Shown here piece after piece: positions 1 through 64,000 of a stretch of DNA of 64,000 nt. Under the pieces are notes generated by a model that was not told the origin of the DNA, searched no databases, and saw only the letters and a list, made by a program, of their open reading frames with translations. A program made the position numbers and the translations under genes. The DNA comes from Circinella umbellata (taxonomy: Eukaryota > Mucoromycota > Mucoromycetes > Mucorales > Lichtheimiaceae): positions 248,001 to 312,000 of the forward strand of contig JAIWNF010000034.1 in the NCBI GenBank assembly GCA_025093555.1. Reading direction: 5' to 3'. Each line of letters opens with the position of its first letter. Positions within the stretch are counted from its first letter, which is position 1.

Positions 1-747
1 TTGAAATTGACAGCTTCCATAATTTCATTTCGTTCCCATGGTATGGAAAAAACAAAATAAAAACAAAGTTATTTGTCCAAACGTGGCAAAATTATCTAGA
101 TTTCATTGTAACATATACTCTAATAGTGCATATTTCTATTGTTGTCAATGACCTCTATTTTTTTCACTATTCACAACGAATCTCTAAAACATTATTCTTT
201 TTTGCATTTTTCTTTTCGTCTCTATTAATATTCTTTCCCGATCATTTAGAAAAGTATATAGCGGAGAACGCCGGTACAGGGTTATACACCGAGATGATGA
301 TATCACGGAGTGTAGAGCTGTTCCTTTATCAATACCCAAATCTAAAGCAAACAGGTTAAAAACCGCGCTGAACCCAAAAAAGAAATATATTTCGATCCCG
401 CCAACTTAACGATTATACAATAATGGGTTGACAAACCATTCTCTCAAAGATCGGGTTCTAGGGTATGTTCGTTTTCTGCTTTTTTTTCTGTTCTTTTTCA
501 AAACATCGTAATTATCCACCAATATCAGGAACATGTGTTTCAATGTTGGCACGTAGCTGCTTTTGGTTACAGCCCGATTCCCGATAGTCCCAATAAGTTC
601 TAGCTTCATAACACCCTTCTTTCTTTTTTTTTCATACATTATTTTAAATAATGTTTGTATTTTGATAAAAATAAACAAGAATAGCTTTATAAAAACTATA
701 CAAAGGAAAATTATATAGAATAATTACAGAAAATAAAACTAAAATTA
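1..747. other. Left-edge intergenic region with a possible transposase scrap
   Basis: No intact gene is visible. On the minus strand between about 678 and 406 an open stretch contains a run reading TIGNRAVTKSSYVPTLKHMF, which resembles the core of DDE-type transposases I associate with mucoralean genomes. It is short, lacks the rest of a transposase and ends in low-quality sequence, so at most it is a decayed fragment. The plus-strand open frame at 126-359 looks like chance. The rest is AT-rich and holds the 3' flank of the CWF19-like gene. Confidence 0.3.
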
Positions 748-3249
748 CTATTTCAATGCTGGATCATATTTTTTAAATGCATCTTTAAATGCTTTTGTGT
801 CTTCCTTTTCTTCATCCATTGTTTGTTTGCATGTTTTCCAATCCTCTCTTTCTGGATGCCCCAGAACCTTGCTGGCAACCAATCTATATATCGTAATTAT
901 GCATAAAATACCCGCATATTCAGATTACGCGTAATAAGAACAATGTATGTGCGAATCAGTTACCCAGCTAAGTTTTTTACTTCACAACAGAATTCGGAAA
1001 CTAAAAAAAAAAACTTTGTTTTTCTGTAAACTCTTTTTTTACCTGCCGAATTGTAGGTTGAATCGCTCACGAGGTTTGATTATATGTACAAGGGACTTGC
1101 CATTCGGAAGTTCCAATTTAAAGTAATTGGTATCAGGATTGGTCTATCACAATAAATTTTTTAGTTTGGGGAACCTTATCTTTAGTCTCATATGATTTCA
1201 TCATGTAAATTAAAAATAAATAAATTAAAAATTCCTTACAGGTAATTGATCTGTAAGCTCAAATCCTTCTTGTTTAGCAGCTTGTTGTGCAATTTCTTCA
1301 ATTGCATCAGTTTTTTCTTTAGGTATCGGTATGATTTGTAAATGAGCATGGCCCATAAATGAATTTCGTGATAATTCAAATACAAGCATATTTTGACCAT
1401 ATTCTGCATATAATGATTGTAATGCCTCCTTATAATTCTTTATCTCATTATCCAATTGTGGTTTTGTCTCGGGAGGAACCTTGTTCAATGTACCATAATG
1501 AGTAACAGGAACGAGAATGACATGTCCACCACCAGGAACAGTATTACCATCTTGAGATGATACGAGTGGACCCTTTGCAAGAGTGGCATACATTTCATTT
1601 CCAATAGAGACGATCAAGTGCTTTTCGAGTTTTGGATTGGCAAGACAGAACCAGCACGACTCCACTATATATATTTATTTTTAATAAATATTCTCTTAAA
1701 CAAGTTAAAAAAAAAGTATACAATTACATTTATCAGCTTCACGTTGTGTTTGTTGTTGTGCCTTGCTTGGACAATCTTGAATAAAATGTCCAGGTTCATT
1801 ACAAATTTTACAAATATATCCATCTCCGGGTTTTCTAGGTCCTAAAGCCTTAGCCTTCTTTTGTGGACATTCTTTAAGAAAATGACCAGGTTCGTTACAA
1901 ATCTTGCATACATATCCTTTTGGAGGTCCACCACCAGTTGCTATTAATATTATCATTGTTAATATATTTAGTTTTCCAAGTATAATATTTATAAAAACTT
2001 TCTTTCTTCTTCCTCCCTTCCTTTTTCCATTCGTTTTATTCGTCGTTACCTTGGCGCTTCGGATCTTGTTGACCGCTCCAAAAGAAATTTGCTCCATTTT
2101 CATCTTCAGGATGTGGACGTTTTTTACCAGCTGAAATAGCTTCTTGTGTAAAGGGGCATTCGGTTGCAGTTGTAGGAATTGCCGATAAATTTGCAGGTGA
2201 TTTGGCCAAAGGTTCCATATTGAATGCATAAAACCACTATGATATTCAAATGTTAAGAATCCCATAGATTATCATTATTAGATAGGAAAAACAAATCAAT
2301 TTTTTTATTCTTACTCGTTGTTTTGTATCATTCAAGGCATTACCCAATCCAATGAACCGAGTTACATGTTCGGCAGGGCGTTCGTCAGGAGGGCCAAAGC
2401 CAGTGACATTCTTATAAGGTTCACGTTCGCAAAAAGTATTCTCCGCAGCGGCGAAATAATAGCGCGGCTTTAATGCAGCAGCCAAGTGAGCCATTGAGGT
2501 GGATCCATTCGTAGGGGGAGTTTGACATACTTCACTACTGTTTTCAATACCGTTGGGCCATAAATGAGTAACCAAAATATCGACACCAGGTGGTGTTGTA
2601 ATAGGCATTTTTGTTGATTTAAGTGCTTGAACATCCTCTTCAGTAAATCCATTATCGGGAACACCAGATAAAAACGCAATTTTTAAACCATTGGCAGTAG
2701 TTAATGTGCCCTTTTTACCAAGATAATATAAGTTAGCACACACCTCGCCATCGTTGGCATCAATATGAGATTGGATTGTTTCAGGAATAGGTTGATCACC
2801 TATCATGAAATAGGTCATAATAGGAACTATATATATACATGTATATAAAAAGTATTATGGTGTTTATATATGTGTGTGAGTTTTGGAATATATAGTTTTT
2901 ATGCGTGTTAGCTCGCTCTGAGACCTTATGAAATATTTTCGCGTCAAAAGTTACGCATACCGTCAATTTTGTTGTTAAGCAAATCATTAATAGCTGATTC
3001 ATCGGTTTCTTGAGCGAAAAAGTTACCAGTGCATATATGAACGTCAAATGGACCGTATTTTTGGTGAATCGTTTTTACTTTATTGAACACATCAGCAAAC
3101 TTGCTATTAGTTGATCCCGTTACTAATCTAATAAAGATAAAGTTTATATATGTTTAATATTCCATATTGATTATAAGCAAAAAATAAATATGACATAATG
3201 TTTTGTTTAATTTAATAAAACCAACATACACTTTGACAGATGTCGACAT
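748..3249 (-). CDS. CWF19L1: CWF19-like protein 1 (Drn1-type spliceosome/lariat-associated protein)
   Basis: Eight exons (3249-3230, 3127-2961, 2826-2315, 2236-2050, 1940-1728, 1664-1240, 1143-1043, 883-748) join in frame to 586 aa, close to the animal family length. Residues 1-240 form the metallophosphatase-like N-terminal domain, starting MSTSVKVLVTGSTNSKF. Two CCHC zinc knuckles (YVCKICNEPGHF and YICKICNEPGHF) follow near residues 305-355. The HIT-like CwfJ C-terminal domain 1 (ESCWFC, GHVILVPVTHYG, MGHAHLQIIP) spans about 370-508, and CwfJ domain 2 ends the protein. The family works in the nucleus with the spliceosome and the lariat-debranching step; yeast Drn1 assists Dbr1. The knuckles between the two halves and the 20-nt first exon are notable. 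Domain order is seen directly; function is inferred from the family. Confidence 0.93.
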
Positions 3250-3455
3250 AGTGTATATGCAGAAAAGAGAAGGAAAAAGAGGTAAAGTGTATGTAAAATA
3301 AGCCACGGACGAGATTCGTGCAATTATGAAGCGGGGTACGAAACTCATTCAACTGTTGCGAATCTCTCTGGCTGTGCATCGACACTTCTGTGTCTCTCTG
3401 TCGTACGTCTTTCTTTTTTTAATACACATAAAAAAAAAGTGGGAAAAGATCTACC
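3250..3455. promoter_or_regulatory. Shared promoter of two splicing genes
   Basis: Only 206 bp separate the start codons of the CWF19L1 gene (minus) and the SF3B3 gene (plus), so both core promoters and 5' UTRs must lie here. The segment is less AT-rich than most intergenic DNA in the window and includes pyrimidine-rich stretches such as CTCTCTGTCG. No clear TATA box was found on either strand. Bidirectional activity is inferred from the arrangement. Confidence 0.6.
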
Positions 3456-6400
3456 ATGTTTCTTTACGGACTTACGATCAACCCAGCTACTGCCATCAAT
3501 AGTGCCATTCATGGTAACTTTTCTGGTACTAAACAACAAGAAATCATCACTGCTCGAAACACACGCATCGAACTTTTAAGACCTGATCCCAATACTGGCA
3601 AAATTCATACCGTTCTTTCTCATGAGGTATTTGGTCTTGTGCGAAGTTTAGCTCCTTTTCGATTAACAGGTGCTAGTAAAGGTAATACATAATTGACGCG
3701 TTTATTTTAAGCTCTATATTCTTTTTGTTAACATTAAATATTTAATTTACTCACGCACTCCATTATTTATTATACTTTGAAAATTATAGATTACATTGTC
3801 GTTGGTTCCGATTCGGGTCGTATTGTTATTTTGGAATATAATCCAACAAAAAACGTGTTTGACAAAGTACATCAGGAAACGTATGGAAAAACAGGAAGTC
3901 GACGAATTGTTCCTGGCCAATATCTGGCCACAGATCCCAAAGGTCGTGCTGTCATGATTGGTGCAGTCGAGAAACAGAAACTGGTGTATATTCTTAATCG
4001 CGATTCAGCTGCACGATTGACAATTTCTTCACCATTGGAAGCACATAAGAGTCACGCATTGATTCACCATATCATTGGATTGGACGTTGGTTTTGAAAAT
4101 CCTGTGTTTGCTTGTTTGGAAGTGGATTATGCAGAGGCGGATCAGGATCCTACTGGTGATGCAATGAAAAACGTGGAAAAGTTATTGACATATTATGAGC
4201 TGGATCTCGGTTTGAATCATGTGATTAGAAAATGGAGTGAACCTGTTGATTTAAGAGCTAATATGCTTATTCCAGGTAAATTCAAAGGAAGTGGGATATA
4301 TAATGAGGAAAATATATTTATGTATTAAACTGGGAAACTTACACTTATACACATATCTACGTATCTAATTTATAGTTCCTGGAGGTAATGATGGTCCTTC
4401 TGGTGTTCTCGTCTGTACCGAAAATTTTATTACATACAAACACCAAGATATGCCCGAACACCGCATTCCTATTCCTCGTCGAGCACAACCATTGGAAGAT
4501 TCCAATCGAGGCATCATTATTTGTTCTTATGCTTTACACAAAATGCGCATCAACAAACAAACTCAATTCTTCTTCTTGCTTCAATCTGAAGAAGGTGATT
4601 TATATAAGGTGACAATGGAACATTCTGAAGGTGAAGTCCAAGGCATGACAATCAAATATTTTGATACTATACCAGTAGCCTCGGCCCTTTGTATTTTGAA
4701 AAGTGGTTTCTTGTTTTCTGCAAATGAATATGGCAATCAGTAAGCTTTAAACAATAATATGATAGCTGGAAGGGAAAGGATATATATATATATATACAGA
4801 TAAAAATGTAGTTAACGTAATATTTGTGTTTCGTTTAGCCATTTGTACTCGTTTGAAAGTTTAGGTGATGACCCTGATGACCCAGAAATTTCATCGGCAG
4901 ATTATATGGAAGCAGAAGCAGAACAAGAAGAAACACCTCTTGTTTATTTTACACCACGACCACTCAAAAACTTATTACTTGTCGACGAACTCGAATCACT
5001 TGCACCTTTATTAGACTCTAAAGTATTGAATCTTGCCGATGAAGAATCACCACGAATTTACGCATTGGCAGGTCGTGGTGCACGTTCCACGTTCCGTATC
5101 CTGAATCAAGGTTTGGAAGCATCTGAACTTGCGGTCAGTGAATTACCCGGTAACCCTAGCAACGTATGGACTACCAAATTACGCCTTGACGATGAATATC
5201 ATTCCAACATTGTTGTTTCTTTCGCCAATGCTACACTTGTATTATCTATTGGAGAAACTGTTGAAGAAGACAATGACACGGGATTATTGACAACAGCACC
5301 AACATTAGCTATTCAACAGTTGGGCGATGATCAATTGGTACAAGTATTTCCACATGGTATTCGACATATTTTAGCAGACAAACGTGTCAATGAATGGCGA
5401 ACACCTGGTGGACAAACAATTATGCAAGCTGCTACAAACAATCGACAAATTGCTATTGCACTTTCCGGTGGTGAAATTGTATATTTCGAATTGGATAATA
5501 TGGGTGCATTAAATGAACATCAAGAACGAAAACAAATGTCTTCTAATATTACATGTTTGTCGTTGGGTGATGTACCTGAAGGGCGCCAACGATCACGTCA
5601 TTTGGCTGTCGGTTGTGATGATGAAACAGTTCGTATTCTCAGTCTTGATCCTGATTCTTGTTTGGAAAGTATTTCCATGCAAGCCATGCAAGGTGTTCCT
5701 TCTAGTTTATGTATTATTGAAATGTTGGATACAGGTGTCGAAAAAGGTCACGGTACTCAATACCTCAATATTGGTCTTTCTAGTGGCGTTTTATTACGTA
5801 CAGTATTGGATACAATCACAGGTCAACTTTCAGATACACGTACTCGATTCCTAGGTGCTCGCAGCGTTAAATTACATCGAGTTAATGTAGAAGGTCGACC
5901 GGCTGTTCTTGCACTTTCAACAAAACCATGGATCACATATACATTCCAAGGCCGTTTGCACTTAACTCCGCTCAGTTATGAGACACTTGGATCAGGAAGT
6001 CCTCTCGTTACTGAACAATGTCCTGAAGGTATTGTTGCTGTTGCTGGCAACACTCTTCGTATTTTCACTATTGAGAAATTAGGCGAAATTTTCAATCAAG
6101 TGTCGATTCCTTTAAAATATACACCACGCAAATTTGCTCTTCATCAAGCCACCAAGACATTTGTGATTATAGAATCAGATCATGCGACATTTTCTCCTGA
6201 AGAAAAACGCAAAGAATTACTGGCCAAGGAACAGGAAGGTATCGAGATTGATGAAGATATGACGAATTTGGATCCTCAACAATTTGGTCATGTACGTAAT
6301 AGGGCTGGACAATGGGCTAGTTGTATTCGTTTACTGGAACCTTATCAAGGTGAAACATTGCAAGAAATTGAATTGGAGGAGAACGAAGCTGCTTTTAGCT

Positions 6401-7504
6401 GTGCTGTTGTACAATTTAGAAGCAACCCACATATGACGGAAATGGAGGAACAGTTTGCAGTAGTGGGTACAGCTAAGGATGTGACATTGGCTCCACGAGG
6501 TTGTTCAAAGGGTTATTTACGATTGTACAAGTTTGTGCGCGAAAATAATGAAGAAGATGGCAAAGTTCAGTTGGAATTGATTCACAAGACTGAAATTGAC
6601 AATGTACCTACTGCATTGATTGGTTTCCAAGGACGATTATTAGCTGGCGTTGGTAAAGCTTTGCGAATTTATGATATTGGTCGAAAGAAAATGCTACGCA
6701 AGTGTGAATCAAAGGTATATGATAATTGTAAGACGGGGAATACTTTTAAAAAGAAAATAATAATCTGCTTGGCTAAATATAAACCATTAATTTTTTTTCT
6801 AGACTATTCCAAATGCCGTGGTTTCAATGCATACACAAGGTGATCGTATCATTGCCACAGATATCCAAGAATCAGTTCATTATTTTGTATATAAGCATCA
6901 AGATAACCGACTGATTGTATTTGCGGACGATACGACACCTCGCTGGACGACGGCGTCGGCCATGGTTGACTATGATACAGTAGTAGGTGGAGACAAATTC
7001 GGTAACTTCTGGGTTAATCGTCTGCCTACATCTGTCAGTCAAGACATTGACGAAGATACAACGGGTAATCGTATTGTTCACGAAAAAGGTGTTCTCCACG
7101 GTGCACCTAACAAAATTGAAAACTTATGTCAGTACTTTGTTGGCGACATTATTACATCCATTCATCGAACAACATTAATATCCGGAGGACGAGAAGTATT
7201 ACTTGTGACGACACTTTTAGGTGCCATTGCCATATTTGTACCCTTCATATCACGAGAAGATGTAGACTTTTTCCAAATGTTAGAAATGCATATGCGCTCT
7301 GAAGCACCCCCATTAGCAGGTCGCGATCATTTGGCTTATCGAAGTTATTATACACCTGTTAAGTCTGTGATTGACGGTGATATTTGTGAGCAATATAATT
7401 CGTTACCGGCAGAAAAGAAACGTCTGATTGCAGATGAATTGGATCGAACTGTTGCTGAAGTACAAAAGAAGGTTGAGGATATTCGTGTACGATCTGGCTT
7501 TTAG
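3456..7504 (+). CDS. SF3B3: Splicing factor 3b subunit 3 (SF3B3/SAP130/Rse1)
   Basis: Five exons (3456-3681, 3790-4275, 4376-4739, 4839-6714, 6803-7504) join to 1217 aa, the length I recall for the human protein. Sequence identity is high throughout: the start [13 protein letters not shown], then [55 protein letters not shown] and the end [10 protein letters not shown]. The protein is a three-beta-propeller scaffold of the CPSF160/DDB1 superfamily in the SF3b complex of U2 snRNP, where it helps hold the branch-site recognition module. The ATG follows a purine-rich leader and begins the conserved N-terminus. The gene is divergent from CWF19L1, another splicing gene. It seems intact; its 3' flank runs into a mobile element 361 bp after the stop. 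Confidence 0.97.
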
Positions 7505-7865
7505 ATTATTTTTTTTTTCAGTATCTTTTTTAATAATAATGGTCAAACATCATTTCCTTTTTTATGTTCTTATATATGACATGCACCCACAACCCTTCTC
7601 ATCCCTCCCAGAAAATCATTGGGTTATTATTATTCTCTCCATACACCTTTTATCCATCTACATATACAAAACGCTACCCACCACTCTTCCCTCTGTTGTT
7701 TATTATTCAAGAAAAAAAAAGAAGCATAGCAGGAAACAAAAAGAATTTTTTTAAAAAAAATCAAATGTATATACAATGAAATGAAATGCATTATAATGCT
7801 TGATGTTCTGTTATATTTTGGTGTTATGTGTTAAAAAGTGATTCACGATGTAATATATATAATTA
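7505..7865. other. 3' flank of SF3B3 up to the mobile element
   Basis: AT-rich 3' untranslated and terminator sequence with several A- and T-runs. No gene is visible. It ends at a TA dinucleotide that abuts the left terminal inverted repeat. Confidence 0.5.
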
Positions 7866-8086
7866 AAATGAGCCATAGTTTTGAAAATGGGTCACATATC
7901 CAAATTAGGCTATCGGCGCGAAATTGGACCACTTGTGTAATTAAGTATACCAAGCGAAATTAAGCTACTCATCTCTGAAAATGATATGACTGCGAACTTG
8001 AGCCACAGTTCTTGAATCAATATAAATATATAGTACGTATGCACATAATACAGATGATGGCCTTCTATCGTATTTTATTTTTTAAT
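7866..8086 (+). repeat. Left terminal inverted repeat
   Basis: A 221-bp arm that pairs with 13191-13409. Within the arm a shorter direct repeat is visible: GAGCCATAGTTTTGAA near 7870 and GAGCCACAGTTCTTGAA near 7999. A second block of inverted similarity continues at about 8130-8181. Confidence 0.85.
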
Positions 8087-8603
8087 AATTGCTGACATTT
8101 TAGCTATATTCCTCAATATCCTTGCAGGAATCAGTACCAAACTCAGTGTCCAAAGCGACAAAAACTCATGCCATGTTGCTAGTGCTTTATATCGCATTGT
8201 GGCTATTAAATGTTAAAGCTTTTATAGGTCCCTGTCCTCAAAGACTAACTAACCATTATCAAGTTTGGTGACTTGTATGAAATTAAAGTCTTTTTATTTG
8301 GATAAAGTTGAATGCTCATTGGCTTCTAACTAATAATATTTTTGAGTGAGAGATGAAAAAAGTACATATTGCTGAAAAGCTGGATGAAATTGAAAGAGAA
8401 AATTATGATGAACGTCAAAGAATAAGAATGGTAATGATGAAAAAAAAACAATGATGGTATAAGTATAGTCAAGTTGTGTGTATATGAAAAAGGGAAACAT
8501 GATTAAACTTGATTGCAGTGAAAAGAAAACAGGTAAGGATATGTGAGACTGGAATAAAACAAAGAAAACAATGTCTACTGCATTCATAATGATCCTTGAA
8601 AAT

Positions 8604-8822
8604 TCAAGGGAAACAATTGATTTTGCGCCTAGTCGTACTCATAACCGCAGCAGATCTCCAAGCTGTAAAGCCTCTAGTTGATGGAACAATGTAGTTAAGG
8701 GAAGTCGGCAAAATAGATCCGTAACTTCGGGATAAGGATTGGCTAGGGTTGAGTGGTTGGACGTCTAAAAGTCCTTGGTTGTCTGACTGGTCTGGTTTCG
8801 GCTGGATCGGATGGACGACCAA
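8604..8822 (-). other. Coding-like fragment downstream of the element gene
   Basis: A minus-strand open stretch that includes YGSILPTSLNYIVPSTRGF and AAVMSTTRR. The composition looks protein-coding, and the motif resembles a multicopy mucoralean sequence I cannot name. It is separated from the main element gene by its stop at 8901. It could be a second exon set, a leftover of another element, or a conserved subterminal piece. No function is assigned. Confidence 0.3.
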
Positions 8823-8900
8823 GACCTTTTGGGCATCATCCGGCCACTACTTGACAACCAACTTAGAACTGGTATGGACAAGGGGAATCTGACTGTCTGT

Positions 8901-11893
8901 TCAGTATTCTAATGCGCATTCACGAGTTCGATCAACACTTCCTTCTTTTATTGCCTGAATAGTGGAAAGGTCAAGACATGGTGATGTTGGCTCCTCCGTT
9001 TTCTCCTCATCCCGATTTTTAACACAGTGGTTCCAAAATACTTTGTATAAGCAAACAAGTGATTCAAGATTATTTCTAGTTGTAAAAGCATCCAGCTGTT
9101 CAACTGATTTTGGGAATGGTATAGACAGGAGTTCGGTCATCGTATAAAATGGTGTGTCTGGCATTTTTTGGGTAATGTAAACCTTCAGATTCCATCCTAG
9201 AAACGAAAAGATAACACCCTCACCTGAAAATGTAACATTACATGAGCAACATATAACAAAATAAAATATTTAACAACATACCATGAATTTGAAAAGCCAA
9301 TATGGCATCCATATTTGATTTTTTTAAAGTCTTGACATTCATCACAGCAAGCCGTAGAAGGTCATTCGCCAAAGCATCAATGTTTGTGGTGATTTCAGCG
9401 AGTTTGGCTTCGCCATGGCCAACCGGATAACCCCAACTCATTTGATCAATTTTACAGATCATCGCATCTGGTTGGATACGTAAACCATGGGAAATTTTTG
9501 GCACGTTTGGTACATTTGGCACATTTGGCACATCCAAAGTTTCCAAATAAAGGTTTATTGGCACATTTGGCACATTTGGCACAAAAGTTTTGATAAAAAA
9601 GGAAAAGGGGTCTAAGAGCGGAAGGTCAAATGAGTCTACTTTGCGCTGAGAAAGAATTCTATTTCCCAAATGTGCCAAATGTGCCAAATGTGCCAAAGGT
9701 TTATGTGTTATAAAACCCAGAAAAAATAAAAAAAATGTAATACAAAAAATTGTTTTAAAAAGACAAAAAAAATAATACAAAGGAAAAAACATTATTCCCC
9801 CGCCAAGGACCGGTATCTTCGTACCGCAGCTTCATATCTTTGCAACGCACGGTGAAGATTTCGAAGGCGGTAATAAGCATTGATACGTGCACTGCTTGTC
9901 TCGGCGAGTTGGTCAAAGTTATTAGGTATTACGTCTATCAAGCGGTTTACCTCTTGATAGGCGAGTTGAAGTTCCTTATATATCACTCACACTACTATCT
10001 TCGGGAACGACATTCGACCTATACATCATCGAATATCAATATTGCCATCAACCAAAAAATAATGAAAGAGACGTACAGTCAAAACAAAAATAAAAAATGA
10101 AAAAAAAAATGAAACTCACCACCGAAGTAATATATCACGATCTCAGGAAACAGAGCAGACAGCGCTGGGTCGAATAACCCACTCCAGAGCTCAGTTTCCC
10201 CCACTGTAGTATTGTCAAGAAGTTTTTTGCGAGGTAATTTTTGAATCCTTAATAAATGTTGACATTAACGTGTTAGTATAGCAAGCAATGGATAATCCGA
10301 TAGCAAACCACAAGATAAACTTACAAATTTGACAGCCCAATCAACACTTGAGCTTCAGCATTTTCTTTATTCCTGCTTATCTCCACTAATCGTTGGACAG
10401 CTTGTCGAGTCTTTATACGTCCCTTCATCAAATCCTATTATCACTTGATGCCGTTAGTTATGATAATGAGAGAATTCAACTTCATAAAGGCACATGACAC
10501 ATACGTAAGCGATATCACCAAGATCTTCTGTAATGTTTGCACTAGCTCCTTCTATATCTTTTGCAATGCTTGTACCGGCACCTTCTCCATTCTCAAGTAA
10601 ACTTTCCACTGTCGATTTATACCACTTGCTAAGAACACTATCACCAAAATGACTACGCGTGTGCTTCGTAAATTGTGTCGGTTTCAAAAGCATAACGTCG
10701 CTCAACGCCCTATCAAACAATGATGATGGGTATTTCAATTAAAATTTTTCGATCAGCATACATGCATACATACATTAATTCTGGAACTCCACTCTCAAGA
10801 TTAAATCCTTGGTCTTCTTTTGATTTCAAGACGATATTCTTTTTAAACAAAACAAACTTTTCAGCGAGCGTTTCTTGTTGATTTGGGCGTTTTGTTGGTG
10901 GCTAATAAAATCTCATATTAGTATAATGCATTAGAAGAAACTCAAAAACAGATGGTTTGGGTAGTACCAGATCTTTTTCGTCGAGATTTCTTTTTGTATG
11001 CTATTTAAAAAGTTAGTTAAAAAGCTTTACAATGAATTTTGCCAAATAAACTTTTCAAAATTGACTAGCGGTCCCTGTCTCGCTTCGCTCGACTGAATGA
11101 GCCACTTCGCTTCGCTTCGTGTCATTTAACGGGTCCACGTCGCAAGGGGGATAAAACCCCCCCTTGACCCCCAGTTGTCTATGCATTCAAAGCTGGATTT
11201 GAGGATACGATACAAAAATATGTTACAGGTCGGTGTTAGAATTTCCTTTTTTGGGTTTTCTGTTTGCACTGCTACTGCTCCTATTGTCCGTAAACTTTTG
11301 GTTATATGACTTCAACGCTGTCGCAGCCGTCACCTTCTCCAATACTTCAATCTCTTTCTATTGATACAGAAACAAACTAAGTTATCGAACGGGTCTAAAA
11401 ACCAACTCATGTTACAGTATTATCTTACCTCTACTATCATATCCTTCACAACAATGGAAGCCACATTTTTCGCCTCGTGTTTCCAGAAGTAATCATTTGC
11501 AGTGTTTTTTTTACAGTCTGTTTTTATTAGAAACAAAAATATTCATACGTTCTACTACAGTCATTACTACAGTATTATCATACCTTAAGCTTTTCCTCGC
11601 AACTTTTTGATATTTCCATCTATTGCTGTTGATTGCTATTTCTTTCAACATGATTCGTATGTCATGGTAATAGGCTTTATGCGCGTCGTCTTTGGAGTAG
11701 TTGTAGCCGTTGTTAACTAGATACCGGAAATCATATTTCGTCAAGTTTTTCCATTCATTCTCAGGGAGATCCCAGAAGTCTGAAATGGTAAATTTAGTAT
11801 TGTTCGTTAAATAATAAATTTAACAGAGGTAGTTGAATAAAAAATTTAATAAAGGTGCCTACCAGCAAGATTCAGCGTTTCTTCGTTGTCCAT
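8901..11893 (-). CDS. Element-encoded protein of unknown function (multi-exon, possibly decayed)
   Basis: A chain of plausible exons runs on the minus strand. It starts with MDNEETLNLA at 11893, joined in frame to DFWDLPENEWKNLTKYDF. Blocks follow around NDYFWKHEAKNVAS (about 11490), KEIEVLEKVTAATALKSY (about 11350), PPTKRPNQQETLAEKF (about 10900), ALSDVMLLKPTQFTKH (about 10700), QLAYQEVNRLIDVIPNNF (about 9970) and GHGEAKLAEITTNIDALAND (about 9410). The last exon ends RTRECALEY with a stop at 8901. Not all junctions could be made to agree in phase, notably across the GC-rich insert near 11100 and the stop at 9792, so the gene may be broken or be two genes. I associate the GEAK-type block with multicopy mucoralean proteins but cannot verify that. 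I recognise no catalytic motif. Confidence 0.5.
9499..9700. repeat. Inverted arrays of the 9-mer GGCACATTT
   Basis: Two plus-strand arrays of GGCACATTT-like units (about 9500-9534 and 9560-9583) face an oppositely oriented array of AAATGTGCC units (about 9665-9697), with about 80 bp between. A transcript through this stretch could fold into a long hairpin. The arrays lie inside the element gene, probably in an intron; if translated they would read as tandem NVP or HLA tripeptides. Confidence 0.75.
11060..11180. repeat. GC-rich island with CGCTTCG repeats and a G/C hairpin
   Basis: In an otherwise AT-rich element, about 120 bp contain repeated CGCTTCG-type words followed by AAGGGGGATAAAACCCCCCC, which can fold into a stem of about seven pairs. 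It separates two coding blocks of the element gene that do not join in phase, so it may be a later insertion or an unusual intron. Confidence 0.55.
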
Positions 11894-12210
11894 AAAGCTA
11901 GTAACTGGTGTAAGAACTGCACGATTACGGAAACAAAGGTATTAATACAGAGTGAGTACAGTGACTGATTTTACTGGTAATGTTAAAATTTGTCACTGCT
12001 GCTAAAATGATAATACAAATGGAATATACGAAAAGAGAATATTGTGTGTATTTGATTGACAAATAGAGATTCATAGAACTCATACAGTCATGTGATTGAA
12101 TTTCATACTGCAGTGGCGTCGAAATTTCACAACAAACCCGTAACGACACACAAAATTTTCCTCTTACAAACAACATATCCCAGTAAAGTTTACTTTTTAA
12201 TTGTTCACCG

Positions 12211-12600
12211 TGTGGTTGCATTTATTTTCATTGTAGATGGTTATTTTGCTTGATGCCCTGCCCTCGTGTTGGGAGAAATTCTGGTTCGTCATACGCTGAT
12301 GTTGGAGTGGGAAGTATGGAGTTCAGCTGCGTACTGTCTTCATGCGCCAACAAGCTTGATTACCATCAGAAGGTTGTCGTTGGTTTATTACTTGGTTGGT
12401 TTTCTACTTCTGTTCCTGTGAGTCGCGTAATGAGGTGGTCGCATTTATTTCCAATGTAGATGGTTATCTTGCTTGATGCCCTGCCCTCGTGTTGGGAGAA
12501 ATTCTGGTTCATCATACGCTGATGCTGGAGCGGGAAGTATGGAGTTCAGCTGCGTACTGTCTTCATGCGCCAACAAGCTTAATCACTGTCGCAAGATTGT
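12211..12600. repeat. Tandem duplication with a 222-bp period
   Basis: The block that begins near GTAGATGGTTATTTTGCTTG (about 12233) recurs 222 bp later near GTAGATGGTTATCTTGCTTG, with about 95 percent identity over about 140 bp and weaker similarity around it. Both copies include GCCCTGCCCTCGTGTTGGGA. It lies between the element gene's start and the right terminal repeat. No coding potential is evident. Confidence 0.85.
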
Positions 12601-13190
12601 TAGCTCTAATGCTGCTACTGCAAATATGTATTACTATGGCTAAAAATAAAATAAAATGAAAACTTGTATGACTCCTATTTACGAAAGAGGACATGTATTT
12701 GTTTCTCAACAATCCTATCTTTTTTTTACTTGTAATGATGCTGCTGTTCATTTGATTATGCATAGTTCATTTACAAACTAGAATGAACTAAATGCACTGT
12801 TAAAAGTTTTTTTGTCATAAAGTGGATTGGTACTTTCTTGAAGTTGGGATCGACTATTGTCAAGCCCTAGATAGCAAACAACTAGTCTTTTGTCCTGTTT
12901 ACCTATACCACGATCTATAGAAAAATCGAGCATGAAAGTGCTTTTATCTTATAAAAAAAATGTACTTCGTCGGAGCAGAATAGATGTCAATGTTTGAACC
13001 ATCGAGAATATCAACCCACGTGTTTAAATTCATACGACTTGAAGTTTTAAGCAGTCATTACTTATACTCTTTAAGATGTTATGCAGCTGTTCTCTTTATT
13101 TGAGTAAAAATACCATCAATATGGCATGAGTTTTGTTGCTCTGAATACTGAGTCTGGCACTAGGGCGTTTTCTGGAAGTGCGACTTTGGA

Positions 13191-13409
13191 TATTAAAAAA
13201 TAAAATACGATAGAAGGCCACCATCTGTATTATGTGAATACTATATATTTATATTGGTTCAAGAACTGCAGCTCAGGTTCGTAGTCATATCACTTCAGAG
13301 ATTAGTAGCTTTATTTCGCTTGGTATAGCTTAATTACACAAGTGGTCCAATTTCGCTCAGATGACCTAATTAGGATATGTGGGTTCATCTTCAAAACTAC
13401 AGCTCATTT
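13191..13409 (-). repeat. Right terminal inverted repeat
   Basis: Reverse complement of the left arm at 7866-8086, with a handful of substitutions and one-base indels. It ends GCTCATTT followed by TA. The divergence between arms suggests the insertion is not very recent. Confidence 0.85.
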
Positions 13410-13444
13410 TATTTTTGTGTGGCTAAATTCAGCTTCTTACGCTG

Positions 13445-14156
13445 TTAATCAATATCCATTGCAGAATCATCTAATTCGTCATATTGAATATTATCTTCAT
13501 CATCCGAGTCGTTTGTTTCTGTGGGACAATTAGAATTAATCTATTTACAATTTAATTAACATTTTCTCTTTCTCTTGTAGCACACCATTTTCAACAAATT
13601 CATGCAAAGCAAAAAAAAAAGAATAGTTTACCTCTGCTTCTTCAGCAGCTGTTGCATGTCGCCATGTTAAAGGAGAATATTTAACTAAATCTCGCACTTC
13701 CGATATTCTACATTATTAATTCCCTCTTAGAATACGGTGTACATAGAAACAGTTGTATGTAATTTTGTTCTCTTACCCTGAAGATGACGAGGTTGCAGGC
13801 TGTAATAAAAAATCGGGTATCCTCAATTTTGACTCACCAGGTCGTTGTTCAAAAGGCAGCATATTTCCATGAACATTTGTTTGTACCATGTTTGTTCTTG
13901 TCCAATCTTTTGTATGTTCTGTTTCTGAAGTTATTGACATTGGATCCTGATTACGGTCCTGTTGTTCTTGTTGCCGTGCCATTGAAAGACCAAAATTAAC
14001 AGTTGGTGATGAAGTTTGTTTTTGATTGCTATTATTATATAATGACAATGCATTAAGTTGCTCAGCAAACTGTTCGCTAATGTATTTTTTACGGGCTTGA
14101 TCACTTGTTAATGAGCCATAGTCAGTAGGTGAATGGACCCTTTTATGGGGAATCAT
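13445..14156 (-). CDS. Small hypothetical protein, intrinsically disordered
   Basis: Three exons (14156-13777, 13707-13632, 13540-13445) join in frame to 183 aa. I do not recognise the family. The N-terminus (MIPHKRVHSPTDYGSL, then ISEQFAEQLNALSLYNN) has one predicted helix. The middle is rich in Gln, Ser and Thr, exon 2 reads VRDLVKYSPLTWRHATAAEE, and the tail is strongly acidic (TNDSDDEDN...DELDDSAMDID). The mix of a short helix and an acidic tail would suit a nuclear adaptor, but that is a guess. The stop lies only 35 bp from the mobile element, which therefore sits in its 3' flank. The in-frame joining of all exons supports a real gene. Confidence 0.7.
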
Positions 14157-14765
14157 TATGTTTTTTAAATATAATTAATCAGGGTAAAATAGGGTGACTT
14201 TTTCAAGTTTCCGGGTAGCAACAGGTTACTTTGGAAACAAAAAAAAAATTCAAGCGTTAGCTATTGTTGCCAAGTATCAAAATATCTTTTACAGGGGTTG
14301 CTTAGAACTTGAGGGAAAGACGTATGGTGAAACTTGTATTGTTTGAATATTATTACAGGTTTGCATGATTCTAGCTTCCGTTGAATTAAAACTTACCCCC
14401 ATATTCTAAACAAGTTGAAATCCAGCAACAATCTTGTTCTTATCAGACCGGGAATCCATGGAATATCACAGGGTACCAAATTAGTTGCTTTTTTTTTCTC
14501 GAAAAGCAAACAGAAAAAATATACTAGTTTATCTGTGTTAAGTAATAATACAAATTGTAAAAGATAGTTTATTCAAACAAGAGTATATGTATATAAACAA
14601 GAAATATAAAAAAAAACAGCCAGCCAATATTGAATAATCATGGAGGAGATAAAAGTTGGAAACGGTAAAGATATACTATAAAAGGCGGCTTCTTCCTCAT
14701 TAAATAGAAGAAAAGTATTCAATCTATACAGCTGTCGATTGCTTTTCGTCGTAGAGCGAGTAAAT
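14157..14765. other. Intergenic region between two minus-strand genes
   Basis: Holds the promoter of the small hypothetical gene and the 3' end of the ML-domain gene. A TATA-like ACTATAAAAGG occurs on the plus strand near 14675 with no gene after it. No further coding sequence is visible. Confidence 0.4.
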
Positions 14766-15630
14766 TTATCTGCGACGAGGGAAGCTCATACGGCCATCCA
14801 AGCAAGTAACTTGCTTTTCATCAGGTGTTACAATCACGGCGTGGACAGAGTAACGTCCCTATGTATAAAAAATAAAAATCAGTCGGGGAATTCCTTCACA
14901 ATATCACACATCGTCATTCATCTCGGATAATACTCACGGGTGCTAAAAATAACAAAAGTATATACGTCAGTACATTCTATTGATTTCTTCTTTCATAGAA
15001 AATGAGAATAATAATGATAAACAACTTACGAATTTCCTTGGGGAGATCAACATCCTTAGTAATATTAAGTTCACCCTTTTTGATAGGGCATTCTTCATCG
15101 ATTTTACTGGCTTCATCACAGAAATCAAACTTCTTCTTAATCAACTGAACAACACCATACTTAACAGTAACTTCAATAGTGGTTCCTTCAGAAACATCTT
15201 CTTTCAAAGTGCCCTTAAAATCGACAGTTAACTTTTCACCAGCTCTTGGTGGATCAGGGTTAAGACTAATCTCTTTGATCCTAACAAATATAAAATAAAG
15301 AATTTCAAATTGGTCTATATCAGATTATGCTTATACTATCTAATATACATCCCCTACTTATCACACACACACACACTTATTCTTCAAACGTATGCAGCTT
15401 TAAGTTTACTTTTCATTAAAAGCGTGTGTTCTCTTTTAAGAAAAAAAAAGGAAAAAGACAATGGTAATAACTTACGTCAAGAGATCATTATCGTCGCCGC
15501 ATTGTTTAATCAGGTCAGTAGAAGCCTCATATACAGGCTCATCGTTTTGAGCAAAGAAATGAGGAATAATGGCGGCTTGAGTGACTGCAATAAGTACAGC
15601 AAAAAGGAATAAAGTCAATGTCCACTTCAT
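14766..15630 (-). CDS. Secreted ML-domain lipid-binding protein (NPC2/PG-PI transfer type)
   Basis: Four exons (15630-15476, 15280-15030, 14942-14938, 14858-14766) give 167 aa. Residues 1-19 are a signal peptide (MKWTLTLFLFAVLIAVTQA). The ML fold follows: LIKQCGD, then ISLNPDPPRAGEKLTVDFKG, then FDFCDEASKIDEECPIKKGE, then a final strand pair around YSVHAVIVTPDEKQVTC. The Cys pattern fits the disulfide pairs of NPC2-like proteins. The family binds sterols or phospholipids in the vacuolar or secretory lumen. The third exon is only 5 nt (CACCC), yet without it the conserved EIPPGRY junction and the frame are lost. The gene looks intact. Confidence 0.88.
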
Positions 15631-16997
15631 TTTATGTATGTGTGTGAAATGGAAACTGAAAAACGAGAGTGAGACAAAGTTTATTCTCGACCATTAATCG
15701 ATGCGAATCTTACTCATTCAAGCGGCGAAATTATATCATCATCAATTTTTCGTTTTTATCATATGGTCAAGAGTTGAGTAGCTACAACTAATCAACAAGA
15801 ACAGATATGAATAGTACTCTTTGATACTTTAATGATGTATGCTTATAATAATATATGAACTCTGGTATATATGTTATCTATAAGCTCGGACAAAAGGATG
15901 TCAATTAGTTTTTTGTTGTCAACTAAATGGTCTCTATTAAATAAACTTTTTGACAAAAATAGTGGAGCAAAATATGAAGTTATTCTTTATCGTTAGGGGT
16001 TTTAAAATGTTATATATGATTTTTAACAACCATGCAAATGTGGTTTGTTATATAAGAAGTTTTAAAAAAAGCTTATTTTCAGTACTTTTAATCAATGTTA
16101 TTGTGAGAACAAAATAGCCCGGGAAAAGGAGTGCCGTTCAAAAAAAAAATGGCACAAAAAAGTAGGTTCTGAAAATAAAGCAAGACAGTGTAAGGATTCT
16201 CATCAATGTAATTTTAAAGAAATTATATATTATGCTCATCTCTAAGAATACGACGTCGTCCTGATTTTTTCTTTTTTCGAAAATACTGAATATCAGGATT
16301 TTTATAATAACGCTTGACCCATCACTGAGCTGAACGAATATGCATACCTAATTGTTTTACATAATACGTAAGAAAATGACTTTTATTAATTCTTTTGGGT
16401 TTGATTGTTTTTACTACTTATTATAATCAAGGTACAGTTGAATGCTGTTTTTTTGCACAGGTGGGATTTGCCTTGAAAGTGTATTTTCATTGGCAGACAT
16501 AAATCGTCAAAATCGAATGTTTACATCCCACTCACGTTATCCTCACCAAGCTTTTATTCTTGCTATATAAAGGATAATTGTTTTCTCTTTTAACACTTTA
16601 ATTCAATTGGAGATCTTCACTGTTCTACGAACAAAAAATACAGCATTGTAAAAAATAATCTTTTACTCTATTGTATGTGCTACTTTTTTTGTTCTTGTAT
16701 ATTATTTACATTTTTTTTTATAAATATATATCATTTCGTTCAATCTTATTATATCATTATATAATCTCTTTAAGGAACGTTTATTCAACTAATGCATACA
16801 AAATGTATTTTAAGGAATCCATGAATTACATTGTCTTTAAAGACTTTGAAACACATTTGGACGAGACCATATTTTATTTTCTACCATCCAAGTACAGATA
16901 ACATTGATATTCTTATGTAGAATTTGAAAAAACGTTTCAAAGAGAGCTCATCTTTTTATCACAGTTTAACTTAATACTAATTACTGATTAACTGGCA
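15631..16997. other. Gene-poor intergenic region
   Basis: Contains the promoter of the ML-domain gene and about 1 kb of AT-rich sequence without a convincing gene. A TATATAAAG motif at about 16563 is followed by a 32-codon open frame at 16803-16901 (MYFKESMNYIVFKDFETHLD at its start), too short and unsupported to call. Confidence 0.35.
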
Positions 16998-17900
16998 ACT
17001 TTCTTTGGTGGTCGACTTCGTCTTTTTTCGGGTGCTTGAATATTTGTATGGGATTCAATGGTCGTCGTTGGGAAGGTAATCACGAAGAACTACTATAGAG
17101 TATAAAATAACAATGTCTTTTATTCAATGGATCAAACCAACGAATACTATTTTGCTTCATGATTTAGTATATTATAACTTTGTTGTAAAAGAACTATCAT
17201 ACAAGTGAAGGAAATTAGTCAATATAGTTAAAAACTATCACTCTAACATTGACCGCTCATCAGTCCTTAATATTATACCTTTGATTCTAAGCACATTGTT
17301 AATGTCTGTCTAGTGACGCTGAACGAATTCAGGATCATTTAGTGAATTGTTTATACTTGTAATATCAATTGTCATAGTGTTGTATTAGATAACATAATCA
17401 AGTAAGCTTCTTCCATCATAATAAAATAAAATATACCTAATTATTTAACCGTTTTGTTCGTGCTCTTCAATGCTTGTTGGTGACATCGATAAAGTACTGA
17501 TATATTCAATACAAGTCATAGACGACGGAGATCTTTGCTGACGAGAATGCTGCGGCGGTTGCACTGTTAACCCATTATTATCTTTTGCTGTTTCACATAG
17601 CTGAATATAGAATGTTCAAAAAAATGTGAAGAGAAAGTTAAGTGTAGAGTAAATAAGTGGATTGGTATCCATTGTATAGTTGGATATCAGACTTGACGAT
17701 TCACATCAAAACCAGCTTGGTACTATCCTCTTTTGACACAGGTGGGGTATGATGATTACCAGTGGAAAATTTATTCATATGTCTTTTTTCCAGAACATCG
17801 ATATTTTGCACCAAGTTGTAAGATTGCACGTCGAGTCACTGAATTAACTGACTTTTCCCCCAAGTAGTCTTGCTTCTTCTTATCTTAATATATGTAGTAT
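16998..17900 (-). pseudogene. Putative C-terminal exons of an unrecognised, probably decayed gene
   Basis: Three coding-like blocks lie in order on the minus strand. Near 17820-17720 one reads NLVQNIDVLEKRHMNKFSTG and continues to a Ser/Lys-rich stretch. Near 17610-17455, after an AG acceptor, one reads LCETAKDNNGLTVQPPQ and continues to SMSPTSIEEHEQNG. Near 17085-16998 one reads FPTTTIESHTNIQ and ends EKRRSRPPKKVAS, with an AT-hook-like RRSRPPKK. Low-complexity Ser/Thr/Pro/Gln composition suggests a transcription-factor tail. Upstream, toward 18400, only frames interrupted by stops are seen, and I could not join the blocks confidently. Confidence 0.3.
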
Positions 17901-18872
17901 CAGATCCTTTTTTGTTTCACTTCCTTTATAGAAGTCAATGACATCGTTGCAATAATTGAAGAGATTGAAATAAGCTTCTTGTTATTGATTTTATTCAAAT
18001 CTGCAAGGAAAGATGCGAGAAGCTTATTTCCATTTTGAGTGTGCTTCTGTGTTTTAAATAATGAATTTAGTGAGAGTATTTTAATCCAACCAGTTTTCCA
18101 CAGTCAAGGTTGAAAAATGGAGCAGGTAGTTTTATACCTCGCGATTCTTTTTCTGTCAAGCAGAGCTTGTCTGGTAATTCACGGGGTATAAATACTTGTA
18201 TGTTTAAATGGCAACAAAAAGAACGATATCTTTGATTGCATTACAAAAAACTTTGAATGAATTGTTTTCAATCACCTCTTCAACCACAATCTCAAAGAAA
18301 TACAAAACAAAAGCAATCTCATAGAATATCCTTATTAGAACATCCCCACGGAGCTGTTAACTTACCCTAATTAACAGCCCACGTAACAGTATCTAATATA
18401 ATTAAATTGGCCATATTGTGCAAAAAATGTTGTGACACTAATCGTTTCAGTTGAAAATTCCAATGAAAAAAAACTAGAATGATTGTTATATTGCTTCAAA
18501 AACGTAAACAAAGACACGGCATGCGAATATAAAAAAGAAAGTAAAAGAAAATTTTACAAGCAATTTTTTTTTTTTTTTGAAGCCGAGCACATTTTTTATA
18601 AATATCATCTGATAAAGCACTTTAGCAATGAACGCTTGAAATCAAAAACCGTCCTTTTTTAAATTAGAAAAGAATCAGGTTTATTTCCTGCAATATATTT
18701 GATTGTCCTGGTAATTTGGTGGAGTTGAGCCTGAGAAAGTTTTTTTAAATTCAGCATAATAATAATAAAAAAAATATAAATATGATAGGATTCCCGGTTA
18801 TGGATAAGGTTTCCTTTCAACCGTACACTTCTTTCTTTTTTCCTTTCTATATTTTTTTTATATAATATAAAT
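17901..18872. other. Intergenic region upstream of the GrpE-hydroxylase gene
   Basis: Contains stop-riddled coding-like fragments in its left part, possibly the 5' half of the decayed gene at 16998-17900, and the promoter of the plus-strand gene at 18873, with a TATATAATATAAATATG context directly before the start codon. A 15-bp T-run lies near 18567. Confidence 0.35.
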
Positions 18873-21442
18873 ATGCTTCGGAATCTATGGTCTGTTCGTG
18901 TTCAATCGCGATCTCTTATGCCAACATTGCAATGTGTAAGACGATCTTATGCTACTCCAACGTCAGAACTACTTGAAGAACGTGACAAAAAATTAAACGA
19001 ATTGAACGTAAATACTTTTCTTCTTCCTTGTTTAAAATACATAAGATTTTAATATTCAATGTATAATAACAATGAATGTAAAATATGAATTATAATAATA
19101 GGAAGCGGTTCAACGTTGTATGGCAGATAAAAAGACATTAGAAGAACGTAGTGCCAAAGAAATTGCTACACAACGAGACTATGCTATTCAAAAATTTGCA
19201 AAAGACTTATTGGATACAGTCGATGTTCTTGGTATGGCCAAAGCATCCATTCCAGCTGATTTCCATACCAAAGAATCTATTAAAAAGCATACACCAGAAG
19301 AAATCATTGATAAAATGACCAATCTTTATACTGGTATGACCATGACCGAAAATGAATTGCTTAAGACATTGAAACGTCATGGGCTTGAAAAAGTAGATTT
19401 GCAATTGGGTCAAAAGTTTGATAAGGCCAAGGCTCAATCAGTGTTGAGCAAGGAAATTCCTGATCAACCAGCAGGTACTATTTTTACTATCAATAAACCT
19501 GGTTATGCTTTACGAAATCGTATCTTACGACTTGGTCAAGTTGGTGTAGTTGCTGAAAAGTAAGTTACAAGTCTCTGCATATAATTTAATAAGCTATCCG
19601 ATTTATTGAAAAAATATGATAGCGAGAGAAAAAAGAGAGTATCTGTTATATTGACTTGGAATTGAATATATTATTTCTAGGCGTACATTCGCTTCTCATG
19701 TACCTATCAAAACTGACGGATCAAAAACCACCTTATGTTTTTCAATTAACGATAAAGTTGGTGCTTTGGAAGATTGTTTGGCTACCATCAAGGCAATGGA
19801 TATTTCATTGACACGTATCGAATCGTAAGACTTTTTTTTTCTTTTTCATTCTGCATAGAGTAAATAATTATTTTGGATTGATATAAAATTGGATATAACT
19901 ATTGCAAATTGTGGAGAAACGTGATTTAATCTCAATAATTATAAACATAGACGACCAAGTCGTACGGAAGAATGGGACTATGATTTTTTTGTGGATTTAA
20001 ATGCACGCGACGGAATTCAAGTTAATAAAGTAGTCGATGGACTTCGTCAGCATACGACAGATGTAAGAATTCTTGGTCCTGATGGTGCTCAAGGTAAAAA
20101 TTATTTAAAAGGCGGGATTAAACAGAAGGGAAAGAAAGACATCTATGCTAATAACCACCCGTGGGAAAAATCGTGGGAAAATTTCTGCAGATAGTGTACC
20201 ATGGTTCCCACGTAAGATGTCAGATCTTGATACATTTTCTGAAAAGGTTCTCGAAATGGGAGAAGAATTGAGTATGTATATTATCTTTTATTAATATTAT
20301 TATTATTAAGTATAATTACGTAACATACACACGGCTAAAAATATATTAATTTAAATTGGCAATCTTTCTTTCCTGTCATTAATAAGGTTCGGAACATCCT
20401 GGTGCTAATGATCCAGCTTATCGTGCCCGTCGAGCTGATATTACACGTATGGCAAAAGCTTTCCGTACAGGTGATCCTGTTCCTCGTGTTGAATATACAC
20501 CTGAAGAAAATGCAGCATGGGGTCAAGTATATAATCGATTGACGCAAATGTATAAAACACATGCTTGTCGTGAACACCAGTATGTATTCCCACTACTGGA
20601 ACAAAATTGTGGATATAGTGATAAGGAAATTCCTCAATTGGAAACTGTTTCACGATTTTTAAAGGATTGTACTGGTTTTCAAATACGTCCTGTCATGGGA
20701 TTACTGACTAGTCGTGACTTTTTGAATGCTTTTGCATTCCGAGTATTCCATTCTACTCAATATATTCGTCACCCTTCAAAACCTTTTTATACCCCTGAAC
20801 CGGATGTATGCCATGAATTGTTGGGTCATGCACCTTTGGTAAGTTTTATCCATTTTGTGTGCTATTTTATTAATAATAATAATGTATATTTAGCATTATA
20901 TGTTGCATATATCAATACAATTGTACTAATAACATGTTAAATGATTATACATATACATGTAGTTTGCTAATCCCGATTTTGCCGACTTTTCACAAGAAAT
21001 TGGATTAGCGTCCTTGGGTGCGTCTGATGAAGATATTAAAAAACTCGCTACCATCTTTTGGTTCACTGCTGAATTTGGCGTATGTCGTCAAGGAGATGAA
21101 CTCAAGGCTTATGGTGCTGGGTTGTTAAGTTCATTTGGCGAATTAGAATACTGTTTATCTGATAAACCTGAGCATCGTCCCTTTGAACCTGAAAAGACCG
21201 CCATTACAGAATATCCTATTACAACATTTCAACCTGTCTATTATATTGCTGATTCTTTCAAGGATGCACAAGAAAAAGTACGGGATTTTGCTTCTCGAAT
21301 GAATCGTCCATTTTCTGTACGATACAATGCCTTAACACAATCCATTGAGGTGTTGGATTCCAAGGATAAGGTAGTTCGATTTGCTAAAAGCATTAGAGAT
21401 GATATGAAAACTTTAACTACCGTGATTGAATCACTTCATTAA
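18873..21442 (+). CDS. Fusion of mitochondrial GrpE (Mge1-like) and aromatic amino acid hydroxylase
   Basis: Seven exons (18873-19007, 19102-19559, 19681-19824, 19951-20093, 20191-20271, 20387-20838, 20963-21442) join in frame to 630 aa. Residues 1-40 look like a mitochondrial presequence ([15 protein letters not shown]). Residues 45-197 match Grp[36 protein letters not shown], then [20 protein letters not shown]. Residues 199-630 match phenylalanine hydroxylase: an ACT-like regulatory domain ([18 protein letters not shown]), then the catalytic domain with iron ligands in [10 protein letters not shown] (His463, His468) and FWFTAEFG (Glu508). The hydroxylase half has no in-frame ATG of its own before the ACT domain. 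The stop that would end GrpE alone, TAA, overlaps the GTAAGT donor of intron 2. GrpE is the nucleotide-exchange factor for mitochondrial Hsp70; the hydroxylase uses O2, Fe(II) and a pterin. Two overlapping genes remain possible. Confidence 0.82.
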
Positions 21443-21679
21443 ATTAACTAGTTATAAAAAAATAAGAACATTGATTTACAATAATATAAAAAGAATAATA
21501 GTATATATAGTTTTTTCTTAAAAAAAATGAAAACAAATTTACAAATATAAACAAAAATGTGTATATGTGATAATAATGTGAGTGGATGTGTGTGGATACC
21601 TTTAGATCCTCTATCTAACTAAAGGATGGGAGGGGGGATATTTTACAAGGGAAAAAATAACTTTTTCGTTGGTTGAACT

Positions 21680-24600
21680 TTAATAATTACCACCTGAAAA
21701 ACGTTGCACACGACTTGTAGGAGAAGCACTATGAGCAGGAGGGGGTGGTGGAGGTGATCTAGAGTGGCGTGGAGATGATGTGTTACTATGGAATGGAGGA
21801 GGAGGAGGGGAGGATGGAGGTTGATAGTATGTAGGTGGTGGATATGGAGGGGCTGGATTGTTTGTTATGGGTCCATTATAGGCTGTAGGATCCACCCACC
21901 CACCTGATGATCCTTGATGACCTGGTGGTGGAGCTGGTGGTACGGATGTTATATGATCACTGTTATATGCCATTGGATTATTATTATAGTAACCTGCAGG
22001 TGGTGGTGCCACTTGACTATTATTTTGAAGTGCTCGTCGACGCGTCTTGTATGCAGTTAGACCAGGCCAACAACAGCAGCCTCTTAAGAAACATCGAATC
22101 AAAATGAACAATAGAATAAGTGCTAAGACAACACCAACTGGAATAGCAATTTCCTTATTATCTTGAAGCCATGACAGTGCTCGATTACTTGAACTACCAT
22201 AATCACATGAACCATCTTTACATCGACCACCACTTCCACAAGGTGTTCCATCCAGAAAGTTGCCATTGAATATGGTACAACCGTGACCGCTTGAGCTGGA
22301 ACAAGCGATTTGACAAGTTGAACCCATGGCAGAACATGAACTTGTAATGGATAATTCGGATCCACGCTCTCTACATTGTTGATCGCGCGACGTACATTGT
22401 CCTGATGCACATTGTAAACCATTACTACTGCCACACGATGTTCCATCATCTACATAGGCATCCGCCGGGCAATCACCGGTGGTACCATCGCAGTGTTCAG
22501 GAATATCACACTCACTTTGTGCTTCACGACAGACAGTATTCTGAGGCCGTAATTGACAGTTATCACAACATAAATCAGTAGCATCACTATAGTGTTACAG
22601 GGTAAATGTTAACTGAATAGTGTTTAAGCGTCGAAATTAACTCTTTTTTTTTTACAAAAATGTTTAAGCTTACTCGCAAGTAGCACCGTTTATAAATTTA
22701 CAAGTGCTAGAATCACAGCAAGAACTACTTTGTCCTCCTGGATCACAGTCTTCTCCTTCTTCCTTAATACCATTACCACACATTTGCAATGTTTGCACAG
22801 TACGACTACCAGGTGCTATAGTAATAAAAAGATTACTTAAATTTTTAGTGGGCGAGTTATCGTTCAAATTGTTGAGGTATCGTCAAAGGTTGTTTGCCCT
22901 TTACTTACCCTCCAAGCATGATCCCATGGATGAGAATACTCCACAAATAGTATTAATCGAGCAGGGACTGAATGATTCTGTTGACACGTTATTAGTGGGG
23001 TTCATGATATATGTACCACCAGCATCACATTGTGTATCACTCAAAGGACAGCATTGACATGATGACCCACTACAAGGACATGAATCAGATGTACAATCAT
23101 GAATAGCACCTGTAGGTAGCACAAATAATTTTCCATATAAGAACAAGACGTGATTATTAGTATAATTGTCATTCTTTTCAATGGTTACTGTTGTACTTAC
23201 CAAAACCATGACCAATTTCATGTGCTACAACTTTCCATTCATCACGAACTAATATGAACAAAAAAATTGTTTCATGTTATTCGAAATATACAATAAATCA
23301 TTTCTTCTGGTGAATATATATATATATATATAATATGATGTTACTCTCTACTTACGAACTGAAGAAACACCGGTACCCGATACATATTGTGTTTTGCCAC
23401 CAGCAGATTGCTGGTTTACGCCCATATTACAAAGTTGCTGTAACCAAGCAACACCGACCTCAACACCAGTTCTATAGTAGTCAATTATGACAAATAATCA
23501 CCATTCAATTAATACTAATATATACGGCTATATTTCCTTGTAAAAGAAATAATGTCTTACGCGCAATTCGTCATCAAGTGCCATAAACCAGCACCATCAT
23601 CACTCATATAGGATCTCCATAAGCTAAAATCGCTTAAACGGTCACTAATAGTATAACTGTTGGAGCAATCTCGGTTCCAGTCCGGCTCTGGTGTAGAAGG
23701 ACAAGTTTCAGGCAAGATTGTGATATTGATCAAACCTAATTGAATGTTGAACGTATGCTCATAAACTCCTGAAGCAGTATTCCAATTATTGATTATTTGT
23801 GTTCGGGCATCTTCTACTGAACCATAATGCCGAGTATATGTACAATCGGCAGCAACACCCATATAATTAACTATATAAATATTCAAGAAAAAAAAAAAGA
23901 AAGGTTAATATTCATGTTACACGGGCATTTCTGGGAGAAAAAAGGAGAAATAAATTTACTTAGAGTTGAAGTTGGGCATCCACTTGTGTCTTGTCGTTTC
24001 GTTAAACTATGGGTAGTATCAAAATTGGGGGTGTAGATACCCAATTCACCAGAAGCTGGATGACTCGAACGTAATACTGGATGTTGAAACTGATTTCCAT
24101 TGTTGAATGCTAAACGATCAAATCCACATTCAGTATTATGCGTATCATCATGATTGTTGTCTTGAGGTGAGACAAGAGTTGTATCAGAGTCACGATAAAT
24201 AACCATGTGGGAATTATCCTGACTGGTTAATTCAGCATCATCTTGACGCTTGGTAAGCTTATAATTGCTTGTCGTTTTAATGTGATACATGTCTCCATTC
24301 ATTGTAAATGTTCCTTCAAATACTGGATATTCCATGCCGGGTCTAAAAAATATGTTAATGTTATTTATCAATCCCATTTATTATTATCATGCATTTTAAT
24401 TGGTCTTGTTTTAATTAACATAACGATAATAATCAAGATTCATAATCATTATCATTATCACCAATAAAGTTTTTCTTACTTGGTTAAATCTTGTCGAAGG
24501 ATTACTCGTGCCCAACCAAGGTGTTGTTCAGAGTTCATAAAATCACTTTCGTCATCTAGTATAACACCGGCTCGGTCCCGTTTCCATCGGTGTTGTGTAT

Positions 24601-25106
24601 TTGAGTCACCCACGACGTAACCTCGATAGATTCGAAACTGATCATGTGTAAGAGGAATACCCTGACCATTACGCCATGTTACTGCATTAGGATGAAACAG
24701 ATTTAGATTAGGTTGCAAATGAAGATTAATGGTTTTATTGTAAGCTTGTAAAGATAACCGTAAAATGTCATCGTGTTCAATGGAGTGGCTAGTAGGTGTA
24801 TATGCAGGGTTCTTTGTTAAGCTTCGTTTTTTATAAAAATTCTCAGGGCGAGGGGCTATATCGAGCTGGACTCCCTTAAGCGGTTCGACATGTAATAGTT
24901 GCCTATTGTTTACACTATGACCTATAAATTATAATTATACAAATCAACAGCCCCCTAATTGTATCAATATCGACTGCATTATGCAATTTATTGAAATGTT
25001 TGATTAACAATTAATTTGACTTATTACCGGCAACAAGATGAAGAAGGATTGTAAAGAGCAGTAATATTAAAGTTGCTGTATTCTTATTGATATATAATTG
25101 AATCAT
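21680..25106 (-). CDS. ADAM-family membrane metalloprotease (M12B reprolysin plus disintegrin)
   Basis: Nine exons (25106-25028, 24921-24480, 24342-23960, 23870-23561, 23471-23356, 23248-23201, 23109-22909, 22815-22674, 22586-21680) join to 875 aa. A signal peptide (ATLILLLFTILLHLVA) precedes a prodomain with two basic sites (WKRDR, TKRQD). The reprolysin domain carries the zinc motif HEIGHGFGAIHD (His453, Glu454, His457, His463), split between exons 6 and 7. A disintegrin-like Cys-rich region follows, with CDIPEHCDGTTGDCPADAYV. One transmembrane helix lies at about 720-740, then a cytoplasmic tail of about 130 residues, very rich in Pro with several PPPPPP runs. Fungal ADAMs are known but few are characterised. 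The tail could bind SH3 or WW domains. The gene looks intact. Confidence 0.9.
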
Positions 25107-25236
25107 TAATTATTTAATTGTTGATAGAGTTTGTTGTATATTATATACTACGTTCAATAAGTTATATCGATACTCTTTTGCTCTTTCTCTTGATAACTAG
25201 TTATAATTAGAAATAGATAAAATTAAGCAAAAAAAT

Positions 25237-25273
<37 letters not shown>

Positions 25274-28200
25274 AGAGAGAAGTAAAAGAGACGAAGTTTC
25301 TTTTTAAGAAATAAACCTGTTCCTTTTCTTGTGTAAGCTTTAACAAACATAACTTAAAGCGGTTCTTCAATTGAAAGGTAAAGCGGGAATACCGAGATTT
25401 CCACTCGATCTCCATTTATGGAAACAGGTTAAACGTCCATGCCAAGACATAGGAAAACAAGGTCCATATAAGAAATAAGCGTTTATTTTCGTCATTCCCA
25501 ACATTTTATTGTGTTACAATTCAATATACCCCCATTGTTCTTTTTTCTGTATTATTGTTATTATTGTTATTGTTTGCCAAGAATATAAAGAAAAGCTTTA
25601 TTGGAATCACGATTAATCAACTGATACGTAATAGAAGGTCGAAGGTTTAAAGAAGAGATTGAAAGTTTTCGGAATTGAATGAATTCTTTTTCTGTAATCA
25701 CTATGTAATCAGAAACCGAGGTATGCTGAGTTATATTATTTATAAATAACTGAAAGCCATCATGTTCAACATCGATATCAGGAAGAGGTATTCTCGTTTA
25801 CCTTTGCTTGCTGCCGTACTAACTATTCCTGGTACGTATAATTAAGCAGGTCAAAAGAAATATTTTTTTAGTTAATGTTTACGGAAGCTTCATCATTTGA
25901 TTTCAATATTTATTTTCTATTTTCACAAAGAGAAAGAATAATAAAAATATGTGCTTCGCCTCGTCATATGCAGACATACGTAGTGTTTAAACATAGTAAA
26001 AAACACATACATAGGGGATAATGCTTGTACAGCAATCGTAGAGTGTTCTATAGTTAGATAAGATTGGGCATAAGATGAGATAATATTATTCTGTTAATAA
26101 ACAAGTGACGCATAAACATTTTATAAACAAAGGGACAAGAACTACCAAGTTTGACAGAATCTCTATAATAATAATGTGAAACATATAAACAGATTTGTTC
26201 AAACAAAACATTATTAAATTTTCTTTTCTGGGATTAATGGTCAATCCATTTATAAATCACTAACTTATTAAAATTCATGTACGCATAAATCTTATATTGC
26301 ATAATAATCTAATAACAACGTACTTAATTTCAGAAAAAAAATCATTACGTCATTACGTAGTATAGTAGAATGTTACTTGATATAGCGAGGTCTGTGTACT
26401 ATATACATTAAGAATTTAGGAATAATAATAAAGAAGCCGAGTAGATTTACATAGCATATTTTCATTTTATTAACAAAAAGTGTAATAATAGCATGAAGTG
26501 TGGAGAAAGGTCACAACTCTTCTTATTTCTTTTCTTCTCAAGAGGTACTGGAAATTGAGTCCGACTTTAATCTTAAAAAAACTTGGAATAGAAACAATCA
26601 AAATACTTAACGTAACAGGATGTATTAGCAATTTATTATTCAACTCAAAAGAAAGCGGTAAGTTTACTAGATTACCTGGGATACTCATCTTATCTGAGCA
26701 CTAGCCACCTCATTTTATCAACTTTTCTTTTGGTTTTGTGATACCAAGAAAAAAAATGGACTTGATAAATGATCATGATAAGATATTGTTTTTATCATTG
26801 ACTTAAATAAAGCTATAGCTATATGTATATCAAGTATTTGTTTGAAGAAACTTTGTCAGAAGGACAGAGCTGATGACCAAAGGATTGTTGTACAAGTGTA
26901 TGCTGTGTCCATAATGCGTTGAGTTGTTTATAAAAATTGGTTTCTGAGACCCAAACTATAATTTAACTGTCAATGTCGGTCTGACCCGCACTTTTCTTCT
27001 GTTTCTTTCTGTCTCTCTCTTTTTTTTTCCCGAACATCTTTTTCATAAGAAGCAAAAAATCGATACGTATTGTTTCTTCCGTTTATAGCTAATTGTATTC
27101 CTGGGGAAGAAAAACGTGTACAATGTTCACCAAATAATATCTCTATGAATTTTTTTTTATGATTTACCCCCTGCGCAACAATTCAATAATACAATGTTTT
27201 TAATACAGGATTTTTCCTAATGATTGGCGGTGTGTTTTTCGTGATTGGCAGGAGGTGGAAGATTACAATGGCGGTGTAATTTAAGATGTTGGCAGAATTA
27301 TGAAGTTCATGATGGCGGTTGGGAACTGTAATTTTGTTCCCTTAAAAATAAATTTTCTTGAGTTTTCTGATTTATTGAACATTTTGTCTATATCGATACA
27401 GTGAGGCACAAACGAAAGAGAGTGCCTGATCCATCCTTAACAGTCATCAGCGGTGACTTGGTTAGTGTATACAGATGGCGTTCCAATATGATGTATATAC
27501 AAAAAGTTTTAACGTAAAGTATATACAAATGTTACACCGGATAGGACAAAAAAATCTACAGCCAAGGGATACTCATAAGGTTATATACTACTTATTAATC
27601 AACCATTTACTCCCCCCCCCAGAATGGTACCTGAAATACAGAATATGCTTGAGGTTTAATTTTGTGATGCGAATCTTGAAGAGGATAATTTATGACATCC
27701 TTATCCCTTATAACACATAACGCTGACAAAAGGTTTCACAGTGAAAAACTGGTATTTTTTATAATATTACATTCAACCGGTATCCTATATCCTTGGAAAC
27801 ACATGCAGATAATGTACCCCACTGACAATGGAACGTTCATATTATATTCAACACTGGTATTATGGTTGATTTGGTATCGTCAGCACCTGGTGATACTCAT
27901 TCATTATTACATCATTGATCATACAGAGCGTAGTAACAACATCGTAAATATATATATGACAACAAACACAGTATAATTGTAATTTAATATAGGAACCAAA
28001 AGTAGCGAGCAACCAATGCCAGGTTGAAAATTGGAGGTTTTTATTGTGTGTTTTCAAAATAACAAAAAGGATCCAAGTCAATTTTTTTGCAGACAGCGCT
28101 CCCAAATAGACCATCTTGTCGCGCCATGTAGTAAATTAGAGTGCTAATAGTATATTAACAAGTGCATCAGCATTGTGACATGTTATTATTCCGTTCCCAA

Positions 28201-28898
28201 AGACAAACCACGCTTTTTGATCTTTTTTTTTATTTTTTTTTATTTTACCTTTGTAGCTCTTGGTTTTATGCATCATGATATGATCGCCCGTGATTCGTGA
28301 TGGGTATCCATCTATAACAATGTATACTTTTTTTTACGATTAATATACAGAATAATGAGCCTAAAAACAAGAATTGTTTGTATACTTTCCTTGTGAGAGT
28401 GGTTAGATTTAACATCACTAGATCCACTGGATAAAGCAAAAACAATCCCAATCGCCCCACCTCAAAAGGCAGCACCATCAAAATATAGCACCACACAGTC
28501 AACGCGGGGGGTGTCTCAGCAGGGAAAGCTGTCAAGCTCATGGGATATGCTACAGACCGGCCCCTCCTATACCTTTCGAGTCCCTCGGTATACAACAGGC
28601 CCGGGTGTCACATTGCAGCCAAGATAGCCACGCTGTCAGGTCTGCTTTGTACGGTACGATGCATTTGGATCTTCTTGTACGATGGTCTCGAAACATCAAG
28701 CGCTAAATATTGGTTTGGTTATAATTTAGTATTTGGCTGTGGTATTGCGGATGAAAAAGTGGTCATACATTGATGTTAAACTATAAAGAAAAGAAAAAAA
28801 GGATATGATGATAAACAAAATTTAATTCCAAACGTTTGATGTTGTTTTTATACTCAGCTTACCAAAAAAAAAAAAGAAGAACAAATCTAATCCGCTTG
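25107..28898. other. Gene-poor region
   Basis: After the ADAM promoter and a (GA)n repeat, the only gene-like sign is a possible first exon at 25762-25831 on the plus strand (MFNIDIRKRYSRLPLLAAVL, then a GTACGT donor), for which I found no partner exon. Overlapping open frames at 26470-26704 on both strands and at 28266-28773 have no recognisable content. Words of the type ATGGCGGTGT recur near 27230-27325. Otherwise AT-rich, with no RNA gene seen. Confidence 0.35.
25250..25280. repeat. (GA)n microsatellite
   Basis: About 15 GA units with one interruption, in the upstream region of the ADAM gene (the CT strand faces the gene). Confidence 0.9.
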
Positions 28899-29723
28899 AT
28901 TATCAATCGTTTTTAAACATCAAGGAAAAAAATATTAATCGCCAAGGCTGTGTGTTATCACATAGTTTTTTAGCCCTACCAAGGAGGAAGTACATTATGG
29001 AAATGTGGGTAAACAAACTCCGCAAAAGGACAACATTTACAGGCACGGCTAAAGTGAATGAGGCAGCGAAAGCCAATAAAAAAAGATTATGACGTTTGGA
29101 TTTACCCAATCACCTTTGACTATGACATGTTGCTGAGATTTAAACAGGTAAGCATAAAGCATAAGAGAGAAAAAAGTTCATACATTATTACTTTATTAGC
29201 GTCAATATTAAAAAAAAGTTATTGGTGTCATGGATTGGTTCAATAGTGTCACAATGGAATATAACTCCAATAATAAAAAGACGTGAAAGAGAAAACAAAA
29301 GGAAGAAATCCTAATGCCAGGAGAAAATATAATGGAGATTTCATGATTACGTGTGTGTAGATGAAAATTCTACTTATGTTACTGCTACCAAGAACATTGT
29401 TAACAACCGGACCATTAATAATGAATCTACCATTAATCGAACTACTGCCATTGAATCCAGTGCTATGGAATCGAGTCTATTTGAAGTGATAAGTACGTCT
29501 TCGAAAGTGTTAACTGTAGCTGCGATAGAATTTAGTATTAACAGATCCAAATTCTATTATAGCATTACAAACATTTACAGATAGCAGCAGCAGCAGAAGC
29601 AGCAATAATAATCTCCTTAAAGACATTCAAAATACATGTACCATTTGTGACACCTTTGAGTGTAAAGGGAACAAAAAAGTAAAATACAAGACTCTCTGTG
29701 GCAAAATGGATGTCGAACAATAA
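28899..29723 (+). pseudogene. Decayed ORF fragments of unknown origin
   Basis: Two stretches have coding-like composition. The first, to a stop at about 29091, includes FLALPRRKYIMEMWVNKLRK and ends EAAKANKKRL. The second starts near 29354 (ENSTYVTATKNIV, NNRTINNESTINRTT, then SLFEVISTSSKVLTVAAIEF), and coding signal then shifts frame near 29535 to LTDPNSIIALQTFTD, a Ser run, and CTICDTFECKGNKKVKY before a stop at 29723. The frame change and missing start suggest a broken gene, perhaps from a mobile element. The family is not recognised. Confidence 0.35.
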
Positions 29724-31894
29724 TATTTATTTACTTCAACAATATAATTTGGTCAAATATTATATTTACAGTAAGTATGGCAAATAGCTAGTTATTATTA
29801 TCATTTTATTTTTTTAATAGCTATAAATTTCAACCCATATATAAAATACAATTAATCATTTTACAATAGAATAATCTCGCTACTAGGGTCATTTCCTAAT
29901 TGAGAACAATTAATTTTTTTTGCCTCAGACATGTTATCCGTGCCGAAAAAAACGGGGGTTTATTGTAAGTAAACATGTCGCCATATTATTGCTATTGGAA
30001 TGTTCTTATTAGGTATTAATACCTTAAGCTAATCAATGTACTTGATAGTGTCTTCCTGGATGTGCTCAAATCATTTTCAGCAGGCAAATAAACCCTCTCA
30101 CGATCAATGATGAGACAACTAATTTCATCCCTCGGGTCTTATACCAATTGTATGAGTCTTTTCTCTTTAGCATATGTTTGTATTCGAGATTCATAGATAA
30201 TCTTCTGACCTTCGTTATAATATTCATTATTAAACATATAGTTCCGAATTTATACATAAAAAGAGCCACCAGACTCAAATAAAAAATAGTAAGTCTAGTT
30301 ACTGTTTTGAGGCGCTTTGGCCACTCTTACGCTGTGCTCTCCATCCTTCTACAGTACCAGCCCTTGCATAGTCTTGAAGGTTCTTGAGGAGATAAGCTTC
30401 AATGAGCTTGAAGCATGGCCAACGGATTTGTCAAATGGATCGTTAAAATTAAGACTCTGGCGGTTCCGTTAAATTTGGAGAATCCTTTGGGAGATTAGCA
30501 CAACTGCTAGAGCAATATCAAACACAGGCTTAATCGACCTTGATTCTGTTTCAATGATCTTGTGACAAATATACTTGTTACTAAATAGCCTGCGACAGAT
30601 TTAAATGATGTGTGACAAATAAAGTATATTTTATAACCCTTTTTATAATTCTTTTGGTTCTTTTTAACTTCAAGCAGGTGTAGTTTTTTCTCATATATTT
30701 GGACATATATCATATTATTTTCTACTCTACTCATTTTCATTTCTGCCGTATTTGAGCTAATACTTTTACTCTAAATCATTATTTTATACATATATCATAA
30801 GCCCCAATTATATTTTTAACAGACATCCATGATTCCTACTTGATTCATAATTTTATCATGATTCTCAATATCACATATATTTCATTGTTTCTTTCCAACA
30901 ATATCAGACATGGGTATTCATTATGTTTTTAATATTATCGACTAGGTACAGTAATATTAGCCAGCCTCAGCAGTATAAATTCTTAGTTGAGCTTACTATT
31001 TCCTCACTTATTTTCACTTTCACATATGTGCTGTATATCAACTCTAATCTAAAAGGAATTCCATTATAGACTTGGCCTTGGTCAATAGCACTTAACTACG
31101 CAAAGAGTCACTTATTTACTCATAATGTATTGTAAAATAAAAAGCCTTTTTGAATCTGTACTTTTGGGTTGCTCTTTTATTTGATCTATTAATAACAAAT
31201 GATATTCTCAGCAAATAACCTCATGCAGATTAATTACGTATTATTTGATAAGACGAGAGTTATATTGTCTGTGCAAACTAATTTTAAGATACCGTGGTCC
31301 TCGAGTGATATTTAGGCACGTGCGAAATATAAAATCAAAATTTCCAAAGTTGGTTTTTTTTTGTTGCAGATGGCGAGACATCATATGATATACCTAGAAA
31401 ACAATTTTGCTAGATATTTATAGTAGCTTAGTTAATAATGTATTAAAAGCTTATTCACTTTTAAATCAAAACATCATGTAATAGTTTGTACCCCCCATGT
31501 AATGTGTTTCTTCAGAAGAAATAAAATAAATGGTATTGGAGTGCTCAAAAAAGAAATAAGACCAGCTCCTAGTATAGCAACATCTTTTCCCCATTCTATG
31601 CTATACTTCAGTCAATCATCAAGAATTCAGCAACGAACAAATAACAAATTTCTTCATGTATATTCATATATATATATATATATATATGATGCCCACTAAG
31701 ATGCTGTTTTTGACAAAAACTTTTGTCCTTCAATATGTTGCTACGACAGCGATAAACGCCATCCTAACTTATCTTAAACTATAAATTAACAATATTTCTC
31801 TCCTTCTTGCTATGTGACCTATTCAAATTCTTTTATATAAATCAATAGTTACTATTGCAATGTAGCATCCCCTTTTCTTTGTCTCGTTAGACAT

Positions 31895-31957
<63 letters not shown>

Positions 31958-32302
31958 CTATTGTCACTTACAGTAGCGGTAACATCACTTCTATCAAACA
32001 TGTTATTGTATTTAATAAAACAACACCGGAGTTATAACCAACTCCCATACAAAAAAAATAGGAAAAAAACCCGTTCTTCCTCGTGCACAAAAAGTTTATG
32101 TAGCATGTATATCAAAAAATATATATACGGGAAAAGGAGGAGTACGAAATTAACGTGTTTTTTTCGATCGTTTCGATTGTTTGGAGTCTAAAAAAAAAAA
32201 TACTATAATTATAATTCATAATCATAATATTCCCCGAAGTAAAATAATAATAAGAAATAATAATAATATTATCTTTGATAGTCGGTTTTTTTTTGTTGCT
32301 GC
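29724..32302. other. Gene-poor region with one coding-like scrap
   Basis: On the minus strand at about 30430-30299 a short stretch reads WPCFKLIEAYLLKNLQDYAR and ends GQSASKQ with a stop; it looks like the C-terminus of a lost gene. The remainder is AT-rich with no supported gene. The 3' part (about 32050-32302) is the promoter and leader of the kelch gene. Confidence 0.35.
31901..31954. repeat. (CT)n microsatellite
   Basis: About 27 uninterrupted TC/CT units, the longest simple dinucleotide repeat in the window, about 350 bp upstream of the kelch gene. Confidence 0.95.
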
Positions 32303-34514
32303 ATGTCACAGTTTACTTCGTCAAGCACATCCTCGGGTTCAAATCATGCTGCTACCATAAGCACGCGTTTTACCCATAATGACTTAAACTCTAGTTCTAT
32401 TTCTACAAGTTCAGCATTTCAACGTGATGATGACAGGTATTAAAATAATTTAATCTTTAAATTATTTTTATTGACCTTTCTTATTTATATTTTATATACA
32501 TAACAATCACTTTTACCCCTTCTTTCCCCATTTGAGGGAGAGGGAAAAGATAAAATCTTATTCCAGATCACTTTTTTTAATGTAGAGAGAATTATTATTA
32601 TTTTTAAAGTAGTACCGTATCTGAATTACCGGAATCACCAACGTTGCCTCCGGAAACCAGCCGTGGGGAAGACTTTGGTGACATGGCACAGTTACCGAAA
32701 TCACCAATACGTAATAAACCTGTCGATTTACAACCAATTCCTGCAACTTCTACATTTCAACAACAACCCCATCTCACTTCACCTTCGGGTAAGAAAAAAA
32801 AAGAAGAGTACTTTTTGAATATGTTACTCATAATAATAATTATTTTATAACATAAAACGTTTTTAATTTATTTTCTATTATAATAATAATATTAATAGCA
32901 GCTTATACGTCGTCTACACAACCTATGGAACGTGCACGTTCAGCACAATCCGCACCTCCTTCTCGAAGTAGTCACAAACATAATCATAGTCATAGTAACA
33001 GTATCAGCAACAAACATATACGACAAGTAGCATCTCATAATACATTACAACCACGACGTTCGAAACGATCTGCAGCTATTCCTGACCATATGGCAGCTGC
33101 GCTCGAACTAAGTGCATCACCCAATGTTCCACCTGCTCCGGCAGCAGGTATGTATTGGTCTAGGGCAGTAACTTATGGCCGTGGTCCATCTCGTCCATTA
33201 CGTGCTCATACTATTAATTTGATTGGAGAACAGTTATTTGTGTTTGGTGGATGTGATATTAAAACATGTTTCAATTCACTTTATGTTCTTGATATGGGTA
33301 AGATTTTTATTTTATTTCATTTAAACTTTTTGGATTATAAATAAATATATATATATACATATAATCAAAGAGGTATAGCGAAAGAGAAGTGTCAGGGAAA
33401 CAAGGAGTGAAATAAAAAAAAATATGTAAAACGATTTACTAACTTATCTTGATATCATAGATACCATGACATGGTCGAAACCAAAGACATTAGGTCAAGC
33501 CCCGCCTCCTTGTCGAGCTCATTCAAGTACACTTGTTGAAAGGGATTTGGGATCTGGAAAACGTGGACATTATCTCTATATATTTGGTGGTGGAGATGGA
33601 CCTAATTATTTCAATGATCTTTATGTATTACATACGGATACTTTAACATGGTCAAAACCAAAGTGTGAAGGAACACCTCCTTCTCCACGACGTGCACATA
33701 CTACATGTTTATGGGGAGATAGAATTGTTATAGTTGGTGGTGGTGATGGTGCACGGGCTTTATCAGACGTACATATGTTAGATATCGCTGATCCAGGACG
33801 TCCACGATGGACACAAATAAAACCGCTTGGTTCCCCTCCTATTGCTCGTGGTTATCATACTAGTAATTTGGTTAAGGATAAATTGATCGTGTATGGTGGT
33901 AGTGATGGTCATGAATGTTTTAGTGATGTTCATATTTTGGATTTAGGTAAAAAAAAAGCTTTTACTGTTTTTTAAATGAAGGAAGATACATGTAATATTA
34001 ACCTCTTTTTTTTAATTGAAATAGCAACCAATCGATGGAATCAAATTGAATTGGATAGAATTGTACCTCGCTTAGCACATTCTGCAACTCAAGTTGGTAG
34101 TTATATCTTTATCATCGGAGGACATGATGGATCTCGTTATTCGAATGATGTATTATTATTAAACTTGGGTAAGTATTATCAAATTATATATCGGCTGTTA
34201 TTCTATTTTTGAACTAACGATGTGATATATAATATATAGTAACTATGAGTTGGGAACAACGAAAGATTTATGGAGGCGCACCAAGCGCACGAGGATATCA
34301 TGCTGCAGTATTGCACGATTCTAGGTTATATTTACTTGGTGGTTATGATGGCAAAACAGTCTTTGATGATGTTTATATCCTTGGTAAGAGATAAAAAGAC
34401 AGAATTAGAATTATATAAATATAACTTTTATTAATTGTATATATTTATAATATAGAATTATCAGCTTCAAGTTACCTTCCTCAGATTACAAATTTTGAAA
34501 TAGACCTCATGTAG
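32303..34514 (+). CDS. Kelch-repeat beta-propeller protein
   Basis: Seven exons (32303-32436, 32610-32788, 32899-33297, 33461-33946, 34025-34168, 34240-34383, 34456-34514) join to 514 aa. Residues 1-190 are disordered, rich in Ser, Thr, Gln and Pro, with a His/Ser-rich stretch (SRSSHKHNHSHSNS) and a basic patch (QPRRSKRSAA). Six kelch repeats follow, marked by the doublet glycines in FVFGGCD, YIFGGGDG, VIVGGGDG, IVYGGSDG, FIIGGHDG and YLLGGYDG, each followed by a Tyr-x-Leu-type strand. Together they should form one propeller. The 18-residue tail has no motif. The repeat type resembles polarity or signalling scaffolds such as fission yeast Tea1, but coiled coils are absent here, so I assign only a protein-interaction role. 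The gene appears intact. Confidence 0.88.
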
Positions 34515-35213
34515 ATAACCCTTTTATATTTTAAAAAAGATACACACACACAGACACCCTTCCTGATTACTTATAATTCTTCCTCTTCTAAACTCCTTTT
34601 TTCGTTCTTAATTCTATCTATAACTGTTAATAATAGTCTCATCACTTTTCTTCCTTAACTCATAACATATTATCTCTCACCTTTTTCTTTCTTTATATCT
34701 ATATTATTGTTTGAAACATTATTTATATTATTGTTATCATTAATGGATTTCTTATTATATCATTCCTTTATTTCAAAACTGGTTATTTTTGATAAATACC
34801 AAAACTAAAAAAAAAATAAAAACAAGTAAGAATTCTTTCATTAAGCGTGTGTGTGTGTGTGTGTGTTTATGTGAAACCCCATTAAAAAAAGACATTATGT
34901 TCAATTAATTTACACATAATAAAAAAAATATGATATTTTATATATAATTCGCATTATTTTTGTAACAGCTTTTTTCTTCACTCGTTAAGGTTCTAAAAGA
35001 ATTTAGATAAAAATGGTAATTCACTAGTACCCAAACACTCTGGGCTATGAAAACATGACTAGAAATTAAGAAAACATATTCTCACCAAGCCATTCAACAA
35101 TCCTGTCGCCGCAGTTGCGAACCTATATCATTCTAATTAATTCCCTTAAACCTTCAAATGTAATATCATTTTATATCATTTTACATATAACTTGGTATAC
35201 ACATATACACATA
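34515..35213. other. Intergenic region between the kelch gene and the Fanzor-like relic
   Basis: AT-rich, with a (GT)10 repeat at about 34846-34866. If the Fanzor-like relic once carried a guide RNA, it would be expected just 3' of that gene, at about 34900-35213; no obvious stable structure was seen by eye. Confidence 0.4.
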
Positions 35214-36178
35214 TCAATTGGTACAACTGCGATGTAAAAATTTCTCTTCAAGTTGTCTTCTTGTTTTCGTGGGACCTGCACTTCGACGAAGTGGAGGTAA
35301 TGCTAATCCATCTTTAGCTAGAATACCACATACACCGTTGAGACCAATATTATGACTGCCTACACCATCACGGTTCATCGTCGTCCAATGTTTTGATCTA
35401 CTAGGGCACAAAGGATTAGAACAGCATTTTGATCCACTTGAAATACGGATCTTTCCATCACGTTTATATATTTGACAAGTCGTGCAAAACAATAAGGACA
35501 AATAGCCGAAGATAAAAACTCGTCAACTTTTATAACATGGTTCCCTTGAGGCTTGTTGAGAGCCTCTACAACTTTTCTTGAACCTCTTCTCGCATGTCCC
35601 TTAATAGGGTAGTTTCTATACAATGTATGAAAGGAAACGTTTCGGGATTGTTTATATTAAAAAGGAGAATACAAAAAAAAAGATAAAGGACTACGTGAAA
35701 AAATGACATTTTGGAACTGTCAAATGATGTACGAATATTTGCTGCTAATCGTTCATGCGCTTTTCTTGTTCGTAATTCTCGTGTCTTTCTATCTCTCTCA
35801 AGCTTTTCACTCTTGACGTTCTCTTTCTTTCTCTTTTTACGTTCTCCGCAGCGAGCATGCTTACTAGAATGAGTAATTGAATACACCCAACGAGGTGAAT
35901 TATTGACAGGCTTAACAAGTTTGGTAATGATGGAAACAATATTTGAACTTGATGAGGTTTCTTCAACCTCCTCCGTTACTACATCATCATCATCTGTATC
36001 CGTGCCAATAGCGGTATCTGGGAGTGCATATAATGCAATATAGCGGTTTATGTCGGTATAATATTCTGCTAAAGTTTTTCCAGTGGTTGTAGTCGTCGTA
36101 ACGATACCTGGATCAGTACCAGTAGTACACGTGCCTTTTGGATCCAAAACAAGACTCTTGAACTTTTTCAAATCGTCA
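35214..36178 (-). pseudogene. Decayed Fanzor/TnpB-like RuvC nuclease, C-terminal half
   Basis: After an AG acceptor, STDDLKKFKSLVLDPKG leads to GTDPGIVTTTTTTG, which fits RuvC motif I (Asp-x-Gly) of the TnpB/Fanzor superfamily. A basic helical stretch (GERKKRKKENVKSEKLERD) follows. After a frame change comes YPIKGHARRGSRK, then IKVDEFLSSAICPYC. After a second frame change come CCSNPLCPSRSKHW and NRDGVGSHNI, the zinc-ribbon Cys set and RuvC motif III. The motif order matches Fanzor, the eukaryotic relatives of IS200/IS605 TnpB, which are RNA-guided endonucleases. Frame changes near 35680 and 35480 make this copy inactive as written. I could not place the motif II glutamate. The last residues are EEKFLHRSCTN with a stop at 35214. 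Confidence 0.6.
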
Positions 36179-36189
36179 GTACTCTATAT

Positions 36190-39062
36190 ATATGAATAAT
36201 ATTTTTCTTTGTGAGAATACATATCTGATAAACTACCCGGATTTATCTCAATGTCGCCTTGCTAATACTTGATGGTACTTACCAATAATTTCTTCGGTCC
36301 TGGTATCGTTTGATTCTTATTTTTCTTGTTAAGATAATACAAAGAAGATCTTTTCTCTCTCAAATTACTATGCGTACTTGACACTTTAACCATTGATCGT
36401 CTGCTTTTTTTCTAGCTTCTTTGAGGGCCTTCGATAAAACATTCTTTCCTTCTTCGACATTAGATAACCATTGTTTATCTTGGTTTTCGATAGGTTTCTT
36501 TTTTTCTCGTCACATTTTTTTCATCAATGTGTTTCATGGAGATGATTTCGCCATGCGTTCCGATACATAAGAAGCTAGTATTTTGTTTTCTTTGGTATAT
36601 AATGATGCAAGACGACTTACTTCTTAGCTCAATTCTTTTATTTGTTCTTGTAATTTTTCTTTATCCTCATTATCGTCGTCGTCGTCGTCGTCATCGTCGT
36701 TTCTCACCTTTTGACGAAGATGCCTTTTCAGATGAGGATGATGATGATGATTATGATTATAATTTTTGTTTTTTTGTAATGCGATAGCCTCTCCAACGAA
36801 TCTGAAGCTTGTTTACATACTCTAGACTTAAATGAGAACGAAGACGATGCTCTTCAAAAATACGTTGAATACTTGTCATATTAAAAAAATGATAATACAG
36901 CTGGACGATGTCTACCTGCATGCATTCTGTCACGAACAACAGCTTCATCTAAATTATACATTTCATGAGATTCACGAAATGCTTCATATATATCTTTTGC
37001 TGATAAATGTAATGATTGCTTTTCTTGTAATACAGAATCCTTGCTATTGTTTGTTTATCCAACTTCACTGCTTCGAGAATTTTATTTGAGGGAAAAACGA
37101 ATGGTGTCGAATTAAAAACTGTTACATTAGGATCGCTATTATCATCTTTTTTTTAGGAACGAATGGTCGGATAAAGTTGATGATACATGACGCAACTTCG
37201 CAAGCTTGTTCTGGTATTTTTGTTGAAGAATAAATAGCTTTTCGAACATCTTTAGCTATAACACGATGGTCAATCTTGAAAGACATACTCATCATTGTAA
37301 TAACAGCCTCTAAACATCTGATGGTAGTGCTCAAAACGTCTGTTGTTGGTGTTGACGGAATAGATAATGAACTACGTAGTGGCCATGGTGCTAGAGGAGG
37401 ATTCTATAGATAATTATTCTTGTTCTTTGCTACTACTTTTCTGACTTTCCTTATAAACAAGTTCTTCTTCAAAAGTATGATCACCATCGTCATCATTATT
37501 ATTATCGCCATCATCGAGATTTTGTACTTCAGCTTCAGCGATGTCTTCGTTCATAGGTGATTCGTGCTCGAAAGATATAGTTGTTGTTAATTCTTCAGAA
37601 CCTTGAAAAACGTTACTTTCCATTTTTGCCACCAATGAAAATACTGTTATAATCCTTTTTCGATTATTGAAGTTCAAAGCACAGGCAACATCACCGCAAA
37701 TACTTTTAAATTGGTGATACCAGTTTCAATTATTCAATAAGGATGGATTATTTTGTTTTTGTCTGTGCTTCTCCTTTTTTTTTTTGCTCGTTTTTCCCGA
37801 TGGATCACACTCGTTAATATATATTGAAAAAGCATGAGGTCGTAACTTGGAGCGTAGAAGAACCCGAGCAGTCTTGCGAATGGTTCGCTTTAAAAGTCTA
37901 ATGTTCCAAATATTTTGTGCTGAAGTATTTAGTGTTTTTAAAACATCAGCAAATGTTTGTCGGTGAGAAAATGTATCGGATTCATAATCAGGAAGATTAT
38001 GAATTAAAGCATTTATGACCTTTGTCAAATTCCTAATGTATAAGAATAATAAACATATTAAATAGTTGCATATAATTAAATAGCTATGTTTGTGATTATC
38101 ACACTCATTTAGTGAAGTAATATAGTTACACGTTTAATACTTACACATTTTTATCTTTATTACTTTTTCTATTTCCAAGGTAAACCGTGGATATTCTGAT
38201 AAATGTTCAAAGGAGAGATTTTTGTCTGCTTAAGATAATGCAAACTTGGTTGTGCAACCATCTTTTATAAACTTTTTTGTAAGTACTTTTTCCAAATCAG
38301 CATGGATATTTCATTGCTTGTTGTTCACCATAAATTTTTGCCATATCTCCTGTTATAATCTTTATTATGTGCAGTAATGTTTATAAAAGATTAGCAATAT
38401 TTATAACTTTATTATAAGCTCAAATAAATATAAATATACATTATCATGTCGGTCAGTTGAGCTTTAACATGTGCCACTCCATTACGTTCCTTGGAAATCT
38501 TGGCTTGTTTTAAACAATATCACCCCAATCTAAATTTTGTCTCAAGGCGTACTTTAGAGATGTAGTAACGGTTCGCAACTCTCTCTCTCATATATTTCCT
38601 CTTTTTCATCTTTATTTTTTTCAGACTCTTAGGTAGATTATCAGAAATTGTTTTGATTTATTACATCTTGCACCGACAATACCCAAGAAAAAAAATTATT
38701 TGTATCATACATGGAAACCAATATTACCTCTAAATAATATAAATCTTGCTCGAATTCATTATCTTTAGTATAGTAATTATCATGTTCATCATTATCATCA
38801 GGATCAGAGGTAGTACTTTCACTGTCGGTGCCCATCTCCTCAGTATCAGCAGTGGATTCCTGTACAATAAATGATATTATTAATAAAAAATAAGTTATCA
38901 AATACAACATTTTATTTTCTTTATAAGAAAAAAAAATGGTTATAATACCTGGTTAAATAAAAGATCCTGCATTAATTCATCTGCGCTAGGAAAATACTCA
39001 ACACTGGAAGTACCTTGTACTTGTGATGGTTGTATTGATAATAACTTTTGGAATCTGATAGT
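36190..39062 (-). pseudogene. N-terminal remnants of the Fanzor-like gene or an adjoining decayed gene
   Basis: A string of coding-like blocks on the same strand leads into the RuvC part. In gene order they are SVEYFPSADELMQDLLFNQ (about 39062-38950, behind an acceptor), an acidic exon with STADTEEMGTDSESTTSDPD (about 38870-38730), RTVTTSLKYALRQNLDWGDI and KISKERNGVAHVKAQLTDM (about 38580-38440), LEKVLTKKFIKDGCTTKFAL (about 38300), INALIHNLPDYESDTFSHR (about 38020), FKIDHRVIAKDVRKAIY (about 37290), YEAFRESHEMYNLDEAVV (about 36980) and MTSIQRIFEEHRLRSHLS (about 36880). Stops and frame changes interrupt them, for example the TAA after KEKLQEQIKELS near 36628. Whether all belong to one gene is inference. 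Confidence 0.42.
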
Positions 39063-39930
39063 ATAGTTACCCAAAAAGATCAATGTTCTTCTTCAGTAAA
39101 TTCATCATCTGCTACAGAATTTAACAACATGGACAGTATTACTACATCATCTTCTTTACCAAGCACATTTACTGCAACAGCAGAAGGATCCAAAAACGTT
39201 TTGGCCAAAGTAAAAGAAAGACCATCTCGAGTGATAGTACGTATCACCACGAAGAAGCAGTCGCTTAAAAATGCTTATCATTTTGTTCACTGGATTTAAG
39301 GAAGAAGATAACATTGGAGATTATAAAAATGTAAGCATAAATGACATATGTTGTTTTATACTCATGTATCATTCCTTCATTGGGTATAAGCAATACTTTT
39401 TTAACAACGACGGGAAATTTTATCCAAAATTAGGTAATTAAGAAATGTGGGTCGATGTTACGAATAATATATATAAATCAACCCATTTGGTTGTAAAAAC
39501 AAATAGTCTATTAGGTACCTACAGCAAATTTTCTGTCAGCCGTCAATTTGGGCTTAAAAATTGCACCAAAAGAATGGCTGGATGCATCACTTAAAGCTGG
39601 AGATATATTGAATGCTGATGAATTTCCTCTTGTTGATGAAATAAGCGAAAACCAACAAGGATTTAATCTTCGAGAGTCTCTTGAAGAAGCTCGTAAAGGT
39701 CGACAAACAACTGATCCACCAAGTAAAATAGGAAATTTGTTTCACGGTCATAAATTTTATTTTTCAGGATCAAATAGCAAAAGAATTAGAATTTGAAATA
39801 AAATTTTCAAGAGTCTACATGAAATCAAATCTAATATCTAGTTGATATTGTTTTTTTGGATGATGAAGAAAATTATAGAGTTGGATTACACCAACTCTTA
39901 TCGGTTTACTAGAATGGGTTATAAAGTCTA
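39048..39930 (+). pseudogene. BRCT-domain protein pseudogene (53BP1/Crb2/Rad9 type)
   Basis: A Ser/Thr-rich lead (SSLPSTFTATAEGSK, then KVKERPSRVIVRITTKK) switches frame to LIILFTGFKEEDNIGDYKN, a typical first BRCT strand. Another frame gives NIYKSTHLVVKTNSL, and a third gives PTANFLSAVNLGLKIAPKEW followed by LDASLKAGDILNADEF. Together these follow the BRCT order strand, T-H-L-V, A-x-x-x-G, W. Further pieces (NLFHGHKFYFSG, then DQIAKELEFEIKFS and VDIVFLDDEENYRVGL) suggest the start of a second repeat. At least two frame changes and the missing 5' part mark a pseudogene. The resemblance is to DNA-damage checkpoint mediators; the exact orthologue is uncertain. Confidence 0.6.
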
Positions 39931-41076
39931 TAACAAGGATGCGATTATTATAACATCATTATGACAAAGTATGAAGGAATTGGATCAATTCGTAGTAAAA
40001 TAAAAAATATTATATCATAGTACAATACTTCTTCCCTCCCACAACACAAGTAGTTTTGGTATTATATAGTATGTAGCCCGTTTGTACGTTTGCAAATAAA
40101 TGAAATGTACTTATACGTATATATCACCATAGTTGTAAATGAATAATCTTTATTACTGATCATACACTGACCTTTTTGCCAGATTGAAATAATGCTCGTG
40201 TTTCAGTTAGCGAAAAAAGGGGTTATGAGTTACATAAGACGATAGAAACTTTGTTTACTAGATGCCCTGGATACTACAAATTTGTAAGACTTTTTTTCTT
40301 GTTTTTCTTTCAGACATCTATATGTTCCTTATACGTACGTACAACATAGTTTTTTTATTTTTATTTTCAATAGATATTCTCGAACAGTGCCGAGGGAATC
40401 TTTCTTAGCTCTACTTGCTTTGTTGTTGATTTGATGAGCTATCATTACTGCTATTGCCAAGTAAACTCTAACTCATCAGTACCTGTGTGTTGTCATTTAA
40501 ATTTACATGGGAATATTGAACGCGATCATTTCTTTGTTATGTGATGTAGTGTGTGGGGTAGCGAGAAAATAATTATTAATAAAGTTCTTTACAGAACGGG
40601 CAGACTTCATAGCTTTTCCCATTTTACTATATTCAAAGAGTAAAGAAAGAACAATCAAATATAACGCATGGATACGACCCTTCCTATAACAAAAACAACA
40701 GCCAAAATGTTACACATGGATATAACTCTTCATATATTCCATACAATGTAACATATCTCATACAACACAGCATGATGATGGTTCATATTTACTGCCAGCC
40801 ACTCACACGGCAATAAAAAAGCGTTTGATTGGCTCCACTATATAGCATTTTTATTGGCTAAAATATTCCTGGACATCGTAGGCCACCGGTTTTTTTTGTT
40901 TGTGAAACATAATTACGTCGATCTCGCGAAACTAGGTCGATCTTTTCTTTTTTGGCGGGATCTTTTCCGAGTTTATTATATAATAACTCAGTACTTTTAT
41001 ATTCTCAATCATTCACTCTTCTTTCTCTCTTTTAACTTTCTAGTTTTAATTATATTAAACACATAATAAAAGAAAT
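39931..41076. other. Intergenic region and epsin promoter
   Basis: No gene is visible between the BRCT pseudogene and epsin. Near 40020-40160 there is ordinary AT-rich sequence; the last 250 bp hold the epsin promoter elements. Confidence 0.4.
40826..40862 (+). promoter_or_regulatory. Paired inverted CCAAT boxes flanking a TATA-like motif
   Basis: Two copies of ATTGGCT (the complement of AGCCAAT) lie about 24 bp apart, near 40828 and 40853, with CTATATAGC between. They are about 225 bp upstream of the epsin start codon and could be bound by a HAP/NF-Y complex. This is a motif match only. Confidence 0.4.
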
Positions 41077-43552
41077 ATGACTGCACGAGGTGTTGCTAGA
41101 AGCATGTAAGTGTTATATATATATGTAAATAATAAGAAGAAAAAAGTTTCTTTTTTTTCTTTTCATCATTACCCCAAGGTTCGATGTTATATATACATAT
41201 AAAAAAACTAATTCTTTTCTACAATGGTGGGTGGTGATGAATAGAAAAAACTATGCCAAAGGATTTTCGGATGCTCAAGTTAAAGTTCGAGAAGCAACTT
41301 CTAATGACCCATGGGGACCAAGTGGTACTATTATGAACGAGATTGCACAACTTACTTATAATGAGTATGTTAAAAAAATAAAGAAAAAAAAATAAAATAT
41401 ATAAATTTAATAGGGTTACATTAATTTTATTTACTTTTTCCTATATTTCAAATAGACATGATTTTATTGAAATTATGGATATGATTGATCGTCGATTAAA
41501 TGATAAAGGTAAAAATTGGCGACACGTATTCAAGGTAAATGATTGTTATAATAGCATTGTGTGTGTGTGTGTGTGTGTGTGTGTAAGTTTGGGAAGTAAA
41601 TAAAGGTTTACTGTGATTATGATATTTTATTATTGTTTACTTCTATTTGTATTTATTAATATGCAAACAAAACTAACACATTACATATAACATAAACCAA
41701 CTATAAAAAAATAAAACCAGGCTTTATTAGTATTAGATTATTGTCTGCATGTTGGTTCGGAGAACGTTGTATTATATGCCAAGGAAAATGTTTACGTCGT
41801 CAAGACATTAAAAGAATTTCAACATCTTGATGATAATGGTCGTGATGTTGGTGCTAATGGTAACCAAAAAAAAAAAAAATCACACTTATTATAATTATAG
41901 ATCATCATCAACAACAACAAAACTTATTGTTATTATTTTTTCTCTTTAGTTCGTCAAAAAGCCAAAGACATCACGAGTCTTCTCATGGATGAAGCTAAAT
42001 TAAAAGAGGAAAGGCAGTCTCGTAATTCTATGCGAGACCGCATGGCGGGTGTAAATGACTATATGCACGAATCCTTATATGGTCGTGGTTATGATGGTGG
42101 TTATGATCTATCTTCTGGTCCAAGATATGATAACAGTGTTAATAATCCTAGGAGGAATGAAGAAGATCAAGATTTAAAACGAGCTATGGAAGAAAGTCGA
42201 AGGATGGCACAAAATAATAATCGTGATATAAATCAAGATGACGAGGAGCTTGCCAAGGCTATTGAAATGAGTGAACGAGAAGAAAGAGAAAGAGAACAAA
42301 AGAAACGAGAAAAATTAGAACGAGAAAATGCAAAGAATTTACTGGATGATGAGTCAGATTTATTCAAACCCGTTACAGTAGTCCAACAACCACAACAACC
42401 ACAAATGACAGGCATGACATTCTCAGGAGTACCATTAGGTGCACAACAACATAATCCATATCAGTGGAATCAGATGCAAGCTCAAATGACAGGCATGCCA
42501 CAACAATATACAGGTGTAGCACCATTTCAAACAAATCCTATGATGATGCAAAGTCCACAATATACTGGTTACAATACTGCCATGCCAACAGGTTATTCCT
42601 CACCTATGAATAATATGGCAACAGGAAGTTTACCAAACACTATGCCATCTCTTCATACTCAACAACAACAACAATCACCCGTGTCATTACATACACCAAA
42701 GCAACAAAAACCAATGATGACAGGTAGTAATAATCCTTTTGGTCCTGGTGTTAAAACAGTACAACGTCAAGAATCGCCACAAATGGCTACAGCATCACCT
42801 TTTAGTATGCAATCACAAAATCCATCACCTATTAATATTCAGCAGACTGGTTTTGAGCAACAACAATCATTTGCATCTTCAGCACCAGTTTCACAACAAC
42901 CACCACCAATATCATCACAACAATCAGTTGATCCACGACATGCAAAATTGAATTCATTACTCGCTAACCGAGAGTAAGTTTCTATTTTATATTTATGTAC
43001 TTTATAATGATTGTAATTTTTCTTTCTATACTAATGGGATTGGGTTTATGTTTCCTAACTTTTTTAATAGTGATGGTCAAGATACTTTTGGAAATACGGG
43101 TAATCTACGTATACCAACGTAAGTTATAATTGTTATAATAAAAGCTCGGATCAGATATCAGATTTAAAGGAGAAAGAGGAAGAGGGTAGCATCCAAAAAG
43201 AAATGTTGACTGATTATCATTTTATAATATTCATTTTTGGATATTTACGTAATTTATTTATTATTTGTAGTGGTACAGGATTTGCCAGCACTTTATTACC
43301 TCAAGCAACTGGAAAATCCAATAGTACAGGTGATTTACTTAGTTTAAATAATAATAATAATAATAATCCATCCAGTGGATCATTCTCTCAGGTATATTTC
43401 AAATAATGGCATTTTTACTTTCAAAAAATAAATAAATACTGCTCATATAGTACTTGTCAAATATTAAACCCCTTTTTATACATATATTGTAGGCTCATAA
43501 CCCATTTGGACCACAGTATACAGGTCAACCACAACAAGGATCTATCTTTTAA
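41077..43552 (+). CDS. Epsin (ENTH-domain endocytic adaptor, Ent1/2 type)
   Basis: Eight exons (41077-41105, 41245-41364, 41456-41534, 41721-41859, 41950-42973, 43071-43118, 43271-43391, 43493-43552) give 539 aa. Residues 8-150 are the ENTH domain: KNYAKGFSDAQVKVREATSN, DPWGPSGTIMNEIAQLTYNE, then NWRHVFKALLVLDYCLHVGS. Two ubiquitin-interacting motifs follow, DQDLKRAMEESRRM (about 195-208) and DEELAKAIEMSERE (about 221-234). The long Gln/Pro/Met-rich tail carries repeated TGM/TGY-type motifs, two NPF motifs (NNPFGPG, HNPFGPQ) for EH-domain partners, and a clathrin-box-like LLSLN. The protein bends PI(4,5)P2 membranes and recruits ubiquitinated cargo and clathrin at the plasma membrane. Intron 3 holds a (GT)13 repeat. 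The gene is intact. Confidence 0.95.
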
Positions 43553-44257
43553 TTTTTTTTGTTGCTACTATAATATGTTTTATATAATTACGTTATATTA
43601 TTGAACACACAATCACCCTCACTCTCCTTCCTCTCCCTGTTTTTATATTGTGCTTTAGAGTATTGAAAGAAAAATAAGAATTTATTATTATTATTATGTA
43701 CAGTTAAATCTATTATTAGTGTTTTTAAGTGTCAAGTCCTTTATTTGAATGAAACAAATGATCTTTTGATATCTGTTGGGATGATAATACAACCGGTTTC
43801 AAAAGAAAGAATTGAATGATAGACTCCTTTTTTAACTGTTTTTCATTGATGACATGTTATTTATTTATTTCAAGACATGCTTATAACTTGTTTTATTATA
43901 GCGAGTCCATAAGTAATTCTATTGTTATATTAGCAACTTTTGGATACGTCGAAATTAATTGAGCACACGCTGATTCAGCTTCTTGCTCTCGTCAGCTCAC
44001 AAAGAGGGGTAGGAAAAATGTGAAAGTTGCAACATCAGTAAATGGGAACACAAAAATAAAAGAAGGAAAATATGGTTCAGTTATAGTAACTAAGAGGGGG
44101 TTGAGAGTATCTATGTTAAATGGAAGGGTTGGTAAACTGTGATGTTAGAGAAAAGAGCGAGAGTCACTTGGTTTTTTTTAGTGCTGTAGATTCAAGGCTG
44201 ATGAAGCTTTGGTACTATAGGATTTGAATCTCTAGTGTTAGTTACAGTTGACGAGAA
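43553..44257. other. Intergenic region downstream of epsin
   Basis: Epsin 3' untranslated sequence followed by about 500 bp without recognisable genes. Confidence 0.4.
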
Positions 44258-45052
44258 CCTGACATGATATGATCATAGTCTGCTTGATTGCTCCATCCTT
44301 GTGAATTGTAAAAACTTGCTATTTTACCAATTAGGGTAAAAGGTTGTGTTGCAGTGGACGTAGTTGAATTTCTGGCTTCAGTAGTGTTGGTTACACATAT
44401 ATTATTTATGCTGGCGGGGTTACTATCGATTACTTGTCGAAGCTTTTTGTGAGTAGTAGGATTAATAGAAGTAGTTGGTGCAGGACGAGCCTGTTTAATA
44501 CGCTCTCTAGGTTTTGAAGGTGTTGTTACAGTCAGATTAGTAGTAATATTTTTACGATTTGCTGATAGTGGGGTTGCTTCATGATTGATTGTTGGTTGCT
44601 TTTGGTGAGATTGGGCTGGTGGTGACTTTGACGATGTCGGTTGTGATGACAATGTCAATGAGGTTTGTGGCAAAGTGGTTTTTGGTTTGTCCAAAGTAGT
44701 TGACATGGGTGAGAGGGACATTGAGAACACAGAATGAGTGCTCAAAAATGGTGGTGGTTGAGTCGTTTTTTTCTCGAGATCTGTTTCAAGTTCCGTGACT
44801 TTGGCTCGCAAGGATTCACAGAGCTTGTTAACACGAGCAACTTGCTGACGGTAGTATTGTTCATTATCTTTGGCCTAACGAAGAAGATCCTTAGGGGATA
44901 GACGGAACGAATCCGCTGCCTTCCGAACTTCCTCTGTGGTAGGTTTGCTAAACACTTTTCAAAAAAAAAAGTGTTTTTAAAAGCGGAAAAGGGCCCCAGC
45001 TTTTGGATACCCCTCACTTTTTGCACAATCTTTTGGCCAAAATTTCACCATG
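44242..45052 (-). pseudogene. Broken ORF with a coiled-coil and Ser/Thr/Pro-rich tail
   Basis: Starting at an ATG near 45052 the strand reads VKFWPKDCAKSEGYPKAG and meets a stop near a homopolymer. It resumes in a second frame as KPTTEEVRKAADSFRLSPKD, meets an in-frame TAG near 44877, and continues as DNEQYYRQQVARVNKLCESL and LRAKVTELETDLEKK (a heptad-like helix). A low-complexity tail rich in Ser, Thr and Pro follows, ending HIMSGSRQL with a stop at 44242. The start pattern is reminiscent of gag-like ORFs of fungal mobile elements, but I cannot confirm it. The two disruptions make it a pseudogene as written. Confidence 0.45.
44946..44978. repeat. Small hairpin around a homopolymer
   Basis: AAACACTTTTC and its near complement GTGTTTTTA flank a run of ten A residues, giving a stem of about 10 pairs at the point where the pseudogene reading frame breaks. 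Confidence 0.5.
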
Positions 45053-46881
45053 TTTTCGACTGCCATTGAGATTTTTTTTTACTAATTCTTGTTAAGAAAA
45101 TGTATGAAATAATTTTTATAGGGAACGATTCTTAGTTCGAGAGTACTACGTAGATGTATACTTTGTTACGCATTGAGATTACCAATTATACAGTATTTAT
45201 AGTATGATATGAAAAAGTATTCTTCAATTTGACAACTCTTATAACTAGACAATTACAGTTTATAAAACCTAGATACTTGTGCCTCCTCGACCTTATGAAA
45301 AGCCTTGTCGGTTTGGTATCGAGCGATTCGCTATGATAAAATATCCATTTTTTTTATTCAGTGTAAACAGGATCTTTCTAATGATGCACAACTAACTTGT
45401 GTAAAATAATTCACTATGCGTACAGCGACGCGTGACTGAATCACCACATATATTAACAATATCATTGTAAGCTGTATGGATGATAGTATCAGATGTATCG
45501 AAGGCTTCTTTAATAGAGTGAATTTTTACACTCATCGTCCTGAAGAAAAAAAAATTGCTATGCGAACGTACTATGAGTAGCATGTATCTATGATATTATA
45601 AAGGAAAAAAAAAACAAATTTTGTAATTATGATGTAATTATGATGCTTTGTTTTATATAGTTATTCTCATATTAATTAATCATTTTTTTTCTGTTGATTT
45701 TTGATAAAAAATAACTTTCAAGATATGTGTTACTTCTTATTGTTTTAGTGATACTACTACATACGTATTTCTTTTTAATCTTTTTTTTCTGGCCCTCAAT
45801 AAAACTATAATAATAAATATATCAGTGAAATATTGGAGAACCTTTCTATATCTACATTTTTCCTAATATCGATTATAAATTAATTGATTTATATTCTTTG
45901 TTCTGTTCTATGTAATAAAAGGATGTTAGATAATAATGAACAAAATAAGTCAATCTGGAACAGAAGGGTGATACGCAAAAGAAAAAATGGAAATGGCAAC
46001 CGCTTGCTTTCCGGTCGTTCGGTATATATCGGTCTACTTTACTAATACAAAGCTTCAGGTGTTTGCGGCTGAAAAAAAGCCGAATATTATTTTATTATTG
46101 GTCAATAAATAACCCCTGAGCTAGAATACCCGCTTTTCAAGGTAGCACAACGATAATTATGGCATGTTTATTGCATAGATATATTACACGTGATGATGGA
46201 TGATGCAGCATACACAATAATATTTATATGTCGCACTAAATGGCATAAATATAATAAGTTAATGATTTACCAATGCATTTGTGCTTTGTTGACAAAAAGA
46301 TGCATGCTCTGTTATTTATTCAAATAACGTTTATTGATGAATTACAGCACGCCTTCATAATAATGACTTTATATTGCTCCTGCATAAACATTTTCTCCGT
46401 TTTACAGTAATAAAGACTAATTCTTGCACAAAAAAGAAATAATATGATGCATGGATATAGGTTATATTCATTTCTTTAGTTTTTTAAAAAAGATTGTCCG
46501 CAAAGATCTCTAAATCCATTAATATACATGTATTTATATATTCTAGTCCATAAATCTCACCTGATAAAAAAAAGCCACGAGTTAAAAAAAGATGGCATCC
46601 TTATATGGCAACCAATTATAAACTGAACCTGCTCTAGGAGATGGATATTGTTATATTAAATTTTATATTATACGCCAGTAACATATCGTATAGAGTAGTG
46701 TGTATATAACAACATAAAACAATAATAATAAAGTAAAGAATAAAAAAAATTACAATTTATAACATTCAATAGACAAGGTTTTTTTTCATGTGTTATATTA
46801 CAACGAACAAAAATAAATAAATAAACAAGTAGTATTTTAAGAAAAAAAGAGGAGATGATTACTCCTATTTAAAAATTACTG
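45053..46881. other. Intergenic region with a possible small ORF
   Basis: Mostly AT-rich DNA between the broken ORF and the SREBP gene's 3' end. A 47-codon minus-strand frame at 45533-45390 (MSVKIHSIKEAFDTSDTI at its start, with GDSVTRRCTHSE near its end) has balanced composition and an ATG, so it may be a small protein or a stray exon; there is no homology that I recognise. Confidence 0.35.
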
Positions 46882-49131
46882 CTATGCAAGGCCACGAAGA
46901 ATATCCAATGCTTTGTCAGGTCTAGTTTGTTCATCATCGTCATCATCATAATATTCTTCTTCATCCTCTTCGTCATCTGAACCATTAGGTGAAACAAAAT
47001 AACCTAATCGACTTAATCGATCAACTAGAACTTGATGAGCTGGAAGTTTTTCAAGTGTAGAACATCGCATCATACGTCTCAAAATCAGAGTTTGAGCTTT
47101 AATTTGTTCGGAAGCCTTTTTGGTACCGAGACGCCAAGCTTCAATCCAAGCATGTAATCCAGCAAGGCAAGCTACAAACTCAGCCAACGCCATCGTTTCA
47201 CCTTCTAGACCTACAGGTCTTGTTCTCGGTAACTGTTGTCGTCGATAACCAAGTACTCTCTTTATTTTCTTTTGTAAAGCATCTGTTTCATTCAAAAGAT
47301 CAATACCAGTTAAATCACCACGTTGTAATCGAATAGCAGCTTGAAGAACCAACTTTATTTTCACTTTGAGTAGATCTTCTTCACTTTCAATAACTGTGAC
47401 AGCACGTTCCGCAGCTTCGACATCAGATTGCCATAATGCTTCGACTGTTGCGCCTACCGCAGCTAACCATCGTGGGAAAGAGTGATGATGTTGTTGATGT
47501 TCTTCGTAAAGTATACGTTCAAATGCCGTTTGTTCTTCATCATTATTTTTTTCAAAATTCGGTGGAGGACTTGAAGTAACGGAAATGACTAGCCGGCCGA
47601 GTTCCGTTCGTAAGTTGTCTAATAAATGCAATCGTGAAAGTTCGGACAAATCGGCACCTCGTTCAACAGCTTCTTTCCATGCTTGTGAGTCGAGCATCGC
47701 ATCTTCACAAGGAGGTTGTTGATGGACATCCCACACAAGCATATCATCATCTGTTTCATACATGGCCAAGCGCCAAAAATATCGTGCGACAAATGTAGAG
47801 TAAGGGTAAAATTGCATCGCAGCGCAAGCATAAGCATAAGTAAGAAGATGAGGTGGTGATATGTTAATCATACGGACGCAAGCGTATAATCGTAATACGG
47901 TAGAAGAGGAAGGGTTCGCATGTATGTCAATCCAGCGTTCAGTTTCTTGTTCATGTGACGATGACGGACGTACTGACATCCATCCGAATGTATGACGAAT
48001 AGCAAGATGTAATGACTCTGCAGCAAAGCTGCATAAAAGCATCAGTGTGCTTTGTTTTTCATCATTATGGCGTCGAAATAAGAGCACAACAAGACAAATA
48101 ACCAAAAGCGCTAAACGAATAATTGCCCATATGTCATATGATGGGTTTCCTGTTGAATAAGGTGAGTCAAGAACATTTCGATCGTTATGAGGATTGGCAG
48201 TAGAAGTGCTATTTTGATCCATTGAAAATGAAAGACACATAAATAGTGCCATGAATGTATTTTGTTGTTGATGATGGTGTTGGTTTTCTTGTTCTTGCTG
48301 TTGTAATTGGTAATCAAATTCATCATCTTCTTCGTTTTCTTGTTGTAGTTGTTTCTGTTGCTTTTGATGATGTTTCATGCTTGTGTATCGTGCAAATACT
48401 GGTATCCCGCCTGGTAATTGTTGAATCAACTGTTCTAGTATCTGATTCTCTTTTTTCAGCTGTTCATTTGTGTTTTGTAAATGTACAATATATTCTGTGG
48501 CTTTTTTCATGATGGTTGCTTTATTGATTTTAGTTGCAATAGCAACACCATCGACATATTCTTCTGAATCATCCTCATTAATATTATTATCATCTTTGAT
48601 AGAATTATCGACTTTGTTGTTAGTTTCTCGCGTGTGTTGTAATGCAGGTACAGCAGCTTTTAATTCAGCTATTCGTTCATTGATATTGTTACGGTACCGT
48701 CGCTCGATCGCATTATGAGACTTATTTTTGGCTGGTTTAGTAGGGCGACGATTGTTGTTTGTAAAAGGATTATTATTATTACTATTATTATAAGCGTTAA
48801 AATTGTTGATATTAGGAGATGTAGTTGAAGTGTTTGAAAGATTGGGAAATGTAAATGGTGTTGATGTAGTAGGAGGTGGTGTGATTAATTCTAAAGTGAA
48901 AAAAAATTATTAATACATGATTAATATTGTTATTTTTTTTTTGGGGGGGGGGAAGATGAATGAAGGGGAGGGGAGCAAGAAGGTGGAGAATAAAATAAAG
49001 CATCTAAATAAATCAATATTTTTTTTTTGTATACCTGTTGGTAAAGGAAATTTCGATGGTAATAAAAGTGGATCCAGCCATATATTTTGTGCAAGAAATT
49101 GAGTCAATTCGTCGTCAAATGGTAAAGCCAT
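46882..49131 (-). CDS. SREBP-type bHLH transcription factor with membrane hairpin
   Basis: Two exons (49131-49035, 48890-46882) give 701 aa. Residues 1-32 form a short acidic-hydrophobic start (MALPFDDELTQFLAQNIWLD). A basic helix-loop-helix at about 88-172 contains HNAIERRYRNNINERIAEL, with the Tyr in place of Arg that marks SREBPs, a long acidic loop, and a leucine-zipper-like extension (LKKENQILEQLIQQL). Two hydrophobic segments at about 243-255 (TFMALFMCLSFSM) and 286-304 (IWAIIRLALLVICLVVLLF) enclose a loop of about 30 residues, as in ER-anchored SREBPs. A long C-terminal region with an acidic run near the end follows. The family is released from the membrane by proteolysis and controls sterol and hypoxia genes. 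The first segment is short for a membrane span, so topology is likely but not certain. Confidence 0.88.
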
Positions 49132-49803
49132 TATTTTTAATACAACGTATTATAATTTTTAAGTATATGTGGAAAGAAATTGAAAAAAAAACGAAAAGAA
49201 AGAAAAAGGCAAAAAGGGAAGAAACAACGGTGAAAGGAAGAAGAAAAAGAAGAGAAATATAAAAAAGAAAGACTAAATCAATAACATGATGTGATAATAT
49301 TTTGGATGTATCTGATGGAAAAGTGGCATGATTTTCTTTTTTTTTTCGTTCAACGTTAAAAATAATCTCAGCTGTTTATCGTCGCTCTTTTTTTTTTCAT
49401 GTTATATATAAACATGTTGGTTTTTTGATGCACAATAAAAAAAAACGGAACTTTTTTTTTCTTTATCTTTTTTTTTTCTGTTGATCACTTGCACATTTAT
49501 TTGACTTTATGCGATACGCAGCAATTTTTTACTTATGAGAAAATAATTAGCCTTTTGTTGTCATAGCAACAACACGAATAGATTGGAGGCGCCACCACGT
49601 TGTCGTTGTTATGAGTAATAATATAACGAGTATATGAACATCCGCAGCATTTCATAATATTTAATTGATAAGAAAAAAAAAGGGGGGGGGGGGTGTTATT
49701 GAGTATATATATAATGACAACAGATCTTCCTTTTCCCCTTGCTCCTTTTCCTTTTCTAAATTCTATTTTCTTTTTTACTGCTATTATAAATTGTAAAAAA
49801 GAA
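49132..49803. other. Divergent intergenic region of the SREBP gene and a small acidic protein
   Basis: Contains long T, A and G runs (for example at 49681-49693) and the promoters of both neighbours. No clear sterol-response or E-box site was identified by eye. Confidence 0.4.
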
Positions 49804-50286
49804 ATGTCAAGTAAAAGCAACGCGTATTCATCATCAACTGCATACATTCGTGATTTGTCATACGCTAAAATATCACAATATTATCAATCAACTAAAGATA
49901 ATTCTATTAGAAAATATGTTCTAATCACCAACGTACTGCGGCACACTCATATTATTGACAGTAGTCATCACCATAACAACAGCGATGAACAGCAACCCTA
50001 CTATTATCAAGAAGATCTAATGGAAATATGTAATGATGATAGCTATAATGACAGCGAAGACAATGCATTGGAACAACAATGGCTTGACAGTTGCTTAAAT
50101 GAACTTGAAGAAGATGAACTACAATCTCAATCATTACAGCAAGAACAACAATCAACAAATTCACGATCTTTTGGAAATTATCCAAATCATGACAAGAACG
50201 ATAAAAAAATATCAGAAGAACGACCAACAAAGTTATATTTCCATGCTGGTGTGGTAGCCTGTTTAACTCACTTGAATCTTCCATAA
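49804..50286 (+). CDS. Small acidic protein, weakly SERTA-like
   Basis: Single exon of 160 aa from an ATG (MSSKSNAYSSSTAYIRDLSY) to a stop at 50286. The open frame extends upstream without a better start. A helical segment NSIRKYVLITNVLRHTHI at about residues 39-56 resembles the VLxxNxLR core of SERTA domains, which act in transcriptional co-regulation. The middle is acidic with Gln runs (EDNALEQQWLDSCLNELEED), which could be an activation or PHD-binding region. The C-terminus reads LYFHAGVVACLTHLNLP. It is divergently placed from the SREBP gene. The SERTA link is a guess from a short motif; otherwise an unrecognised protein. Confidence 0.5.
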   Translation: MSSKSNAYSSSTAYIRDLSYAKISQYYQSTKDNSIRKYVLITNVLRHTHIIDSSHHHNNSDEQQPYYYQEDLMEICNDDSYNDSEDNALEQQWLDSCLNELEEDELQSQSLQQEQQSTNSRSFGNYPNHDKNDKKISEERPTKLYFHAGVVACLTHLNLP

Positions 50287-50902
50287 AAAAAATCACACAC
50301 AAAGGCACTAATAAATATATAACCTATCAAAAAAAAAGGAAAACCAAAAAATTAAAAAAAGGAAAACCCATAATTGTTCCCTTTCTCTTTTACTCATATT
50401 TCTCATCATCCCATTTTCCCTTATTTTCCTTTCTTTCTATACTGTTTCTCTCTCTTTCTCTCTCGCGCGCTCGCTCTCTCTCTCTCTCCTTGTTGTACAT
50501 ATATATCCTGAAAACATCACACAGTCCATAAACATATACATGTAAAAAAAAAATTGTTCATTGTAAATATAAATTCTGTCAAAAAAATAAAAAAATAAAA
50601 AACTCCAACCACCCGAGATAGTGGGGCCATAGTCTCCGATTAAATGAATTAAAATGTGTAATGGATTAGTAAAGCTGTCAATAATCAGTTCCTTTTCCAC
50701 GATGTTCCCCCGTTCAACTAGGAACCGAAATAAGAGCTGTTCCCACTAAAGAATCTTCTTTTGTATGTGGGGGTGGGGTTAACTCTTTTTGTTTCTACCC
50801 AGAATTTTTATTATTTATTTTTACTTTCTACCTTTCTTTCACGTAGATATATATATTTTTCAAAGTAAATTTGAACTTGTGATTTGTGGTAGTCAAATAA
50901 AA
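50287..50902. other. Intergenic region upstream of the Zn(II)2Cys6 factor
   Basis: Holds a pyrimidine tract (about 50440-50490: CT repeats interrupted by CGCGCGCTCGC) and AT-rich DNA. No gene is visible. The pyrimidine tract may be part of the promoter at 50903. Confidence 0.4.
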
Positions 50903-53304
50903 ATGCCTCTACAAAATTTCAATGCTCCCGTCTCAAAAAAGATTCGCATGACACTTGCTTGTGGCCGTTGCAGGTACATATTAATATATTCCCTCAAAAA
51001 ACTTAAAACACTTAAAAAAACTATTTTTATTAATTTTTATTATTATATAGAGCAAAAAAAGGTATCTATTATCCTTGGAACCAAATATAAATCAATGATG
51101 GTGAATGATAAATATGAATAACGACGCTCATTAAATTAAATTGATTTTTTTTTATTGTAGTAAAATGTGATTTTGCTCACCCAGTTTGTTTAAGGTGTCA
51201 AAAAGCAAATGGTATGTTTATATTAATTTTTTCTTTCATTTCTTTATTATTACTATCAATGACACATTACAAAAATAATATTGTTTCTCATTGGATTGTG
51301 GGAACTGGAAGCAAAGAAGATCAAATTGGGGGAAAAGGCGGGTAAGGTCAACTTTTACGGAAGAATTTTCTGGGGAGGCCACTGTTAAAAAAATAAATAA
51401 TTTTTACTCACAGCTTACCCAAATCAGCAACATGTTCATATGCAGGGTCACCCACACAGTTAGACTTATTTAATCTAATCCAAGTCAATGAAACAGTCAA
51501 TTTACTACAAAAACGAGTCCGCTCTCTTGAAATCAAACTGCAAAGTATACATGAAAACAAAGAACAAAGCGAATTACGGGGTAAAAGCGAAGAACACAGC
51601 CAATGGAATCTTACTTTAACAAATCAAGGTCTTCGTATTGATACCGACATCGTATCTATGGATGATTTGTATCACCTTTTCAATTCCAATTTAATTTCTC
51701 CAACCCCATCTTCTCCGTGTGACGAAATGATTGTTATTAACGCAAAACTATGGAAATCAGAATATAAAACTTTCCCACTTTATAATATTTGGGAAGGGGG
51801 TTCTCCATCCTTAGCGTCTTCTTCTATCCCACAACATCATCACTATGGAGATAACATTACCAGTGATAACTACAACGAGCATCATCATCATCATGATAGA
51901 AATCGTCAACAGTTTGATTCTAACAATGACAGTAATCTTTTTTACCCACATCAATGTCAACATTCTCCTTCTTTATTGGATGTCGAGGGTTCACAACATG
52001 TGCCCCAGTTTGTCTTGGATCGTTTGATGGGCGTTTATCAAGAATGTTTTATTTGTCTCAATGAGCCTTGGTATGACGACACGTTATCACATCGATATTT
52101 CAATGAGGAACTCGACCCACTTCTAGCTAACGCGATTTTTGCATGGTCAGCACGTCATGGTGCCATTTACCATGGCTTATTTCAAGGTCAAGATCCCAAT
52201 TTAGTTGGCGAACCATTTTTTGAAAAGACAAAAGAACTTCTCAAGGATAGATTCACAACCAGTGATATTGATACTGTCCATGCTTTACTTATTATTCATA
52301 ACTATGTGATGGGTAAAACAGGCATTGATCGAGATCAAGCAGAAAGTGAAGCGTACATGTATCTTGGTTTAGCGATTCGTATGACTTTGGATCTCAAGAT
52401 GAATAAAGAAGTTGAAACGACACCCGTTGAAAAAGAACGGAACCGGCGCTTTTACTGGCTAGCCTATTTTTTGGAAACACTTTGTACTTTGAATATTGGT
52501 AAACCAATGTCATTACCAGACGATGATAACAACAGCAGCACAGTTGAATTCCCTGCTCCACTCAATCATGAAGTTGGTCCTATTCGCTGGCGAGTAGAAT
52601 TCATGAGCCAGAGATTCCGTGTAATCCGTATTTATCGACGCTTGATGGAATTAACAACAGTTGCTTTAGAAAAGCAATCATTATCACTACAAGCTATCAA
52701 CGCTTTAGAGAAACAAGTCAAAGACTGGTATGCAGGGCTTGAATTACATTTCCAATATGATCCGCATGACCCGAAATGGAAAACAGCTAATCAAGCGACA
52801 TGGATGCGCGATCTCGGTTGTCTCAAGCTCAATATTGAATATCATTATACCATGATGCAAATTTACAGTTTGGTTTTAGAATCTTCCTCAGCCGGAACTC
52901 CCTTGAATGCATCAGCACTTGAAATCAGCCGTTCTTCGGCAGATAAAATTTTAGAATTGATTGAATCTTGGAGTATCTCATTACCAAAAGAAGCTTGGTG
53001 TTATTTTGCTGTGGAGCCTGTGATGGTGACGGTTCGATTGTATACTCAATTAATCGAAGAACGGGATGAGGATTCTTTGGTAATTAAGGGTGGTATGAAA
53101 CGAATTGCAGATATTCTGGAAGATTCCCCGGTTATTCATAGTCATATGGTTCGTAAAATCCTGGATACTATTTATGTTAGTATTGGTGCCGCTAGTTCAG
53201 AAGACCAATCACTACAAACAACTCCATCGCTAGATTATTGGTCAAGTAATTTAATGACAGCATTATCATCCTCAGATTCCATGCAGCAACCCCATGTGGC
53301 ATAA
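50903..53304 (+). CDS. Zn(II)2Cys6 fungal-specific transcription factor
   Basis: Four exons (50903-50973, 51051-51061, 51161-51211, 51428-53304) give 669 aa. The binuclear zinc cluster has its six cysteines at residues 20, 23, 30, 37, 40 and 47 (ACGRCRAKKVKCDFAHPVC, then LRCQKANATCSY). The linker and a leucine-rich coiled coil follow (LDLFNLIQVNETVNLLQKRV). The middle-homology fungal-transcription-factor domain runs from about 200 to 470, including LDPLLANAIFAWSARHGA, YMYLGLAIRMTLDL and RRFYWLAYFLETLCT. Exon 2 is only 11 nt and supplies the basic AKK of the cluster. The last intron (51212-51427) has a competing acceptor 18 nt downstream that would remove the sixth Cys in frame. Target genes are unknown. 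The gene is intact if the proximal acceptor is used. Confidence 0.9.
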
Positions 53305-53528
53305 AATAGGTCTCTACCCCATTTTTTTCGTTTCATTTATATATACGTATATTATATTTCATATTCACACCATCAGCCGTATATATTATATACTTCTTTC
53401 TACTCCTTCACCGACACATTTAAAGTAGATCATAGCTTTTATGATTGTACATTTCTTCTTCTTGCGCACATATTTATTTTATTTCATTTCGATAAATTTA
53501 TTTTTTTATTATACTCATATATTATATA
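53305..53528. terminator. Convergent 3' intergenic region
   Basis: About 220 bp of AT-rich DNA separates the convergent stops of the Zn(II)2Cys6 factor (plus) and the GRAM protein (minus), so both transcription terminators must lie here. No specific signal is resolved. Confidence 0.4.
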
Positions 53529-54297
53529 TTACCATTGCATCAGTTGATGACAGATGATATTGATACGGTATGCTATTGATATACCACTTAGTAATAATAT
53601 GATTGACAAGGTCGCCATGACCCATTGATAATCTTGATTCCAAGACTGTTGATATTGTTTCTTTTTATCTTGTGGTGTTTGAATGTCGGGTTGCCTTTGT
53701 ATTCCCATTAATTGACTTTCATTATTATCCACTATGGTGATTCCTGTTATGTCGTCAACATCAGTATTAGTATAAAATTCAGTTTTGTTTTGTTGATTCG
53801 TGTCGCTTATTTGTTGCTGCTGCTCTGGAATAGATTGTATACTTTTGTTTTGATGATGTTTCCACCATAAATCTGTCATCAGTTGGTATGTACGATCTCT
53901 TGACATAAACGACGTCAAAAAATGTTGTTTTTGATTACTTTTTTGATAAATTTCAATCGCATTTGGAATCATTTTGACAGTTTTTCGTTTTTTTATGCTT
54001 GAAATATCTGTAAAAGGAAGAACTATCTTTATAAATTATGGATTTGTATGTTAATAAAGTTGATTATTTTCTTTTTTGTTAGTATGTTGTAGAAATAAGT
54101 AAAGATTGTTGCCTATTACGTACCGTAGTGGTCCATCCAAAAATGTTGGATTTAAAGCAAATATGATGTTCAGAAATGTAAATATGACCTTGGATTAAAA
54201 TATCTTTTTGTATAGCACAATGATAGGTTTTAATTAGTTGTTCTTCATTGGGAATGGAGCGAAAAAGGGAATGAAATTGACGATTTCTTCGAATCAT
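53529..54297 (-). CDS. GRAM-domain protein with C-terminal membrane anchor
   Basis: Two exons (54297-54120, 54022-53529) give 223 aa. Residues 8-100 match a GRAM domain: FHSLFRSIPNEEQLIKTYHC, GHIYISEHHICFKSNIFGW, LLPFTDISSIKKRKTVK, then AIEIYQKSNQKQHFLTSF. A Gln/Asn/Asp-rich spacer follows, then one membrane helix at about 193-212 (VMATLSIILLLSGISIAY) and a short tail. The layout is like GRAMD2-type or short LAM-related proteins at ER contact sites, but no StART-like sterol domain is present. GRAM domains bind phosphoinositides or acidic lipids. The donor used is the second of two overlapping GT sites (GTACGTAAT); the first would break the frame. Confidence 0.85.
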
Positions 54298-55240
54298 GGT
54301 CTACTTATTTTCTCCGGAGGCCCAAAAAAAAAGGCGCTCTGATCTTTTGTTGTTGCTATTATTCGGATTAAGTTAACAATCAGTAGTTGATTTTATAAAA
54401 AAAAAAGCCGAATAGATCGCCGTTTATTTTATAAGAAAAAAAAATAATAGTACAGTAATAATAAAATTTGATATAAATGTATTGTGATGAAGTGTTTATA
54501 AGCAGGTAATGTACAGGTTTGCTTTTTTGCTATAATACTATGCAACCATGACACACACGTATTAGAATAAATAAAGGAAAAAGAAAATCCCATGCTCTAT
54601 GTTTGCGCTAATAATTGTCGTAGTGGTGAGATATTCTTATTAGACAGTGACGGAAAAGTGATAACATAAAAATACGATTTTGGTAATTTCACATTTGTTT
54701 GCTAAACGGACTTGACCGAATGCCGAAATCAAAATACGTATTAGTTATCTTTTACGTCAAGAGTTGCCGTAAAGGGGTTAAATCAATAAATGTAAAAGCT
54801 GGCGGGTGATGATCATAAAAAAAACGTGGGGTTGGGGAGGGAGGAAAAAGAACGAGAGAGCCGTATTTGAAGTTAATTATATTTATGCTTTCTATACCGC
54901 TATGCATTATTGTTTATTATGCAAAATAATACAACAAATTTTGTAGATGGGGAGAATAACAAAGGAGGTTTAACTTATCACAATGAATTCGTTTTCTTTT
55001 TGTTATTGTTGTAATATAGATTGGGTGTATTACTCTAACAATAGTCGATGATATTTTATTTTTCTTTATGTGCTAATATGCATGTATATCAAACTATGAT
55101 CAAAATCCAAGAAAAATAAAGGGGAAAAAAGATTTTTGAAAAGAAGAAAAAAGGAGACAGAGCGATGAAGGCGGGAGCGCCGAAAGGACGACTAACAAAA
55201 AAAATTGATTTGAAAAATATAATATTGATAGATTTTTTCT
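54298..55240. other. Intergenic region between the GRAM and Kin4-like genes
   Basis: Promoter of the GRAM gene and 3' flank of the kinase. AT-rich, with some G-runs near 54830. No gene seen. Confidence 0.4.
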
Positions 55241-57993
55241 TCATGGAGGCGTAGAAGTGCCGATGGCACTGTCTCTATTATTTATTATATTTTCTTTTTG
55301 ATCTTGTTTTTGTTGTCGAAAAAAAGATGATTTGTGAGCAACTGAATTTTTACGAACATAATAACCATCTTTATCAAATCCTAATAAATCAAAAAGCTTG
55401 TGATATAAAAATTTGTACGCCCAAATATTACCACGAAGACGACGCACATCGGCAATATATAACCCTGGAAGATTTTGGAATCGACAGACCTCAACAACAA
55501 ACCGAATTTCTTCTCCAGAATCGATTGATGGGTCACCGTATATGGGCTGTTGTTGGCCTGATGTGGAGACACCTTCCGTCATTGGTATATCGGTCGATGT
55601 AGAAAGCAATGATGAAGATCGGTTTACTTTTAACGACGACGAGGCGGATAGTCGACCCGGATTTGGAAATAACGAACTATTAAATGATTGAGTATCTTGT
55701 TTTTCTTGTTGCTGAACTATTACTTGCGAATTTTTACAATCATTATTATCTTCATCTTTATGGAAAGATGGTTGTACTGTACTATTACTGCTTCCATGAT
55801 CTTTATTGTTGTTTCTGTTATTGTTGTTATTGAATAATGCTTTAGCAGGACGACGTGAACATTTAATCTTGTATTCACCATCCTCTTTACAGTTAATGCC
55901 CAGTGCTTGAAGTGTTTTTCGCACTTCGTTGATAATTTCGTGAGGTGCGCGTGTTGTAAGTGCGGTACGGTCTACAGCCCCATGATGAACACGTATGTTA
56001 AACATCTCAGTACTACTATGCTTATTTTTTGGACTCTCTTCATTGTTTTTAATATTCCCCACGCCAGATATAATCTGTGTTGAGCGAGGTCGAAATGAAG
56101 TTTCTGTAGAAAACTGTGGAATTTTTTTGTCGTGTCGTTGCTTCTGCTGTTGTTGGGAAGATATTTTTTTATTTGACGACAATGGTTGCTGATGCTGAGC
56201 TTGTTTCTGATCTTCTTGTTGACGGTCTGTTGATCTAGAATGCAGCTGTTGGTGTTTATTACCTACACCATATTTATTTACCATATTGAGTTATAATTTT
56301 GTTTTTTTTTTGAATATGTATGCTATTATTTTATATTTTGTCAAAAGAATAAGATGTATACCTTGTGATTTACGCTTGATCCATGCCATCATTTTTTTGC
56401 TTACACTGTTTTCTTGTTGGATTGTATTTGTTGTCAAGCCTTCCGGTCGATGTTGCGGCTGTTGTTGTTGCTGTGGAGTATTTTTGGAACTACTTTCAGA
56501 AACTGAAACATTTTTCATATGTGTAGTGATATCCAGTGAATGCTGTTGAGGTGACCATTCATTATCACTTGTTGTAGCAGGTTTGTTGTTAGTCGCAGTA
56601 GTTGTAGTTCTGCGGTAAATACTGTTACGCACTGCAGCAATAGCTCGTCTGCCACTCTGTCCCCCTAATGTACTATAGTAGCGTGGACGCTTGCCACGAG
56701 CTTTTCCATGTGTAAGTGCATGAAGTGACTCTTCACGATGGAGTGCAATCGCTTCATCGTCATTCAGTTGTTGTTGCTGGGAAGATAATTGTGGCTGATT
56801 CTGTTCGTCACCTCGCTGCTGTGCTCGCTGTTGCTGTTGTTGATTGCCCACAGTTGAAATGATGCTGCTGGCACTAGTAGATTTTTTGACAGGATAATCT
56901 CGATAGGGTGACATTTTTTGTAGTACATCTTCGCATCCATCTTTACGTCGCACACGAAGACTGGCAATAAATTTCGACCTGAGTTTAGATGCTGGTAGCG
57001 ATTCAGGTGTTCCCTCTTGTACTTCTGTCTGCTGCTGCTTTTGCTGCTGTTGTTGTTGTGGTTGTTGCTGACCAGCATCAGTCTTTCCAGTAAAGAAACT
57101 TAACAATCGTTCTCTGCGTGGTGGCGACTGAATTGATTTCAACGTCTGTTCCTTTCGATCCACAATGGCAGTTCGTGTTTTTCGTGAACGATCAGCTATT
57201 GTTTGATGACCTCGATGCATGTTGAATCGTAGCATCGCATCAGGGACTGTTGCTGGACGTTGTTGTAATGTTGCATCTTTCTTAGGTTGTCTTTTTTGCG
57301 CTTCCATGCTCGCTTCTTCATTAACACCGTCGTCTCGAGTCTCTTCGACTACTATATCTTCTGCAAGTGTTGCTCTTGTTGTATCTTTATTATCACTGGG
57401 TGGCCAAATGACTCTACGGTAATTGGGCATAAATGCTCGTTCTGCCATACAAGCAGCCTCAGCTTCAAATACATCATCTGATTTATTGAATAACTCTCTA
57501 TATTGTTTTAACCAGGGATGTTGTTGGATTTTATCGAGTGTATAACGTTTATTTGGATCAGCGACGAGGATTTGACGTAATAAATCTTGAGCATCTTGAC
57601 TGACATGTTTGGGGAATCTAGGTGATGTGGATAGGATATATCGATAAAGTTGGTTGATGTTGCTACCATCTGGGTTACATGGGTCATCATCAAATGGTAA
57701 ATATCCACATAACATAGCGTATAAAATGACACCACAAGACCAAATATCAACGGCTGTACCTGCGTAGAGGCCATCACTAACAACCAGCTCGGGGGCCGCA
57801 TAGCAAGGGGATCCACATGATGTATCCATAAGACCATCTTGCTTATTGTTGGCAAATCCAAAGTCTGTTACAATAATATTACGATTTCTATCCAAGAGTA
57901 AATTTTCCTAGAACAAAGGAACGAGTACGTATTATATATATAGAGATATAGATATAGATATAAATCGATTTTGTAGGTCATAATAATTTTTTC

Positions 57994-58034
<41 letters not shown>

Positions 58035-58779
58035 CTGATAAGTCAAATGAGGGACGAAAAGTGAATAAAAAGCAAAATATTTTTTTTCAGGAGAAAGGAG
58101 GGGATGATAGTGAATCGCAAAAAGGGGATTGATCTTCCTAGGATCGGGATAGGAAGGTTGGGAAAGGAAACAGAAAAGTACGTTATTTACCAGTTTCAGA
58201 TCACGATGAACAATTTTTTTACGATGCATATATTGAACACTACTGATCAATTGTGCAAAAAGTCGTTGAGCATCTTTTTCTTTAAGGGATCGATGGGCTA
58301 AAATATATTCAAATAATTCACCTCCAGAAGCATATTCTAAAATGATACCAAAATATTTTTCTGTTTCAACTACATTGAATAACTTGACAATATATGGATG
58401 TTTTAATGTTCGAAGAGCATGGATTTCTCTTTCAACTTTGTTTAATCTTGATGAAGAAGATCCAATAGTTTCTTTTCGAATAAGTTTAATCGCAAACTAT
58501 ATTAGTATATGGATATTTATAGATGATATTAGAAAAATGATGGGTATGTATATATACTACTAGTTGGATGTTGGGAAATAAAAAAAAATAATTTCTTTTG
58601 TTTACCTCTTGACCTGTTTCCGTATGAATACCGAGTTTAACTTTACCAAATTCACCTTCACCCAAAGTTTGCAAAAGTGCGTATGGTCCCAATTTTATTT
58701 GTCGCGTGTGTGATCGACGACCTTGTGATGACCTCTGATAGAGAGTGACAGATTCTAGTGGTTTTGCATCTTCTATCAT
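55241..58779 (-). CDS. Kin4/Frk1-like CAMK-family Ser/Thr kinase with KA1 domain
   Basis: Four exons (58779-58606, 58496-58191, 57907-56362, 56262-55241) give 1015 aa. The kinase domain spans about 33-292: the glycine loop LGEGEFGKVKLG, the catalytic Lys in FAIKLIRK (about residue 62), the catalytic loop HRDLKLEN split by intron 2, the DFG motif (Asp175), the activation loop DTSCGSPCYAAPELVVSDGL, and CGVILYAMLCGYLPFDDDP. The SCGSPCYAAPELVVS loop and the DDDP insert closely resemble yeast Kin4/Frk1, which act in the spindle-position checkpoint and stress. A disordered middle of about 600 residues rich in Gln and Asn follows. The C-terminal about 50-residue stretch RFVVEVCRFQNLPGLYIADV resembles a KA1 membrane-binding domain. 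All catalytic residues are present, so the kinase should be active. Confidence 0.9.
57996..58030. repeat. (TA)n microsatellite in the kinase gene's intron 2
   Basis: About 16 TA units within the second intron of the kinase gene. Confidence 0.85.
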
Positions 58780-59886
58780 GATTTTTAATATATTTGGTAT
58801 CTATATGTTTTTATAATTTTCTTCTTTTGAAATTAATTGAAAAAAATAGAAAGAGAGAGGATATCGATAAAAGAAGAGAGGAGTATATACAAAAGAATGG
58901 TACAAAAAGCAAAACAAAAAACAAAAAAACAAAACACGAGTTTCTTTCTTTTGTTTTTATCTTGATGAAAAATAAGAACGCACGGTTGTTTGGGGAAGTG
59001 GAGAAAAGAAAAAAAAAATTGAAAACAAGGAAAAAAAAAAGAAAGTAAACAACGGTTAAATAAAAGGAAGATCAAATTATGCTGCACATGAAGCGATCAA
59101 ATTATCTTTACGAGCAATGGCGATAAAAGTTAAATGTAATTGTCTTTTTTTTTTCTTCTGTAGAAAGCTGGTCCAGACTGTATGAAGGAGTGAAAAATAT
59201 GCTACTGCCAAGACAAGAAGAAAAGAGAGGAGAAGAAAAAAGAAGTGAAGGGGATAGAACAAAAATGCTTAGAGAAAAGAGTAGTAGAGAAAGAAGAAGG
59301 GATAGAGCATGGGCGTGTGTGTGTAAGAGAGAGGGAGGATAGCAGTAGCAGCATTAATTACAAGATTGGTATTAGTTACCATGGTAAAAGAACTACATCA
59401 GAATTCAACATCATAGTAATGTATACATACGATTTTGACAACGTAGCTTTGGTGTTTATTTAAAAGCGAGAAAAGAAATCTCGTCCATTCTTTAAATTGC
59501 TCGAGCTCCATCCATTTAATAAATACTTAAAAGGTATATTTAGAGCATGTAAATTGTGAGTAAAGTATCAATAATGATCTTTCCTCCTTTTTCTTGTTTT
59601 ATGTAGGATATAACGATATATGTATTACATAAGTTTTCTTTTTATGCTACCATCAATATAAACTTATTGAATATTTATGTATGATTTTATTTTTATCTGT
59701 TATAATTAAAAAAAATTAATGGAGTAAAAAAGAGACAGATTATATGATGATTATGCAAGGAGGTTTCAAATGTAAGGGATTAAGTGAATAGCTGAATAAA
59801 AAAAAATTGAGGGCGGGATCTCTAACGCATATATACACATACGTCCCCACTTTTTTTTTTCTATATTTTCTTTTTATATTTTCTAT
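58780..59886. other. Intergenic region between the kinase and the GH72 gene
   Basis: Purine-rich on the plus strand (58840-59340 has many GAAA and AGAGAG runs), which would place a pyrimidine-rich leader before the minus-strand kinase. A 22-residue minus-strand stretch (QLHLTFIAIARKDNLIASC) before a stop at 59080 has coding-like composition but no partner exon. No gene is called. Confidence 0.35.
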
Positions 59887-61535
59887 TTATCTTCCCGCCA
59901 TAAATACTAAAGCCCCCAACATTAAAAGAGTGAAAGAAATAAAGGGATTAGTAGAGTATGACGGCTGCGCCCAAGAATCACTACTTTGATCTGAGCTGTC
60001 TTTTCCCGATGAATCCATATTGGTTTTAATATTGGCACATTGTTTAACATCTTTACGTTTTGGTGTAGTTATTTGTGCATTACCGTCAAATTCACACTTG
60101 CCATCCTTGTGTTCCTGTATGTATAAGTTATAAAGATAACTCAACTTTTCGGTACCAGAACAATAGGAGAAACTACCGTAGCGTCCATTTTCAGCATCTC
60201 CACTAATTTCATCACAAGATACCAAACCACACAACATGTCAATCTGGTCACCGACAGTAGAACTGTTACCAGACATTGTATTGCTGACTTGATCCGAAGC
60301 TGTACAGGATAATGTATCAAGCATGCAGCTGCAAGCACCATCCGAAGGCGTCGGGGGTAATTTGGTGGAGACTTTCCAATTTTCTGTCTGATCGGGGCAT
60401 TGAGGTCCTTGTCGGTTTTCACTGACCGCATCCATATTGACACCCTTTGGATTAACTTTGGCCAACTCCTTTTGCAAGTAATTGTAATCCTCCATTAACT
60501 CTACTTTACCATCTTGAATCTTGACCAAACCGTAATTATTATTTTCCTGGGACCATTCATATACAACGCCACCAGACCATACATCTGTCATTTGAGGGCC
60601 ATAGAGTGCTTCAACGTCAGTGAACTCACGAGGTGTCACCAAGTTACAACCATATTCGGATAAAAACACAGGCCTATGATAATTAGCGAATTCCTTGGTT
60701 CTGTCGGCATAACCAGATTTTTCAAAGGTTGAATCACCGCACCACTCATACATGTTGACACCGAAAAAGTCAGCCTGCTCATCTTCATCACCACATACAA
60801 AATAGTCCTTGATAGCATCACGAATGAATTCATCATCGTTACTGGCATAACCTACCGGAATGTAATTTTTCTTGGTAGTCTTTATATAATTTTTCATGTC
60901 GCGAACGGCGGCTTTTACATAGGCAGAGGCGAGGGTATTGGTCTTGTCATTGGTGACTTCGTTACCAGCAATAAAAGCCAACATGTTATCGTACTTGGTA
61001 AATGCATCAACCGTCTTACGATAGGCATTATAAAGTCGTGTGTCATATTCAGGTGTTTTACGATTAATAGAAAATTTGGGAGTGGCAATATCTAATAATA
61101 AATAAAGACCAGCATCCGCAAAAGATTTCATGCACTGGTCGTGGTTTTTAGAGGGATCGACTTCGTACACACGGACCACGTTCAACCCCAACTTTTGCAT
61201 AAGTTGAGCGTCTCGAGCACATGCAGTTGTATCCGCTAAAGGATCTGCAATTCCATCTTTATTACCATCCGTTGTGTGACCATCTCTCGGTTGATATGCC
61301 ACACTATTAAAATAATAGATATAAGTAAATGTATTTTTGTGAGTTGTTGTAAAAAAGTTGATTATCAATACTATTGACTTTTGTTGTTGCTACTTTCAGT
61401 TTACCCTTTAATAAAAAATTCATTCTTTGTAACGGAATCAAAGAACTTGTTATCCTTGATAACAATGGGATGAAGCGCATTGACGACCGTGGCCGCGTAG
61501 ATTAGACATATAATTCCCAGCGAAGCAATTTGCAT
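59887..61535 (-). CDS. GAS1: GPI-anchored 1,3-beta-glucanosyltransferase (GH72 with X8/CBM43 domain, Gas1 type)
   Basis: Two exons (61535-61405, 61303-59887) give 515 aa. A signal peptide (MQIASLGIICLIYAATVVNA) precedes the GH72 domain. The acid/base Glu is at about 159 in AGNEVTND and the nucleophile at about 260 in LSEYGCN, positions close to yeast Gas1 161 and 262. GVAYQPRDG and LNVVRVYEVDPS are typical of the family. A Cys-rich X8/CBM43 module follows (GACSCMLDTLSC, then LCGLVSC, then YGSFSYCSG). The C-terminus has a Ser-rich stretch and a hydrophobic GPI signal (ISFTLLMLGALVFMAGR). The enzyme elongates beta-1,3-glucan chains at the plasma membrane and cell wall. The gene is intact. Confidence 0.95.
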
Positions 61536-63899
61536 TGTTTTCTTACTAAGAAATTGTAAAAAAAAGGAGAACCGCAAAATAAAAGAGAAAAAAATGAAGT
61601 GAGAAGAAGAGGTAGAATCAACTTTTATTAGAAAATGTTTATTTTATGTATCGACTTTATTTTTTTTTAACAAAAAAAAAAAAAAGAAACGAGAGAAACA
61701 AAATAACTTACATATTCTCGTTAAGAAAAAAAAAAGAAGGGAGACATGGAAGGGGGTGTATGTTAGAATGGATTCAAATATTTTTTTTCATATTTGACCC
61801 ATATAGATCGATTATCATTTTAACATTCCAATCGTCCGTTATTGTATATGTGTAGAATAATATAACAAACATAATCGTATATAGATCTGTAATGTTTTTT
61901 ACTCTCTCACTCTTCCTCCCTCTCTCTCTCCCTTCCTTGTTCAATCCATACAAAGAATTTGGTATTTATATATATCTCAAGAGGACAGAGAAGGGGTTAC
62001 TGATAAATAGAGAGAAAGAAGTGAGTATATAGGGCTTACGTACTTGAAGCACCACCTTGTTCCTTTTTTTGTAATTAAAGAAAATCATATATACTTCTTA
62101 CTATTACATTATTTGTAATAAAGTCTCGTCGGTTTAAAAATGACTGATGAAAGGGATTTGAAGTATAAAAAAAAAGAGGAGAAAACAAATACAATTCTTT
62201 ATTTGCGTTTTGATAAGAATGTTTGACTTTCCCATATATCATATTTTTTACGATCATCCATTATTTGTTACGATGAATTATGCATTCTTTTTTATTTGTT
62301 TAAAATACTCACTTTGGTAATACTGATATACTTTTTATAATAACAAGCAATATTATTAAACATATACGTGCAAATGTACACGTGTGTGTGTGTCTGTGTG
62401 TCTCACCATCGGGTAGATCATAGAGCTTAATTTTTTTTTTTACGTACGAATTTCTCATCACAGACAAAGTGGATGGGACCCGGAAAATATCATCGATTCG
62501 GGTTACACAATTTAAGTAGCTTCGTGAATCATTATGCTGATATTTAGTAATGAAGAATGTTAAATAAAAAATAAATTTAAAACAGAAGAGTTCATAAATT
62601 ATTATGATGGTATTTAATAGCAGCATAGAAAGGGTCTCTTGATGCTATGAAGAAGGTATATGCTGAACAACTTTGTTGTCGCCAGACAACAAGTATTAAT
62701 AGGTACAGCAACTTAAAAAATATAAACGTTATAAGAAAACAATCTTCATATTGACCAACGAAAGAGTCTTTTACTTTAGTACACCAACAAATGTTTATTA
62801 AACTATTGTATATTTAGTCATCCAAATCATTGAAAGCTTTGCTTGCCTTGAGATATCTTTTCCGCGACTTGGTTCATCCATTTATTTGTAAGACTAGATT
62901 TAACCAATGAAATTTAAAGCCGGTTCCGATAATTTTATGCAACGCCATTCATTTTCCTTGTCTGGTAAAATAGTCTTTAATGTTATATTTGCATAGATAA
63001 CATTATCACTGGCTAAAACAACATAGAAATGTGACACAAGAAGGCGATATGCAATCTTACTTTTTTGTTTACATCTATTTTTATAACATCTAGCAAATAG
63101 AAGCTTATATTCATTATGTTGCATTATAGTGAAACATATATTAGGCGAAATCTTTAAATTTTGTGAATACGTAACTTCTTTACGTAAAGAATTACAAAAA
63201 GATAAAAAAAAAGTCATGACTATGTATATAAGCAATTTAGAATTTGTGTATTAAAAACTATTCCACCGTTATAAAAGAAAAGGAAGTGATAACTTACGAA
63301 AATGAGAACAAATGTGCATTTACCTATGATTACATATACCAAGTGTAAACAAATAAATTGATCTCAAACTTTATAGTTGAAACACTTTGAAAGAGATTTT
63401 ACTGTAATGCTTTGTTCTTTATTTTTTATATGTTAGTACTTGTCTATATATGTGATACTTGTACTAAAAAAAATCAAACTGACCTATTAGACCTTATGAT
63501 TAAAGCAAATTAAAAGTGATGTTCGACAACCGGTTTTCATTGGGTTAGCAATTATTTCAGTTTTTAATGAAGCCTAATATGATATGGGATCAACACTTTT
63601 CCGCGCTAAATTTTCCGAAATCGTATTGTTGTTACGAAATCTCAGGTTCCACTGTAGTATGTGAGTACTAATAATGATGATACTTCATGGATCAATAAAA
63701 TTAGATTTAATCCAAAAGATTAAATATATATAAACTTATTTCGGTCGGAAGCGATGGCGACGACCACACTCAAAAAGATTATTATATTTTGATTTTTTCA
63801 CACGTACAAAAAATAAAAACATTGTTTTTTTTTTGCTTATGCATTTTAGCTTACATGTGACTCAAATTATGGTTTTTACAATGTATAATCATTCTTTTG
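61536..63899. other. Gene-poor right-hand intergenic region
   Basis: Contains the GH72 promoter with many A and T runs. Further right, a minus-strand open stretch ending at 62900 (SLRKEVTYSQNLKISPNICF near its start, ENEWRCIKLSEPALNFIG at its end) has coding-like composition and could be part of a mobile-element protein, but it has no clear start. Nothing else is supported. Confidence 0.35.
62900..63210 (-). pseudogene. Possible mobile-element protein fragment
   Basis: About 100 codons open, with charged and hydrophobic residues spaced as in a folded protein (LLVSHFYVVLASDNVIYAN, then ILPDKENEWRCIKLSEP). It lacks an ATG context and flanking exons. I link it only loosely to mucoralean repeat-encoded proteins. 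Confidence 0.25.
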
Positions 63900-63908
63900 T
63901 ATATAAAC
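63898..63908 (+). promoter_or_regulatory. TATA box of a gene at the window edge
   Basis: TGTATATAAAC lies about 80 bp before the ATG at 63982, followed by a pyrimidine-rich leader (CTCTTTTCTTCTTGCTG). The spacing is reasonable for a core promoter. Confidence 0.4.
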
Positions 63909-63981
63909 ATTGTATTGAGAAAAAAAAAAGACATCTCTTTTCTTCTTGCTGTTGTCAACATAACATACATTTTTATTTATC

Positions 63982-64000
63982 ATGACTTTAATTGACGAGA
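63982..64000 (+). CDS. Possible 5' end of a gene cut by the window edge
   Basis: Six codons (MTLIDE) follow a TATA box and leader and then the window ends. The identity cannot be judged. Confidence 0.3.

Follow-up and report, generated by a model that had tools for sequence, protein, structure and literature searches.

A GrpE-phenylalanine hydroxylase fusion in Circinella umbellata and other Lichtheimiaceae, a candidate mitochondrial polyprotein

The window, i.e. the whole 64-kb stretch of Circinella umbellata DNA analysed here, raises the question of whether a mitochondrial GrpE and a phenylalanine hydroxylase (PAH) are encoded as one protein and, if so, whether the two halves stay together. 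We identified a gene on the forward strand (positions 18873-21442) whose seven exons join in frame to 1893 nt, encoding 630 amino acids and a stop codon. The predicted chain consists of a mitochondrial presequence, GrpE, ACT and Biopterin_H, in that order. Exon 1 (18873-19007) carries the start codon, the presequence (approximately residues 1-26) and the first GrpE residues, and its RSYAT codons (residues 24-28; 18942-18956) mark the presumed presequence cleavage site R-x-Y↓A-T. Exon 2 (19102-19559) encodes the GrpE domain (PF01025), a divergent second copy with sequence matches to chains 9blt and 9qid of GrpE protein homolog 1. Exon 3 (19681-19824) encodes a linker and the start of the ACT domain, and exon 4 (19951-20093) the remainder of that domain. 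The catalytic hydroxylase domain begins in exon 5 (20191-20271) and continues through exon 6 (20387-20838), which includes H463 and H468 of the HELLGH motif, to the stop in exon 7 (20963-21442), which includes E508. These three residues, the presumed iron ligands of a 2-His-1-Glu site by analogy with human PAH, are invariant across an 11-row alignment.

Domain searches are consistent with this organization. The Pfam GrpE match (residues 32-195) scores 108.5 bits against a cut-off of 25.8 and the Biopterin_H match (residues 297-626) 549.1 bits; the ACT match (residues 219-267) is weak, at 19.3 bits and below the cut-off of 27. TIGR01268 is the best model for the PAH half and exceeds the tryptophan and tyrosine hydroxylase models by more than 125 bits, with a score of 631.1 bits that is below the equivalog cut-off of 704.8, in a scoring that covered the fused protein. 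The exon joins and Pfam matches thus bear out the in-frame chain put forward in the preliminary description, whose coordinates and sequence statements were correct.

All six introns are GT-AG introns (94, 121, 126, 97, 115 and 124 nt, in order), each with a match to the branch-point pattern YTNAY located 8-60 nt before its 3' end, and introns 2 and 6 share a consensus-like GTAAGT donor. Intron 2 (19560-19680), which divides the two halves, runs from GTAAGT to CTAG with the branch-point match TTGAC, and at 121 nt it is similar in size to the others, as had been claimed. The earlier claim that the hydroxylase half lacks an in-frame ATG ahead of its ACT domain also holds in the sequence, as none was found from the end of GrpE to that domain. 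Splicing of exon 1 to exon 3 breaks the frame, ruling out skipping of exon 2 as a source of GrpE-less PAH, so that with these exons the hydroxylase can be read only via GrpE. The 5' splice site of intron 2 contains a TAA (19561-19563), and retention of the intron would yield a complete, free GrpE of 198 amino acids ending in VGVVAEK. Taken as sequence features, one presequence precedes two complete proteins in a single frame, which is the arrangement of a polyprotein.

The stop in the GrpE reading frame could alternatively indicate two adjacent genes, with the fusion an artefact of the gene model and PAH transcribed from its own promoter with a small first exon. The unfused Mucorales PAHs that we inspected do start at their own methionine just ahead of ACT, and a first exon that would be in frame can be derived by hand (ATG at 19616, followed by a 42-nt intron at 19639-19680). 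That intron, however, would be less than half the length of any other intron in the gene (94-126 nt), and the resulting peptide, MIAREKRE, is unlike any PAH start among those compared. Merged-looking models do occur among deposited sequences, such as a Mortierella zinc-knuckle-GrpE model (P0006), and the relatives described below are themselves deposited gene models. The distribution of the joint across genera nonetheless makes a two-gene arrangement very unlikely.

The preliminary description had proposed a search for other proteins with both GrpE and Biopterin_H domains. Our search (query residues 46-245, proteins of approximately 346-1100 aa, best 8000 candidates scored) returned 11 matches, of which four have both domains in deposited models: Phascolomyces articulosus, Fennellomyces, Zychaea mexicana and Lichtheimia ornata. 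These genera and Circinella are all classed in the Lichtheimiaceae. The same four were the only GrpE-bearing proteins among the best 120 of 204 PAH relatives, and no fused Circinella protein was among the matches listed in the fusion search or among those best 120. A presequence is present in four of the five fused models, the Zychaea model beginning within GrpE, and R-x-Y-A-[TS] occurs near the N-terminus of all four with a complete N-terminus. In the alignment the junction VGVVAEK^R is identical in all five proteins and is followed by x-[FYM]-A-[STA], despite GrpE halves that are as low as 50% identical. The linker lacks methionine in four of the five sequences, Lichtheimia being the exception.

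The five fused GrpEs cluster in a tree of 46 fetched GrpE rows chosen by hand (support 99/96), and the five fused PAHs cluster in a tree of 32 chosen PAH rows (support 100/99). A single origin is the simplest reading of these two groupings; the GrpE tree carries a long-branch warning for several rows, including that of Lichtheimia, and places the duplication without good support. Because the same architecture and joint recur in four other genera, the fusion is not a chance event. We rejected an annotation or frame artefact as the main reading, given the shared joint in five genera and the linker without methionine in four of the five, and conclude with high confidence from the sequences that the GrpE-PAH fusion is real. 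The preliminary description knew of no protein that couples GrpE to a hydroxylase. Annotated models do exist in the four other Lichtheimiaceae genera, although a title and abstract search of open-access publications gave no paper on such a fusion.

The Circinella umbellata genome (50.8 Mb) contains one PAH locus and two GrpE loci. The second of these, on a separate contig (C130), encodes a canonical GrpE with the C-terminal end VGVVADTQ, and a separate canonical GrpE was also found in Phascolomyces, Lichtheimia and Zychaea. Within each of four species, fused and canonical GrpE are 44-55% identical. Between Circinella and Phascolomyces the fused GrpE is 77.3% identical, whereas the canonical GrpE reaches 89.5% and the PAH half 93.8%. 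A reference set of 29 GrpEs defines 63 conserved columns, of which the fused copies keep a mean fraction of 0.737 and 12 unfused second copies 0.839, the reference and second-copy rows having been chosen by hand. Residues missing from all five fused rows include N, two R and the histidine within DPNxHQA. One of the lost R residues is E in four fused rows, and at the position of the conserved H all five have A, whereas all 12 unfused second copies keep H. The strict GrpE signature ([FL][DN]...H.A...G[FY]..., a PROSITE pattern) matches none of the five fused copies, 2 of the 12 unfused second copies and all 29 members of the reference set, which includes two Absidia rows (P0071 and P0085) that are labelled as, or may be, second copies. 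By these comparisons the fused GrpE, hereafter GrpE2, is a decaying duplicate that diverges faster than the canonical copy, and its residue losses indicate that it is probably a poor nucleotide exchange factor.

GrpE2 nevertheless retains most of the conserved columns (the mean of 0.737 over 63), its Pfam match is well above the cut-off, and the reading frame has been preserved in five genera. These observations would fit a mitochondrial fusion that is never cut, with GrpE2 serving as a dimerization or Hsp70-docking module of PAH. We consider such an uncut protein fairly unlikely, given the loss of the conserved N, R (mostly replaced by E) and H, the existence of a separate canonical GrpE, and the resemblance of the joint to an MPP site in all five proteins.

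After VGVVAEK, the five fused proteins read RTFAS, RTFAS, RSFAT, RSYAA and RGMAT. In Circinella the RTFAS codons (residues 199-203; 19682-19696) form a putative internal MPP site, KR-T↓F-A-S, which resembles KR-A↓YSS of Neurospora Su9. With the preceding K, the junction reads KR-x-[FYM]-A-[STA] in all five; the motif was defined after the junctions had been seen, so the five matches arise by construction and the independent part is the contrast between N-terminal and internal positions. Of 237 other GrpE and PAH proteins, 32 have [KR]Rx[FYM]A[STA] within their N-terminal 60 residues, and the motif was not found once in the 65,296 residues that lie beyond residue 60 in these 237. In 31 of the 32 the protein is a GrpE precursor with the motif at the end of its presequence. 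The remaining one is a protein of the PAH list (P0237) with a basic, repetitive, presequence-like N-terminus containing several R-H-F-A-T-like units. Several observations count against cleavage, and a motif by itself does not prove it. The strict motif is present in the N-terminus of just two of the four complete fused proteins. A looser motif, R-x-[FYLMIW]-[AS]-[ASTGV], has two matches in folded C-terminal PAH stretches of each fused protein, and internally it occurs at 110 places in other PAH-list proteins versus none in the GrpE list. The helix acting as presequence ahead of the internal site would have to be GrpE's own C-terminal stretch, and one acidic residue adjoins the site.

Cleavage by MPP within a chain has been described. 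The second MPP site of Neurospora Su9 is reported to be KRAYSS, the best P1'-P3' residues for MPP are given as FHT or FST, and both the Su9 site and engineered RRAFHT linkers are described as being cut by MPP inside a polyprotein (PMC10450427). The linker RGGGRRAFHT, best in tandem, was cleaved within yeast mitochondria, and in E. coli containing a reconstituted MPP the linker RGGGRRAFST gave better release (PMC10450427). The same account reports poor cutting in short glycine linkers when K replaces R at -3, and less efficient cleavage of single than of tandem engineered sites in some constructs (PMC10450427). On balance, we regard internal cleavage by MPP at the junction as somewhat favoured by the sequence. 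The MPP-like junction implies that the GrpE and PAH halves may not stay together. The preliminary description had suggested that the fusion would link the enzyme to the machinery of import or folding; the separate canonical GrpE, the lost residues and faster divergence of GrpE2 and the MPP-like junction argue against this, and a lasting tie of PAH to Hsp70 is not likely.

The TAA inside the intron 2 donor allows for two products, with spliced RNA giving the GrpE-PAH precursor and retention of intron 2 giving free GrpE2, a scheme that would fit either cleavage or its absence. Retention would yield a complete GrpE ending in VGVVAEK, and similar C-termini, AEKT and AEKP, are seen in two second GrpE copies of Apophysomyces that are not fused. 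However, a phase-2 GTAAGT donor after AA always creates this stop, so that the TAA may be incidental and an output of GrpE2 alone is possible only; GrpE2 is also in decay. We consider dual output unlikely.

The explanation that we moderately favour, from the sequence features above, is that the gene encodes a mitochondrial polyprotein in which PAH reaches the matrix attached to a decayed GrpE duplicate, from which MPP probably releases it. The precursor would be imported via its N-terminal presequence. MPP, perhaps followed by Icp55, a possible processing step after MPP, would cleave the N-terminus and cut again at KR-T↓FAS. The released matrix PAH would begin FASHV or ASHV, and the role of GrpE2 would mainly be that of an import carrier.

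The neighbourhoods of the two GrpE genes suggest how such a gene may have formed. An ADAM-type metalloprotease/disintegrin gene, its exons partly traced, adjoins the fusion on the reverse strand (21683-24928), and an ADAM paralogue adjoins the canonical GrpE on C130 (310161-313454). As the order and orientation are the same at both, the loci appear to be duplicates of a single block. No PAH remnant was detected in 70 kb at the canonical locus (best E 1.4). In a comparison of the 64-kb window with 70 kb of C130 (E 1e-6, frames of at least 40 aa), only GrpE and ADAM matched, and we set aside a wider duplicated block at this threshold.

GrpE and PAH lie on equal-sized contigs, paired by species name and by eye, in 6 of 18 unfused species or strains, the 18 being those of the Mucorales, Umbelopsis and Calcarisporiella that could be paired by name. 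The six are Umbelopsis ramanniana, Umbelopsis WA50703, Apophysomyces ossiformis, Apophysomyces BC1034, Cunninghamella blakesleeana and Benjaminiella. In Apophysomyces BC1034 it is the canonical GrpE that shares a contig with PAH. Contigs are unequal in Phycomyces, Hesseltinella, Backusella, Blakeslea, Calcarisporiella, Radiomyces, Halteromyces, Spinellus, Pilobolus, Parasitella, Helicostylum and Choanephora, and the same holds for eleven more pairs that could be named in other groups of fungi. The check used the best 120 of 252 GrpE rows and the best 120 of 204 PAH rows, and may therefore miss second copies; a cluster may hold several species, and three of the six matching contigs exceed 1.7 Mb. 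The equal-sized contigs in 6 of 18, including two Umbelopsis, weakly suggest that GrpE and PAH were neighbours before the fusion.

We propose that GrpE and PAH were neighbours in an ancestor and were duplicated together. One copy would have retained the canonical GrpE and lost PAH, while in the other the end of GrpE would have turned into a 5' splice site that links GrpE2 to PAH, and the PAH start methionine would later have been lost. At the P1' position of the junction Lichtheimia has methionine, near where unfused PAHs start, which could start a free PAH. We infer that this methionine once started PAH and that F or Y has taken its place in the four other proteins. A more specific scenario, which we advance only tentatively from the sequences, is that a spare GrpE is now a disposable import carrier, with the splice formed at the stop site, the PAH methionine turned into P1', and intron retention still yielding GrpE2.

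No presequence was seen in any of 18 unfused PAHs examined from the Mucorales and Umbelopsis, 17 of which start no more than 19 residues from ACT. The Pilobolus PAH is longer at its N-terminus, with five acidic and two basic residues among its first 40. Among 33 further PAHs, mostly of other fungi, seven (P0185, P0199, P0200, P0216, P0225, P0228 and P0230, from chytrid-type and other early fungi) have a long, basic N-terminal extension with no acidic residue in the first 40. These extensions suggest that other early fungi, too, may have a mitochondrial PAH. Two Ambispora PAH models (P0176 and P0180) also contain alpha/beta-hydrolase domains and may be another fusion or merged gene models. A partial Bifiguratus PAH (P0158) begins ARRGLATVTQ, much as a presequence or some other fusion might end. 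Rhizopus, Syncephalastrum, Dichotomocladium and Circinella have no PAH among the best 120 of 204, although GrpE was found in each; this may reflect loss, missing models or lengths beyond the search range.

The in-frame fusion and N-terminal presequence make mitochondrial phenylalanine hydroxylation probable, as the preliminary description had proposed, and the PAH half of the fusion is likely mitochondrial. PAH relies on pterin-4a-carbinolamine dehydratase to recycle its cofactor. We found a single gene for this enzyme in the genome (L005, reading frame from 1354). The predicted protein begins MVSFIALGRRPLIQNTMNIQKSFLSTL, a presequence-like stretch with three basic and no acidic residues in its first 30, and this N-terminus is at most compatible with a mitochondrial pterin cycle.

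Yeast Arg5,6 is described as having one presequence and being cut by MPP at its N-terminus and internally (PMC8835746). The GrpE-PAH chain likewise has one presequence and two proteins, with MPP cleavage here only predicted; unlike Arg5,6, which comprises two enzymes of one pathway, it joins a chaperone co-factor to an unrelated enzyme. MPP polyproteins are already known from Arg5,6. Like Mge1 and GRPEL1, the GrpE-PAH chain has a presequence and a GrpE domain, but it differs from them in its lost residues, in the PAH behind it and in the canonical GrpE alongside. It resembles the eukaryotic tetrameric PAH in having ACT and Biopterin_H across their whole length, with TIGR01268 as its best model, and differs in its N-terminal GrpE and presequence and in its score below that model's cut-off. 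A Euglena mitochondrial proteome places PAH-catalysed tyrosine formation among its amino acid reactions, with no mention there of a GrpE fusion (PMC7403612).

If our interpretation is correct, the Lichtheimiaceae would have a natural mitochondrial polyprotein beyond the arginine pathway. Related genera would then show how a splice between neighbouring genes can move a metabolic enzyme to another compartment in one step. Phenylalanine hydroxylation, together with the biopterin recycling that it requires, would be located in fungal mitochondria, a prediction that could be tested in culturable moulds.
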